Source: Ferrithrix thermotolerans DSM 19514 (GTDB lineage: Bacteria > Actinomycetota > Acidimicrobiia > Acidimicrobiales > CAIXPF01). Taken from it: a stretch of 45,623 nt of DNA. The stretch lies in contig CAMDQT010000026.1 of assembly GCA_945906305.1 (NCBI GenBank), forward strand, positions 1 through 45,623, written 5' to 3'. Positions 1 through 45,623 of the stretch are shown piece by piece. The position numbers were made by a program, and so were the translations under genes. Numbering within the stretch: the stretch's first letter is position 1; every line of letters starts with the position of its first letter. The notes beneath the pieces were generated by a model. The model did no database searches, was not told the DNA's origin, and saw only the letters and a program-made list of their open reading frames with translations.

Positions 1-909
1 GCCGCGGTCCTCGAAGCCAATGTGCCCGGTGTTCGTTCCGGCGTCGATGACGAGTACCTGCATGACTTCCGCGTGACGTTGCGTAGCGTGCGGGCCCTGG
101 TGTCGGTGGCCCACGGCGTGCTGGACGAGGAGCGATGCTCAGACCTCGCTGATCGTCTGCAACAAGTCGCAACACGAAGTTCGCCGGTGCGAGATCTCGA
201 CGTGTTGCGGCGGCGTTGGAATGGCGAGGACGCTCTGCACTTGCTGGTACCGGTGCTCGAGCAGGATCGACGCATCAAGAATCAGCTGCTGTTGGAATTC
301 CTCGACGGCCCAGCTTTGCCCGCTCTGCTGGCCGAGCTGCGTCGGCCCGTAGCGGTTCTGCCCGCCGAGGACGACGGCGTGGTAGTGCGCAACGCCGCGA
401 TGTGGGCGGCCGAGGTGCTCTCGGCCGAACTGGCTCGCCTGCATCGGCGAACGCGACCTGTGCTGGCGTCGCTGGCCCATGGCGGGGACCCCGCGCCGGG
501 GGGGTACGACGAGGTTGCGGTGCATGATGCCCGCAAGGCGGTGAAACGGCTGCGTTATCTGCTGGAGGCGTTTGCCTCCATCACCTACGGGGCACGGCTC
601 GAAGGTTTGGCGCGTGCGGTCGATGTGCTACAGTCCGACCTCGGGGAGTTCCAAGATGCCGTCGTCGCGATCATGGCCATCGATCGGTCCGGGGCGCGCG
701 TGGCCGAGTTGTCACCGGGGGCACTGATGGAATTGGGCCGCCGAAGTGAGCAGCACTGTCAGCTACGTGAGGCCGCAGTCGGCCACTTTATTGAGCACTA
801 TCGCGCCTTCGCCCGCCGCGGCGAGCACTATGCCCAACGCCTCGAGGCTCTGGCCACCACGGCGCGACCCGTGTCCGTGCCGATCGCGATCGTCAGGTCC
901 AAGCCGTGA
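1..909 (+). CDS. CHAD-domain protein, 5' end outside the window
   Basis: The reading frame is open from base 1, and the residues before the GTG at 22 (AAVLEAN) continue the CHAD fold, so the true start lies upstream and about 302 residues are visible. CHAD (conserved histidine alpha-helical domain) proteins bind polyphosphate and localise to polyphosphate granules; some are fused to a CYTH triphosphatase domain. Two copies of the histidine helix are visible: YLHDFRVTLRSVRAL near the N-terminus and VHDARKAVKRLRYLLEA about residue 175, followed by the typical LQSDLGEFQDAVVA helix. No CYTH domain is visible, but one could lie upstream. The stop overlaps the start of the ParA-type gene by 4 bases (GTGA), so the two are probably co-translated. 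The family is secure; the exact role is inferred. Confidence 0.85.
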   Translation, partial: AAVLEANVPGVRSGVDDEYLHDFRVTLRSVRALVSVAHGVLDEERCSDLADRLQQVATRSSPVRDLDVLRRRWNGEDALHLLVPVLEQDRRIKNQLLLEFLDGPALPALLAELRRPVAVLPAEDDGVVVRNAAMWAAEVLSAELARLHRRTRPVLASLAHGGDPAPGGYDEVAVHDARKAVKRLRYLLEAFASITYGARLEGLARAVDVLQSDLGEFQDAVVAIMAIDRSGARVAELSPGALMELGRRSEQHCQLREAAVGHFIEHYRAFARRGEHYAQRLEALATTARPVSVPIAIVRSKP

Positions 910-1667
910 GCGTCATCGCGCTGTACAACAGCAAGGGCGGGGTGGGAAAAACCGCCGCCACGGTAAATTTGGGCCACCTTGCGGCCGGTCAGGGTTACCG
1001 CACCCTCGTGTGGGACCTCGATCCTCAGGGCGCGGCCACCTACTACTTCCGGGTTCGTCATCGGCTCAAGGGGGGATCGCTGGCGTTGACTAGCCAGCGG
1101 GACCGAATCGGGGATCGGGTGCGAGGCACCGACTTCGAGCTGCTCGATGTGTTGCCGTCGGACCTGGAACTGCGCAATGTCGAGTTCGCCTTCGATGCCG
1201 CGAAGCATCGTACTGGACGGGTACGCCGTGTGGTGCAGGAGCTGCGACGCGATCACTATGAGCTGATCTTCATCGACTGCCCGCCTTCCTCATCGTTGGT
1301 AGCAGAGAACATTTTTGCCGCCGCCGACGTGCTGCTGGTCCCGGTGGTGCCGACCACGTTGTCGGTTCGGACGCTGCGACAACTCGATGACACGCTGGGT
1401 GAGATGAAGGGACCGATCCCGAAGGTCTTGGTGTTTTTCTCCATGGTCGATGGACGCAAGAGCCTCCATGCCGAGTTGGTCGCCGCGCTACGCGACGAGC
1501 GACAGGATGTGGCGACGGCGATGATTCCGTCCGCTACCGAGGTGGAGCTCATGGGAACGACGAGGCGGCCGGTGACAGAAACTGCCCCGAACAGCGTGGG
1601 CGCACAGGCCTACGCTCGGTTGTGGGACGAAGTGGTGCGCCGGGGATACACTGAGCTCACGCTTTAG
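906..1667 (+). CDS. ParA/MinD-family cargo-positioning ATPase
   Basis: This 253-residue P-loop ATPase opens with the deviant Walker A NSKGGVGKT (signature Lys10, catalytic Lys15, Thr16). The Walker A' segment LVWDLDPQG and the Walker B segment LIFIDCPPS follow. The family dimerises on ATP, binds DNA non-specifically and moves plasmids, chromosomes, carboxysomes or other cargo along the nucleoid. There is no parB next to it and no long N-terminal DNA-binding domain, so it is an orphan ParA rather than a chromosome-partitioning ParA. The GTG start at 906 sits inside the stop of the CHAD gene, suggesting translational coupling and a shared task. The glycine riboswitch starts 3 bases after its stop. 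The family call is firm; the cargo is inferred. Confidence 0.88.
   Translation: MSVIALYNSKGGVGKTAATVNLGHLAAGQGYRTLVWDLDPQGAATYYFRVRHRLKGGSLALTSQRDRIGDRVRGTDFELLDVLPSDLELRNVEFAFDAAKHRTGRVRRVVQELRRDHYELIFIDCPPSSSLVAENIFAAADVLLVPVVPTTLSVRTLRQLDDTLGEMKGPIPKVLVFFSMVDGRKSLHAELVAALRDERQDVATAMIPSATEVELMGTTRRPVTETAPNSVGAQAYARLWDEVVRRGYTELTL
1647..1652 (+). promoter_or_regulatory. Candidate -10 element (TACACT) for the glycine riboswitch transcript
   Basis: TACACT lies in the last codons of the ParA gene. A start about 7 nt downstream would place the transcript's 5' end roughly 12 nt before the first riboswitch stem. No good -35 box is visible, so read-through from the CHAD-ParA unit cannot be excluded. 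Confidence 0.35.
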
Positions 1668-1670
1668 GTC

Positions 1671-1852
1671 GTGCGGGAGAGAGCAGGTTTCCCGTTGAGT
1701 CCTGCCGCCGAAGGAGCAACCGCCCCGGAAACTCTCAGGCATCGGGGACCGCACTGACCCGGCGTCTCTGGAGAGCAACGTCCTCGGGCGTTCACCGTCG
1801 GAGTAAGCCCAGGTGGGTGAAACTCTCAGGTTCCTGTACAGAGGGGGCAGAG
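1671..1852 (+). ncRNA. Tandem glycine riboswitch upstream of gcvT
   Basis: Two adjacent aptamers are visible. Aptamer 1 runs from GTGCGGGAGAGAGC at 1671 to its closing strand GACCGCAC at 1747-1754, with the conserved core GGAAACTCTCAGG at 1727-1739. Aptamer 2 starts near 1760 (GGCGTCTCTGGAGAGC) and carries GAAACTCTCAGG near 1818-1830, closing near ACAGAGGGGGC at 1838-1848. The short linker (about 1755-1759) is typical of the cooperative tandem glycine riboswitch. The location 33 bases before gcvT fits the known role: glycine binding turns on glycine-cleavage genes. The expression platform is not obvious. A ribosome-site mechanism is plausible because GAGGATT lies just before the gcvT start, and I see no clear terminator stem. 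Confidence 0.95.
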
Positions 1853-1884
1853 TGAAACCACGCGCCCACTGTTGAGGATTTCCT

Positions 1885-3003
1885 GTGACCGACGAGTTCA
1901 GCACTGCGCCGTTACGGCGTACCATCCTCCACGATTTACATCGGCGCCATGGCGGACGTTTTGGCGCTTTCGCCGGTTGGGACATGCCCATTCGTTACGC
2001 GGCGGGTCCAGTGGCGGAACACCAGCAATGCCGTGAAGCGGCTGCTGTGTTCGACGTGAGCCATATGACCGTGGTTGACCTTGAGGGCGCGGCGCTGCTC
2101 AGCGGCCTCGAGCGACTTGTGCCGGCCGACCTCCATGCCGCGGCCGAAGGGCGTGTCCTCTATTCGTTCTTCACTGATGACGATGGTGGGATCCTCGATG
2201 ATCTGATGATTACCAAGCGGGGCGACCGCGAGGTTCGGCTGGTGCTGAACGCGGCGACCACCGAGGCCGATCTGGTGTACCTGGCCGATCGATTGCCAAA
2301 CGGTTGCCGTCTCAACCCTCGTGGTGATCTGGCCCTGGTGGCGCTTCAGGGCCCGCGTTCGGAGGATGTCCTGGCCAGTTTCGACCCTGCCGTGAGGGGA
2401 TTGACGTTCCTGCATGAGGGCCGCATCAGCCTGGCTGGCCAGTCGGTGCAGCTATCCCGGTCCGGCTACACCGGCGGGGATGGGTTCGAGTTGGCCTTGC
2501 CGGTGGCGGCTGCGGACGAGTTGGTCGAAGCGTTGCTGACGCGAACGTCCGTGGCGCTAGCCGGCCTAGCGGCGCGCGACTCGCTGCGTCTCGAGGCCGG
2601 ATTGTGCCTCTACGGCCATGATCTCGACCCCACCACCACCCCGGTCGAGGCCGGACTGCATTGGGCCATACCGATGCGCCGACGCGGCGCCGATGCCGGC
2701 TACCGAGGCGCGGCGGTTATCGCCGGCCAGCTCGAGCACGGAGCACCGCGCCGTCGGGTGGGCTTACGCCCGGTCGGGCGTCGTCCGGTGCGGGAGGGCG
2801 CGGCCCTAACTGTGGGCGGAGTTGAGGTTGGCACGGTTACCAGCGGTGGGTACAGCCCGGTTCTGCTCGCGCCCGTAGCGATGGGCTACGTGGCTGCGGC
2901 CCATGCTCGACCTGAGGTGGTTCTCGATGCGATGACCAACGATCGTGCCGAGGCGTGCCGAGTTGTTCCGCTCCCCTTTGTCGCCAAGGACTACCACCGT
3001 TGA
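1885..3003 (+). CDS. gcvT: Aminomethyltransferase, glycine cleavage T protein
   Basis: The T protein transfers the methylene unit from the aminomethyl-lipoyl H protein to tetrahydrofolate and releases ammonia. The 372-residue length is normal. Family motifs include [10 protein letters not shown], the [13 protein letters not shown] segment, [17 protein letters not shown], and the C-terminal [20 protein letters not shown], where folate-binding acids lie. The start is GTG at 1885 with a GAGGATT ribosome site at 1874-1880; no upstream ATG fits, because the riboswitch occupies that space. gcvP follows after 58 bases on the same strand. The H-protein gene gcvH is not in the window, so the lipoyl carrier must be encoded elsewhere. 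Confidence 0.96.
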
Positions 3004-3061
3004 GTCTGATTCTCAGCACCCCATCGACCCATACGTCACCGAGAACAAAGGACCGGCACCG

Positions 3062-5893
3062 ATGAGCGACCGCGTCGCCCTCCAAGAGTTGCAAGACCTC
3101 GATGGTTTCCGCCAACGCCACCTCGGCCTCGCCGAGGCGGACCGGGCGCTCATGCTGCGGGCGGTGTCGCGGGCCAGCTTGGAGGACCTTGTCGACGATG
3201 CAATACCGGCGCGTATCCGACGGCGTGAGCCATTGGATCTTCCTGGCCCCCGAACCGAAAGCGAAGTACTCGCGGCGTTGGCGCAGTTGGCTGAGCGCAA
3301 CGAGGTGTTCACCTCACTGCTCGGGTGTGGGTTCACCGACACCATCACGCCACCCGTGATCCAGCGCAACATCTTGGAGAATCCGGCTTGGTACACGGCG
3401 TACACGCCATACCAGCCCGAGATCGCTCAGGGTCGGCTTGAGGCGCTGTTGAACTACCAGACGGTGATCACCGATCTGACCGGGCTGGATTTGGCCAACG
3501 CGTCGATGTTGGACGAGGCCACTGCGGCGGCGGAGGCGATGGCGCTGTGCCACCGAGCCACCAAAAATCCGCCGGCCGTCTTCTTCGTCGACGCCGACTG
3601 TCATCGCTCGACCATCGACGTTGTTCGTACCCGCGCCGAACCGATTGGTATCGAAATCCGGGTGGGTGACCCTTTCGTGGACTTCGTCGCGGAAGAATGC
3701 TTCGGCGTATTGCTTCAGTACCCCGGTTCGAGTGGTGCTGTGCGGGATCCCTCGCCCGTGGTTTCGGCCGCCCACGGAGCAGGAGGCTTGGTGGTAATGG
3801 CAGCCGATCTGCTTGGGCTGACCCTGCTGCGCCCTCCGGGCGAGCTGGGAGCCGACGTGGCGGTCGGGACCTCTCAGCGCTTCGGGGTGCCACTGGGCTT
3901 CGGAGGACCACATGCCGGCTATCTCGCGGTCCGCGACGCTCATCGCCGACTTCTTCCAGGCCGGCTGGTCGGAGCCTCTATCGACGTGGCCGGCCGTCCC
4001 GCGCTCCGTCTTGCGCTGCAAACCAGGGAACAGCACATCCGCCGGGAGAAGGCCACATCGAACATCTGCACCGCCCAGGTCCTGTTGGCGGTCATGGCGG
4101 CGATGTACGCGACCTACCATGGCCCCGACGGCCTCCGGCGCATTGCCCGGCGGGTTCATCGCCTGACGACCATCTTGGCCGACGGACTACGGGCCGGCGG
4201 CTACCACCTCGCCTCCGACGCCTTCTTCGACACCATTACGGTGCGAACCCCCGGACAAGCGGATGCGGTGACGGCGGAGGCTCGCTCGCGACGGATCAAC
4301 GTGCGACGAATCGACGCCGATTCGGTGGCCATGACCCTCGACGAGACCACCACGGTCGAGATTGTGGCCGCCCTTTGGGAGGCATTCGGTGTCCGCAGTG
4401 GGCTCGATGTCCACGTACTGGACCGTGAAACTCGAGACGCCATCCCCGACCCGTTGGTCCGTACTAGTGGGTATCTCACCCATCCGGTGTTCAACCGGCA
4501 CCATTCCGAGACGGAGATGTTGCGCTACCTGCGACGCCTAGCAGACAAGGACTACGCCCTCGATCGAGGCATGATTCCTCTTGGAAGCTGCACGATGAAG
4601 CTGAACGCCACGGTGGAGATGATGGCCATCACCTGGCCGGGGTTCTCGCGCATCCATCCTCTCGCTCCGGCGGAACAGACCGAGGGGTATCGTACGCTCA
4701 TTGAAGAACTCGAGCGGAAGCTGTGCGCGATCACCGGCTATGCCGCCGTCTCGTTGCAGCCGAATGCTGGTTCGCAGGGTGAGCTGGCGGGGTTGCTGGC
4801 CATCAGGGCCTACCACCACAGCCGCGGTGAGCCTGGCCGAACGGTGTGTCTGATCCCGTCCTCGGCCCACGGCACCAACGCCGCCTCCGCGGTCATGGCC
4901 GGCTTCGAAGTCCGCGTCGTGGCCTGCGATGAACTCGGCAACGTCGATCTGGCCGACCTGCGGACCAAGGCCGAGGCTCACGCTGCTGAACTCGCCGCTG
5001 TCATGGTGACCTATCCCTCCACTCATGGCGTGTACGAGGAGGCCATCACCGAGCTGTGCGAGATTGTCCACGCCAACGGCGGTCAGGTCTACGTCGACGG
5101 TGCCAACCTCAACGCCTTGGTGGGTTTGGCTCAACCAGGTGCGTTTGGGGCCGACGTGTCGCACTTGAACCTGCACAAGACCTTCTGCATCCCTCACGGT
5201 GGTGGCGGCCCCGGGGTGGGCCCGGTGGCGGTCGGAGCACATCTGGTGGACTTTCTGCCCGGCTCGCTCGGCGTTGGGGCCATCAGCGGCGCACCATTTG
5301 GTTCGGCGGGCATCTTGCCCATCAGCTGGGCCTATCTCGCGCTGATGGGCGCGGAGGGCCTCGCGGCCGCCACCGTGGACGCCATCCTGGCCGCCAACTA
5401 TGTCGCCGCTCGCCTTGACGCTCACTACCCGGTGCTCTTCCGCGGGGCCAACGGGTTGGTGGCCCACGAGTGCATTCTCGACCTGCGGCCGCTGAGCGCC
5501 GCCACCGGGGTGAGTGTGGATGACGTGGCCAAACGACTGATGGATTACGGCTTTCATGCACCGACGACGAGCTTCCCCGTGGCCGGCACCCTGATGGTCG
5601 AGCCCACCGAGAGCGAGTCGTTGGCCGAGCTCGATCGATTCTGCGACGCGATGGTGGCCATCCGGTCCGAAATCGACCACGACCCCTCGATCCTGCGCCA
5701 TGCACCACATACTGCCGCCGACCTGCTGGTGGAAGACTGGGATCGCAGCTACACCCGCGAACAGGCGGCGTTTCCCATGCCGGGCCAGCGAGAGGCGAAA
5801 TACTGGCCCCCCGTAGGACGCATCGACGGGGCCTATGGGGATCGTCACCTGGTGTGTAGCTGCCTGCCGATCGAGGCGTATGCCGCGAACTGA
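3062..5893 (+). CDS. gcvP: Glycine dehydrogenase (decarboxylating), P protein
   Basis: This PLP enzyme decarboxylates glycine and loads the aminomethyl group onto the lipoyl arm of GcvH. At 943 residues it is the fused one-chain form with two homologous halves. The PLP lysine is Lys706 in [18 protein letters not shown], followed by the glycine-rich loop. The N-terminal half carries [20 protein letters not shown] and [19 protein letters not shown] place the start at the ATG at 3062, preceded by AAAGGA at 3047-3052. The frame is open back to 2945, but that extension overlaps gcvT and has no family similarity. It is co-transcribed with gcvT behind the glycine riboswitch. Confidence 0.97.
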
Positions 5894-5948
5894 GCGTGGC
5901 TCTGGCGGCACGGTAAGGTGCGCTCACACTGGAGTACTCGGGGGATGC

Positions 5949-7154
5949 ATGGCCGTCGGACAGAGCTCAGCGCACGTCGGGGCGACGAAGGGGTTTACCT
6001 ACACCACCTTCACGGCGGCCGAGGAAGCCCTCAAGCAAGAGGTTCGGCAGTTTCTCCGCACCGAGTTGCCCATTGGCTCCTACCGGCCCTGTCTGGGGAT
6101 GTCGGCGGTCCACGATGGTGAGTTCACCAGGAAAATGGCTGCTCGGGGCTGGGTGGGTATGTCCGTGCCGACTCGCTACGGCGGTCCTGCCCGATCCGCG
6201 GTCGACCGTTTCATCGTGGTCGAAGAGATGTTGCAGGCGGGTGCTCCCATCGGGGCGCATTGGGTGGCCGATCGTCAGAGTGCCCCGACCATCATGCGTT
6301 TCGGCACCGACGAGCAGCGCGAGAAGTTTCTTCCCGCCATTGCTCGAGGGGAGATGTGGTTCTCCATCGGCATGTCCGAACCCGACGCGGGCTCCGATCT
6401 TGCGGCCGTGCGCACGACGGCGACCCGCACCGATGGCGGCTGGCTGCTCAACGGCACCAAGATCTGGACGTCCAACGCCATGCAGAACCACTGGTTCATC
6501 GTGTTGTGCCGGACCAGCCCCAATGAGGGTGACCGCCATGAGGGCCTGTCGCAGTTCCTGGTGGAACTGCACGGAACTCCCGGTCTGCAGATCAACCCGA
6601 TCGCCTTTCTCGACGGCACCTACCACTTCAACGAGGTGGTGTTGACCGACGTGTTCGTGCCCGATGAGCAGGTGCTGGGGGAGATCGGTCGCGGTTGGTC
6701 CCAGGTGAACTCGGAGCTTGCCTACGAGCGTGCGGGGCCAGACCGGTTCCTGTCGGTGTATGCCACGTTCGAGCAGTTGCTACGCGAGAAGCTGGCGGGG
6801 GGTGAACTCGACGCCCGCTCCTATGACGTCTTCGGCCGCATCACCGCCCGTTATTGGGCGCTGCGGAACCTGTCCTTCTCAATCTCGCGGACTATTGACC
6901 AAGGTGGCGCCCCGGCGGTGGAGGCCTCGATCGTGAAGGACCTCGGGACCAGCTTCGAGCAGGAGATGATCGCGCTGCTGCACGATCTTTGGGATGACGA
7001 AGAACCGAGCCAGGAGGCCACGACACTGGGTAACCGGCTGCTGGCTGCTTGCATCTTGACCGGTCCGAGTTTCACCATTCGTGGTGGTACCAACGAGATT
7101 CTTCGGACCGTGGCCAACAAGGGCCTTGCGGCGTGGCACGGGGTGAGTCGATGA
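5949..7154 (+). CDS. Acyl-CoA dehydrogenase, first subunit of a coupled pair
   Basis: This 401-residue flavoenzyme-family protein has the FAD/substrate motif MWFSIGMSEPDAGSDLAA, the TDGGWLLNGTKIWTSNA segment and the C-terminal RGGTNEILRTVANKGL helix. The family oxidises acyl-CoA thioesters at the alpha-beta bond. The ATG at 5949 is preferred: it follows GGAG (5932-5935), and a possible -10 TAAGGT lies at 5914-5919. The upstream extension of the frame reads into the gcvP 3' end and is not family-like. Its stop overlaps the start of the next acyl-CoA dehydrogenase (ATGA). Such coupled pairs in actinobacteria often form alpha2-beta2 heterotetramers for bulky substrates such as steroid side chains. 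The substrate here is unknown. Confidence 0.9.
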   Translation: MAVGQSSAHVGATKGFTYTTFTAAEEALKQEVRQFLRTELPIGSYRPCLGMSAVHDGEFTRKMAARGWVGMSVPTRYGGPARSAVDRFIVVEEMLQAGAPIGAHWVADRQSAPTIMRFGTDEQREKFLPAIARGEMWFSIGMSEPDAGSDLAAVRTTATRTDGGWLLNGTKIWTSNAMQNHWFIVLCRTSPNEGDRHEGLSQFLVELHGTPGLQINPIAFLDGTYHFNEVVLTDVFVPDEQVLGEIGRGWSQVNSELAYERAGPDRFLSVYATFEQLLREKLAGGELDARSYDVFGRITARYWALRNLSFSISRTIDQGGAPAVEASIVKDLGTSFEQEMIALLHDLWDDEEPSQEATTLGNRLLAACILTGPSFTIRGGTNEILRTVANKGLAAWHGVSR

Positions 7155-8254
7155 GCGGCCAGGGAAATCACGAAGGTGCTGACGAGTACACCGTGGCGGT
7201 GGCTGATCCGCTGTTGATGGAGACGCTGCACCGGTTGTTCACCCAAACCGGTAGTCACGAGGTTGTTCAGGCCGCGGAGACGGACGGCTGGGCGGAGTCC
7301 ATTTGGGCGCCCCTCGCCGGTACCGGCGCCCCCTGGGTTGGGGTGGACGAGGCGGTCGGGGGCTCGGGGGGCAGCTTGGTCGACGCGGTCGGGGTGCTTC
7401 GCCTGAGCGGTCGGTACACCGTGCCTTTGCCGGTGGCGGAGACGGGCGTGCTCGGAGGCTGGCTGGCTGGCGCGGCGGGTCTCGCTTTGCCCGAAGGTCC
7501 CTTGACGGTGATCCCGTCAAGACCGCAGGACGACTTGACGCTCGATGGCGACACCTTGAGCGGTGTGGCGTACCGCATTCCGTGGGCCACCCGAGCGGCC
7601 TACATTTTGGCCATTATCGACGGCGAAATAATCGCCGTGCAGCCCGATGCGAAGGGCGTCAGCATCGAGATGGTTCGCAACCTCGCCGGTGAGCCACGCG
7701 AGACGGTCCGCTTCGAGCGCACCCCGCTTGCCCATCGATCCGCTGCTCCAGCCGGGGTCGACCCGATGGCGCTGCGCCGCCGCGGCGCACTGTGCCGGAG
7801 TGCGCAAATCGCCGGGGCTTGTGAGCGCATTGCCGAACTGACGGTGGAGTACGCCGGGCAGCGGTCCCAGTTCGGTCAGAAGATCAACCGATTTCAAGCG
7901 GTGGCCGCGCATCTGGTGCGTCTGAGTTCGGAAGCAACGTTGATTGGTATGGCACTCGACGCGACCACCTACGCGCTCGGACAGGGCGATGCGGCATTCG
8001 AGATCGCGTCGTTGAAGTCGATCGCAGGTGACAGCGGGAGTGACGTCATAGCCCGGGCCCATCAGGTGCATGGGGCGATTGGCATGACCCGCGAGTTCGT
8101 GTTGCATCACTTGTCTCGGCGAGTGATGGCGTGGCGGGAGGAGTTCGGCTCCACGGCCTGGTGGCGGGAGGAACTCGGACGAATGGTTGGTGGCGTCGGG
8201 GCTGACGCGCTGTGGCCGCTGATCAGTGAAGGGTCAGCCGCCCGACTACGCTGA
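7151..8254 (+). CDS. Acyl-CoA dehydrogenase, second subunit of a coupled pair
   Basis: This 367-residue protein has the acyl-CoA dehydrogenase fold but a divergent N-terminal half, with no clear EPDAGSD-type FAD loop. The C-terminal helix HGAIGMTREFVLHHLSRR aligns with the family region that carries the catalytic glutamate (GxGxxxE pattern), so Glu in TREF is a candidate base. The partner at 5949 keeps the FAD-loop motif but has no such GxGxxxE helix. This complementary pattern suggests a composite active site, which is inference. The start is the ATG at 7151, overlapping the partner's stop by 4 bases; the longer frame from 7049 only shadows the partner. Confidence 0.86.
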   Translation: MSGQGNHEGADEYTVAVADPLLMETLHRLFTQTGSHEVVQAAETDGWAESIWAPLAGTGAPWVGVDEAVGGSGGSLVDAVGVLRLSGRYTVPLPVAETGVLGGWLAGAAGLALPEGPLTVIPSRPQDDLTLDGDTLSGVAYRIPWATRAAYILAIIDGEIIAVQPDAKGVSIEMVRNLAGEPRETVRFERTPLAHRSAAPAGVDPMALRRRGALCRSAQIAGACERIAELTVEYAGQRSQFGQKINRFQAVAAHLVRLSSEATLIGMALDATTYALGQGDAAFEIASLKSIAGDSGSDVIARAHQVHGAIGMTREFVLHHLSRRVMAWREEFGSTAWWREELGRMVGGVGADALWPLISEGSAARLR

Positions 8255-8289
8255 GCGCGCATGTCGGCCGATTCGGCGTGATTGTTTTC

Positions 8290-8295
8290 TAGAAT
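8290..8295 (+). promoter_or_regulatory. -10 element TAGAAT, predicted leaderless promoter of the CDF gene
   Basis: TAGAAT ends 8 nt before the ATG at 8304, so transcription would begin at or just before the start codon. No ribosome-binding sequence lies between. No -35 consensus is visible at the usual distance. Confidence 0.55.
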
Positions 8296-8303
8296 CGGGC
8301 CTC

Positions 8304-9221
8304 ATGTCAACCGAGAATCACGGCACGGGTTTCATTGTGGCGGCGTTTGCCGCCAACCTGGGTATCGCAGTTGCCAAGTTCGTGGGGTTCTTCCTGACCC
8401 GGTCATCCTCCATGCTGGCCGAAGCGGTGCATTCTGTAGCCGACACTGGCAACCAGGGTTTGCTCCTGCTCGGCAAGCATCGCGGACAGCGGGAGGCTGA
8501 TGCCACCCATCAGTTCGGCTACGGCCGAGAGCGGTATTTCTGGGCATTCGTGGTGTCAGTGGTGCTCTTCACTGGTGGTGCGGCGTTTGCGGTCTTCGAG
8601 GGCATCTCCAAGATCCGCCATCCCCACCCGCTTGAGTCGGCGCCGATTGCTATTGGGATCCTCGTGGTCGGTTTGGTCCTTGAGGGTGGGTCCTTATTTA
8701 CGGCGGCTAAAGCGGCGTCATCGGCTCGGGGCGGTCGCAGCCTGGTGCGATTTATCCGGGAGTCGCGCTCTCCAGAGTTGCCGGTGGTGTTGCTCGAGGA
8801 TGCCGCGGCGTGTATCGGTTTGATTCTGGCCCTAGCGGGTGTGTCGCTCAGCTCCGCCACTGGTGACCCCATCTTCGACGGTATCGCCACGCTGTGCATC
8901 GGCTTGTTGCTCGGTGTCGTCGCCGTCACCCTCGCGATCAAGATGAAGAGGTCGCTCATCGGGGAGTCGGCTCTCGTTGAGGAAGTGGATGCCATTCGCC
9001 AGGCTCTGGTCGATGACCCGACGGTCGTGGCAGTCATCCATCTGCGCACGCAGCACCTTGGTCCGGAGGACTTGTTGGTGGCCGCGAAGCTGGCGTTCGG
9101 GCCGCTGCTGACCCTTACTGAAGTGGCCTTGGCCATCGACGCCGTCGAGGCCCGGGTTCGGGCCGCGGTGCCGTCGGTTCGCTTGATCTACATCGAACCG
9201 GACCTCCATCGGAGTGAATGA
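8304..9221 (+). CDS. Cation diffusion facilitator family metal transporter
   Basis: CDF proteins export divalent metals (Zn, Fe, Mn, Co) by proton antiport from the cytoplasmic membrane. The 305-residue protein has the N-terminal helix with ANLGIAVAKFVGFFLTRSSS and the metal-site helix SMLAEAVHSVADTGNQ, which fits the HxxxD site of the family. FGYGRERYFWAFVVSVVLF continues the membrane core. A second metal-site helix with LLEDAAACIGLILAL follows, and the C-terminal part (from about residue 210) looks like the cytoplasmic domain. The GRERYFWAFV signature recalls the ZNT9-like branch. The start is the ATG at 8304; the frame is open upstream to 8226 but overlaps the preceding gene. The substrate metal cannot be read from sequence alone. 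Confidence 0.9.
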   Translation: MSTENHGTGFIVAAFAANLGIAVAKFVGFFLTRSSSMLAEAVHSVADTGNQGLLLLGKHRGQREADATHQFGYGRERYFWAFVVSVVLFTGGAAFAVFEGISKIRHPHPLESAPIAIGILVVGLVLEGGSLFTAAKAASSARGGRSLVRFIRESRSPELPVVLLEDAAACIGLILALAGVSLSSATGDPIFDGIATLCIGLLLGVVAVTLAIKMKRSLIGESALVEEVDAIRQALVDDPTVVAVIHLRTQHLGPEDLLVAAKLAFGPLLTLTEVALAIDAVEARVRAAVPSVRLIYIEPDLHRSE

Positions 9222-9805
9222 TGGCGCTAGCGCACCGGGTTGGGCACCGACCACCCACGGCAGGCTGCCTGTTGGTGGCCACCCCGGTCATCGCCGAGCC
9301 GACGTTCTTCCGCACGGTCATCCTGCTCTTGGAACATGACGACGCGACCGGGTCGCTGGGCGTGGTGCTGAACCGACCGATGGAACTGTCCGTCGCGGAC
9401 GTCTTGCCCTCATGGTCCGTGTTTACCGCTCCTCCTGGGGTGTTGTACTCCGGTGGTCCGGTGGCCGAAGGCGGTGCCCTGGCGTTGGGCCGGCTCCAGA
9501 GCGCAGGGTCGCTGCCGGTGGGAGTGACTGCGGTGTTTGAGTCGGTCGTGGTCGTCGACCTCGATGCCGAACCGTCGGCGATGGGTTCCTTCGTCGAGGA
9601 GCTTCGGGTATACAACGGCTACGCGGGATGGGGCCCGGGTCAGCTGCGTAGCGAGTTGCGTTCGGGGGCGTGGTGGGTGTTCGGCTCCACACCCACCGAC
9701 GGGTTCAGCCGTGAGCCGTCGGAGCTCTGGTACCAGGTTCTTGGTCGACAGGGTGGGTCCTGGGCGATGTGGGCCCACGCCGCGGAGGATCCTGACGTCA
9801 ACTAG
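9218..9805 (+). CDS. YqgE/AlgH family protein (UPF0301)
   Basis: This 195-residue protein belongs to the YqgE/AlgH family, whose biochemical function is not settled. Family features are GCLLVATPVIAEPTFFRTVI, LLLEHDDATGSLGVVLNRP, VLYSGGPVAEGGALAL and the YNGYAGWGPGQLRSEL segment. It overlaps the CDF gene by 4 bases (ATGA at 9218). A second ATG at 9221 is in the same frame and could be the real start, which would remove one residue. It converges on gpsA with only 3 bases between the stops. The family is clear from sequence; I do not assign a function. Confidence 0.92.
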   Translation: MMALAHRVGHRPPTAGCLLVATPVIAEPTFFRTVILLLEHDDATGSLGVVLNRPMELSVADVLPSWSVFTAPPGVLYSGGPVAEGGALALGRLQSAGSLPVGVTAVFESVVVVDLDAEPSAMGSFVEELRVYNGYAGWGPGQLRSELRSGAWWVFGSTPTDGFSREPSELWYQVLGRQGGSWAMWAHAAEDPDVN

Positions 9806-9808
9806 ACC

Positions 9809-10840
9809 TCAGGTTCCCGACGGTGTCGAGACGTGAGCCCGCGGCCCCGCCTCGTGGCCGATCCGCCCCCGCAGCAGGCTGTCCTGGGCCCACTCGGGCG
9901 ATCGGCCTTCGTGGCAGACGGCGTAGACCTGCAGGGCGATAGGCATCGAGACCCGATGCTGGCGAGCGAGATCGCGCACCGACCGGACGGCCTTGACGCC
10001 CTCCGCCACCTGGTCCATGCCCGCGAGCACGTCGGACAACGAGCGACCCTCCCCCAGTTGTCGGCCGACTTGAAAGTTACGGCTCTGCGGGCTGATGCAG
10101 GTCGCCATGAGGTCGCCCAGACCAGCGAGACCGGCCAGGGTCAGTGGCTCGCCGCCGAGCGCGGTACCCAGTTCGATCAGCTCGGCGAGACCTCGGGTGA
10201 TGATGGCGGCGCGGGCGTTGTCGCCGAGGCGTCGGCCGTCCACCGAGCCGGCGGCTATGGCGTAGACGTTCTTGATGGCGCCGCCTACTTCGCAGCCAAT
10301 GACGTCGTGGTGGGTGAACACCCGGAAGGTGGGCGTGGTGAAAATTGGCTGTAGACGGGCGGCGACGTGGAACTCGGTCATCGCCAACACTGCGGCGGCG
10401 GGCAATCCGGCCAGTATTTCCTTGGCTAGGTTCGGGCCGGTCAGCACTCCTACCGGACGGCCGGGCAACTCCTGTTCGAGGACTTCGGTCATGCGGAGGT
10501 TGGTCAACTCCTCGAACCCCTTGGCGACGCTCACGAGCGGGGTCCAGGGACCACTGTGTTCGGCGAGGGCGGCGGCAGTCTGCCGTACCGCCGAGGTGGG
10601 CACCGCGAACACCAGCACATCGGCGTTCGCGGTGGCCGCGGCGAGGTCCGTTGTCGCCCGAAGGTCGGCCCGCAAGCTGAACCCCGCCAGGTAGCGATCG
10701 TTGGTATGGCGGTGGTTGATGGCGTCAACCGTTGTTTGGTCTCGTGCCCAAAGAGTGGTTGGGGTGTTGTGCGCGCAGAGGTGAGCAACGGTGGTGCCCC
10801 ATGAGCCGCCGCCGAGGACAGTCACGGCAAGGTCCTGCAT
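9809..10840 (-). CDS. gpsA: Glycerol-3-phosphate dehydrogenase [NAD(P)+]
   Basis: GpsA reduces dihydroxyacetone phosphate to sn-glycerol 3-phosphate for phospholipid synthesis. The 343-residue protein has the N-terminal dinucleotide loop VTVLGGGSWGTTVAHL, the SVAKGFEE and VLTGPNLAKEI segments, and the GCEVGGAIKNVYAIAAG motif with the catalytic lysine. The GLAGLGDLMATC segment lies in the C-terminal helical domain. I chose the ATG at 10838-10840. A more upstream ATG (10861) would sit in the hairpin following the tRNA, and a -10 TAGCGT lies 7 nt before 10840. Confidence 0.95.
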   Translation of the reverse strand: MQDLAVTVLGGGSWGTTVAHLCAHNTPTTLWARDQTTVDAINHRHTNDRYLAGFSLRADLRATTDLAAATANADVLVFAVPTSAVRQTAAALAEHSGPWTPLVSVAKGFEELTNLRMTEVLEQELPGRPVGVLTGPNLAKEILAGLPAAAVLAMTEFHVAARLQPIFTTPTFRVFTHHDVIGCEVGGAIKNVYAIAAGSVDGRRLGDNARAAIITRGLAELIELGTALGGEPLTLAGLAGLGDLMATCISPQSRNFQVGRQLGEGRSLSDVLAGMDQVAEGVKAVRSVRDLARQHRVSMPIALQVYAVCHEGRSPEWAQDSLLRGRIGHEAGPRAHVSTPSGT

Positions 10841-10847
10841 GACCGCC

Positions 10848-10853
10848 ACGCTA
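10848..10853 (-). promoter_or_regulatory. -10 element TAGCGT, predicted leaderless promoter of gpsA
   Basis: Read on the minus strand, TAGCGT is followed by 7 nt and then the gpsA ATG. There is no ribosome site between. It sits downstream of the tRNA hairpin, which lets gpsA be transcribed independently of the tRNA. Confidence 0.55.
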
Positions 10854-10860
10854 CGCGACA

Positions 10861-10885
10861 TGGCCAGGGCGTTGCGCCCTGGCCA
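10861..10885 (-). terminator. Perfect 11-bp hairpin after tRNA-Leu, likely terminator
   Basis: TGGCCAGGGCG pairs with CGCCCTGGCCA around a TTG loop. It begins 7 nt past the 3' end of the tRNA on the minus strand. There is no T-run after it, which is common for terminators in high-GC actinobacteria. Confidence 0.65.
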
Positions 10886-10891
10886 TACGTG

Positions 10892-10975
10892 TGCGCGAGG
10901 GGGGAGTTGAACCCCCACGTCCTTTCGGACACAGGAACCTGAATCCTGCGCGTCTGCCTATTCCGCCACTCGCGC
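10892..10975 (-). tRNA. tRNA-Leu, anticodon CAG
   Basis: Read on the minus strand, the acceptor stem GCGCGAG (10969-10975) pairs with CTCGCGC (10893-10899), with discriminator A at 10892. The anticodon stem CAGGA/TCCTG encloses the loop TTCAGGT, giving anticodon CAG, which reads CUG. A long variable arm (GTCC GAAA GGAC) and a T arm with GGTTCAACTCC complete a class II leucine tRNA of 84 nt. CCA is not encoded. A -10-like TATCGT lies upstream at 10990-10995 on the same strand. The tRNA sits next to fhaA, as I recall it does in other actinobacteria. Confidence 0.95.
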
Positions 10976-10989
10976 GTGACAGGGCTACA

Positions 10990-10995
10990 ACGATA
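10990..10995 (-). promoter_or_regulatory. Candidate -10 element (TATCGT) of tRNA-Leu
   Basis: TATCGT on the minus strand lies 14 nt before the mature 5' end of the tRNA. This leaves a short leader for RNase P processing. It is divergent from the fhaA -10 at 11043. Confidence 0.45.
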
Positions 10996-11042
10996 GCGCG
11001 CCCCTAAGGATGGGGCGAAAGAGATCACCGTCAGTGGGGCAC

Positions 11043-11048
11043 TAGCCT
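11043..11048 (+). promoter_or_regulatory. -10 element TAGCCT, predicted leaderless promoter of fhaA
   Basis: TAGCCT is followed by exactly 6 nt and then the GTG at 11055. GGAG lies only 2 nt from the start, too close to act as a ribosome site. It would drive the whole fha/pstP/rodA/pbpA unit. Confidence 0.5.
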
Positions 11049-11054
11049 GGAGTC

Positions 11055-11714
11055 GTGGTGTTGCGGTCAATAGAGCGCCGCCTGGAGACGTTGGTCGAAG
11101 GCGTCTTTGCGCGCGCCTTCCATTCCGGTCTGCGTCCGGTGGAGTTGGGGCGCCGATTGCTCCGAGAGATGGATGATTGCCGCAGCGTTGGCGTGTCCGG
11201 TCGCACGGTCGTTCCCAACGTCTATTCGATTCGGCTCGGACCGGAGGACGCGGAGGGGTTCGCGGCCTTCTCCTCGTCCTTGCTGCGCGAACTGTCGGAC
11301 TTGGTACGTGAATATGCCCGCCAGGAGGGCTATCACTTCATGGGTTCGGTCAACGTGGCCCTGGTGAGCGAGGAACGAAGGCGGCCAGGGACCTTCGCTG
11401 TGCTGGGACAGTTCCTCGACTCCGGTCTCGGGGCGGGAGAACGGTCTCTAGTCTTGCCCGGTGGCCATCGGGTCCTGCTGGCCGATTTCGTCACCACCAT
11501 CGGGCGGCTGCCCGAATGTGGCGTACAACTTGTGGACCCCAGCGTGAGCCGGGTTCACGCCGAGCTTCGTGCCCAGGGTGACGGCTATGTGGTGGTCGAT
11601 CTCGGTTCTACCAACGGCACCCGGGTCAACGGGGTGCGGGTTGGGGAGCGGGCGTTGGCCGACGGCGATGAACTGCAGTTCGGCACGGTGCCGGTGCGGT
11701 TCTCGACGTCTTGA
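11055..11714 (+). CDS. fhaA: FhaA-type protein: DUF3662 plus FHA domain, short form
   Basis: The N-terminal DUF3662 segment (about residues 1-110) starts LRSIERRLETLVEGVFARAF and contains the VPNVYSIRLGPED strand. The C-terminal FHA domain (about 130-219) has GRLPECGVQLVDPSVSRVHAE and the phosphothreonine-reading DLGSTNGTRVNG. FHA domains bind phosphothreonine, and FhaA in mycobacteria is recruited by phosphorylated partners to restrain peptidoglycan synthesis. At 219 residues this copy lacks the long disordered linker of the mycobacterial protein (527 residues), joining the two domains almost directly. It is the first gene of the cluster. Confidence 0.93.
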   Translation: MVLRSIERRLETLVEGVFARAFHSGLRPVELGRRLLREMDDCRSVGVSGRTVVPNVYSIRLGPEDAEGFAAFSSSLLRELSDLVREYARQEGYHFMGSVNVALVSEERRRPGTFAVLGQFLDSGLGAGERSLVLPGGHRVLLADFVTTIGRLPECGVQLVDPSVSRVHAELRAQGDGYVVVDLGSTNGTRVNGVRVGERALADGDELQFGTVPVRFSTS

Positions 11715-11730
11715 GGGAGGCGGGTTCTTC

Positions 11731-12231
11731 GTGCCGGAACAGTTGCTCGAGGTGCTCAAGCTCGCTCTGTTGGCGTTGCTTTATCTCTTTTTCGTCCGGG
11801 TCACCCGGGTGGTGTGGGTAGAGGTGGCTGGTCCCCGCCTGCATTGGCCCTTCCGGCGTGGCCCGGCGGGTGAGGCGGCGATGCTGGGTATCGCCGAGCC
11901 TCCACGGCGCGGGGCGACACGGCCGGCTGATGTGGGCCCGCTGACCGCGGCGATGGTGGTTGTGGCGCCGGTGGCGCTAGCGGGTCGGCGTTACCAGGTC
12001 AACGATGAGTTGACCCTCGGTCGGGCTTCCGGTTGTCATATCGCCATCGAGGACACCTACGTTTCATCGGTGCATGCCAGGGTATTTCGGCGCGACGGCG
12101 CCGTTTTCGTGGAGGATCTCGGGTCGACGAACGGCACCTTTCTCAACGGAGTTCGCGTCTCCGGGCCGCTCCTGGTGCCATCTGGTGGCCAGGTGCAGGT
12201 CGGCTCGACCGTGTTGGAATTGGTGACGTGA
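11731..12231 (+). CDS. fhaB: FhaB-type membrane-anchored FHA protein
   Basis: This 166-residue protein has one N-terminal membrane helix (LLEVLKLALLALLYLFFVRV, about residues 4-23), a short linker and a C-terminal FHA domain. The FHA motifs are LGRASGCHI, YVSSVHARVF and DLGSTNGTFLNG. In mycobacteria FhaB links kinase signalling to the divisome. The start is GTG at 11731, 10 nt after GAGGGAGG (11713-11720). An open frame reaches back to 11569, but that part only overlaps fhaA. The stop overlaps the pstP start (GTGA), so the two are co-translated. Confidence 0.94.
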   Translation: MPEQLLEVLKLALLALLYLFFVRVTRVVWVEVAGPRLHWPFRRGPAGEAAMLGIAEPPRRGATRPADVGPLTAAMVVVAPVALAGRRYQVNDELTLGRASGCHIAIEDTYVSSVHARVFRRDGAVFVEDLGSTNGTFLNGVRVSGPLLVPSGGQVQVGSTVLELVT

Positions 12232-13535
12232 CGCACCTGGTCGGCGCTGCTTGTAGCGATATCGGGAGAGTGCGCGCCATCAACCAGGATTCCGTACTGG
12301 CGGAGCCTCAGCTCCCGCTGTTCGCGGTGGCTGACGGCATGGGGGGCCATCGCGGCGGTGAGGTGGCCTCGGCCTTGGCCATTGATGAACTCGAGCAGCA
12401 ACTCGGGGTTGCTGCTCGGGCGGGTCGGGTCGAGTCAGTCGATGCCCTCGTCGATGCGGTGCTCAGCGCGAACGAGCGCGTCTTCGAGCACGCGTTGGCC
12501 AACCCCGAGCTCAAGGGCATGGGAACCACGTTGGTCACCATGGCCTTGATCGAAGCTGGGTCTGGCGTCGCCGTCGGTCTGGCCAATGTGGGCGACAGTC
12601 GGGTCTACTGCCTGACCGACGGCGTGCTTGAGCAGCTCACCGAGGACCATTCCCTGGTCCAAGGCCTCGTCCGGCAGGGTCAGATCACCTCGGCGGAGGC
12701 GGCCGTGCACCCACTACGTAACGTGGTCACTCGGGTTATCGGGGTGGAAGCGGACGTCAATGTCGATTGGTGGGAGCGCCCCGCGGTTGAGGGCGACCGG
12801 TACCTATTGTGCAGCGACGGGCTGTTCAACGAGGTCGGCGATGCTCGCATCGCGGCGACGCTGCGCTTGCTGAACGATCCGTTCGATGCGGCGCGGGCAT
12901 TGGTTGTCCTGGCGAACGATGGCGGTGGCAGGGACAACATCACCTGTGTGGTGGTCGATGTGGTGGCTGACGACGAATTGCCCGCGCTCGATCCCGGCCC
13001 GACCGCCGCTATCGAACTTGCGGCCGAACTCGCACCGGCACCGCCGCCAACGCCGCCTCGGGTCCGGCGCGTCACCGGTCGGGTGGTGGCCTTCGTGGTG
13101 CTGTTGTTGGCTCTGGGTGCTTTGACGATGTTGGCCGTTCGTTTCTGGGCCCAGCGCACCTATTTCGTGGCCATTGATGGCTCTGCCCACGTTGTTATTT
13201 ACCAAGGTCGTCCTGATGGCGTGCTGTGGTTCGACCCCGAACTCGTCGTGGTGACCGACATCAACCAGCGGACTCTCACCCCGGCACAGCTTGGACGACT
13301 GCCGTACCGGACGACTTCCGTCGAGTCCGCCCGTGCGTGGGCGAACCAACTCACCGCCCCGCCGACGACATCTAGTTTCACCGTGTCTTCTGCCGCCACG
13401 GCGACGCCCGCTTCCACGATTGTCGTTCTACCCTCTGGGCTGGCTCCCGTGGTCGTGCAGCCCACGGCCACGCCGGCCGGGAACTCCACCGAGTCGACAC
13501 CGGGTGCCACGGTGGCGGACACAAAAAGAAACTGA
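12228..13535 (+). CDS. pstP: PP2C-family Ser/Thr protein phosphatase
   Basis: PstP removes phosphates from PknA/PknB and their substrates. The cytoplasmic PP2C domain (about residues 1-245) has the metal-site motifs DGMGGHRGGEVAS, VGDSRVYC, CSDGLFN and GGRDNITCVVVD. A single membrane helix (VVAFVVLLLALGALTMLAV, about 286-304) follows a proline-rich linker. The outer tail ends in a Thr/Ser/Ala-rich stretch. The 435-residue length is a little short of the mycobacterial protein. The start is GTG at 12228 inside the fhaB stop; the longer frame from 12033 only shadows fhaB. Confidence 0.95.
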   Translation: MTHLVGAACSDIGRVRAINQDSVLAEPQLPLFAVADGMGGHRGGEVASALAIDELEQQLGVAARAGRVESVDALVDAVLSANERVFEHALANPELKGMGTTLVTMALIEAGSGVAVGLANVGDSRVYCLTDGVLEQLTEDHSLVQGLVRQGQITSAEAAVHPLRNVVTRVIGVEADVNVDWWERPAVEGDRYLLCSDGLFNEVGDARIAATLRLLNDPFDAARALVVLANDGGGRDNITCVVVDVVADDELPALDPGPTAAIELAAELAPAPPPTPPRVRRVTGRVVAFVVLLLALGALTMLAVRFWAQRTYFVAIDGSAHVVIYQGRPDGVLWFDPELVVVTDINQRTLTPAQLGRLPYRTTSVESARAWANQLTAPPTTSSFTVSSAATATPASTIVVLPSGLAPVVVQPTATPAGNSTESTPGATVADTKRN

Positions 13536-13536
13536 C

Positions 13537-14868
13537 ATGGGTCCGGTTCGCCGTACGACCGAGCTTGGCCTGCTGCTGCTGGCCGCACTCATCGTTGCCT
13601 GCGGGTACACGTTGGCCTCGCTCGGTGGTGCAGGTTTCCTTTTTGACGATCTCGTCTGGCTTCTGGGTGGTCTGATTGGCCTGTTCGCGGTCGGCCATCT
13701 GGGTATCCGGCGGTTGGCTCCCAACGCCGATGGCCTGCTGCTTCCGCTGGCGGGCCTGTTGAACGGCCTGGGTTACGTCTTCATCGCCCGAATGAACACG
13801 GGCCTGGCCGCGGCGCAGGCGACCTGGAGCTTGGTTGGGATGGCAGGCTTTCTGGTGACTCTGGTGTTGATCAGACGTACGCGATCCCTCGAGAGCTATC
13901 GCTACAGCTTCGCGGCGCTCGGCATCGGGCTGTTGCTGCTGCCGTCGCTGCCGCTGATCGGCCGCGAGATCAACGGCGCGCAGATCTGGATCTCAGTCGG
14001 GCCGATGAGCTTCCAACCCGCGGAAGCGGCGAAACTTGCGCTCGCCGCCTTCCTGGCGGGCTACCTGGTGGACAAGCGTGAACTCTTGGCGTTGTCGACC
14101 CGGCGGTTCGGCCCGCTGTATCTGCCCGACCCGCGGCACCTAGGCCCGCTGCTTGTGGCGTGGAGCGTGTCCTTGCTGGTCATGGTGAACCAGAAGGATC
14201 TCGGCTCCTCGCTGTTGTTTTTCGCCTTGTTCGTGGTGTTGGTTTGGGTGGCGACGGGACGCGCCGCCTATCTAGTGCTCGGTGGTTTGCTGTTCGGGGC
14301 CGGGGCTTTCGGGGCGTACCATCTATTCGGTCACGTCCGTGACCGAATAAGTATTTGGCTCGATCCGTGGCCCGTTGCCAAAGGGGCCGGCTACCAAGTG
14401 GTCGAGGCCGCCTTTGCCATGGCCGACGGTGGGCTGACGGGGACGGGCCTAGGTCTGGGCAACGCCAGCCGCATTCCGGCTCGGGAGACGGACTTCATCT
14501 TCGCCGTGGTGGCCGAAGAACTCGGCCTGGCTGGCGCCACTGCGGTGCTGTTGGCCTATCTGCTGCTGATCGGTTGCGGGCTGCGCATCGCGATGCAAAC
14601 GGAGTACGCTTTCGAGAAACTGTTCGCCACTGGGTTGACCGCGCTGCTGGGATTTCAGGCCTTCGTGATCATCGCGGGAGTTACTCGGGTGCTGCCCCTT
14701 ACCGGTGTCACCCTGCCCTTCATGTCGCTCGGTGGTTCGTCCCTACTGGCGAACTATGTGCTCATTGCGTTGTTGGTGCGCATTTCTGACGAAACCGCGC
14801 AACGACGGGTGGCCATGCTTGACGGCAGAACGGTGTTGTCCGCCGGTTCAGCGGAGTTGTTGTCGTGA
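13537..14868 (+). CDS. rodA: RodA/FtsW-type SEDS peptidoglycan polymerase
   Basis: SEDS proteins are polytopic glycosyltransferases that polymerise lipid II. The 443-residue protein is mostly hydrophobic helices (about ten). Family motifs are the QKDLGSSLLFF helix, LTGTGLGLGNASRIP, ETDFIFAVVAEELGL, and the C-terminal TRVLPLTGVTLPFMSLGGSS. The next gene is the cognate class B PBP, overlapping by 4 bases, so the two form a polymerase-transpeptidase pair. The start is ATG at 13537, one base after the pstP stop. By cluster position it matches the mycobacterial RodA copy rather than the FtsW of the dcw cluster. A striking perfect inverted repeat lies in its coding sequence at 14334-14359. Confidence 0.93.
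   Translation: MGPVRRTTELGLLLLAALIVACGYTLASLGGAGFLFDDLVWLLGGLIGLFAVGHLGIRRLAPNADGLLLPLAGLLNGLGYVFIARMNTGLAAAQATWSLVGMAGFLVTLVLIRRTRSLESYRYSFAALGIGLLLLPSLPLIGREINGAQIWISVGPMSFQPAEAAKLALAAFLAGYLVDKRELLALSTRRFGPLYLPDPRHLGPLLVAWSVSLLVMVNQKDLGSSLLFFALFVVLVWVATGRAAYLVLGGLLFGAGAFGAYHLFGHVRDRISIWLDPWPVAKGAGYQVVEAAFAMADGGLTGTGLGLGNASRIPARETDFIFAVVAEELGLAGATAVLLAYLLLIGCGLRIAMQTEYAFEKLFATGLTALLGFQAFVIIAGVTRVLPLTGVTLPFMSLGGSSLLANYVLIALLVRISDETAQRRVAMLDGRTVLSAGSAELLS
14334..14359. repeat. 26-bp perfect inverted repeat inside rodA
   Basis: TATTCGGTCACG and CGTGACCGAATA are separated by TC. It is intragenic, encoding a hydrophilic loop in the middle of rodA. Its function is unknown. Confidence 0.8.
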
Positions 14869-16370
14869 ATGGCCGGATCTCCAAAGTCGGCCTGGTGCTG
14901 CTCGGCTGCTTTGTGGCGTTGTTCGTCCAACTGAACCGGATTCAGGTTTTCCAAGCCAACGGACTGAACGCCCACGCGGAGAACCTTCGCTCGCTCGATC
15001 GGAGCTACGAACGCAACCGCGGGATCGTGGCCACCGCGGATGGTGTGGTGCTGGCCCGCTCGGTGGAGCGGTCGGGGGGCGACGTTGCCCGCCGCCGTGA
15101 GTTTCCCGAGGGCGAACTGTTTGCGCAGATAACCGGTTTTTACTCGTTCGAATACGGTGCGGACGGAGTGGAGCGCGCCTTCAGTGACGAGTTGGCGGGC
15201 CTCACCGATGCGCAGCGCTATGACCAATTCAGCGACTTCTTCGTAGACCGTGACCGCTCCGCTGACCTCACTCTTACGGTGCGCCACGATGTACAGCAGG
15301 CCGCCCGCTCGGCCCTGGGCGACCGCAAAGGTTCGGTGGTCGTACTTGACCCTCGCACCGGCGCCGTTCTGGCCTTGTGGTCCTATCCGAGCTACGACCC
15401 GAACCGGCTGTCCGGTGATGACATCGAGGCGGTGCGGTCGGCGTGGGCGGAACTCAACGCCGATGCGCAACAGCCGATGCTTGGTCGCGCCTACCGTGAG
15501 CGCTATCCCCCTGGGTCGACCTTCAAGGTGGTGACGGGAGCGATTGGGGTGCAGAGCGGGGCGATCACGGCGTTGGGCCCGGTATTCCCGATGGCGTCTT
15601 CCTACACCCCACCGGCTTCGAGGAATCCGATCAGCAACTTTGGTGGCATGTCCTGCGGCGGCACCTTGGTCGAGGTTTTCACCGTCTCCTGCAACAGCGC
15701 GTTCGCGCAGATGGGGGCCGAATACATCGGCCCCGCCAAGATGGTGTCCACCGTGGGCGGGTTTGGCTTCAACACCACGGTCCCGTTCGACTTGCCCTCG
15801 CCGGCCATCTCGGTGTTCCCGGTTCAGTACGGCGCCGAAATCTCACCGGGGGTCTACGAGGACTCGGCGCGGTTGGCGCAGGCTTCAATCGGTCAAAACG
15901 ATGTGGCGGCTACGCCGTTGACCATGGCGGTAGTCGCAGCGGCGATCGCTAACGACGGTGCGGTCATGAACCCCCATGTGCTGCAACGCATCGAATCGCG
16001 TGACGGAAAGGTGCTCTTCGAGCGGTTTCCCACCCGGTGGCAGCGAGCGGTTTCACCGGCGACGGCAGCCCTCATTCGTCAGGGTATGGCCGCAGTGGTG
16101 TCGCAGGGAACGGCGTCCGCGTTGACGATGGATGGGGTCGAGGTGGGGGCCAAGACCGGCACCGCCGAGGTCGGTGACGCTTCGGCCACCATTGCCTGGG
16201 TGATCGGGTATGCGGGGGTGTCAGGTGGCGCTCCATCGGTGGCATTCGCGGTGATCGTTGAGGCTGATCCCGGGATCGGTGAACAGACCGGCGGCCGCAT
16301 TGCCGTTCCTATTGCGCGTGCCGTGGTCGAACAGGCCTTGAAACCCATGCAGCCCGTTTCGGGCGGTTGA
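14865..16370 (+). CDS. pbpA: Class B penicillin-binding protein (PbpA type)
   Basis: This DD-transpeptidase cross-links peptidoglycan. It has an N-terminal anchor helix (KVGLVLLGCFVALFVQL), a dimerisation region and the transpeptidase domain. The catalytic motifs are Ser218 in STFK, SCN at 275-277 and KTGT from Lys430. The 501-residue length is normal for PbpA. The start is GTG at 14865 within the rodA stop. It lies between rodA and pknB, as in mycobacteria, where PbpA works with RodA and is controlled by PknB phosphorylation. Confidence 0.95.
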   Translation: MNGRISKVGLVLLGCFVALFVQLNRIQVFQANGLNAHAENLRSLDRSYERNRGIVATADGVVLARSVERSGGDVARRREFPEGELFAQITGFYSFEYGADGVERAFSDELAGLTDAQRYDQFSDFFVDRDRSADLTLTVRHDVQQAARSALGDRKGSVVVLDPRTGAVLALWSYPSYDPNRLSGDDIEAVRSAWAELNADAQQPMLGRAYRERYPPGSTFKVVTGAIGVQSGAITALGPVFPMASSYTPPASRNPISNFGGMSCGGTLVEVFTVSCNSAFAQMGAEYIGPAKMVSTVGGFGFNTTVPFDLPSPAISVFPVQYGAEISPGVYEDSARLAQASIGQNDVAATPLTMAVVAAAIANDGAVMNPHVLQRIESRDGKVLFERFPTRWQRAVSPATAALIRQGMAAVVSQGTASALTMDGVEVGAKTGTAEVGDASATIAWVIGYAGVSGGAPSVAFAVIVEADPGIGEQTGGRIAVPIARAVVEQALKPMQPVSGG

Positions 16371-16389
16371 TCACTAAGGTGACGCCCAC

Positions 16390-18423
16390 ATGACTGACAG
16401 CGAACCCGTCATCCTCAGCGGGCGTTACGAACTGCATAGCCGCATTGCCCGTGGCGGGATGGCCGAGGTCTACCTCGCTCGCGATCGGCTGCTTGACCGG
16501 CCGGTGGCGATCAAGGTGTTGTTTCCTGAGTTCGCGGTCGATCCTTCCTTCGTGGAGCGGTTTCGCCGTGAAGCCCAGGCCGCGGCCAACTTGACTCATG
16601 CCTCCATTGTCGGGGTCTTCGACTGGGGTTCCTACGAGAGCACCTACTTCATCGTCATGGAGTACGTGCGCGGTCGGGCATTGTCGGAGATCCTGCGGGC
16701 CGAGGGCCGGTTGGACCCCCATCAAGCTGCCGACCTCATTGTCGATATCGCCGGTGCGCTGTCTTTCGCCCATCGCAACGGCGTCGTGCACCGCGACATC
16801 AAGCCCGGCAACGTGCTCATCTCGCCACAGGGCCAAGTCAAGGTCGCTGATTTCGGCATCGCGCGGGCGATGAGCGGATCTGGTGAACAAAACCTCACCC
16901 AGACCGGGTCGGTGATGGGGACGGCTACCTACTTCTCGCCCGAGCAAGCGCAGGGTCTTTCCGTCGATCCCCGGTCCGACCTGTATTCCCTTGGTGTGGT
17001 GCTCTACGAGATGCTCGCCGGCCGACCGCCCTTCTCGGGCGACGGGCCAGTGGCCATTGCCTACAAGCATGTCCAGGAAAACCCGGTTCCGTTGCGCCGC
17101 CTTGATGCGACTATCCCGGTCGAGCTCGAGTTCATCTGCATGAAGCTCTTGGCGAAAGACCCCGACGATCGCTACGCCTCCGCGGAGGACCTGCGCGCCG
17201 ATCTGCGGCGCTTTCGCTCCGGCCAGCCATTTGTGGCCGACCCCGGGCGCAATCTCGGGTCGGCGGCGGCGACGAGCGCTATCCCGGGTCTTATGGGTGG
17301 CGGAGCGGCCGCTCGCCCGGTGGCCTCATCTCGCACGAATCCCTATGGCCAGCTTCGCGACACCGACGGTACGGCCGTTCTGCCCGGGGTAAGTGGCGGC
17401 GACTATCCCTACGAGCCCGCCCGGCGTACCTGGGTCTTCGTCGCGGTCCTCGCGGGGCTGTTGGTGGTGCTCGGTGGTCTCCTGCTGGCGTTGTCCAGCG
17501 TGCTCGGCTCCAACGGCGACAACTCGGGGCCAAGGCTCACCCATATCCTGCCCAACGTGGTCGGTGCCGACTACCGGACCGCACAGGCTCAACTCGAGGA
17601 GTTGGGACTTGTCGTTCGACTGGAGCGAGTCAAGAACGTTCAGGTCCCCATCGACCAGGTGACTCATCAGAATCCCCTCGCTGGGGTCAAGGTGGAGGAG
17701 GACTCCGTGGTCGTGTTGACGGTGAGTTCGTCCGACACGCTGGTGGCGATGCCCAACGTCGTGGGTACGACGGAGAGCGATGCGCGCAAGGTGTTGAGTG
17801 GACTCGGATTCACGAACATCGCGTCGACGAAGCTGGAGAGCACCAAGGCCGCAGGGGAGGTCCTGGAGCAGTCTCCGAAGGCCGGGGGCCAGAACGAGAA
17901 GTCGGCGTCCATCGTGCTGGTCGTCTCCGCTGGCGGCAAGATGATCACCCTGCCCGCGACTGCCGGCAAATCCTGTGAGGACGCCCGCAAGGCGATCATC
18001 GCGGCGGGGGTTCGGGAGGCGAAGGTGTCCTGCGTGGACACACCGAGTTCGACCATGGTCAAGGGCAAGGTCATTGGTACCGATCCCCAGAGCCAGGTCT
18101 CTTCCGATGTCGATGTGAAAGTTCTGGTCTCCTCGGGCCCGGCGAAGGTGAAAGTGCCTTCGGTCATCGGCCTGACGCAGGCCAGCGCCGAAAGCCAACT
18201 CTTGGGGACCGGCCTCAAGGTGCGAGTCGAGTTTGAACCCCGAGCCGATCGAGTGGATCGGGTTATCAACCAGTCGCCGTCCGAGGGCAACGAGGTCGAT
18301 GCCGCTTCAACGGTCACCATTGTGGTTGGCACGGCACCGACGCCGACCACCACGCCCACCACGGCACCGGCCACCACCGCGCCGGCCACCACCGCACCGG
18401 CAACGACCACCACCCATCCCTGA
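16390..18423 (+). CDS. pknB: PASTA-domain Ser/Thr protein kinase
   Basis: PknB senses muropeptides or lipid II outside and phosphorylates division and wall proteins inside. The kinase domain (about residues 12-275) has the loop IARGGMAEVY, Lys42, HRD at 134-136, DFG at 154-156 and an activation loop with TQT at 170-172, the autophosphorylation spot in mycobacterial PknB. A juxtamembrane linker leads to a membrane helix (about 344-365) and four extracellular PASTA repeats (about 383-650). PASTA 3 carries two cysteines. The tail is a Thr/Pro/Ala-rich repeat. The start is ATG at 16390; TAAGGT at 16375-16380 may serve as -10 or ribosome site. No second kinase (pknA) is present here. Confidence 0.97.
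   Translation: MTDSEPVILSGRYELHSRIARGGMAEVYLARDRLLDRPVAIKVLFPEFAVDPSFVERFRREAQAAANLTHASIVGVFDWGSYESTYFIVMEYVRGRALSEILRAEGRLDPHQAADLIVDIAGALSFAHRNGVVHRDIKPGNVLISPQGQVKVADFGIARAMSGSGEQNLTQTGSVMGTATYFSPEQAQGLSVDPRSDLYSLGVVLYEMLAGRPPFSGDGPVAIAYKHVQENPVPLRRLDATIPVELEFICMKLLAKDPDDRYASAEDLRADLRRFRSGQPFVADPGRNLGSAAATSAIPGLMGGGAAARPVASSRTNPYGQLRDTDGTAVLPGVSGGDYPYEPARRTWVFVAVLAGLLVVLGGLLLALSSVLGSNGDNSGPRLTHILPNVVGADYRTAQAQLEELGLVVRLERVKNVQVPIDQVTHQNPLAGVKVEEDSVVVLTVSSSDTLVAMPNVVGTTESDARKVLSGLGFTNIASTKLESTKAAGEVLEQSPKAGGQNEKSASIVLVVSAGGKMITLPATAGKSCEDARKAIIAAGVREAKVSCVDTPSSTMVKGKVIGTDPQSQVSSDVDVKVLVSSGPAKVKVPSVIGLTQASAESQLLGTGLKVRVEFEPRADRVDRVINQSPSEGNEVDAASTVTIVVGTAPTPTTTPTTAPATTAPATTAPATTTTHP
18340..18420 (+). 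repeat. Low-complexity repeat coding the Thr/Ala/Pro tail of PknB
   Basis: Near-identical units coding APATT (ACCGC-CCGGCCACC type) recur about four times, giving a Thr/Ala/Pro-rich C-terminal tail. Such tracts can vary in copy number. Confidence 0.6.
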
Positions 18424-18445
18424 GTTCGGCAGTCCCTGAGTTCGG
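18417..18445. repeat. Two direct copies of TCCCTGAGTTCGG upstream of crgA
   Basis: Copies lie at 18417-18429 and 18433-18445 with a 16-base period. The first spans the pknB stop. They end 11 bases before the crgA -10 element, so they cover the -35 region and could be a protein binding site. Confidence 0.6.
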
Positions 18446-18456
18446 ACCCCAGGGGG

Positions 18457-18462
18457 TAGAAT
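18457..18462 (+). promoter_or_regulatory. -10 element TAGAAT, predicted leaderless promoter of crgA
   Basis: TAGAAT is followed by TCCCCC (6 nt) and the ATG at 18469. No ribosome site is available. GGGGG before and CCCCC after the hexamer form a small inverted repeat around it. Confidence 0.6.
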
Positions 18463-18468
18463 TCCCCC

Positions 18469-18804
18469 ATGCCCAAGCCCGCCAAACGCAAGGTCCCCGG
18501 TGGCTTCCCAACGTCCACCGGTCGGGTGACCCCCAAAGGCGGGCCGGTTCCTCGGGCCTCGGCTGGTCGTACGACACCCGTGAGTTCGTCGAATCGTTCT
18601 GGCCGCTACACCGCGCCCGGCTCGGCGGTCAAGATCAAACCGTCGGGCCGCTGGGTGCCTTATACGGTGTTCACGCTGCTCGGCCTCGGACTCTTGACGA
18701 TCATCGTCAACTACCTGCGCGACGACGCGGCGAGCAACTGGGTGATCTTTCTAGGCCTGGGCTTCATCCTGTCGGGGATCATGGTCGCCACGCAGTGGCG
18801 GTGA
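18469..18804 (+). CDS. crgA: Cell division protein CrgA
   Basis: CrgA is a small actinobacterial membrane protein of the divisome that interacts with FtsZ, FtsQ and FtsI in mycobacteria. The 111-residue protein has a basic, Ser/Pro-rich N-terminal half, then the family core KPSGRWVPYTVFTLLGLGLL, with one membrane helix there and a second in NWVIFLGLGFILSGIMVAT. The second helix ends with a Thr-Gln-Trp-Arg tail. The position after pknB matches the conserved locus. Its own -10 element 6 nt before the ATG suggests independent, leaderless transcription. Confidence 0.93.
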   Translation: MPKPAKRKVPGGFPTSTGRVTPKGGPVPRASAGRTTPVSSSNRSGRYTAPGSAVKIKPSGRWVPYTVFTLLGLGLLTIIVNYLRDDAASNWVIFLGLGFILSGIMVATQWR

Positions 18805-18839
18805 GCAGACCCACCGACAAAGTACAGCAGTGTGGTTCT

Positions 18840-18876
18840 CCCCAAACTTATCCCCAGCCTGGGGATAAGTTTGGGG
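18840..18876. terminator. Bidirectional terminator hairpin, 18-bp arms
   Basis: CCCCAAACTTATCCCCAG and its exact reverse complement are separated by one base. The hairpin lies between the convergent crgA and the minus-strand zinc-ribbon gene, so it can stop transcription from both sides. It has no T-run. Confidence 0.8.
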
Positions 18877-18884
18877 CGGCCTAG

Positions 18885-19241
18885 CTACTCCATGGCTGGA
18901 GCTACGTAGTCCATGTCCTCCATGCAGTGACGGGGAGGATCGGGCATCTCATCATTGGCGATCGTCATGCGAACTTCGGTCCCGCAGCGCACGCACCGAT
19001 ACTGGATCTTCACTTTGCGCAACTCGCCGGGCGGCGGGGGACCTGGCACCGGGCGGGCAAAGGTGCCGATCATGGCGAAGCCCATGCGGAACATGAGGTA
19101 GGAGGCCCCGGCCGCGACCAAAGTGGGCCCCGCGGGGAAGCTTCCCAAGAAGAGGGCAAGCGCGACCCCTGTCGCTAGGAACACGGCCAGCATCCGGTTG
19201 CGGTTCATGCTGCCTCGCAGTGCGTTGATCCCGCGGTCCAT
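18885..19241 (-). CDS. Small membrane protein with C-terminal zinc-ribbon-like motif
   Basis: I do not recognise this 118-residue protein by name. It has a basic N-terminus (about 1-15), a hydrophobic stretch MLAVFLATGVALALFLGS and a second around LVAAGASYLMFRMGFAMIGT. A proline-rich linker leads to a cytoplasmic-type tail with CVRCG and a later RHC, which could bind one zinc with an incomplete CxxC-HxC pattern. ATG at 19241 is the annotated start; ATG at 19208 has a better ribosome site (GAGG) and would shorten it by 11 residues. The longer frame to 19448 has composition unlike a real protein. Confidence 0.7.
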   Translation of the reverse strand: MDRGINALRGSMNRNRMLAVFLATGVALALFLGSFPAGPTLVAAGASYLMFRMGFAMIGTFARPVPGPPPPGELRKVKIQYRCVRCGTEVRMTIANDEMPDPPRHCMEDMDYVAPAME

Positions 19242-19345
19242 CTTAGGCCGAGGGGATCGGAGGACCTTTGATTCGGGACCGCGCCCTGCACCGCGAGGGC
19301 GCATTGGCTCGCGTGAATGCCGAATCAACGGTAGGGGGGCTGTTG

Positions 19346-19375
19346 TTGACAGCGTGTCGGTAGACCTTCTACGGT
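19346..19375 (+). promoter_or_regulatory. Sigma-70 type promoter of the ABC transporter operon
   Basis: TTGACA at 19346-19351, an 18-base spacer and TACGGT at 19370-19375. It is the best -35/-10 pair in the window. Transcription from about 19382 gives a 5' leader of about 93 nt before the first ATPase gene. Confidence 0.6.
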
Positions 19376-19393
19376 GGCGGACCGCCGCCTGCC

Positions 19394-19420
19394 TGTGCCG
19401 TTGGTCACAACAACGGCACA
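19394..19420 (+). promoter_or_regulatory. Inverted repeat in the 5' leader of the ABC transporter operon
   Basis: TGTGCCGTTG and CAACGGCACA flank GTCACAA. It lies about 12 nt after the predicted transcription start and 55 nt before the first start codon. It could be an operator or an RNA hairpin. It is not followed by a T-run, so I do not call it an attenuator. Confidence 0.55.
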
Positions 19421-19474
19421 CAGGTGTCCTAACAGCGGTGTTGGACAACTCAAACGAAGGGGGAACCAGACCAC

Positions 19475-20239
19475 GTGGCTCTACTCGAAGTGCGTGACAT
19501 CACGGTCCGCTTCGGTGGCATCGTGGCCCTGGATGGGCTCACATTCGATATCGACGAAGGCCAGATCTGTGGCCTTATCGGTCCGAATGGTGCCGGCAAG
19601 ACAACGCTATTCAACGTTGTCAGCCGGATCTACGACACCACCGAAGGCTCGATCACCTATGACGGCCAAGACCTGCTGAGCATTCCTGCCCACGGGATGA
19701 GCAAACACGGTATCTACCGCACCTTCCAGAACCTGGCGCTGTGGCCGGGCATGACCGTTCTCGACAACGTCATGGTGGGTGATTATTCCAACACCAAGCA
19801 GACGTTCTTCACTGCTGCCCTGCGCTTGGGTACTCGCAAAGAAGAGAAGGACCTTCGGGAGCGGGCCTACGCCGCTCTGGAAGAACTCGAACTTCAGCAA
19901 CATGCGTTCCACCCCGCGGCCGGGTTGCCCTTCGGCACCTTGAAGCGCATCGAGATCGCCCGGGCCCTCATCGGCAAGCCTCGTCTGCTGATGCTCGACG
20001 AACCGGCCTCGGGCCTCACCCACCTTGAGGTGGACGAGCTTGCGGACACTATCCGGATGCTGCGTGATCGTCATGGTCTCACGGTGCTGCTTGTGGAGCA
20101 CCACATGAAAATGGTGATGGGTATCTCCGAAAATGTCGTGGTGCTCAACTTCGGTCAAAAGATCGCCGAAGGTGACCCCAACCACATCCGGAACCACCCC
20201 GCGGTGATCGAGGCTTACCTAGGGGGACAGGCGGCATGA
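19475..20239 (+). CDS. ABC transporter ATPase, LivG type
   Basis: This 254-residue ATPase belongs to the branched-chain amino-acid (HAAT) uptake family. Walker A is GPNGAGKTTLFN, the signature loop is LPFGTLKRIEIARAL in place of the classical LSGGQ, Walker B is RLLMLDEPASGL, and the H-loop is VEHHMK. It pairs with the LivF-type ATPase downstream. The start is GTG at 19475 behind GAAGGGGG (19456-19463). Substrates of this family include amino acids, urea and other small amides, so the actual solute is not proven. Confidence 0.92.
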   Translation: MALLEVRDITVRFGGIVALDGLTFDIDEGQICGLIGPNGAGKTTLFNVVSRIYDTTEGSITYDGQDLLSIPAHGMSKHGIYRTFQNLALWPGMTVLDNVMVGDYSNTKQTFFTAALRLGTRKEEKDLRERAYAALEELELQQHAFHPAAGLPFGTLKRIEIARALIGKPRLLMLDEPASGLTHLEVDELADTIRMLRDRHGLTVLLVEHHMKMVMGISENVVVLNFGQKIAEGDPNHIRNHPAVIEAYLGGQAA

Positions 20240-20949
20240 GCGACTTGATGTTGAGTTTGGTCGGCGTCAACGCCCGCTATGGCGCGGTCCAGGTCCTGCG
20301 CAACGTGAACCTCGAGGTTTCTCGGGGTGAGGTCGTGGTGGTGCTCGGCGCCAATGGCGCGGGCAAGACGACGACCCTTCGGGCCATCTGCTCGATGGTG
20401 CAAACGACCGGTTCGATTGAGATTCAGGGTACCCAGGTGGTCGGCAAGGACACCGCCGAGATCGTCCGCATGCGGGTGGCCCACGTGCCTCAGGGCCGGG
20501 GCACTTTCCCCGAACTTTCCGTCCTGGACAACTTGATGGTCGGGGCCTACGCCCGCAAGGACAAAGGCATCCAGGAGGACGTCGACCGGTGGATGGATGC
20601 CTTCCCTCGTCTCCGTGAGCGGCGGTCGCAGGCCGCCGGGTCGCTTTCGGGCGGGGAGCAGCAGATGCTCGCCGTGGCTCGAGCGATGATGTGCAAACCC
20701 GAGTTGTTGCTCCTCGACGAGCCATCGCTCGGTCTGGCGCCGATCATCATCGAAGACCTGTTCCGACGCTTCGGCGATATCAACCGAGAGACAGGAACCA
20801 CCATGTTGGTGGTCGAACAAAACGCCAACCTGGCGTTGGAGATTGCAAGTCGTGGCTACGTGCTGGAAGCAGGTCAGGTCGTGCTGCAGGGCACCGCCGA
20901 AGACCTGCGATCAAACGAAGCCGTACGTGAGGCCTACCTGGGGGCATGA
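20236..20949 (+). CDS. ABC transporter ATPase, LivF type
   Basis: This 237-residue ATPase is the second nucleotide-binding subunit. Walker A is GANGAGKTTTLRAI, the signature is SLSGGEQQMLAVARAMM, Walker B is LLLLDEPSLGLAP and the H-loop is VEQNAN. The ATG at 20236 overlaps the preceding stop by 4 bases, so the two ATPases are made together. The gene ends 7 bases before the first permease. Its short length and QQMLAVARAM segment are typical of LivF. Confidence 0.93.
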   Translation: MSDLMLSLVGVNARYGAVQVLRNVNLEVSRGEVVVVLGANGAGKTTTLRAICSMVQTTGSIEIQGTQVVGKDTAEIVRMRVAHVPQGRGTFPELSVLDNLMVGAYARKDKGIQEDVDRWMDAFPRLRERRSQAAGSLSGGEQQMLAVARAMMCKPELLLLDEPSLGLAPIIIEDLFRRFGDINRETGTTMLVVEQNANLALEIASRGYVLEAGQVVLQGTAEDLRSNEAVREAYLGA

Positions 20950-20956
20950 GGGCACG

Positions 20957-21994
20957 ATGACAGCAGTGACGACAGAAAGTCGGGGCTCGTTCCTGACCTG
21001 GCTCAAGACCGGCTCGGGCATTTTGACCACCATGATGGTGGTCATCACGATTGCCCTCATCCCGGCCATCATCCAGGGTGGGCTGAAGCTCTTCCTCCAG
21101 CGAATATTCGATTCGCTCAACAACGGTGCGGTGTATGCCGTGACCGCCATTGCCTTGGTGATCATCTTCAAGGCAACGACGCTCATCAACTTCGCCGGTG
21201 CCAACATCGCCATGTTCGGCGCGTACATATGCTGGTGGCTCAACACCAGCTACGGCGTGCCGATCTGGTTTGCGGTCTTCGCGGCCATGGGCGCAATGGC
21301 GGTGATGGGAGCCGTAATCGAGCGCTCTCTGATCCGACCATTCGACGTGAGCGACCATCTCCCGGTCGTGCTCATCACCTTCGGTCTCGCCGCCATCCTG
21401 GAGGCTTTTGCGGGAGGTTTCTGGGGCCTGGAGTTCCATAAGTTCCCCAGCCCCTTCCCTTCCGATCCGAAAGATCGATTCACCATTGCCGGCGCCTTCC
21501 TCCGCCACGAGACGATCGGCACGCTGATCGTCATGGGCATGATGATCGTCGGCGTCTACCTGTTGCTTAAGAAGACCAAGGTTGGTCTGGCGTTTCGAGC
21601 GGTGTCTTCCAACCCCGAGTCGGCACGTCTGGTCGGGGTTCGCACCGGCCGCACCCTGCAGGCCGGATGGGCCTTGGCCTCCGCCCTCGGAGTTCTCGGG
21701 GCGTGCTTGGTGGCGAAGCAAACCAACCTCGAGCCGGCCTTCATGGCCAAGCTCGTGATCTTTGCCTTCGCCGCGGCGACACTGGGCGGCCTTGACAGCA
21801 TCGGTGGCTCGGTCATCGGTGCGTTCATTGTGGCGCTGGTGCAGTCGATGCTTACCGGCTACGGCCAGGAAATCCCGGGCTTCAGTTGGCTCAAGTCGAA
21901 CTTCGCCTTGGTTCTGGCCTTCGTGCTGATCCTCGTAGTGCTGCTGTTCAAGCCCGCTGGACTTTATGGAACAAGGAGGATCGAACGAGTATGA
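20957..21994 (+). CDS. ABC transporter permease, LivH type, copy 1
   Basis: This 345-residue polytopic permease is of the HAAT family. After a variable N-terminal region with an extra hydrophobic stretch (SGILTTMMVVITIALIPAII) it enters the conserved core FLQRIFDSLNNGAVYAVTAI. The AFRAVSSNPESARLVG loop and the TLGGLDSIGGSVIGAF helix follow. The end is the family tail KPAGLYGTRRIERV. The start is ATG at 20957, 7 bases after livF; the longer frame to 20843 overlaps livF and is not family-like. It forms a heterodimer with the LivM-type protein encoded next, overlapping by 4 bases. Confidence 0.92.
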   Translation: MTAVTTESRGSFLTWLKTGSGILTTMMVVITIALIPAIIQGGLKLFLQRIFDSLNNGAVYAVTAIALVIIFKATTLINFAGANIAMFGAYICWWLNTSYGVPIWFAVFAAMGAMAVMGAVIERSLIRPFDVSDHLPVVLITFGLAAILEAFAGGFWGLEFHKFPSPFPSDPKDRFTIAGAFLRHETIGTLIVMGMMIVGVYLLLKKTKVGLAFRAVSSNPESARLVGVRTGRTLQAGWALASALGVLGACLVAKQTNLEPAFMAKLVIFAFAAATLGGLDSIGGSVIGAFIVALVQSMLTGYGQEIPGFSWLKSNFALVLAFVLILVVLLFKPAGLYGTRRIERV

Positions 21995-23148
21995 GTGGTG
22001 CAAGCACTTCCGGTGGCGGATCTATCAGAAAGGCGATGTTCGTCTTTCATGAAGGCACAAGCCAGCATCGTATGTACCAGGCATTCGGATGGCTCTTACT
22101 CGCCATCCCGATGATCATTGCCCCCTACATGCTTCCCAGTTTCCGGGTTGCACAGTTGGCGCAGTGCGCTGGATGGGCTGTGGCTATTCTCGGCATGAAC
22201 ATCGCAATCGGCTGGAGTGGCCTCCTCTCACTTGGGCACATCGCCTTTTGTGGGGTGGGTGCGTACACCACGACGATTCTGATCAACGAGAGCGGCTGGG
22301 AATTCTGGATGACGCTGCCCCTGGCGTTCATCGTTTGTTTCATAGCTGGTGGACTTGTGGGTCTTCCAGCTTTGAAGATCAAGGGCCTCTACCTGGCCTT
22401 GGTTACCTTCTCTCTCGCCTACACCTTCCCGATCTTGCTCAAGATCGAGGGTGGCGGGGTCGCTCGTCGGACCGGTGGCGACAACGGGCGAAATCTCGAC
22501 GAGAAACTGGTACCGACGGAATGGATTCGCAAGCTGTTCTTCGTCAATGGCGAGGGCACTGACGAGTCGACCCGGATCGCGGTCTACAAGTATTTCGTGA
22601 CAGTGGCGATAGGGTTGGTCTGCTTCCTCATCGTGCGCAACATCCTCAAGTCCCGTGGCGGTCGAGCGATGATCGCCCTGCGTGACAATCACATTGGTGC
22701 CGCGGTGAGCGGGGTGCCACTCAACAAGACCAAGGTCTTGACCTTTGCCCTCAGCGCGGCCATTGCCGGTATCGGCGGCTCGCTGATCGCCATGGTGCTG
22801 GACTCGGTGGGCCCGACCATGTTCGATGCCAACTATGCGATCATCACCCTCATGGGTCTGGTGCTCGCTGGGGTGGGCACCCTGCACGGTTGCTGGCTCG
22901 GTGGGCTGTTCGTGGTGTTCTTGCAGGACCTTGCTCCCCGTGCGGTGGGTTTGGTGCCCTTCTACGAACTCGACGTGGTCTACGCCCGAGCCATCTACGG
23001 CGTGATGCTGGTGCTTGTCGCCTTCTTCATGCCGGGCGGCGTGGTGTCCTTCAGCAAGAAATGGCGGGCGAGGCTCATTCAGGTGGTCCCCAAGTTGCCA
23101 GACACCTCCCATCTGCCCAAGCCGGGAGCAGCCGTCACCTTGGGCTGA
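21991..23148 (+). CDS. ABC transporter permease, LivM type, copy 1
   Basis: This 385-residue permease partners LivH. The LivM landmarks are the GMNIAIGWSGLLSLGHIAF helix, KIKGLYLALVTFSLAY, the loop RAMIALRDNHIGAAVSG and GIGGSLIAMVLDSVGP. An internal extension of charged residues (VARRTGGDNGRNLDEK and about 30 more) lies between the transmembrane segments. The ATG at 21991 overlaps the LivH stop (ATGA) and follows GGAGGA at 21975-21980. A strong hairpin follows the stop, ending this first half of the transporter operon. Confidence 0.92.
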   Translation: MSGASTSGGGSIRKAMFVFHEGTSQHRMYQAFGWLLLAIPMIIAPYMLPSFRVAQLAQCAGWAVAILGMNIAIGWSGLLSLGHIAFCGVGAYTTTILINESGWEFWMTLPLAFIVCFIAGGLVGLPALKIKGLYLALVTFSLAYTFPILLKIEGGGVARRTGGDNGRNLDEKLVPTEWIRKLFFVNGEGTDESTRIAVYKYFVTVAIGLVCFLIVRNILKSRGGRAMIALRDNHIGAAVSGVPLNKTKVLTFALSAAIAGIGGSLIAMVLDSVGPTMFDANYAIITLMGLVLAGVGTLHGCWLGGLFVVFLQDLAPRAVGLVPFYELDVVYARAIYGVMLVLVAFFMPGGVVSFSKKWRARLIQVVPKLPDTSHLPKPGAAVTLG

Positions 23149-23181
23149 GGCCCAGTTCGCATCCGGCAAAACGCGTTAGGC

Positions 23182-23211
23182 CAACAGCACACGGGTCCCC
23201 GTGTGCTGTTG
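23182..23211 (+). terminator. 14-bp hairpin terminator after livM copy 1
   Basis: CAACAGCACACGGG and its exact reverse complement are separated by TC, giving a 12-13 bp stem with a small loop. A modest T-containing tail (CCGTTTTC) follows. It separates the permease gene from the receptor gene. Confidence 0.75.
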
Positions 23212-23276
23212 TCCGTTTTCGGCTCGGGGCCACGAACGCTAGATGCGGGTGCGCCAAAAGTTTTTCGTTCGGTGAA

Positions 23277-23305
23277 CGGACATTTGCTGGCTCATCCCCT
23301 AACTT
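23277..23305 (+). promoter_or_regulatory. Candidate promoter of the receptor lipoprotein gene
   Basis: CGGACA at 23277-23282 and TAACTT at 23300-23305 with a 17-base spacer. A short inverted repeat GTCAC-ATCGA-GTGAC at 23312-23326 covers the predicted start of transcription and could be an operator. Leader length would be about 77 nt. Confidence 0.4.
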
Positions 23306-23388
23306 GCCCCGGTCACATCGAGTGACGAAGGGCAATCTGCGGCTGTGGGACAACTCGCAGGCAGCAATCCAAAAGGGGATACATACAC

Positions 23389-24990
23389 GTGGGTTTTTCG
23401 AAGAAGCGGAGTTTCGGCGCTGCAGTCGTCGGTCTATCGCTGATCGCTGCAGGTTGCGGCGGCGGCGATGATGGGGCGTCTACAGAGGGAACGGTTGATG
23501 CTGGCGTAAAGGCAGGCGTCGACGACGCGCTCAAGGCGACGACCACCGTCGCCGGCGGTGCGACGACCACCGTACCCCCCAAGCCGACCTCCATGGCCGA
23601 GTGGGAAGTGCTGTGGGCCAAGGAACGCGACGCCATCGTCAAGAAGATCACCGATTCCAAGCCGGCCAAGTCGGCTGACGGCAAGACCTTCACGGGCACC
23701 AATGGCTTCGTCATCGACCTGTCGAAGTGCCCGGTGGGCTGGACTGACACCGAGGGTGTGAGCGACACCGAGATCAAGATCGGCCACACCACGGCTCAGT
23801 CGGGAACGTTGGCCGACTACGGCAACATCGCTCGCGTCATGCAGTTGCGGGCAGAGAACATTAACAAGACCGGTGGCATCAAGGACTCCTCCGGCAAGAG
23901 CCGGAAGCTCACGTTCGTCGTCAAGGACGACGGCTATGACGCCACGCGGACCATTCCGCTGGTCGATGAGCTGCTGGACTCCGAGAAGGTCTTCGCCATC
24001 ATCACGCTGGGTTCGCCCGCGACGATGAAGACCTACGACAAGATGAACCAGCGCTGCGTGCCCCAGCCGCTGTCCCAGACCGGCCACCCCGCCTGGGGCG
24101 ATCCGGACGGTCACCCGTGGACCACCGGACTGCAGTTGGCCTACAACACCGAAGCGGTGCTGTGGGGTTCCTTCATTGAGCAGAACATCGACAAGATCGC
24201 GCCGAACAACGGCGCAATCACGTTGTGCGCCCTGGTCATGAACAACGACTTCGGCAAGTCCTATGACGCTGGCTTCAAGGCGTATCACGCCCAGTCGGCG
24301 CTCAAGAGCCGCATCACGTACGTGACGGAGACCATCGAGCCCACCGCTCCGACGATCACCGACCCGATGACGACGCTGGCCTCGAAGAACTGCACGATCT
24401 TCATCGCCATGACCGCGGGTACGTCTTGTACTCAGTCCATTCAAGAAGCGGCCAACAACGGCATGAACGAGAAGGTCAAGTACCGCTTCCAGCCTTCGGT
24501 GTGCGGTTCGATCAGCTTCGTGGGCAAGGACAAGGTTGGTAACGCCGGTGCAAACGGGTGGTACATCGTCCAAGGTGGCGTGAAGGACCTCAACTCGCCC
24601 GCCTACGACAACGACCCCTACATGAAGTTCGCCCGTGAGGAACTGCGAGTCGCCGGCCATGACTACAAGTCCTCTGGCTCCTTCGGCTCCGGCTACTACT
24701 TCGCTTGGGGCTATGAGCAGGTACTTCGGGTCGCCTCGGCGTTGCCGGGTGGTCTGTCACGGACCAACCTCATGAACGCCATCCGAAACATGGACATGAC
24801 CCACCCCTACCTGCTGGACGGCATCAAGTTCAACATGAACGGGAACAAGGACGCCTACCTGGTGGAGGGTGGTATCTACCAGATCCGCGACGCTGCTACT
24901 GAGACTTGGAAGGACGCTGGCGCGGTCATCGACCTCTCCGGCAAGTCGAAGAACTGCAAGTGGGATCAGTCCAAGGGCATCTGCGCCTGA
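23389..24990 (+). CDS. ABC transporter substrate-binding lipoprotein, LivK/AmiC-like
   Basis: This 533-residue periplasmic-binding-fold protein is the receptor of the transporter. It has a lipoprotein signal: basic start, hydrophobic core AAVVGLSLIAA and lipid Cys23 in AAGCGGG. A Thr/Ala/Pro linker separates the anchor from the type I binding domain, which begins near SDTEIKIGHTTAQSG. The receptor domain runs to the end. GTG at 23389 follows AAAAGGGG (23371-23378). It is transcribed separately from the ATPase genes, with its own promoter and terminators, so the receptor can be made in excess, as is usual. Confidence 0.92.
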   Translation: MGFSKKRSFGAAVVGLSLIAAGCGGGDDGASTEGTVDAGVKAGVDDALKATTTVAGGATTTVPPKPTSMAEWEVLWAKERDAIVKKITDSKPAKSADGKTFTGTNGFVIDLSKCPVGWTDTEGVSDTEIKIGHTTAQSGTLADYGNIARVMQLRAENINKTGGIKDSSGKSRKLTFVVKDDGYDATRTIPLVDELLDSEKVFAIITLGSPATMKTYDKMNQRCVPQPLSQTGHPAWGDPDGHPWTTGLQLAYNTEAVLWGSFIEQNIDKIAPNNGAITLCALVMNNDFGKSYDAGFKAYHAQSALKSRITYVTETIEPTAPTITDPMTTLASKNCTIFIAMTAGTSCTQSIQEAANNGMNEKVKYRFQPSVCGSISFVGKDKVGNAGANGWYIVQGGVKDLNSPAYDNDPYMKFAREELRVAGHDYKSSGSFGSGYYFAWGYEQVLRVASALPGGLSRTNLMNAIRNMDMTHPYLLDGIKFNMNGNKDAYLVEGGIYQIRDAATETWKDAGAVIDLSGKSKNCKWDQSKGICA

Positions 24991-25026
24991 TAGAGAGTCA
25001 CTGACATTTCGTCAGCTGATGATGGT

Positions 25027-25059
25027 GGGTAGCTGGTTCGCTCATTGAGCCAGCTACCC
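25027..25059 (+). terminator. First of two tandem hairpins after the receptor gene
   Basis: GGGTAGCTGG at 25027-25036 pairs with CCAGCTACCC at 25050-25059 around a 13-nt loop. No T-run follows. Confidence 0.7.
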
Positions 25060-25067
25060 AAACCAAC

Positions 25068-25097
25068 GATGTCCGGTGGCCTCGGTCACCGGACATC
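25068..25097 (+). terminator. Second of two tandem hairpins after the receptor gene
   Basis: GATGTCCGGTG at 25068-25078 pairs with CACCGGACATC at 25087-25097 around an 8-nt loop. With the preceding hairpin it gives a double terminator. Confidence 0.7.
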
Positions 25098-25161
25098 ACG
25101 CGTCTGGTGGCCCACGGTCGCGTCGCGGCGCGGAGGAATAGTGGGCCAGAGCGCACCTGAG

Positions 25162-25167
25162 TAGGAT
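25162..25167 (+). promoter_or_regulatory. -10 element TAGGAT, predicted leaderless promoter of livH copy 2
   Basis: TAGGAT is followed by exactly 6 nt (CTGTCC) and then ATC at 25174, the spacing seen for the other leaderless genes of this window. AGGA in the same place could alternatively act as a ribosome site 7 nt before 25174. Confidence 0.5.
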
Positions 25168-25173
25168 CTGTCC

Positions 25174-26118
25174 ATCGCACTGTTCCTGCAACGCTGTTTC
25201 GACGCCCTGGCCAACGGCATGATCTATGGCTCGATCGCGTTGGCTTTGGTCATCGTCTACCGCGCCACCGGCATGCTGAATGTGGCCCAGGGCGAGATGG
25301 CGACGGCTTCGGCCTACGTGGCGCTGGTGTTTTCGACCCCGGCCACCCCGGCGCTGGCAGGAACCGGGCTCGTAGCAGCCTTCGTGCCGTTTTCACCCTG
25401 GCCGTTGTGGGCATCGGTCATGGGGGCCATCCTCGCCGGGGCCCTCATCGGGGCGGTGACCGAGCGCTTCATCATCCGGCGGGTGTCGGGGCGGTCTGCG
25501 ATGGCCGTCATCAGCATGACCATCGGCGTCCTTCTCGTCATCAACGGGCTCACTGAGTACATCTGGCGGCCGGTCACCCGCGGGTTCAAGCCGTTGTTCC
25601 CCAACGCCCCGGATTCCTTCGTCATGGTCTTCGGAGCCCGGCTGCGCTTTCAGTCCGTCGGAGTGATGATCACCATCGTGACTGTCCTGGTCCTGCTGGG
25701 CGTGGTGCTTAAGTACACCAAGCTCGGATTGGCGTTCCGCGCCGTGTCCTGCAACCCGGCCTCAAGCCTCCTCGTCGGCATTCGTTCCGGACAGATCATG
25801 ACGGTGGGCTGGGCGCTGGCAGGGGCGATTGGCGGCCTTGCTGCTTGCCTGGTGGCACCGTCGGTGCTGCTCGAGCCGAGCATGATGGTGAGGGTCCTCA
25901 TCTTTTCCCTCGTGGCCGCCACCCTGGGTGGACTCGACAGTCTCGGCGGCGCACTCGTGGGTGGCCTGCTGATTGGAATCTCCCAGACGATGATCGCTGG
26001 CTACGTCGGGTTCATGGGAAGTGAACTCAGCTTGCCGGGCGCCTTGATGGTGATGGTTCTGGTACTGATGTTCCGCCCGACGGGCCTATTTGGCACCAAG
26101 AGGATCGAGCGCGTATGA
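25174..26118 (+). CDS. ABC transporter permease, LivH type, copy 2 (apparent AUC start)
   Basis: This HAAT-family permease has 314 residues if it starts at 25174. The first ATG (25219) begins at GMIYGSIALALV and would omit the conserved LFLQRCFDALANG segment, which matches FLQRIFDSLNNG of copy 1. Between the in-frame stop at 25162 and 25219 there is no ATG, GTG or TTG. The candidates are ATC at 25174, or CTG at 25168, 25180, 25186 or further on. ATC is favoured by the -10 spacing. The core motifs AFRAVSCNPASSLLVG, TLGGLDSLGGALVGG and the tail RPTGLFGTKRIERV are intact. The shortest reading is 25219-26118. Confidence 0.8.
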   Translation: MALFLQRCFDALANGMIYGSIALALVIVYRATGMLNVAQGEMATASAYVALVFSTPATPALAGTGLVAAFVPFSPWPLWASVMGAILAGALIGAVTERFIIRRVSGRSAMAVISMTIGVLLVINGLTEYIWRPVTRGFKPLFPNAPDSFVMVFGARLRFQSVGVMITIVTVLVLLGVVLKYTKLGLAFRAVSCNPASSLLVGIRSGQIMTVGWALAGAIGGLAACLVAPSVLLEPSMMVRVLIFSLVAATLGGLDSLGGALVGGLLIGISQTMIAGYVGFMGSELSLPGALMVMVLVLMFRPTGLFGTKRIERV

Positions 26119-27230
26119 GTGCAGGTGGGCACGTTGCGCGGTCCAGTGTTGGCGGGCGTCGGGTGACAATCCTTGCGGGGTCGAGGCGCTGGAAGCTGCT
26201 CGTCGGCGGCTCGATCACTGGTGCCTTTCTGGCGGTCGCTGCGTTGGCCTGGGTGTTCCCCGTCATCGAGGCCCGTTTGGTGTCCCGGTTCGTAGCCCTC
26301 GGTGTGGCTCTGCTCGGGCTGCAGTTCGTCGTGGGCCGCGCTGGGCAGTTGTCGCTTTGTCACGGGGTGTTCGTCGGGCTCGGCTCCTATACCACCACCA
26401 TCTGCATCAGCCGGTATGGGCTGCCCCATATGGCCGGGCTGGCCTTGGCCCCGGTGGTGGGCTTCGTCTTGGGCTGCGTTGTGGGGTTGCTCGCCCTGCG
26501 TATCCGCGCCAACTACCTGGGACCTGTCACGCTGAGCGTGGCGGTGGTGTTCCCCATGTTCGTCAAGAGGTTCGGCTGGTTCACCGGCGGGTCGAGTGGG
26601 TTGCCCGTGGTGCGAACGATGCGCATGCCAGGCTTTTGGCCGTTCAATCCCGCTCTGCCCCACCGCTGGAACCATGTGGTGATCGTGGCGGTGGCTGTTG
26701 TGGCCTTGATCGCCATGCGCAACTTGGTGCTCAGCCTGGTGGGTTCAGCGGTCAAGGCGGTGGCTGAGAATGATTTGTCCGCCGCCACCAGCGGGATCAA
26801 CGTGCGCCGAACCCGCGTGGTCGCGTACGGCTTCGGGGCTGCCTTTGGAGCGCTCGGTGGTGGTCTGCTCGTACTCGACATGCCGGTGGTCGGTGCGGAC
26901 AGCTACAGCCTTTTCCAGAGCCTGGGCTATTACGCCGCCGTCATGGTCGGTGGTGTGACCTCGATGCTCGGTGCGGTCCTCGGTGCCTTGTTGTTGGTCG
27001 GGGTGCCGTGGATCATGGAAACCCAGGGCTTGCGAGCCAGCCCGCAGTTGATATTGGGCGGTTTGCTCGTTGTCTCCACGCTGGCCGCGCCGACGGGGGT
27101 GGTGGTGGCGATCCGCGATCGACTGAACAGCATGATTGAGGTGCGCCACCCAATGGCGCTGCGTCGGCAAGAAGCCGACGCTCCGTCCGCGGTAGCGAAC
27201 TACCGTGCCCCGGATGAGCACACCCACTGA
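26115..27230 (+). CDS. ABC transporter permease, LivM type, copy 2
   Basis: This 371-residue permease is of the LivM type. Landmarks are QFVVGRAGQLSLCHGVFVGL, GLLALRIRANYLGPVTLSVA, the loop VKAVAENDLSAATSGINVRR and GALGGGLLVLDMPVVGADSY. It lacks the long charged insertion of copy 1. The ATG at 26115 overlaps the copy 2 LivH stop by 4 bases, so this is a second permease heterodimer. No ATPase or receptor gene accompanies it, so it probably uses the ones encoded at 19475-20949 and 23389. Its 3' end overlaps the sulfhydrylase gene by 17 bases. Confidence 0.9.
   Translation: MSAGGHVARSSVGGRRVTILAGSRRWKLLVGGSITGAFLAVAALAWVFPVIEARLVSRFVALGVALLGLQFVVGRAGQLSLCHGVFVGLGSYTTTICISRYGLPHMAGLALAPVVGFVLGCVVGLLALRIRANYLGPVTLSVAVVFPMFVKRFGWFTGGSSGLPVVRTMRMPGFWPFNPALPHRWNHVVIVAVAVVALIAMRNLVLSLVGSAVKAVAENDLSAATSGINVRRTRVVAYGFGAAFGALGGGLLVLDMPVVGADSYSLFQSLGYYAAVMVGGVTSMLGAVLGALLLVGVPWIMETQGLRASPQLILGGLLVVSTLAAPTGVVVAIRDRLNSMIEVRHPMALRRQEADAPSAVANYRAPDEHTH
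27201..27206 (+). promoter_or_regulatory. -10 element TACCGT, predicted leaderless promoter of the sulfhydrylase gene
   Basis: TACCGT lies in the last codons of livM copy 2 and is followed by 7 nt and the ATG at 27214. It supports that ATG over the GTG at 27205 and allows expression apart from the transporter. Confidence 0.45.
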
Positions 27231-28530
27231 CGGTCCGCTACCCGATCGGACCTGGGGCTTCCGCACGCGGGCGGTGCACGCTGGCGCGATTCCCGACCCG
27301 GCTACGGGCGCACGGGCCGTCCCGATCTACCAGACCTCGAGTTTCGTGTTCGAGGACGCCGCCGACGCCGCGGACCTCTTTGCCTTACAGAAGTACGGCA
27401 GCATCTACACCCGGATCGGCAACCCCACCATCAACGCCTTCGAGGAGCGCATGGCTTCCCTCGAGGGAGGTATCGGTGCGGTAGCCACCTCATCGGGTCA
27501 GGCCGCGGAGTTCTGCACGGTGGCATGTCTCGCCGACGCGGGTGACCACATCGTGTCTTCTGCTTCGCTCTACGGTGGCACCACCACCCAGTTCGACGTG
27601 ACCTTCCGGCGGCTCGGGGTACAGACCACGTTCGTGCCAGGAGACGATCCCGATGCGTTCGCGGCGGCGATTGGGCCGCAGACCAAGCTGTTGTTCACTG
27701 AGGTGGTGGCCAATCCGTCCGGCATCGTGGCCGACCTCGGACGGCTCGCCGACATTGCCCGCTCCCATGGCATTCCGCTGGTGGTGGACGCCACCACGGT
27801 CACCCCACACCTGTGCCGTCCCATGGAGCACGGCGCCGATATCGTCGTGCATTCAGCGACCAAGTTCATCGGCGGCCACGGAACTTCCCTTGGGGGGGTG
27901 GTCGTTGAGGCCGGTACCTTCGACTGGGGCAACGGCCGTTTCCCGCACTTCACCGAGCCAGTGGCGAGCTACGGCGGCCTGCGGTTCTGGGAGAACTTCG
28001 GGGAATACGCGTTCTGCACCAAGCTGCGTGTCGAGCAGTTGCGCGACATCGGAGCCTGCCTCAGTCCATTCAATGCCTTTCTGCTGCTGCAAGGCCTTGA
28101 GACGCTGCCATTGAGGATGGCGGCGCACGTAGCCAACGCGGCGGCCGTGGCCGCCTGGCTAGAGCAACATCCTGCGGTGGCCTGGGTGCGCTATGCCGGG
28201 TTGGCGTCCTCGCCCTACCACGACCTCGCGGCGCGCTACCTCCCGCAGGGTGCAGGTGCGGTCTTTGCGTTCGGCGTCAAAGGAGGACGGGTCGCCGGTG
28301 CTCGTTTCATCGAATCGCTGGAACTGATCAGCCATCTGGCCAACATCGGTGACGCCAAATCACTCGTCATTCATCCGGCCTCGACGACCCACCAACAATT
28401 GAGCGACGAGCAACTCCGCGCCGCCGGGGTCGGTCCCGATCTCATACGCTTGTCGGTGGGCATCGAGGATCTCGACGACATCTGCTGGGACCTCGACCAG
28501 GCCCTGCACGCGTCCCAACGGGAGAGCTGA
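27214..28530 (+). CDS. O-acetylhomoserine sulfhydrylase (PLP, Cys/Met metabolism family)
   Basis: This family makes homocysteine from O-acetylhomoserine and sulfide and can also use O-acetylserine. The 438-residue protein has QTSSFVFEDAADAADLFAL, YTRIGNPTINAFEERMASLE and the PLP-lysine motif SATKFIGGHGTSLGGV (Lys in ATKF). The C-terminal end has SHLANIGDAKSLVIHPASTT and the RLSVGIEDLDDICWDLDQAL segment. These point to the MetY/CysD subgroup, not to cystathionine synthase. It is followed 2 bases later by a CoA-binding protein gene, a neighbour often seen with this enzyme in actinobacteria. The true start is the ATG at 27214. Confidence 0.93.
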   Translation: MSTPTDGPLPDRTWGFRTRAVHAGAIPDPATGARAVPIYQTSSFVFEDAADAADLFALQKYGSIYTRIGNPTINAFEERMASLEGGIGAVATSSGQAAEFCTVACLADAGDHIVSSASLYGGTTTQFDVTFRRLGVQTTFVPGDDPDAFAAAIGPQTKLLFTEVVANPSGIVADLGRLADIARSHGIPLVVDATTVTPHLCRPMEHGADIVVHSATKFIGGHGTSLGGVVVEAGTFDWGNGRFPHFTEPVASYGGLRFWENFGEYAFCTKLRVEQLRDIGACLSPFNAFLLLQGLETLPLRMAAHVANAAAVAAWLEQHPAVAWVRYAGLASSPYHDLAARYLPQGAGAVFAFGVKGGRVAGARFIESLELISHLANIGDAKSLVIHPASTTHQQLSDEQLRAAGVGPDLIRLSVGIEDLDDICWDLDQALHASQRES

Positions 28531-28532
28531 GC

Positions 28533-29030
28533 ATGACCACCGAGCCTTTCTCCCCCGAGTGGAGCCCGCCGGGTGCCCGTCGACGTAAGCAGATCCTCGA
28601 GGCCACCCGTTCGGTGGCCATGGTCGGAGCTTCCGCCAATCCGGCTCGACCGTCCTATTTCGTGGCCACCTACTTGCTCAGCTCGTCGGCCGATTTCGAG
28701 GTCTACTTTGTCAATCCGACCGGCCAGGAGATCCTCGGTCAGCCGGTGTATGCGTCGTTGGCCGATCTACCGGTGGTCCCTGACTTGGTGGACGTGTTTC
28801 GCCGGGCCGAGGACCTACCGGCGGTGGCAGAGGAGGCCGTCGCGGTCGGTGCACGGACCTTTTGGGCTCAGCTAGGGCTGACATCGATTGAGGCCGCGCA
28901 GCTCGCCCGCGCCGCCGGCCTCGACGTGGTCATGAATCGGTGTTTGAAGATCGAACACGCCCGCTTCCATGGCGGCCTACACCTTGCCGGGTTCGACACC
29001 GGGGTCTTGAGCGCCCGTCGTCGTCGATGA
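28533..29030 (+). CDS. CoA-binding domain protein (YccU-like)
   Basis: This 165-residue Rossmann-type CoA_binding_2 protein has SVAMVGASANPARPSYFVA, the strand-loop YFVNPTGQEILGQPVYASL and VVPDLVDVFRRAEDLPAVAE, and ends in the NRCLKIEHARF segment. Proteins of this family bind CoA but have no firm enzymatic role. It starts 2 bases after the sulfhydrylase stop and overlaps the next gene by 4 bases (ATGA), so the three form an operon. The link to the sulfhydrylase (sulfur or CoA supply) is inference from position only. Confidence 0.9.
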   Translation: MTTEPFSPEWSPPGARRRKQILEATRSVAMVGASANPARPSYFVATYLLSSSADFEVYFVNPTGQEILGQPVYASLADLPVVPDLVDVFRRAEDLPAVAEEAVAVGARTFWAQLGLTSIEAAQLARAAGLDVVMNRCLKIEHARFHGGLHLAGFDTGVLSARRRR

Positions 29031-29512
29031 GCCGACAGTTGTTGCTGCTGCGCCACGGGAAATCGGCCTGGCCTCGTGGAGTGGCCGATTTCGACCGTCC
29101 ACTTGCGCCCCGGGGCGAACACGACACCGGCCTAGTCGGCGCCTTCCTGGCCCATCGCCGCTTGCTACCGGACCACGTCGTGGCCTCGCCGGCTCGGCGC
29201 GCCCAAGAGACGGCCCGTGGGGTTCTAACGGCGGCACGGTGCTCCTGCCCGGTCATAACGGAACGTGAGCTCTACGCGGGCGACGCGATGCAGGTCCTAC
29301 GTGAGCTACCCCCTGACGCTCGCCGGGTGCTGTTGGTGGGCCATGAGCCCGAGTTGCTCGACCTACTTCACGGCCTAAGTGGCGCCGACGTGCGCTTTCC
29401 CACCGCGGCTCTGGCTGTGGTTGATCTCGAAGCGCCGTGGGCGCTTCAGCCTGCTGGCCGGGCGGTGTTGCAAGTCTTGATCACCCCCAAGCTGCTCGCC
29501 GGCGCCAACTGA
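29027..29512 (+). CDS. SixA-type histidine phosphatase
   Basis: This 161-residue phosphatase is of the histidine-phosphatase superfamily. The catalytic RHG motif is LLLLRHGKSAW near the N-terminus, followed by DFDRPLAPRGEHDTGLVG, the helix PDHVVASPARRAQETA and the second catalytic His in LLVGHEPELLDLL. SixA proteins act on phosphohistidine of phosphorelay proteins; the substrate here is unknown. The start is ATG at 29027, within the stop of the CoA-binding gene. Confidence 0.92.
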   Translation: MSRQLLLLRHGKSAWPRGVADFDRPLAPRGEHDTGLVGAFLAHRRLLPDHVVASPARRAQETARGVLTAARCSCPVITERELYAGDAMQVLRELPPDARRVLLVGHEPELLDLLHGLSGADVRFPTAALAVVDLEAPWALQPAGRAVLQVLITPKLLAGAN

Positions 29513-29569
29513 GCTACGGTTCTCGCCGGAACGTGACGGCGCCGTCGACACAACATAGGGGGTTCGCTC

Positions 29570-30841
29570 GTGCCCTACGAGTTCACACAGAAGGGTCAGC
29601 AGACGCTGGCCGAGGTCAGGTCGTTCATGGACGATCTGATCTACCCGGCGGAGGAGGAGCACAACCAGCAACTCCACGACGGTGGCCCAAACAGCTACCC
29701 GCCGATCATGGAAAAGTTGAAGGCTGCCGCCCGCGACAGGGGCCTGTGGAATCTTTTCATTCCGCACCTAGATCCCGGCGCACCCGGCACGAAGTTGTCC
29801 AACCTTGACTACGCGCCCATCTCCGAGCAGCTCGGCAAGGTGACCTTCGCGTCGGAGTCGATGAACAGCTCAGCTCCCGACACCGGCAACATGGAGATCC
29901 TCAACCTGTACGCGTCGGAACGGGTGAAGGAGCGTTGGCTCGCCCCGTTGCTCGAAGGCGAGATCCGTTCCGCTTTCTCCATGACCGAGCCCGACGTGGC
30001 GTCCTCCGATGCCACCAACATTTCTTTGCGCATTGAGCGCGACGGCGATGAGTACGTGCTCAACGGCCGCAAGTGGTTCAGCTCTGGTGCGCTTAACCCG
30101 CGCTGCCAGGTGCTCATCGTGATGGGCAAGACCGACCCGAACGCTTCGCGCCATCGCCAGCAGTCCATGATCGTGGTTCCCAAGGACACCCCGGGCATCA
30201 GCTTCGGCATGGACCCCCATGTGTTCGGCTTCCAAGATCGTGGTGGCCATCCCGAGGTCATCTATAAAGACGTGCGAGTGCCCGCCGACTACCTCCTCGG
30301 CGAGGACGGTGGCGGTTTCGCTATCTCCCAGGCTCGTCTTGGCCCCGGACGAATCCACCACTGCATGCGTTCGATCGGTGTGGCCGAACGAGCGCTTGAG
30401 TACATGATCAAGCGGGCCCTGCAGCGCTCGACCTTCGGCACCCTGGTGGCTCACAAGGGCCTGATCCAGGACTGGATTGCCGAGAGCCGCATCGAGATCG
30501 ACATGGCTCGTGAGTACGTCTTGCGTTGCGCCCATCTCATGGACACCGTGGGCAACAAGGCAGCGGCGACGGAGATCTCCGGCATCAAGGTCGCCGTCCC
30601 CAACATCACCCTCAAGGTGGTCGATCGGGCCATCCAGGTCCATGGTGCGGGTGGCGTGTCGCAGTACTTCCCGCTGGCTCACATGTGGGCCCATCAGCGG
30701 ACCTTGCGTATCGCCGATGGTCCAGACGAGGTGCACAAGTTCACGATCGCCCGGCGCGAGATCATGAAACACGCCCCGGATTTCAAGATCATGGGCAACA
30801 ACCGCGGTGGCGATGAGCCACAGGCATTCATGCGGCCCTGA
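29570..30841 (+). CDS. Acyl-CoA dehydrogenase, ACAD10/11- or FadE2-like
   Basis: This 423-residue flavoenzyme has the FAD-site motif AFSMTEPDVASSDATN, the ERDGDEYVLNGRKWFSSGA segment and the ADYLLGEDGGGFAISQARLG loop. The C-terminal part contains AIQVHGAGGVSQYFPLAHMW and RTLRIADGPDEVHKFTIAR, typical of the larger ACAD10/11 branch that handles branched or 4-hydroxy acyl-CoAs. The start is GTG at 29570 after AGGGGG. A strong hairpin follows the stop, and the convergent gene is a PaaX-type regulator. The substrate is unknown. Confidence 0.92.
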   Translation: MPYEFTQKGQQTLAEVRSFMDDLIYPAEEEHNQQLHDGGPNSYPPIMEKLKAAARDRGLWNLFIPHLDPGAPGTKLSNLDYAPISEQLGKVTFASESMNSSAPDTGNMEILNLYASERVKERWLAPLLEGEIRSAFSMTEPDVASSDATNISLRIERDGDEYVLNGRKWFSSGALNPRCQVLIVMGKTDPNASRHRQQSMIVVPKDTPGISFGMDPHVFGFQDRGGHPEVIYKDVRVPADYLLGEDGGGFAISQARLGPGRIHHCMRSIGVAERALEYMIKRALQRSTFGTLVAHKGLIQDWIAESRIEIDMAREYVLRCAHLMDTVGNKAAATEISGIKVAVPNITLKVVDRAIQVHGAGGVSQYFPLAHMWAHQRTLRIADGPDEVHKFTIARREIMKHAPDFKIMGNNRGGDEPQAFMRP

Positions 30842-30887
30842 TCGCGCTCAGGGCAGCTTTGGCTGTCTTGCGGTCCGTGTTGATCGA

Positions 30888-30915
30888 GGACGGGGCCCCT
30901 TCGGGGGCCTCGTCC
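30888..30915. terminator. 12-bp hairpin with TTCG loop between convergent genes
   Basis: GGACGGGGCCCC pairs with GGGGCCTCGTCC (one G-T pair) around a TTCG loop, an extra-stable UUCG tetraloop. It lies between the acyl-CoA dehydrogenase and the minus-strand regulator and can serve both. Confidence 0.8.
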
Positions 30916-30970
30916 CGCGTCCAGCACCGTGGCGCGGGGTTCGGCGCGCTCCGGTGGTGCTCAACGAGGC

Positions 30971-31753
30971 TTAGCGGCGTAGGAACAGAGCGAGTTCGGT
31001 CTCGATCTCCGTGGCGCACCGCGCAAACTCCTTGCGCAGGGTTTGTGAAGGCCAGCCCTTGGGTGACAAGCCGTCGGGGAGTAAGGGATCCCTGGTCAGA
31101 TGTCCAATGGTGGCAATGGCGACCGGCAGCCCATCGATGAGGTCCAACGCTTGGGGCAGGGCCTCGAGGAGAAGTTCGGCCCGGCCCGCCCAGGCGTTGA
31201 GATCCCACAGCCGGGCCACCAGCGAACGCCCATCGAGATTGTTGGGGGCGTCGGTTACCCAAGTGGTCGCGTGTTGTTGAAGCATCGGTACATGGCGCAG
31301 CCCGAGATTGTCCGGGCGTAGCCACACGCCCTCTCGCCAGAGAGCGAACTGCAGCCCGAGCAGTTCCCGACGGAGTTCGTCCGCGTTCTCCAGATCCTCT
31401 GAACCGCGATCGAGCACGACCATGGCCCATCGTCCGCCCCACGGCAGACGCGGATCAGTGCGGGTTTGGTCCTGTCGCCGCTGGCGTCGGGCTAGCCGTG
31501 GGCCCAGTCGGTAGCGGTGGTTCTCGATGGTCACGTCGCCGGTAGCGGCCAGCACCGCGAGGGACGATTCGGCTTGAGCGGCGCTGAACCCGAACACGCT
31601 GGCCATGGCAATGAGCTGGGCAGCACGCAGGCGCGGTGGGTTGCTGCCGAGCAGCGTGGAGAGCAGCACGGAGCGCATACTGAGCGGTTGCAGACCCAGG
31701 CCGGCCAGAGCAGATGGCGTCATCGGGTGACGTGGAGGCAGAATCGAGTCCAT
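30971..31753 (-). CDS. PaaX-family transcriptional regulator
   Basis: PaaX proteins are GntR-related repressors of aryl-CoA (phenylacetyl-CoA) and other acyl-CoA pathways. The 260-residue protein has the family's N-terminal winged helix (SMRSVLLSTLLGS to YRLGPRLA) and the GGRWAMVVL strand. The LRRELLGLQFALWREGVWLR segment and the C-terminal helical domain with YxWD-like architecture follow. I chose the ATG at 31753, which agrees with the conserved helix; the longer frame is not family-like. It is divergent from the desaturase gene at 31788, whose start region overlaps its promoter, so it probably controls that gene and itself. The ligand is unknown. Confidence 0.85.
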   Translation of the reverse strand: MDSILPPRHPMTPSALAGLGLQPLSMRSVLLSTLLGSNPPRLRAAQLIAMASVFGFSAAQAESSLAVLAATGDVTIENHRYRLGPRLARRQRRQDQTRTDPRLPWGGRWAMVVLDRGSEDLENADELRRELLGLQFALWREGVWLRPDNLGLRHVPMLQQHATTWVTDAPNNLDGRSLVARLWDLNAWAGRAELLLEALPQALDLIDGLPVAIATIGHLTRDPLLPDGLSPKGWPSQTLRKEFARCATEIETELALFLRR

Positions 31754-31766
31754 GACAAGCGCGTTG

Positions 31767-31776
31767 AGTTTAACGT
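31767..31776. promoter_or_regulatory. Overlapping back-to-back -10 candidates between regulator and desaturase
   Basis: On the minus strand TAAACT (31772-31767) lies 13 nt before the regulator ATG. On the plus strand TAACGT (31771-31776) lies 11 nt before the ATG at 31788. The two hexamers overlap, so the polymerases would compete. Confidence 0.4.
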
Positions 31777-31787
31777 TGCGAGAGGGA

Positions 31788-32747
31788 ATGGTCCCAGCAC
31801 GCTCGTCATTGCCCCAAGTTTTGCCGACCGATCGCTTCACCAGCCGGGCCATGCCCCGCTCACCGTGGCGCGAGGATCTGCGCCGGATACGCAACGGGCG
31901 CTCGGCACTGGCCTTGGTTGGGCTGGCAGTACAAATTGTCGGCACGATCGCGCTGGTGGAGGTCCTGCCCGGTTCGATCGGCTACGTCGTTGGGTTCGTG
32001 CTGTTCGGCCGACTGATCGTGTGCATGAACATCCTTGGTCACGAAGCAGTGCACCGCACACTGTTCGCCAACAAGACCGTCAATGACTGGGTTGGCCGCT
32101 GGTTGCTGTCCTACCCCGCTTTCGTTGCCTTCGAGTTGTACCGACGGGGCCACATGGCCCACCACCGCGACGAGTTGGGCCCCGATGAGCCGGATCTGGC
32201 GTTGTACCGCGGCTACCCGATTAGCCGCGCATCGCTGCGGCGCAAGCTGGTTCGCGACGCGGTAGGAATCTCTGGCTTCAAGATCATGCGCGGCCTGCTG
32301 CGCGGATTGCGCCAGCCGCGCGCCCGTCCCGTCGTGGTGCGGATCTTTGGGCTGCAACTCGGACTGGTGGCTCTGGCCAGCGCCTGTGGTCGTCCCTGGC
32401 TCTACCTGTTGTGGCTTGGCCCCTACCTGACCCAGTGGCGGGTGACGAACCGCTTACGCGCCATCGCGGAACACGGCGGCATGACCCGTTCAATGGACCG
32501 ACGTGAGACCACCCTGGCCGTGCGCCAGACCGTGCTGGCCCGGTTGTTCATGGTGCCCTATCACGTGGGCCTCCATCTGGCGCATCACGCCGACATGGGC
32601 GTGCCGTGCTGGAATCTGCCGCGGTTGCATCAGGAGTTGCGGGACTCGGGCTGGCTGCCGGAGGGGTTGGTCTATCCGACCTACCGCTCGTTGTGGGGAA
32701 AGCTGTCCTCACGGCCCGAGTCGGTCGGGGCGATTCCCGCCGCCTGA
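31788..32747 (+). CDS. Membrane fatty-acid desaturase-type di-iron enzyme
   Basis: This polytopic enzyme has the three histidine clusters of the FA_desaturase family: HEAVH, HMAHH and HLAHH near the C-terminus. These bind the di-iron centre that inserts double bonds or hydroxyls into acyl chains or carotenoids. Membrane helices occur around ALVGLAVQIVGTIALVEVL and GFVLFGRLIVCMNILG. The length is 319 residues from the ATG at 31788; starts at 31752 and 31851 cannot be excluded. It is divergent from the PaaX-type regulator. Its last 67 bases overlap the 3' end of larC on the other strand. Confidence 0.85.
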   Translation: MVPARSSLPQVLPTDRFTSRAMPRSPWREDLRRIRNGRSALALVGLAVQIVGTIALVEVLPGSIGYVVGFVLFGRLIVCMNILGHEAVHRTLFANKTVNDWVGRWLLSYPAFVAFELYRRGHMAHHRDELGPDEPDLALYRGYPISRASLRRKLVRDAVGISGFKIMRGLLRGLRQPRARPVVVRIFGLQLGLVALASACGRPWLYLLWLGPYLTQWRVTNRLRAIAEHGGMTRSMDRRETTLAVRQTVLARLFMVPYHVGLHLAHHADMGVPCWNLPRLHQELRDSGWLPEGLVYPTYRSLWGKLSSRPESVGAIPAA

Positions 32748-33904
32748 ATGGCCTGCTCGGCGGCACGCGCCGCGTCGCGGAAGGAGCGGCCGGTGAGACG
32801 CGCCAGCCGCGCCACATCCTCGTACTCGGGCTTGGCCCCGTAGGGCCCGACCTTGACGCGAATCGGGTGGCCGTGGACCGCGATCTCGACCTCTTGGCGA
32901 GGCGCTACCCAGCGGTGGACCAATCCCTGGCGAATCCCCAGGGTGCCGGTTTCGCGGGCCACGATCAGGGTGAGAGCTGGTGCAGCCTCCACCGGGCACA
33001 ACACCGATAGCACGGTGCCCGCCCGGGACTTCTTCATCGTTGCGGGGGTGCACCAGACATCCAGAGCGCCGGCTTCGAGTAGCCGTTCGATGGTGTGGCC
33101 GAGCAACTCGGGGGTCACATCGTCGAGGTTGGTCTCCAAACAGGTGACCGTCTGGGGGGCGCCGGTGGGGGTGGTGAGCGCAGCTTCGCTCGCTTGTCCG
33201 ATCACCACCTGGATCACATTGGGTCGGCCTGGAGGGTTTCGGGTACCTGCGCCGTAGCCGCTGGCCAGCAGGTCAAACGCAGGGACCGCGCCGAAGCGTT
33301 CGGCCAGCGCGCCGAGCAGGGCTGCTCCAGTGGGAGTGGTCAGTTCCATGTCGACGTCGATACCGCGGATCGGCGCCCCTTGCAGCACCCGCAGCACGGC
33401 CGGCGCGGGGTTTGGCAGCGTGCCGTGGGCGGCGTTGATGGTGCCGACCCCCACGGCCACTGGGGCGGAGGTCACCTGGTCGATGCCTAGCAGGTCCAAG
33501 GCAACGGCAGTACCGACGATGTCGATGATGGAGTCGATGGCGCCGACCTCGTGAAAGTGCACGTCGGCTGGAGCTACGCCGTGCAGTGCGCCTTCCGCCA
33601 CTGCCAGTAGGGCGAAGGTGGCCTCGGCGCGGCGGGTCGCTCGCGGGCCTAGCCCGGCCGCCTTGATGGTGTCGATGATGTCACCGGCGCGGCGATGGTG
33701 GTGCTGTTCGGCAATTTCGACTCGGACGTGGGTGGCGACGATGCCGGCCCGCTCGACCCGTGTTGCGGTCAGGTCCCAACCCTGATAGCCGAGTTGACGA
33801 CATGCCGCTTCGATCTCGGAAGTATCGGCTCCGGCGTCGATGAGCGCACCGAGTGCCATGTCACCGGCGATACCGGCGAAAGGGTTGAACCAGGCGATCC
33901 TCAT
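32681..33904 (-). CDS. larC: Nickel-pincer cofactor nickel chelatase, LarC
   Basis: LarC inserts nickel into pyridinium-3,5-bisthiocarboxylate mononucleotide, the cofactor of lactate racemase and related enzymes. The 407-residue protein has FNPFAGIAGDMALGALIDAG at the N-terminus, HFHEVGAIDSIIDIVGTAVA, the ETNLDDVTPELLGHTIERL segment and VWCTPATMKKSRAGTVLSVL, in family order. The start is ATG at 33902-33904, overlapping the larB stop (ATGA). The longer upstream frame shadows larB. Unlike Lactobacillus larC, this copy reads through in one frame with no programmed frameshift. Its 3' end overlaps the convergent desaturase gene by 67 bases. Confidence 0.93.
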   Translation of the reverse strand: MRIAWFNPFAGIAGDMALGALIDAGADTSEIEAACRQLGYQGWDLTATRVERAGIVATHVRVEIAEQHHHRRAGDIIDTIKAAGLGPRATRRAEATFALLAVAEGALHGVAPADVHFHEVGAIDSIIDIVGTAVALDLLGIDQVTSAPVAVGVGTINAAHGTLPNPAPAVLRVLQGAPIRGIDVDMELTTPTGAALLGALAERFGAVPAFDLLASGYGAGTRNPPGRPNVIQVVIGQASEAALTTPTGAPQTVTCLETNLDDVTPELLGHTIERLLEAGALDVWCTPATMKKSRAGTVLSVLCPVEAAPALTLIVARETGTLGIRQGLVHRWVAPRQEVEIAVHGHPIRVKVGPYGAKPEYEDVARLARLTGRSFRDAARAAEQAIQAAGIAPTDSGREDSFPHNER

Positions 33905-34674
33905 GGGGTCGATCCCCGGTGGCGACGGGCTGGCTCCAGCAAGCGCAGCACGGCACAGGCTGCACCGAACCCGTTGTCGATCCCCACCACTGTCACGCCT
34001 GAGGCGCACGTCGCCAGCATGGCGAGCAGAGCGGTGACACCGCCCAGCCCGGCTCCATAGCCGACCGAGGTTGGCACCGCGATGACTGGCGCGGGGATCA
34101 AACCACCGATCACGGAGACCAAGGCGCCCTCCATGCCGGCCACCACGACCGCAGCGCTGATGCCATCGAGGTCGTCGAGGCTGGCTAGCAACCGGTGCAG
34201 GCCAGCCACCCCGACATCGTCGATGCGGCGTAGCGACACCCCGTGGGCTTCGAGCACCACGGCGCACTCGTCGGCGACTGCGAGGTCCGCAGTGCCAGCG
34301 GTGATCACCGCGACGGGCAGCCCGGCGTCGTCCAGCATCGGAGTTTGGCGCCACAGCAGCGTGTTGCCACGACGGATCCCACCCGGGGCGGCGGCCAGGC
34401 AGGCGGCCGCCTGGGTGTCCTCGACCCGGGTCACGAGCACCGGTCCCGACCCCGAAGCGAGCAATTCGCTGACCGCTGCGGCGCAATGCTCGGGCGATTT
34501 GCCCGGGCCGTACACCGCCTCGGGGAATCCCTGCCGCAGACTGCGGTGATGGTCGATCCGGGCGAAACCGAGGTCGGCGAATGGCAGTCGCCGCAGCCGG
34601 GCCACGGCCGCGTCGGGGGCGACGATGCCAGAAGCCACGTCGCTCAGAAGTGCTCGCAGCGCCGCCTCGTCCAT
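33901..34674 (-). CDS. larB: Nickel-pincer cofactor synthase, LarB
   Basis: LarB carboxylates and hydrolyses nicotinic acid adenine dinucleotide to pyridinium-3,5-biscarboxylate mononucleotide, the first cofactor step. The 257-residue protein has FARIDHHRSLRQGFPEAVYG, GPVLVTRVEDTQAAACLAA, the VITAGTADLAVADECAVVLE segment and VVVAGMEGALVSVIGGLI, followed by PVIAVPTSVGYGAGLGGVTA. This looks like the PurE-like C-terminal fold. The ATG at 34674 follows an AGGA site. larE, which supplies the sulfur, and larA are not in the window. Confidence 0.93.
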   Translation of the reverse strand: MDEAALRALLSDVASGIVAPDAAVARLRRLPFADLGFARIDHHRSLRQGFPEAVYGPGKSPEHCAAAVSELLASGSGPVLVTRVEDTQAAACLAAAPGGIRRGNTLLWRQTPMLDDAGLPVAVITAGTADLAVADECAVVLEAHGVSLRRIDDVGVAGLHRLLASLDDLDGISAAVVVAGMEGALVSVIGGLIPAPVIAVPTSVGYGAGLGGVTALLAMLATCASGVTVVGIDNGFGAACAVLRLLEPARRHRGSTP

Positions 34675-34795
34675 GGTGCACCATCCTGCCCAACTGGGCC
34701 ACGCTGGCCATAACCGGAGCGAAGAGCACAACGGGACGGTTAGGAACCTTAGACCCGGTTCGACTGGCCGGGCGGTCCTCTGGCAGGGTTCAACC

Positions 34796-35254
34796 ATGAA
34801 ACGTCGGCTCATCTTGGACTATTACGCCGCCTGCAATCGTGGCGACGTCGATGGGCTCGCCGCGCTGTTCACCGAGGATGTGGCGCATTACTTCCTGGCC
34901 CCGAACCTGGCGCCAAGCGCCGTCGTGGGTCGAGCCCACCTGGCGCGATATTGGCACAAGGTCCAGGCCCTGATCGATGGTCGCTGGGTGGTGGACCGGG
35001 TGCTCGCCCCCGATGACGGCGACGAGGCCGTCATCGAATGGACGCTGTTTTGGACCTCACCGCAGGATGGCACCCGTATCGCCACTCGAGGGGCGGAGTG
35101 GTATGTGTTCGACGGCGGGCTGATCCGCGAGATCCGCGCCTATTACCGCCAGGAAAATGCCAGCTCCGAACTGGAGTCCTTTCCCTATGCCGAGCGGGGT
35201 TTCTCGATGCTTGGAGCCGAGTTCAGCGAGTTGCAGCCGCTGACTGAGCGCTGA
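34796..35254 (+). CDS. SnoaL/NTF2-like fold protein
   Basis: This 152-residue protein has a cone-shaped NTF2/SnoaL-like pattern: an N-terminal helix ILDYYAACNRGDVDGLAAL, FTEDVAHYFLAPNL, then strands VVDRVLAPDDGDEAVIEWTL and TRGAEWYVFDGGLIREIRA. Members include polyketide cyclases, epoxide hydrolases, ketosteroid isomerase relatives and binding proteins, so no reaction is assigned. The start is ATG at 34796 after AGGG. It is divergent from larB and convergent with the metallo-hydrolase. Confidence 0.82.
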   Translation: MKRRLILDYYAACNRGDVDGLAALFTEDVAHYFLAPNLAPSAVVGRAHLARYWHKVQALIDGRWVVDRVLAPDDGDEAVIEWTLFWTSPQDGTRIATRGAEWYVFDGGLIREIRAYYRQENASSELESFPYAERGFSMLGAEFSELQPLTER

Positions 35255-35269
35255 GCGGGCCCGCAGGGT

Positions 35270-36073
35270 TCATCCCCGGGCGCTCGGTTCGGTATCCAAA
35301 CGGACCGCGATGCCTTCCAGACCGGGTGCCGCGGCTGGATAGCGGCGTAACACCTCGGGATCGTGACCGGGAACGGCCCAGGCCGGGTTGTCGGCGAGGC
35401 GTCGTACGGTGTCGTGGCCCTCGAGCATGGCGCCCATGTCCAGCACGGTAGTGAACGGCCGGTTCTGGTCGAGATGGTCGTAGTAGTGGGCGGCGTCAGA
35501 GGCGAGCACGATCCAGCCGATGCGGGTGGATACTCGAACGGCCTGCAGGCCGGCGGTGTGTCCGCCAATGAGGTGGATGGACAGGCCAGGGGCGAGTTGC
35601 TCGTCGCCATCGTGGAATACCACCCGGTCGCGGTAGACCTCCACCACGAGCGCGGCAACCTGTTCGGCGGTGAACCCGTGGCGCAGTACCGCTCGGGTCA
35701 TGTGACGGCCCGTAGCGAAGGCCATCTCGCGGTCCTGCAGGTGCAAACGCGCCCGGGGGAACTGATCGAATCCGCCGACATGGTCATAGTGGAGATGGGT
35801 AAGGATGACGTCGGAGACGGTGGCGGCGTCGATGCCCACCAGGGCAAGGCCTTCGGACGCGCTACGTAGGAAGGTGCGGCCTCGGCCCTCGCCGTCGGCC
35901 TTGCTGAAACCGGTGTCGACCACCCATGTGCGGTCGGCACCGACGATGGCCCACACGAAGTAATCCATGGGCATAGCCACGTCGTGGCGGTCCCCGCCGA
36001 CGAAATGCTCGGGCCGTCGCGCCGCGCGCTCGCCGTACTTGATCGCGTACACCTCGTAGTGCGGCTCGCTCAT
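35270..36073 (-). CDS. Metallo-beta-lactamase fold hydrolase, lactonase-like
   Basis: This 267-residue hydrolase has the dinuclear zinc motif THLHYDHVGG (His93, His95, Asp97, His98), then a GGHTAG histidine, ASDAAHYYDH with the bridging acid, and VPGHDPEV near the end. The overall order matches the AttM/AiiA-type lactonase group. It may hydrolyse a lactone or thioester; an N-acyl-homoserine-lactone role is only one option. It lies 9 bases after the PRISE-like reductase stop on the same strand. Its start has a -10-like TAAGGT that also contains AAGG usable as a ribosome site. Confidence 0.87.
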   Translation of the reverse strand: MSEPHYEVYAIKYGERAARRPEHFVGGDRHDVAMPMDYFVWAIVGADRTWVVDTGFSKADGEGRGRTFLRSASEGLALVGIDAATVSDVILTHLHYDHVGGFDQFPRARLHLQDREMAFATGRHMTRAVLRHGFTAEQVAALVVEVYRDRVVFHDGDEQLAPGLSIHLIGGHTAGLQAVRVSTRIGWIVLASDAAHYYDHLDQNRPFTTVLDMGAMLEGHDTVRRLADNPAWAVPGHDPEVLRRYPAAAPGLEGIAVRLDTEPSARG

Positions 36074-36079
36074 GGCCGG

Positions 36080-36085
36080 ACCTTA
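36080..36085 (-). promoter_or_regulatory. TAAGGT 6 nt before the metallo-hydrolase start
   Basis: On the minus strand TAAGGT begins with the TAA stop of the upstream reductase and is followed by 6 nt and the ATG at 36073. It could be a leaderless -10 or simply a ribosome site (AAGG). Confidence 0.35.
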
Positions 36086-37189
36086 CCCACGGGGCAGGAT
36101 GCGTCGCTCGATGAGTTCGTTCAGCCAGTAACAGAACGACTCCTCGGTGTCGTACACCTCGCTGAAACCGGCTTGGCGCAGCTTCACGGTGGACACGAAG
36201 GTGGGCGGCCGGGCCGTGGTGGCCCCATGGGCGAAGCAGCGGTCGGCGTAATGGTGGGACTCGCCGACCAGATCGACCATACCGATTGGTCTGAGCCCGT
36301 GACGTCGGACCAATCGATCCCAGTTTTCGGCCTGGGCGGGAAGGTACGTAGCCAGTTCGGTCGGTTCGTCCGGCCCCGTCTCGACCCCGAGCACCGTGGC
36401 CATGGCGGGCCAGAGGTTGCGCCAGTCGAACACGTCGCCGTTGGTGACGTTGTAGGTCTCACCGGCGGCGAGAGGCGTGGTGGCCGCCCAGTGCAGCACC
36501 GAAGCCACCAAGCGGGTGTCGGCCGCCTCCCACACGTAGGGCACTCCGCCCGGGAAGGAGAACGGCTTACCCTCGGCGCGGCGTAGCGCGGCGTAGGCCC
36601 CAATAATGGGCGGCAGGTTCATCACCACAGCGTGGTTGGGCCCCACGATGAGCTGTGGCCGAAGGATGGTGAAGTTCCAACCGCCTTCGGCCGCTCGCTC
36701 GCGGATGAGGTCCTCCTGCAGCCAGTAGAAGTTGGGGTGGGGATCACGCGGGGAACGCTCCCGGGCCGGCACTGCGATGGGGTGCAGGTGGGCACCATAC
36801 GCTTTGGTACCTTGAAGCAGGCTGAGGTGCTCCAGGTTGGCTGCGGCGCAAAGCGGATCGAGCACGTTGCGCAGCAGTTCCAGGTTGAGGGCCATCTGGG
36901 CCGGGTCTCGCCAGCCGGCCACGAGGCCCGGTTGTTCGGACACTGCGGCGTACACCACGTGGGTGACCGAGTCGAGCGCCGAGAAGGCGGCATCACACGC
37001 GCCACGGTCGGTAAGGTCCACGGAAAGGTGTCGCAGCGAATCGACGTCGATTCGCTGCTTTGCGCCCGACCCCAAATCGGGCGGGCGGCGGGACACGGCG
37101 ATCACCCGCCAAGATTCGCGAAGGAACTTTTCCACCGCCGCGGTTCCCACCACGCCGCTGGCGCCGACGACGAGCACGGTTGCGGTCAT
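36083..37189 (-). CDS. PRISE-like short-chain dehydrogenase (enone reductase type)
   Basis: This 368-residue protein is of the extended SDR superfamily. The N-terminal NADP(H) loop is VVGASGVVG. In place of the usual YxxxK it has LQGTKAYG (Lys129) and NFYWLQED (Tyr155). These fit the NFYYxxED tyrosine and TKxY lysine motifs of progesterone 5-beta-reductase/iridoid synthase-like (PRISE) enzymes, which reduce the C=C of enones. The rest of the fold, with a MNLPPIIGAYA segment and a C-terminal helical part, agrees. Bacterial members are known, with unclear natural substrates. The start is ATG at 37189 with a -10 6 nt upstream. It is divergent from the MDR reductase gene. Confidence 0.78.
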   Translation of the reverse strand: MTATVLVVGASGVVGTAAVEKFLRESWRVIAVSRRPPDLGSGAKQRIDVDSLRHLSVDLTDRGACDAAFSALDSVTHVVYAAVSEQPGLVAGWRDPAQMALNLELLRNVLDPLCAAANLEHLSLLQGTKAYGAHLHPIAVPARERSPRDPHPNFYWLQEDLIRERAAEGGWNFTILRPQLIVGPNHAVVMNLPPIIGAYAALRRAEGKPFSFPGGVPYVWEAADTRLVASVLHWAATTPLAAGETYNVTNGDVFDWRNLWPAMATVLGVETGPDEPTELATYLPAQAENWDRLVRRHGLRPIGMVDLVGESHHYADRCFAHGATTARPPTFVSTVKLRQAGFSEVYDTEESFCYWLNELIERRILPRG

Positions 37190-37195
37190 GCTCGG

Positions 37196-37201
37196 ACGGT
37201 A
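37196..37201 (-). promoter_or_regulatory. -10 element TACCGT, predicted leaderless promoter of the PRISE-like gene
   Basis: On the minus strand TACCGT is followed by 6 nt (CCGAGC) and the ATG at 37189. There is no ribosome site. Confidence 0.55.
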
Positions 37202-37234
37202 GTGCCGCGGTGCTTGGTTCTGCGTTCAGTTGTC

Positions 37235-37240
37235 TACGCT
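37235..37240 (+). promoter_or_regulatory. -10 element TACGCT, predicted leaderless promoter of the MDR reductase gene
   Basis: TACGCT is followed by GCCCCC (6 nt) and the ATG at 37247. It shares a 57-base divergent spacer with the promoter at 37196. Confidence 0.55.
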
Positions 37241-37246
37241 GCCCCC

Positions 37247-38239
37247 ATGCGTGCCTACCACCTCAGCGGTGTTGCCGATTCGCCCTTGGAGCTGTTCGAG
37301 TTGGCCACCCCTGACCCCGGCCCGGGCGAGGTGAGCGTCCGGGTGCAGGCCACCTCGCTGAACTATCGAGACTTGATGATCAGCCGACGCGGTCGCCAGG
37401 GCATCGTCCCGTTGTCCGACGGTGCGGGCGAGGTGCTTGCCGTGGGACCCGGGGTCAGCCGGGTGCAGGTCGGTGACCTCGTCGCGGGGGCGTTCTTCTC
37501 TCACTGGCCTTCGGGTCGCATCAGCGCCGCCGTGCACGACAGTGCCCTCGGTGGTGCAGTGGACGGGATGCTGGCCGAGGTGGTCGTGCTACCTGAACAC
37601 GGGGTCATCGCGGCACCGCGCGGCTGGACCGCGGCCCAAACCGCCACTCTGCCCTGTGCGGCGCTGACGGCATGGAATGCTCTGGTGGAGGGGGCGCCGG
37701 TGCGCGCCGGGCAGACCGTGTTGCTGCTCGGTACGGGCGGCGTTTCGGTGTTCGGCCTGCAGTTCGCCAAGATGATGGGGGCTCGGACCATCATCACCTC
37801 GAGCAGTGACGAAAAACTGGCGCGCATGCGGGCGCTTGGCGCCGATGCGGTGATCAATTACGCCACCCACGAGAATTGGGCGGAGGTCGTGCTGGAGTCG
37901 ACAGGCGGGGTGGGAGCGGACCTCGTGTTGGAGGTTGGCGGCGCGGGCACCCTGGCCCAGTCGATGGCCTGCACCCGACACGGCGGTCAGATCGCCTTGA
38001 TCGGCATCCTCGCTGGTGCTTCTGGGCAGGTGAACCCAGGCCAGCTAGTGGGCCGCAGCGTGGACCTACGGGGAATCTATGTGGGCAGTCTCGAGATGTT
38101 CGCCGAGATGAACGCCGCCATCGACCTACACGGCCTCGAACCGCTCATCGACGAGGTGTTTCCTTTTGAGCAGGCCGCAGCGGCATACCGCCACCTCGCC
38201 TCTCAGACCCATGTCGGCAAGGTCGTCGTCAGCGTCTGA
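37247..38239 (+). CDS. MDR-family NAD(P)-dependent reductase/quinone oxidoreductase
   Basis: This 330-residue medium-chain dehydrogenase/reductase has the N-terminal domain with TSLNYRDLMISRRGRQGIVP and DGAGEVLAVGPGVSRVQVGD. The Rossmann domain has VLLLGTGGVSVFGLQFAKM, followed by RALGADAVINYATHENWA. The end is the HVGKVVVS motif. The usual structural zinc cysteine lobe is absent, as in quinone reductase-like zinc-free members. It probably reduces an enone, quinone or aldehyde. It is divergent from the PRISE-like gene and convergent with the VOC gene, 6 bases between the stops. Confidence 0.88.
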   Translation: MRAYHLSGVADSPLELFELATPDPGPGEVSVRVQATSLNYRDLMISRRGRQGIVPLSDGAGEVLAVGPGVSRVQVGDLVAGAFFSHWPSGRISAAVHDSALGGAVDGMLAEVVVLPEHGVIAAPRGWTAAQTATLPCAALTAWNALVEGAPVRAGQTVLLLGTGGVSVFGLQFAKMMGARTIITSSSDEKLARMRALGADAVINYATHENWAEVVLESTGGVGADLVLEVGGAGTLAQSMACTRHGGQIALIGILAGASGQVNPGQLVGRSVDLRGIYVGSLEMFAEMNAAIDLHGLEPLIDEVFPFEQAAAAYRHLASQTHVGKVVVSV

Positions 38240-38245
38240 GTGTGC

Positions 38246-38806
38246 TCAGGCGGTGACGACGTCTCGCGCCGGGAAGATGGGATAGTCGGTGCGGTCCTCG
38301 AGCGCCTCGGGTCCCTCGGTGGGCAGTGGTTCGAAATGACCCAGTGCAGCGCGCACATCGCCGTCCCAAACCTCGACGGGCAACTCGTAGAGCACCTCAA
38401 TGCCGTTCCCGTCGGGATCGTTGATGTACGCGCTGTGGGTCATGCCGTGGTTGCCGCGCAGATGGAAGGTGACCGCGTTGGCCTGGAGATGAGATAGCTG
38501 CGCCAGGAACGATTCGCGGTCGGGATAACCGATGGCAATGTGGTTGACGCCCATACGTCGACCAGAGGGCCGCCAACGCTGCGGCGCTGGCTCGCTCGGC
38601 GGCTGGGTGCATTGCATGATGGCGATGTCATGGTGGTGGCCCGGCCCGCTGCGGTAGAAACGCATCTCGCTGCCGAGCTGCACCGTGCTGACGAGCTCGA
38701 AGCCCATCAGCTCGGTCCAGAACCGGTGCGAAATCTCAATGTCCGCCACGTTGAGGACGAGGTGGTTGACCCCGGCCGGGCGTTGGGCCTGTGTCGATTC
38801 GCTCAT
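38246..38806 (-). CDS. VOC-family dioxygenase-like protein
   Basis: This 186-residue VOC (glyoxalase/extradiol dioxygenase fold) protein has two beta-alpha-beta units. A metal-ligand candidate is His15 in GVNHLVLNV; another is in GVNHIAIGYPD. HSAYINDPDGNGIEVLYELP supplies the C-terminal glutamate. It resembles the catechol 2,3-dioxygenase/glyoxalase branch, but the substrate is open. The start is ATG at 38806 after an AGGGAGA site. The longer frame to 39226 lies over the methyltransferase gene and is not a protein signal. Confidence 0.87.
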   Translation of the reverse strand: MSESTQAQRPAGVNHLVLNVADIEISHRFWTELMGFELVSTVQLGSEMRFYRSGPGHHHDIAIMQCTQPPSEPAPQRWRPSGRRMGVNHIAIGYPDRESFLAQLSHLQANAVTFHLRGNHGMTHSAYINDPDGNGIEVLYELPVEVWDGDVRAALGHFEPLPTEGPEALEDRTDYPIFPARDVVTA

Positions 38807-38895
38807 CGGTGTTCTCCCTGCTCGCCCTGCGCCTGCCCTGGTGCACGCAGTTGCTGCTCCCACGGTAGCGCTGATCAGGCCGGGCGCGCCGCGGT

Positions 38896-40359
38896 TCAGA
38901 TCTGCAACCGGTCGAGCTGGGCGGAGGACCAGAATCCCGCTTCGGGGAGGCGCTGGGCTCCTCCTTGGGCGTAACGTGCCAGGCGGTCGCGTCCGGCGGT
39001 GGACAACAGATCTACGACGTCGAAGATGGTGTCGGGCCCCGCGGCTTGCAATGCGGAGTGACCTTCGCTGGGTTGTTTGGGCAACTCGGTGGTGAGCACC
39101 ACCAGCGGGATATCGCCGCGGGCGTGACGCAATGCCGCCGCCCGGCCGAGTGTTCTCCACACTCTCTCGGTGCGCAGCAGCCCGCCCCGACGGCTTGTCA
39201 GTGGACCGGCTACGTCGAAGAACCATCGGCCGCCCGCGGCGTCGGTGGCTACGAGGTCTACCGCAACGCCGCTACCACGAACTCGTCGACTGCGCTCGGC
39301 CACGACAAACCCGGCCGCATCGAGCACGGCGGCCGCTAGCTGGCGAGCCCCTTTGCCTTCCGCTAGGGCCGCGTCGCGTAGGTCGGGTCTGACCGGTGCG
39401 TTCGAAGCTGCGTCGCTACGGCCCGAGGGCGCGGGGCTGGATGGGGGCGGGGCCTCTTCGGCCACACGGCGCCGAGCGAGTTCGACGTAGGCCGGATCGA
39501 GGTCGTAGCCGACATAACGCCGACCGAGTCGGGCCGCGGCGACGAGTGCGGACCCGCTGCCCATGAACGGGTCGAGGACCAGATCCTCGGCGAAGGTGTA
39601 CAACCGGATGAGTTGTTCGGGCAGTTCCACCGGGAAAGGCGCCGGGTGCCCAACGCGGCGAGCGCTCTCCGGTGGGATCGACCAGATGTCCAGGGTGAGG
39701 GCGAGAAAATCCTCTGTGAGCAGGGTGTTGCGGTGCGGCAGTCCTTCCGCGGCGCGTTGTTTGACCGTGCGGGCCCGATCGAAGCGGCCCTTGCTGGCGA
39801 CGATGACTCGCTCGCTGATGTCGCGCAGCACGGGGTTGGCCGCGCTGCGGAAGGAGCCCCAGGCACACGATCCGTTCGCTCCTTCGCCCTTTTGCCAGAT
39901 GAGCTCGCCCCGCAACAGCAGCCCGAGGTCGTGTTCGAGGATGCGGATGACGTCCGCCGCGAGGCTGCGATAGGGCTTGCGGCCGAGGTTGGCGACGTTG
40001 ACCGCGAGGCGGCCGCCCGGTTCGAGCTTGCGAACGCATTCGGCGAACACGTCGGTGAGCATGTCGAGGTAGTCGAGGTAGGAGGATGGGACCCCCTCAC
40101 GCTGAAGTTCTTCCTCGTACTGCTTTCCGGCGAAATACGGGGGTGAGGTGACCACCAACGCCACCGAGCCGTCCGTTATGCGATCCATGTGCCGGCCGTC
40201 GCCGCACACGAACGGTTCGGCCACTGGTGTCGGGGCCAGCACGGTGCGGTCGTTGGAGAGCTCCGGAGCTCGGAACCGGTCGTAGAACGCGCTGGCGTCG
40301 TGGCTTTCGCGTCCGCCCACCCCGAAGTTGGAGGTGGTGGTCCTGCGGCGCTGTTTCAT
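38896..40359 (-). CDS. DNA methyltransferase (TSPPY type) with extra C-terminal domain
   Basis: This 487-residue protein is a solitary site-specific DNA methyltransferase. Motif IV is TSPPYF at 71-76 (TSPPY is typical of N4-cytosine enzymes, though also found in N6-adenine ones). Motif I, DPFMGSGSAL from 263, is followed by RRYVGYDLDPAYVELARRR. The order IV before I is that of the beta class. After residue 310 a Pro/Ser linker leads to about 150 extra residues. These contain GVAVDLVATDAAGGRWFFDV, with spacing like a PD-(D/E)XK nuclease (Asp368, Asp382), but Ala384 where the lysine should be. No separate restriction gene is adjacent. The start is ATG at 40359 after GGGAGAGGG. Confidence 0.87.
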   Translation of the reverse strand: MKQRRRTTTSNFGVGGRESHDASAFYDRFRAPELSNDRTVLAPTPVAEPFVCGDGRHMDRITDGSVALVVTSPPYFAGKQYEEELQREGVPSSYLDYLDMLTDVFAECVRKLEPGGRLAVNVANLGRKPYRSLAADVIRILEHDLGLLLRGELIWQKGEGANGSCAWGSFRSAANPVLRDISERVIVASKGRFDRARTVKQRAAEGLPHRNTLLTEDFLALTLDIWSIPPESARRVGHPAPFPVELPEQLIRLYTFAEDLVLDPFMGSGSALVAAARLGRRYVGYDLDPAYVELARRRVAEEAPPPSSPAPSGRSDAASNAPVRPDLRDAALAEGKGARQLAAAVLDAAGFVVAERSRRVRGSGVAVDLVATDAAGGRWFFDVAGPLTSRRGGLLRTERVWRTLGRAAALRHARGDIPLVVLTTELPKQPSEGHSALQAAGPDTIFDVVDLLSTAGRDRLARYAQGGAQRLPEAGFWSSAQLDRLQI

Positions 40360-40388
40360 CACCCTCTCCCGTCCTCCACGGTGGGCGC

Positions 40389-40394
40389 ATGTTA
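40389..40394 (-). promoter_or_regulatory. Candidate -10 element (TAACAT) of the methyltransferase gene
   Basis: TAACAT on the minus strand lies 29 nt before the ATG, which has its own ribosome site, so this gene would have a conventional leader of about 20 nt. Confidence 0.35.
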
Positions 40395-40485
40395 GCGGAG
40401 CGCTTCCAAGCCACCCCAGGGTGGACAGCGCCGCACTGCTGTTGGCCCGTTCAACACGGCGCGGAACTGGTGCGGCCTCCGACGC

Positions 40486-40491
40486 TACGTT
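40486..40491 (+). promoter_or_regulatory. -10 element TACGTT, predicted leaderless promoter of the acyl-CoA synthetase gene
   Basis: TACGTT is followed by CTGGAG (6 nt) and the GTG at 40498. GGAG touches the start codon and cannot act as a ribosome site. Confidence 0.55.
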
Positions 40492-40497
40492 CTGGAG

Positions 40498-42135
40498 GTG
40501 GAAGACTTCGACAGCAACCCGTTTTCGAGCGGGCTGGACCCTAACCCCGCCAACTCGCTGCCGCTCGACCCGACCAGCTTCCTGGTCCGCACCGCGGCGG
40601 CGTTCCCAACCCGCACGGCGATCGTGCACGGCGATCGCCGCCGCAGCTACGCCGAACTACTCGAACGGGCGTGCAGGCTGGCGAGCGCGCTACGGCGGCG
40701 GGGAATCGGTGCTGGTGACGTGGTTTCGCTCATGGCCACCAACACCCCTGAGGCCATCGAAGCCCATTACGGCGTGATCATGGCCGGGGCGGTACTCAAC
40801 CCGCTGAACATCCGGCTCGATCCAGCCGGCGTGGCCTTCATCCTCGATCACGCCCGGACCACGGTGCTGCTGAGCGACAGCGAGTTCGCACCCGTGGTGC
40901 GTGAGGCGCTGACGCGCTGCCGTGTCGCCCCGCTTGTGGTCGACATCACCGATGCGGTGCGAGGGGCGCAGCACGAACGGCTCGGCGCGCTCGACTACGA
41001 GCAGTTGGTGGCGGAGGGTGATGCGTACGAAGTGCCCGTCGGGGTGACCGAGGAGCGTCAGGCGATCCTGCTGTCTTACACGTCGGGCACCACCGGCGAT
41101 CCGAAAGGCGTGGTGAGCAATGCCCGCCAGGTGTATCTCAATGCATTGGGTCTGGTGGCCACCTGGGCGATGCCACGCCACCCGGTGTACCTGTGGACTC
41201 TGCCGATGTTTCATGCCGTTGGATGGTGCGCGCCGTATGCGGTGGTGATCATGGCTGGCCTGCAGGTGTGCCTGAGGCGGTTGGACCCGCCGGAGGTGTT
41301 CCGCCTCATCGAGGAGCATGGCGTGACCCACCTGTGCGCGGCGCCGATCGTGTTGAACGCCCTGTCGGCGGCGGCGGCTGCGGACAAGGCACCTTGGTCG
41401 CCCCCGATCAAGGTGCTCACCGCGGGGTCGGCGCCGCCCCCGAGCGTGCTGGCCAAGGCCGAAGCACTCGGCTGGGAGGTCCTGCACGTGTACGGCATGA
41501 CCGAGACGGCCGGGGTGCAGGCCTATTCGCCGTCCCAGCCTGGGTGGGCGGAACGCGACCAGGACGCGCAAGCCCGCTTGCATGCCCGCCAGGGTGTTGC
41601 CATCGCCACCTTGCAGGGCGGAATCATCGTCGCCCACCCCGAAACCGCCGCTCCGGTACCCCGCGACGGACAGAGCGTCGGTGAGTTACTGATGCGCTCG
41701 AACACCCTCATGAGCGGGTACCTGAACAACCCCACGGCCACGGCGGACGCATTCCGTGGCGGTTGGTTGCACTCCGGAGATCTCGGTGTCTGGCATGCCG
41801 ATGGGTATGTAGAGATAAAGGACCGGTCCAAGGACATCATCATCTCCGGCGGCGAGAACATCTCCTCGCTCGAGGTGGAAGCGGTCCTCTATGACCATCC
41901 CGCCATTGTGGAGGCGGCGGTGGTGGCTGCCGCGGACGAGAAGTGGGGCGAAACGCCGTGCGCCTTTGTGACCGCCGCCCCGGGAGCGCAGCTGAGCGAA
42001 GGCGAGGTGATCGCGTTCTGTCGCGCCCGCCTGGCCCATTACAAGTGCCCGACCCGGGTGGTGTTCACCGAGTTGCCGAAAACCTCGACCGGCAAGATCC
42101 AGAAGTTCGCCTTGCGCGAACGGGCCAATCAGTGA
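40498..42135 (+). CDS. Acyl-CoA synthetase (AMP-forming)
   Basis: This 545-residue adenylate-forming enzyme activates carboxylic acids to acyl-CoA through an acyl-adenylate. Motifs are the P-loop YTSGTTGDPKGVV, the A5 motif YGMTETAG, the A7/A8 region GWLHSGDLGVWHADGYVEIK with DRSKDIIISGGENIS, and the catalytic lysine in TSTGKIQKF. The N-terminal segment NPFSSGLDPNPANSLPLDP is typical of a fatty-acid or aryl/terpenoid-acid CoA ligase subgroup found in actinobacteria. The GTG at 40498 is the only plausible start. It is convergent with the cupin-like gene. Confidence 0.93.
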   Translation: MEDFDSNPFSSGLDPNPANSLPLDPTSFLVRTAAAFPTRTAIVHGDRRRSYAELLERACRLASALRRRGIGAGDVVSLMATNTPEAIEAHYGVIMAGAVLNPLNIRLDPAGVAFILDHARTTVLLSDSEFAPVVREALTRCRVAPLVVDITDAVRGAQHERLGALDYEQLVAEGDAYEVPVGVTEERQAILLSYTSGTTGDPKGVVSNARQVYLNALGLVATWAMPRHPVYLWTLPMFHAVGWCAPYAVVIMAGLQVCLRRLDPPEVFRLIEEHGVTHLCAAPIVLNALSAAAAADKAPWSPPIKVLTAGSAPPPSVLAKAEALGWEVLHVYGMTETAGVQAYSPSQPGWAERDQDAQARLHARQGVAIATLQGGIIVAHPETAAPVPRDGQSVGELLMRSNTLMSGYLNNPTATADAFRGGWLHSGDLGVWHADGYVEIKDRSKDIIISGGENISSLEVEAVLYDHPAIVEAAVVAAADEKWGETPCAFVTAAPGAQLSEGEVIAFCRARLAHYKCPTRVVFTELPKTSTGKIQKFALRERANQ

Positions 42136-42153
42136 TTCAGACAAGTACCGAGT

Positions 42154-42984
42154 TCAGCCGAGCGCTCGGGGTAGTTCCACCACGAGTGCTTCCACGCCGC
42201 CGGTCCCGCTGACCGCTCCTTCCTCGCCCCGGGCGGACCACAACGCGGTCCATGCCGGGTGGGCCTGCCCGTCGGCCTCGAGACCTTCGGAGAGCGAGAA
42301 CACCAACTGGGTTCGGTCCGGTCCGAGACCCAACACCCCACCGTCAAGCCGGACCCGGCGCAACGAGACGTCGCGTTCGGTGAAGCGGCCGAGTCCTTTG
42401 CACTGCACCAGCGGGTCCTCGGCGAGCGGAGCCCAGTCAAACGCGTCGGGGTCGATCACGATGGGGGCGCCGTACCGCGGTCTGGGGTGAGCGATGGGTC
42501 GGCCCAACGACTCGGTCCACACCGCGTCGACCGCGTCACGGGTGCGGGCCGCGCCGCTGGCGGGGTCGGTGTCGTGGTAATTGCCGCCCTCGAAGTGACC
42601 GCGCTCCTCGAGGGCGCGATGGGCCCGCTTGTATTGGTCCGAGGTGAGGTAGTCGGTGCCGAACTGCAGCAGTAGGACCACCCCGCCCGATACCCGCTGG
42701 GGCCCGTAGGGCGCACCGGCAGGGAAATAGCTGAGCCATCCCTCGGGAACCTCCTGGCCGGGCCCGTAATTGAGGTTGCCCACCAACGGGGCGCGGACCT
42801 GTTCGAAGGTGTGGTGGTGACGGGGGGTGACGAAGGCGTCGCTGTCCTCGCCGTAGCGGGTGAGGGTGAGGTTGTAGTTGATCCCGTCCGCGGAGCCACG
42901 GCCCATCGGGATGACCTCGAGGGTGCCTTCGCGTGGGTGCTGGTACTGCTTCCAGCCCTGGGTGGATGCCTCGATGATCTGCAT
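42154..42984 (-). CDS. Cupin-like protein of unknown function, partner of the Rieske gene
   Basis: I do not recognise a named family. The 276-residue protein looks like a bicupin: an N-terminal half with TPRHHHTFEQVR (three adjacent histidines, the classic cupin metal site), then YFPAGAPYGPQRVSGGVVLLL, and a second half with weaker signal and no histidine cluster. It could be a metal-dependent dioxygenase or isomerase, or a non-enzymatic accessory protein. It begins 7 bases after the Rieske oxygenase stop on the same strand, so the two are an operon and probably act in one pathway. The start is ATG at 42984. Confidence 0.75.
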   Translation of the reverse strand: MQIIEASTQGWKQYQHPREGTLEVIPMGRGSADGINYNLTLTRYGEDSDAFVTPRHHHTFEQVRAPLVGNLNYGPGQEVPEGWLSYFPAGAPYGPQRVSGGVVLLLQFGTDYLTSDQYKRAHRALEERGHFEGGNYHDTDPASGAARTRDAVDAVWTESLGRPIAHPRPRYGAPIVIDPDAFDWAPLAEDPLVQCKGLGRFTERDVSLRRVRLDGGVLGLGPDRTQLVFSLSEGLEADGQAHPAWTALWSARGEEGAVSGTGGVEALVVELPRALG

Positions 42985-42991
42985 GTGGTCC

Positions 42992-44368
42992 CTAGTCGTT
43001 CGAGGGGTTTGGGGCGTGAAGGCCGAGTTGGTGGTTGAGCCGGGTATGAAAGTGGCGGATGCGGCTCTCCTGGTAGTCGGCGAGCACGACCGATCGTTGC
43101 GTTGCGGCGCGCAGGCCTTTTTGCACCCGTGCCAGGTTGTCGATGTCCTGGTTTATGACCATGCCGAGGGACTCGAAGCCAGGGGCGTGGGTCCAGCTTT
43201 CGCCAGGTGCCAGCCAGTGCTCGGCGGCGGTTTCGAACTCCCCGTCGGCGGGGACCGGGTGCAGCAGCATGATTTCCATCAGGCTCTGGCCCGGGTCTTC
43301 ACCCCATGGCCTGAACCGGTAGGTGATGGGCAGGCTGTAGCCCATCCACGGCACGAAGTTAGGGAAGAGGAAGTACTGGATGCTGTCGAGCAGCTCGGCC
43401 TCTGACGCGTCGGCAAGGTCTACCCGCCAGCGTTTGGCGTAGGAGTCTCGGAACACCTCGCCGAGAAAGGCCCTCACGTCGACCCCTTCGGGTACTTCAT
43501 GGCGGTCCGCGGCGGGCAACAACTTCTGGATGGTCTGAGCGATCTCGGTCGCTGGCACTCGGCCCAGGAGCGCACTGGTCGGTACACCGATGGCCTGCAT
43601 CAGCCGACTGACGTTCGGCCCGAACAGGTCGTACTGGGTCTCGAAATCGTTGGCGAAACGGATGGTGTGCGGATGGGTGGTGGACAGGTGGTAGCCCTCG
43701 AGGAAGGCTTCCATCACCACTTTCCAGTTGGCGTTGACGACCTGACAGGCGTGATGGGCCACGAAACGACCGTCAAGGGGGTGCTGGGCGAAGTGCTCGG
43801 ACAATGGCGCGGCGAACTGTTCGAACGGCTCGGGGCTCGGTCCCGGATGGACGAACACGAAACCCTGCCATTGCGCCACGGCGACCTCGGGCAACTGCAT
43901 CGAGCCGGCCTCGACATGGGGGAAGTCCCACGCCGCCGGCATGCCCCGGAAGGTACCGTCGATGCTCCAGGCGAAGCCGTGGAAGGGGCACTTGAACAGC
44001 GCGCTATGGCCCCGGCCCTCGATCAGGGTGGTGCCTCGGTGCAGACAGGAGTTGTGAAACGCCTTAATGGTGTCGGGCCCGCTGCGTACCACGATCAGGC
44101 TCAGATCCCCGACCTCGTAGAGGAGATGGTCACCCACCGCCCCCAGGTGTTCGGCCCGGCACGCCATCTGCCAGCTGACCTTCCAAAGCCGGTCGGCTTC
44201 GAGCTGGGCGAACTCGCGGGAGGTGTAACGGTCCACGCTGATGTCGGGCCCGGGCGTCCAGGGCGCGCTGACGGTGCGCAGGGCGGTCGGTGCGGTCCGC
44301 GGGTCGGCGTCGAGGACGGACTGGTAGGTCAGCCCGGAGGGAGATCGCGCCTCGCCACGTGCGTTCAT
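42992..44368 (-). CDS. Rieske non-heme iron oxygenase, alpha subunit type
   Basis: This 458-residue protein has the Rieske [2Fe-2S] site CLH (108-110) and CPFHGF (127-130, His130). The catalytic domain has NANWKVVMEAFLEGYH and the iron ligands His227 and His232 in YHLSTTHPH. The C-terminal part contains the ARVQKGL helix. Members hydroxylate or demethylate aromatic, steroid or quaternary-amine substrates. No beta subunit, ferredoxin or reductase gene is present here, so electron donors must be supplied elsewhere. The start is ATG at 44368, with a -10 6 nt upstream and a divergent tiny regulator candidate beyond. Confidence 0.92.
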   Translation of the reverse strand: MNARGEARSPSGLTYQSVLDADPRTAPTALRTVSAPWTPGPDISVDRYTSREFAQLEADRLWKVSWQMACRAEHLGAVGDHLLYEVGDLSLIVVRSGPDTIKAFHNSCLHRGTTLIEGRGHSALFKCPFHGFAWSIDGTFRGMPAAWDFPHVEAGSMQLPEVAVAQWQGFVFVHPGPSPEPFEQFAAPLSEHFAQHPLDGRFVAHHACQVVNANWKVVMEAFLEGYHLSTTHPHTIRFANDFETQYDLFGPNVSRLMQAIGVPTSALLGRVPATEIAQTIQKLLPAADRHEVPEGVDVRAFLGEVFRDSYAKRWRVDLADASEAELLDSIQYFLFPNFVPWMGYSLPITYRFRPWGEDPGQSLMEIMLLHPVPADGEFETAAEHWLAPGESWTHAPGFESLGMVINQDIDNLARVQKGLRAATQRSVVLADYQESRIRHFHTRLNHQLGLHAPNPSND

Positions 44369-44374
44369 GGGCGA

Positions 44375-44380
44375 ACATTA
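44375..44380 (-). promoter_or_regulatory. -10 element TAATGT, predicted leaderless promoter of the Rieske gene
   Basis: On the minus strand TAATGT is followed by TCGCCC (6 nt) and the ATG at 44368. No ribosome site is present. Confidence 0.55.
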
Positions 44381-44436
44381 GGCGAGCTTGCGCCGGGTGG
44401 CTCCCGAAAGCGTGCCTGGTGAGAGGGGTGGTCCGC

Positions 44437-44640
44437 TCAGTGCAGCGGGCCGAGTTCGGCCGCGAGCAGGTCCTCGACCTCGTCGGGGCGGACCCGTAGC
44501 CGTCCGTCGACGTGCAGGGCGCGTAAACGGCCCGAACGCAGGGCCCGCAGCAGTACCGAGGTGGGCACCTCGAAGACGTCGGCCGCGAAGGCAACCGACC
44601 ACACCTCGCGTCCGTCCTCGTCGGTGGCCGTGCCCTGCAT
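44437..44640 (-). CDS. Small helix-turn-helix (excisionase/MerR-like) DNA-binding protein
   Basis: This 67-residue protein has a winged-helix/excisionase-like pattern: FAADVFEVPTSVLLRALRSG (recognition-helix region) followed by LRALHVDGRLRVRPDEVEDL, the usual two-strand wing and last helix of MerR-type excisionases. It has an ideal leaderless -10 (TACTTT) 6 nt before its ATG at 44640, which supports it being a real gene despite its size. It sits upstream of the Rieske gene and divergent from the VOC gene, so it may regulate one or both. The regulatory role is inferred. Confidence 0.65.
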   Translation of the reverse strand: MQGTATDEDGREVWSVAFAADVFEVPTSVLLRALRSGRLRALHVDGRLRVRPDEVEDLLAAELGPLH

Positions 44641-44646
44641 CGGACC

Positions 44647-44652
44647 AAAGTA
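44647..44652 (-). promoter_or_regulatory. -10 element TACTTT, predicted leaderless promoter of the small HTH gene
   Basis: On the minus strand TACTTT is followed by GGTCCG (6 nt) and the ATG at 44640. Confidence 0.5.
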
Positions 44653-44707
44653 TCGCCATCCTGCACGGACGAGTCATGGTGAACAGCCCGGGCCCGAGGG
44701 GACTCCG

Positions 44708-44713
44708 TACACT
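44708..44713 (+). promoter_or_regulatory. Candidate -10 element (TACACT) of the VOC gene
   Basis: A start about 7 nt downstream gives a leader of about 29 nt that includes the ribosome site AAGGAA at 44738-44743, so this gene has a conventional leader. Confidence 0.4.
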
Positions 44714-44748
44714 TTGGCTTCGCAGCTCCGATTCGAGAAGGAACCAAC

Positions 44749-45294
44749 GTGAGGGACCCTAGTTCGGCCGTCCCGACGGCAGCCCGGCTTCACCACAACG
44801 CCTATGTCACCCGTGACCAGGAGGCAACGAGACACTTCTACGAGGACATCATCGGCTTGCCGTTGGTGGCCACATGGTGCGAGGCCGACGAGCTCTTTGG
44901 TGCCGAGCGGGTGTATTGCCACACCTTTTTCGGTCTCGCCGATGGCAGCGCGCTGGCCTTTTTCCAGTTCGCCAAGCAGGAAGACCGGGAGCAGTTCGGC
45001 CCGGCGATGCCCTTCACGCCCTTTACGCACATCGCCCTGAAGGTCGGCGCGGACGAGCAGATGGCGGTGGAAGAACGCCTTGCCGCCGCGGGCTACGAAG
45101 CGCCGGCCACCTTCGTGCTCGAGCACGGGTATTGCCGGTCGCTGTACGCGACGGACCCCAACGGGTTGATCGTGGAACTGACCGTGGACGACGCGAAGGT
45201 GGACGAGATCAACGCCACCCGCCGGGCCCGCGCCCACGAGGAGTTGCAGCGCTGGCTCGCCGGTGATCACACGTCGAACAACACCTACCGCTGA
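44749..45294 (+). CDS. VOC-family protein (glyoxalase/extradiol dioxygenase fold)
   Basis: This 181-residue VOC protein has the first beta-alpha-beta unit with HHNAYVTRDQEATRHFYEDI, then FGAERVYCHTFFGLADGSAL, and the second unit with FTHIALKVGADEQMAVEERL and YATDPNGLIVELTVDD. The metal ligands are likely His (HHNAY), His (THIAL) and Glu (VELT), as in extradiol dioxygenases and glyoxalases. The long C-terminal helix is Arg/Glu-rich. The GTG at 44749 has a good ribosome site, AAGGAA. It is the divergent neighbour of the small helix-turn-helix protein and may belong to the same pathway as the Rieske enzyme. Confidence 0.87.
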   Translation: MRDPSSAVPTAARLHHNAYVTRDQEATRHFYEDIIGLPLVATWCEADELFGAERVYCHTFFGLADGSALAFFQFAKQEDREQFGPAMPFTPFTHIALKVGADEQMAVEERLAAAGYEAPATFVLEHGYCRSLYATDPNGLIVELTVDDAKVDEINATRRARAHEELQRWLAGDHTSNNTYR

Positions 45295-45500
45295 ACGCCG
45301 CGGGCGGCGTCGGCACGATGCAAGCGTGTGCCGTGCTCGGCGCTGTCCACGAGATGCCACCGGGCGTGTCCTCCCACCGGCCAGTCCTCGTCATCGGGCC
45401 ACCAGCCCCGGCAGCGAGGACACCAATATCCCCATTGCCCCGCGGGCCAGGCCCGGCCGGACAAGAAGCCGCCGCAATCGCTACAGGTGCTCGAGGCCAT
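45285..45500 (-). CDS. Small zinc-ribbon protein
   Basis: This 71-residue protein carries CSDCGG near the N-terminus and CPRCRG about 20 residues later, a four-cysteine zinc-ribbon pattern, with tryptophan-rich flanks (WGYWCPRC and RGWWPDDEDW). The C-terminal part is unstructured-looking. No function can be assigned. It starts at the ATG at 45500 after AGGA and overlaps the 3' end of the VOC gene by 10 bases, convergent. Confidence 0.6.
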   Translation of the reverse strand: MASSTCSDCGGFLSGRAWPAGQWGYWCPRCRGWWPDDEDWPVGGHARWHLVDSAEHGTRLHRADAARGVQR

Positions 45501-45623
45501 TGCCAGATCATCCTCGGCGGGTGTGACGCTCCGTGCGCTGGCTGGCCCGCGGCCAAACCGGGACGGACCGATGCCGGGACCACTGCGGCACGCGCCCGGC
45601 CGACCTTGCGGCGGAGCGAGGGG

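Follow-up and report, generated by a model that had tools for sequence, protein, structure and literature searches.

We identified a conserved two-gene unit in which a CHAD-domain protein is encoded directly ahead of a ParA/MinD-type ATPase that belongs to a clade of its own. The pairing is real and old, beyond what chance would give, and it is in our view about an even call whether the unit is a ParA/MinD-type positioning system with polyphosphate (polyP) granules as its cargo and the CHAD protein as its adaptor. This proposal builds on the observed pairing and its age, the separate clade of the ATPase, its intact ATPase motifs, the intact polyP residues of its partner and the loss of a catalytic motif from that partner. 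The unit stands at the start of a 45,623-nucleotide stretch from Ferrithrix thermotolerans DSM 19514 (the window), which is the entire contig C26 of a draft genome of 3.10 Mb in 52 contigs; the closest relatives of this genome that bear a name are Acidimicrobiia MAGs.

The contig begins inside the CHAD gene, which explains why no start of the CHAD reading frame falls within the window. Positions 1..909 (plus strand) encode by translation the C-terminal CHAD part of the protein (302 aa; Pfam CHAD PF05235, E 4.6e-35), matching residues 231-519 of the family profile, while the N-terminal ~225 aa, a triphosphate-tunnel-like domain, lie at the translated end of contig C3 of the same genome (1-675, minus strand), where a profile search of the genome contigs matched profile residues 6-221 (C3:1-657, minus strand). 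The CHAD gene is full length and split over two contigs; the translated ends of C3 and C26 fit a full-length homologue (L004) with only ~10 residues absent at the join, and since both end within the same CHAD gene, C3 (reversed) and C26 very likely abut. At the other end of the gene, the CHAD stop (907-909) shares bases with the GTG start of the ATPase in a four-base GTGA junction (906..909, plus strand), and the 253-aa ATPase occupies 906..1667 on the same strand. A tandem glycine riboswitch of ordinary kind (1664-1851) starts at the ParA stop, ahead of gcvT and then gcvP, so that the CHAD-ParA unit ends there. A genome search returned single copies of PPK1 (C19), PPK2 (C2), CHAD and ParB. 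The earlier note had described the four-base overlap and the lack of an adjacent parB, and both observations hold: the sole ParB (C3:38156) comes after another ParA, the Soj at C3:37330.

If C3 and C26 abut, this soj-parB pair lies ~38 kb from the CHAD-ParA pair, on the contig whose end bears the rest of the CHAD gene. This proximity, together with membership of the ParA family, would suit a ParA of the usual partition kind, for chromosome or plasmid, served by a distant ParB, an outcome that the earlier note had named as one that would refute its reading. In two trees (quick maximum likelihood, with long outgroup branches), however, a fully supported branch parts the ParA family from Soj, MinD and other paralogues. 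Pair-type ParAs score ~400-505 bits on the family profile, while no Soj paralogue in the first comparison exceeded 146; more distant family members score down to ~190 bits. The ParA of the pair thus shows neither of the features that define ParABS, an adjacent ParB and grouping with Soj, and the single ParB already adjoins Soj. On the strength of the trees and of that ParB we rejected the partition reading, which is largely refuted and very improbable.

Two of the three outcomes that the earlier note held would refute it were examined and neither arose: the ParA stands apart from Soj, and the pairing extends well beyond close relatives. A ParA scan of ~85,000 species genomes yielded 325 relatives, of which the best 80 (from Actinomycetota, Methylococcales and other Gammaproteobacteria, Nitrosomonas, Desulfuromonadaceae, and Myxococcota) were taken, giving 81 loci with the window. 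In 53 of these 81 loci the gene immediately upstream, in the same orientation, encodes CHAD. The pair spans four phyla (Actinomycetota, Pseudomonadota, Desulfuromonadaceae, and Myxococcota) and occurs in all major ParA branches; among the other 28 loci, a few end at a contig edge and cannot be judged. The four-base overlap of the window recurs identically at 30 of 52 measurable junctions, and at 51 of the 52 the two genes are within 60 bases of each other. Of 296 Actinomycetota genomes drawn evenly, nine contained a family ParA (>320 bits), adjoined by CHAD in seven, and of 299 Pseudomonadota genomes drawn in the same way, 56 contained one (at least 235 bits). In the Pseudomonadota, CHAD adjoins the family ParA at only 5 of 30 loci examined, which counts against granule positioning, and in the tree as a whole 57 of 120 family members are not beside CHAD. 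CHAD-linked ParAs are found in all deep branches of the clade and unlinked members in several nested groups, so the linkage appears most simply ancestral, with repeated later loss.

These unlinked members suit a reading in which CHAD is one neighbour among several and the ParA family acts on some other cargo or in some other process. A Pseudomonadota subclade (L194-L215 except L211 and the CHAD-linked L196 and L197; e.g. L204, L205, and L209) lies near rnfH, truA or cysM in genomes mostly without PPK1, which points the same way. We consider this reading rather improbable, given that CHAD linkage occurs in every deep branch and the unlinked groups look like later losses. One such nested group, Methylobacter/Crenothrix, includes M. 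tundripaludum, which retains a pair-type CHAD 290 kb from its ParA. Moreover, CHAD co-occurs with ParA even where the genes are apart, being present in 45 of 61 ParA-bearing Pseudomonadota genomes versus 55 of 238 ParA-less ones (odds ratio 9.4, p 4e-13, uncorrected for kinship). The RnfH encoded near ParAs of the rnfH/truA/cysM subclade can have a tail of repeats rich in Lys and Ala (KVAAAKAKKAA), reminiscent of granule proteins of the histone H1-like kind such as AlgP.

In several lineages the genes around the pair strengthen its link to polyP. The ppk1 gene belongs to the same gene run at at least six loci (L012, L025, L057, L060, L072, and L161), and PstS and SixA-like genes flank other CHAD-ParA loci. 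PPK1 was present in all 15 ParA-family genomes tested. Among the 61 ParA-bearing Pseudomonadota genomes, 38 have no PPK1, a further point against positioning, and 35 of those 38 have PPK2, which in turn speaks against another cargo. PPK1 was accordingly rejected as a required marker, since it fails in part of the Pseudomonadota, where PPK2 is found instead. With one or the other enzyme present, nearly all ParA carriers have a means of polyP synthesis, which is consistent with a polyP cargo and does not discriminate among readings. As for CHAD genes apart from ParA, many PPK1-less Pseudomonadota (G335:C35, G331:C97, G346:C19, G374:C81, and others) encode a stand-alone CHAD divergent from, and adjoining, PPK2; Actinomycetota tunnel-CHAD proteins unlinked to ParA (L168-L185) are often encoded beside PPK1; and a pair-type CHAD without ParA (L162:3-3051) adjoins genes for a DUF47 (PhoU-like) protein and a Pit-type phosphate transporter.

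Full-length CHAD partners are ~510-570 aa long. An AlphaFold model of the L004 partner (pLDDT 89.7) combines an N-terminal beta-rich domain with a C-terminal helical CHAD, and in foldseek it is most like 6qva, the CHAD of C. tepidum in complex with polyP, with related CHAD structures, YgiF, and triphosphate tunnel enzymes next; these matches identify the N-terminal domain as tunnel-like. Mutation of His253, Arg256, Arg260, Arg296, Arg418 or Tyr419 in CtCHAD lowers polyP binding (PMC6537752), and in our alignment the equivalents of these residues are invariant in 28 of 28 partners, the window included. On the plus strand of the window they fall in a first motif, HDFRVTLR (61..84; His253, Arg256, and Arg260), in a single arginine (190..192; Arg296), and in a second motif, HDARKAVKRLRY (523..558), whose final RY corresponds to Arg418/Tyr419. 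The partner thus has both the CHAD fold and the polyP-contact residues by which a phosin is recognized.

The ExExK catalytic and metal-binding motif, by contrast with the intact polyP residues, occurs in none of the 27 partners that have the N-terminal domain, and the Pfam CYTH model found no match among 10 partners scanned. We therefore rejected an active triphosphatase or cyclase, and a tunnel domain without ExExK makes the partner look like a granule adaptor rather than an enzyme. A basic disordered N-terminus of the kind found in ParB/McdB-type partners is absent; the first strand of the tunnel domain stands at the very start of the partners. A basic C-terminal tail is found in the lineage of the window and in some other lineages, and is not conserved across partners. 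A conserved basic tail as a ParA-activating peptide was rejected on both counts. We also rejected a C-terminal motif as a mark of pairing with ParA, since unpaired CHADs have similar motifs.

The ATPase itself bears the features of the ParA/MinD superfamily, Walker B included: a Pfam AAA_31 match (E 1.2e-32), a deviant Walker A (KGGVGKT, 933..953) with signature Lys10 and with Lys15, and the DxDPQG motif (DLDPQG, Walker A', 1014..1031), all on the plus strand. In the ParA family alignment, DxDPQG and both lysines, signature and P-loop, never vary. The closest folds to its AF2 model (pLDDT 83.8) are Soj/ParA, then BcsQ, McdA, and MinD. A Lys/Arg-rich loop absent from Soj (residues 49-73; 1050..1124, plus strand) has low AF2 confidence at residues 50-69 (pLDDT 54), and positions 49, 51, 55, and 73 are K/R in 95-100% of linked members versus 4-16% of Soj. 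Together with residues 53, 90, 155, 185, and 220, these make up the basic residues gained by the family, which are mostly absent from Soj. Arg184-Lys185 (1455..1460, plus strand) pairs the first canonical Soj DNA-binding arginine, retained as Arg184, with a family-specific lysine. The residue equivalent to Soj Arg218 is Asp/Glu in the ParA family, which also counts against positioning; the numbering (Arg189/Arg218 type) is what we take to be that of B. subtilis Soj.

Soj has two canonical DNA-binding arginines, and MipZ is a case in which DNA binding is retained although the residues responsible for it differ (PMC7229837). Given this precedent and the basic residues gained, DNA binding by the family ParA through a different basic patch is plausible. 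Judged from sequence, it is also possible that the ParA binds polyP directly. One could then picture a basic ParA that binds polyP through its loop 49-73, such that the granule and not DNA is its matrix and ParA and CHAD together control granule size or fusion. The family-specific basic residues and the acidic second arginine site would fit such an arrangement, whereas its basis in sequence and the persistence of MipZ binding to DNA argue against it, and we regard it as decidedly improbable.

We hypothesize that the CHAD protein, like others of its family, would coat polyP granules and, once bound there, would recruit its dedicated ParA-type ATPase through contact between the two. The ATPase would bind ATP and dimerise, as expected from its family, and the dimer would bind the nucleoid until contact with granule-bound CHAD stimulates hydrolysis and release. 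Granules would then follow the ParA gradient, and be spaced or shared between daughter cells, much as McdA acts on carboxysomes. The naming of cargo and adaptor follows from the use of gene neighbourhood as a guide to ParA/MinD cargos, an approach that has succeeded in H. neapolitanus with its ParA/MinD ATPases (PMC10241942). The fuller claim, that a multi-phylum, ATP-using system of this type places and partitions polyP granules by way of a dead tunnel-CHAD adaptor without an N-terminal peptide, we put slightly short of even.

Known ParA/MinD partners contact their ATPase through a charged disordered N-terminus (PMC10241942), and the weak point of the positioning model is that CHAD partners do not have one. 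Contact may instead be made through a folded CHAD surface or through the C-terminal tail, which is basic in the lineage of the window; otherwise the ParA may be a local regulator. As a local regulator, the ATPase would be an ATP-dependent switch for the assembly or regulation of the polyP machinery (CHAD and PPK1) without nucleoid transport of granules, somewhat in the manner of BcsQ, which acts in cellulose synthesis. The pairing and the ppk1/pst/sixA context would suit such regulation equally well, BcsQ is among the structural neighbours, half of the canonical arginine pair for nonspecific DNA binding is lost, and the ParB-type N-terminal peptide is missing from the partner. The nearest sequence and fold are nevertheless those of nucleoid-binding Soj/ParA and not BcsQ, and among ParA/MinD ATPases that come with a dedicated partner gene, cargo positioning is a common role (PMC10241942). 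We judge a local switch unlikely, though the likeliest of the rival readings. The earlier note's central claim, a CHAD adaptor with ParA-driven granule positioning, is thus borne out in part: the pair is conserved, the polyP residues are invariant, ppk1 shares the gene run, and the catalytic motif is lost, while the basic N-terminus is absent, one DNA-binding arginine is acidic, and about half of the family ParAs have no CHAD gene next to them.

The closest parallel to granule positioning by CHAD and ParA is McdAB carboxysome positioning, which likewise sets a ParA-type ATPase gene beside that of a cargo-binding protein, separate from ParABS. The cargo here would instead be polyP granules, the system is described from its genes, and the partner is a folded tunnel-CHAD protein where McdB-like proteins have a charged N-terminal peptide. 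No McdB or carboxysome genes were seen among the clustered neighbours examined, and the ATPase does not qualify as McdA. Chromosomal Soj/ParA of ParABS is nearest in fold and sequence (1wcv/2bek/8ray) and shares the deviant Walker A and the match to Arg184; the CHAD-paired ParA differs in its separate clade, the lack of an adjacent ParB, Asp/Glu at the second arginine, and its extra basic loop. Among CHAD phosins (CtCHAD, the R. eutropha CHAD proteins, and E. coli YgiF), the partner is alike in CHAD fold, invariant polyP residues, and N-terminal tunnel fold, and is distinct in a tunnel domain without ExExK that Pfam CYTH misses and in the pairing of its gene with parA.

The folD-ppk-parA-CHAD cluster of Acidithiobacillus, which we matched by its published description alone, presents the same neighbourhood; its ParA was read as a partition protein and its CHAD as a class IV adenylate cyclase or copper-related, with no positioning idea in those reports (PMC10892726, PMC6416229). 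AlgP of Pseudomonas aeruginosa also spaces polyP granules via DNA, but is a histone H1-like DNA binder without an ATPase (PMC9239181). In a 2025 review, the machinery of polyP granule placement is listed as unknown except for AlgP, which binds DNA, and an energy requirement is posed as a question (PMC13052382). We found no proposal of ParA-driven polyP positioning in the literature searched, which lay outside preprints and most subscription journals.

The conserved CHAD-ParA unit is a concrete, testable candidate for polyP granule placement, and some of its carriers can be cultured (e.g. Methylotuvimicrobium buryatense 5G, Nitrosomonas aestuarii, and Methylomonas lenta). If the positioning model is true, a storage granule would join the cargos of ParA/MinD ATPases. 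More generally, many ParAs now annotated as partition proteins would gain a better working label.
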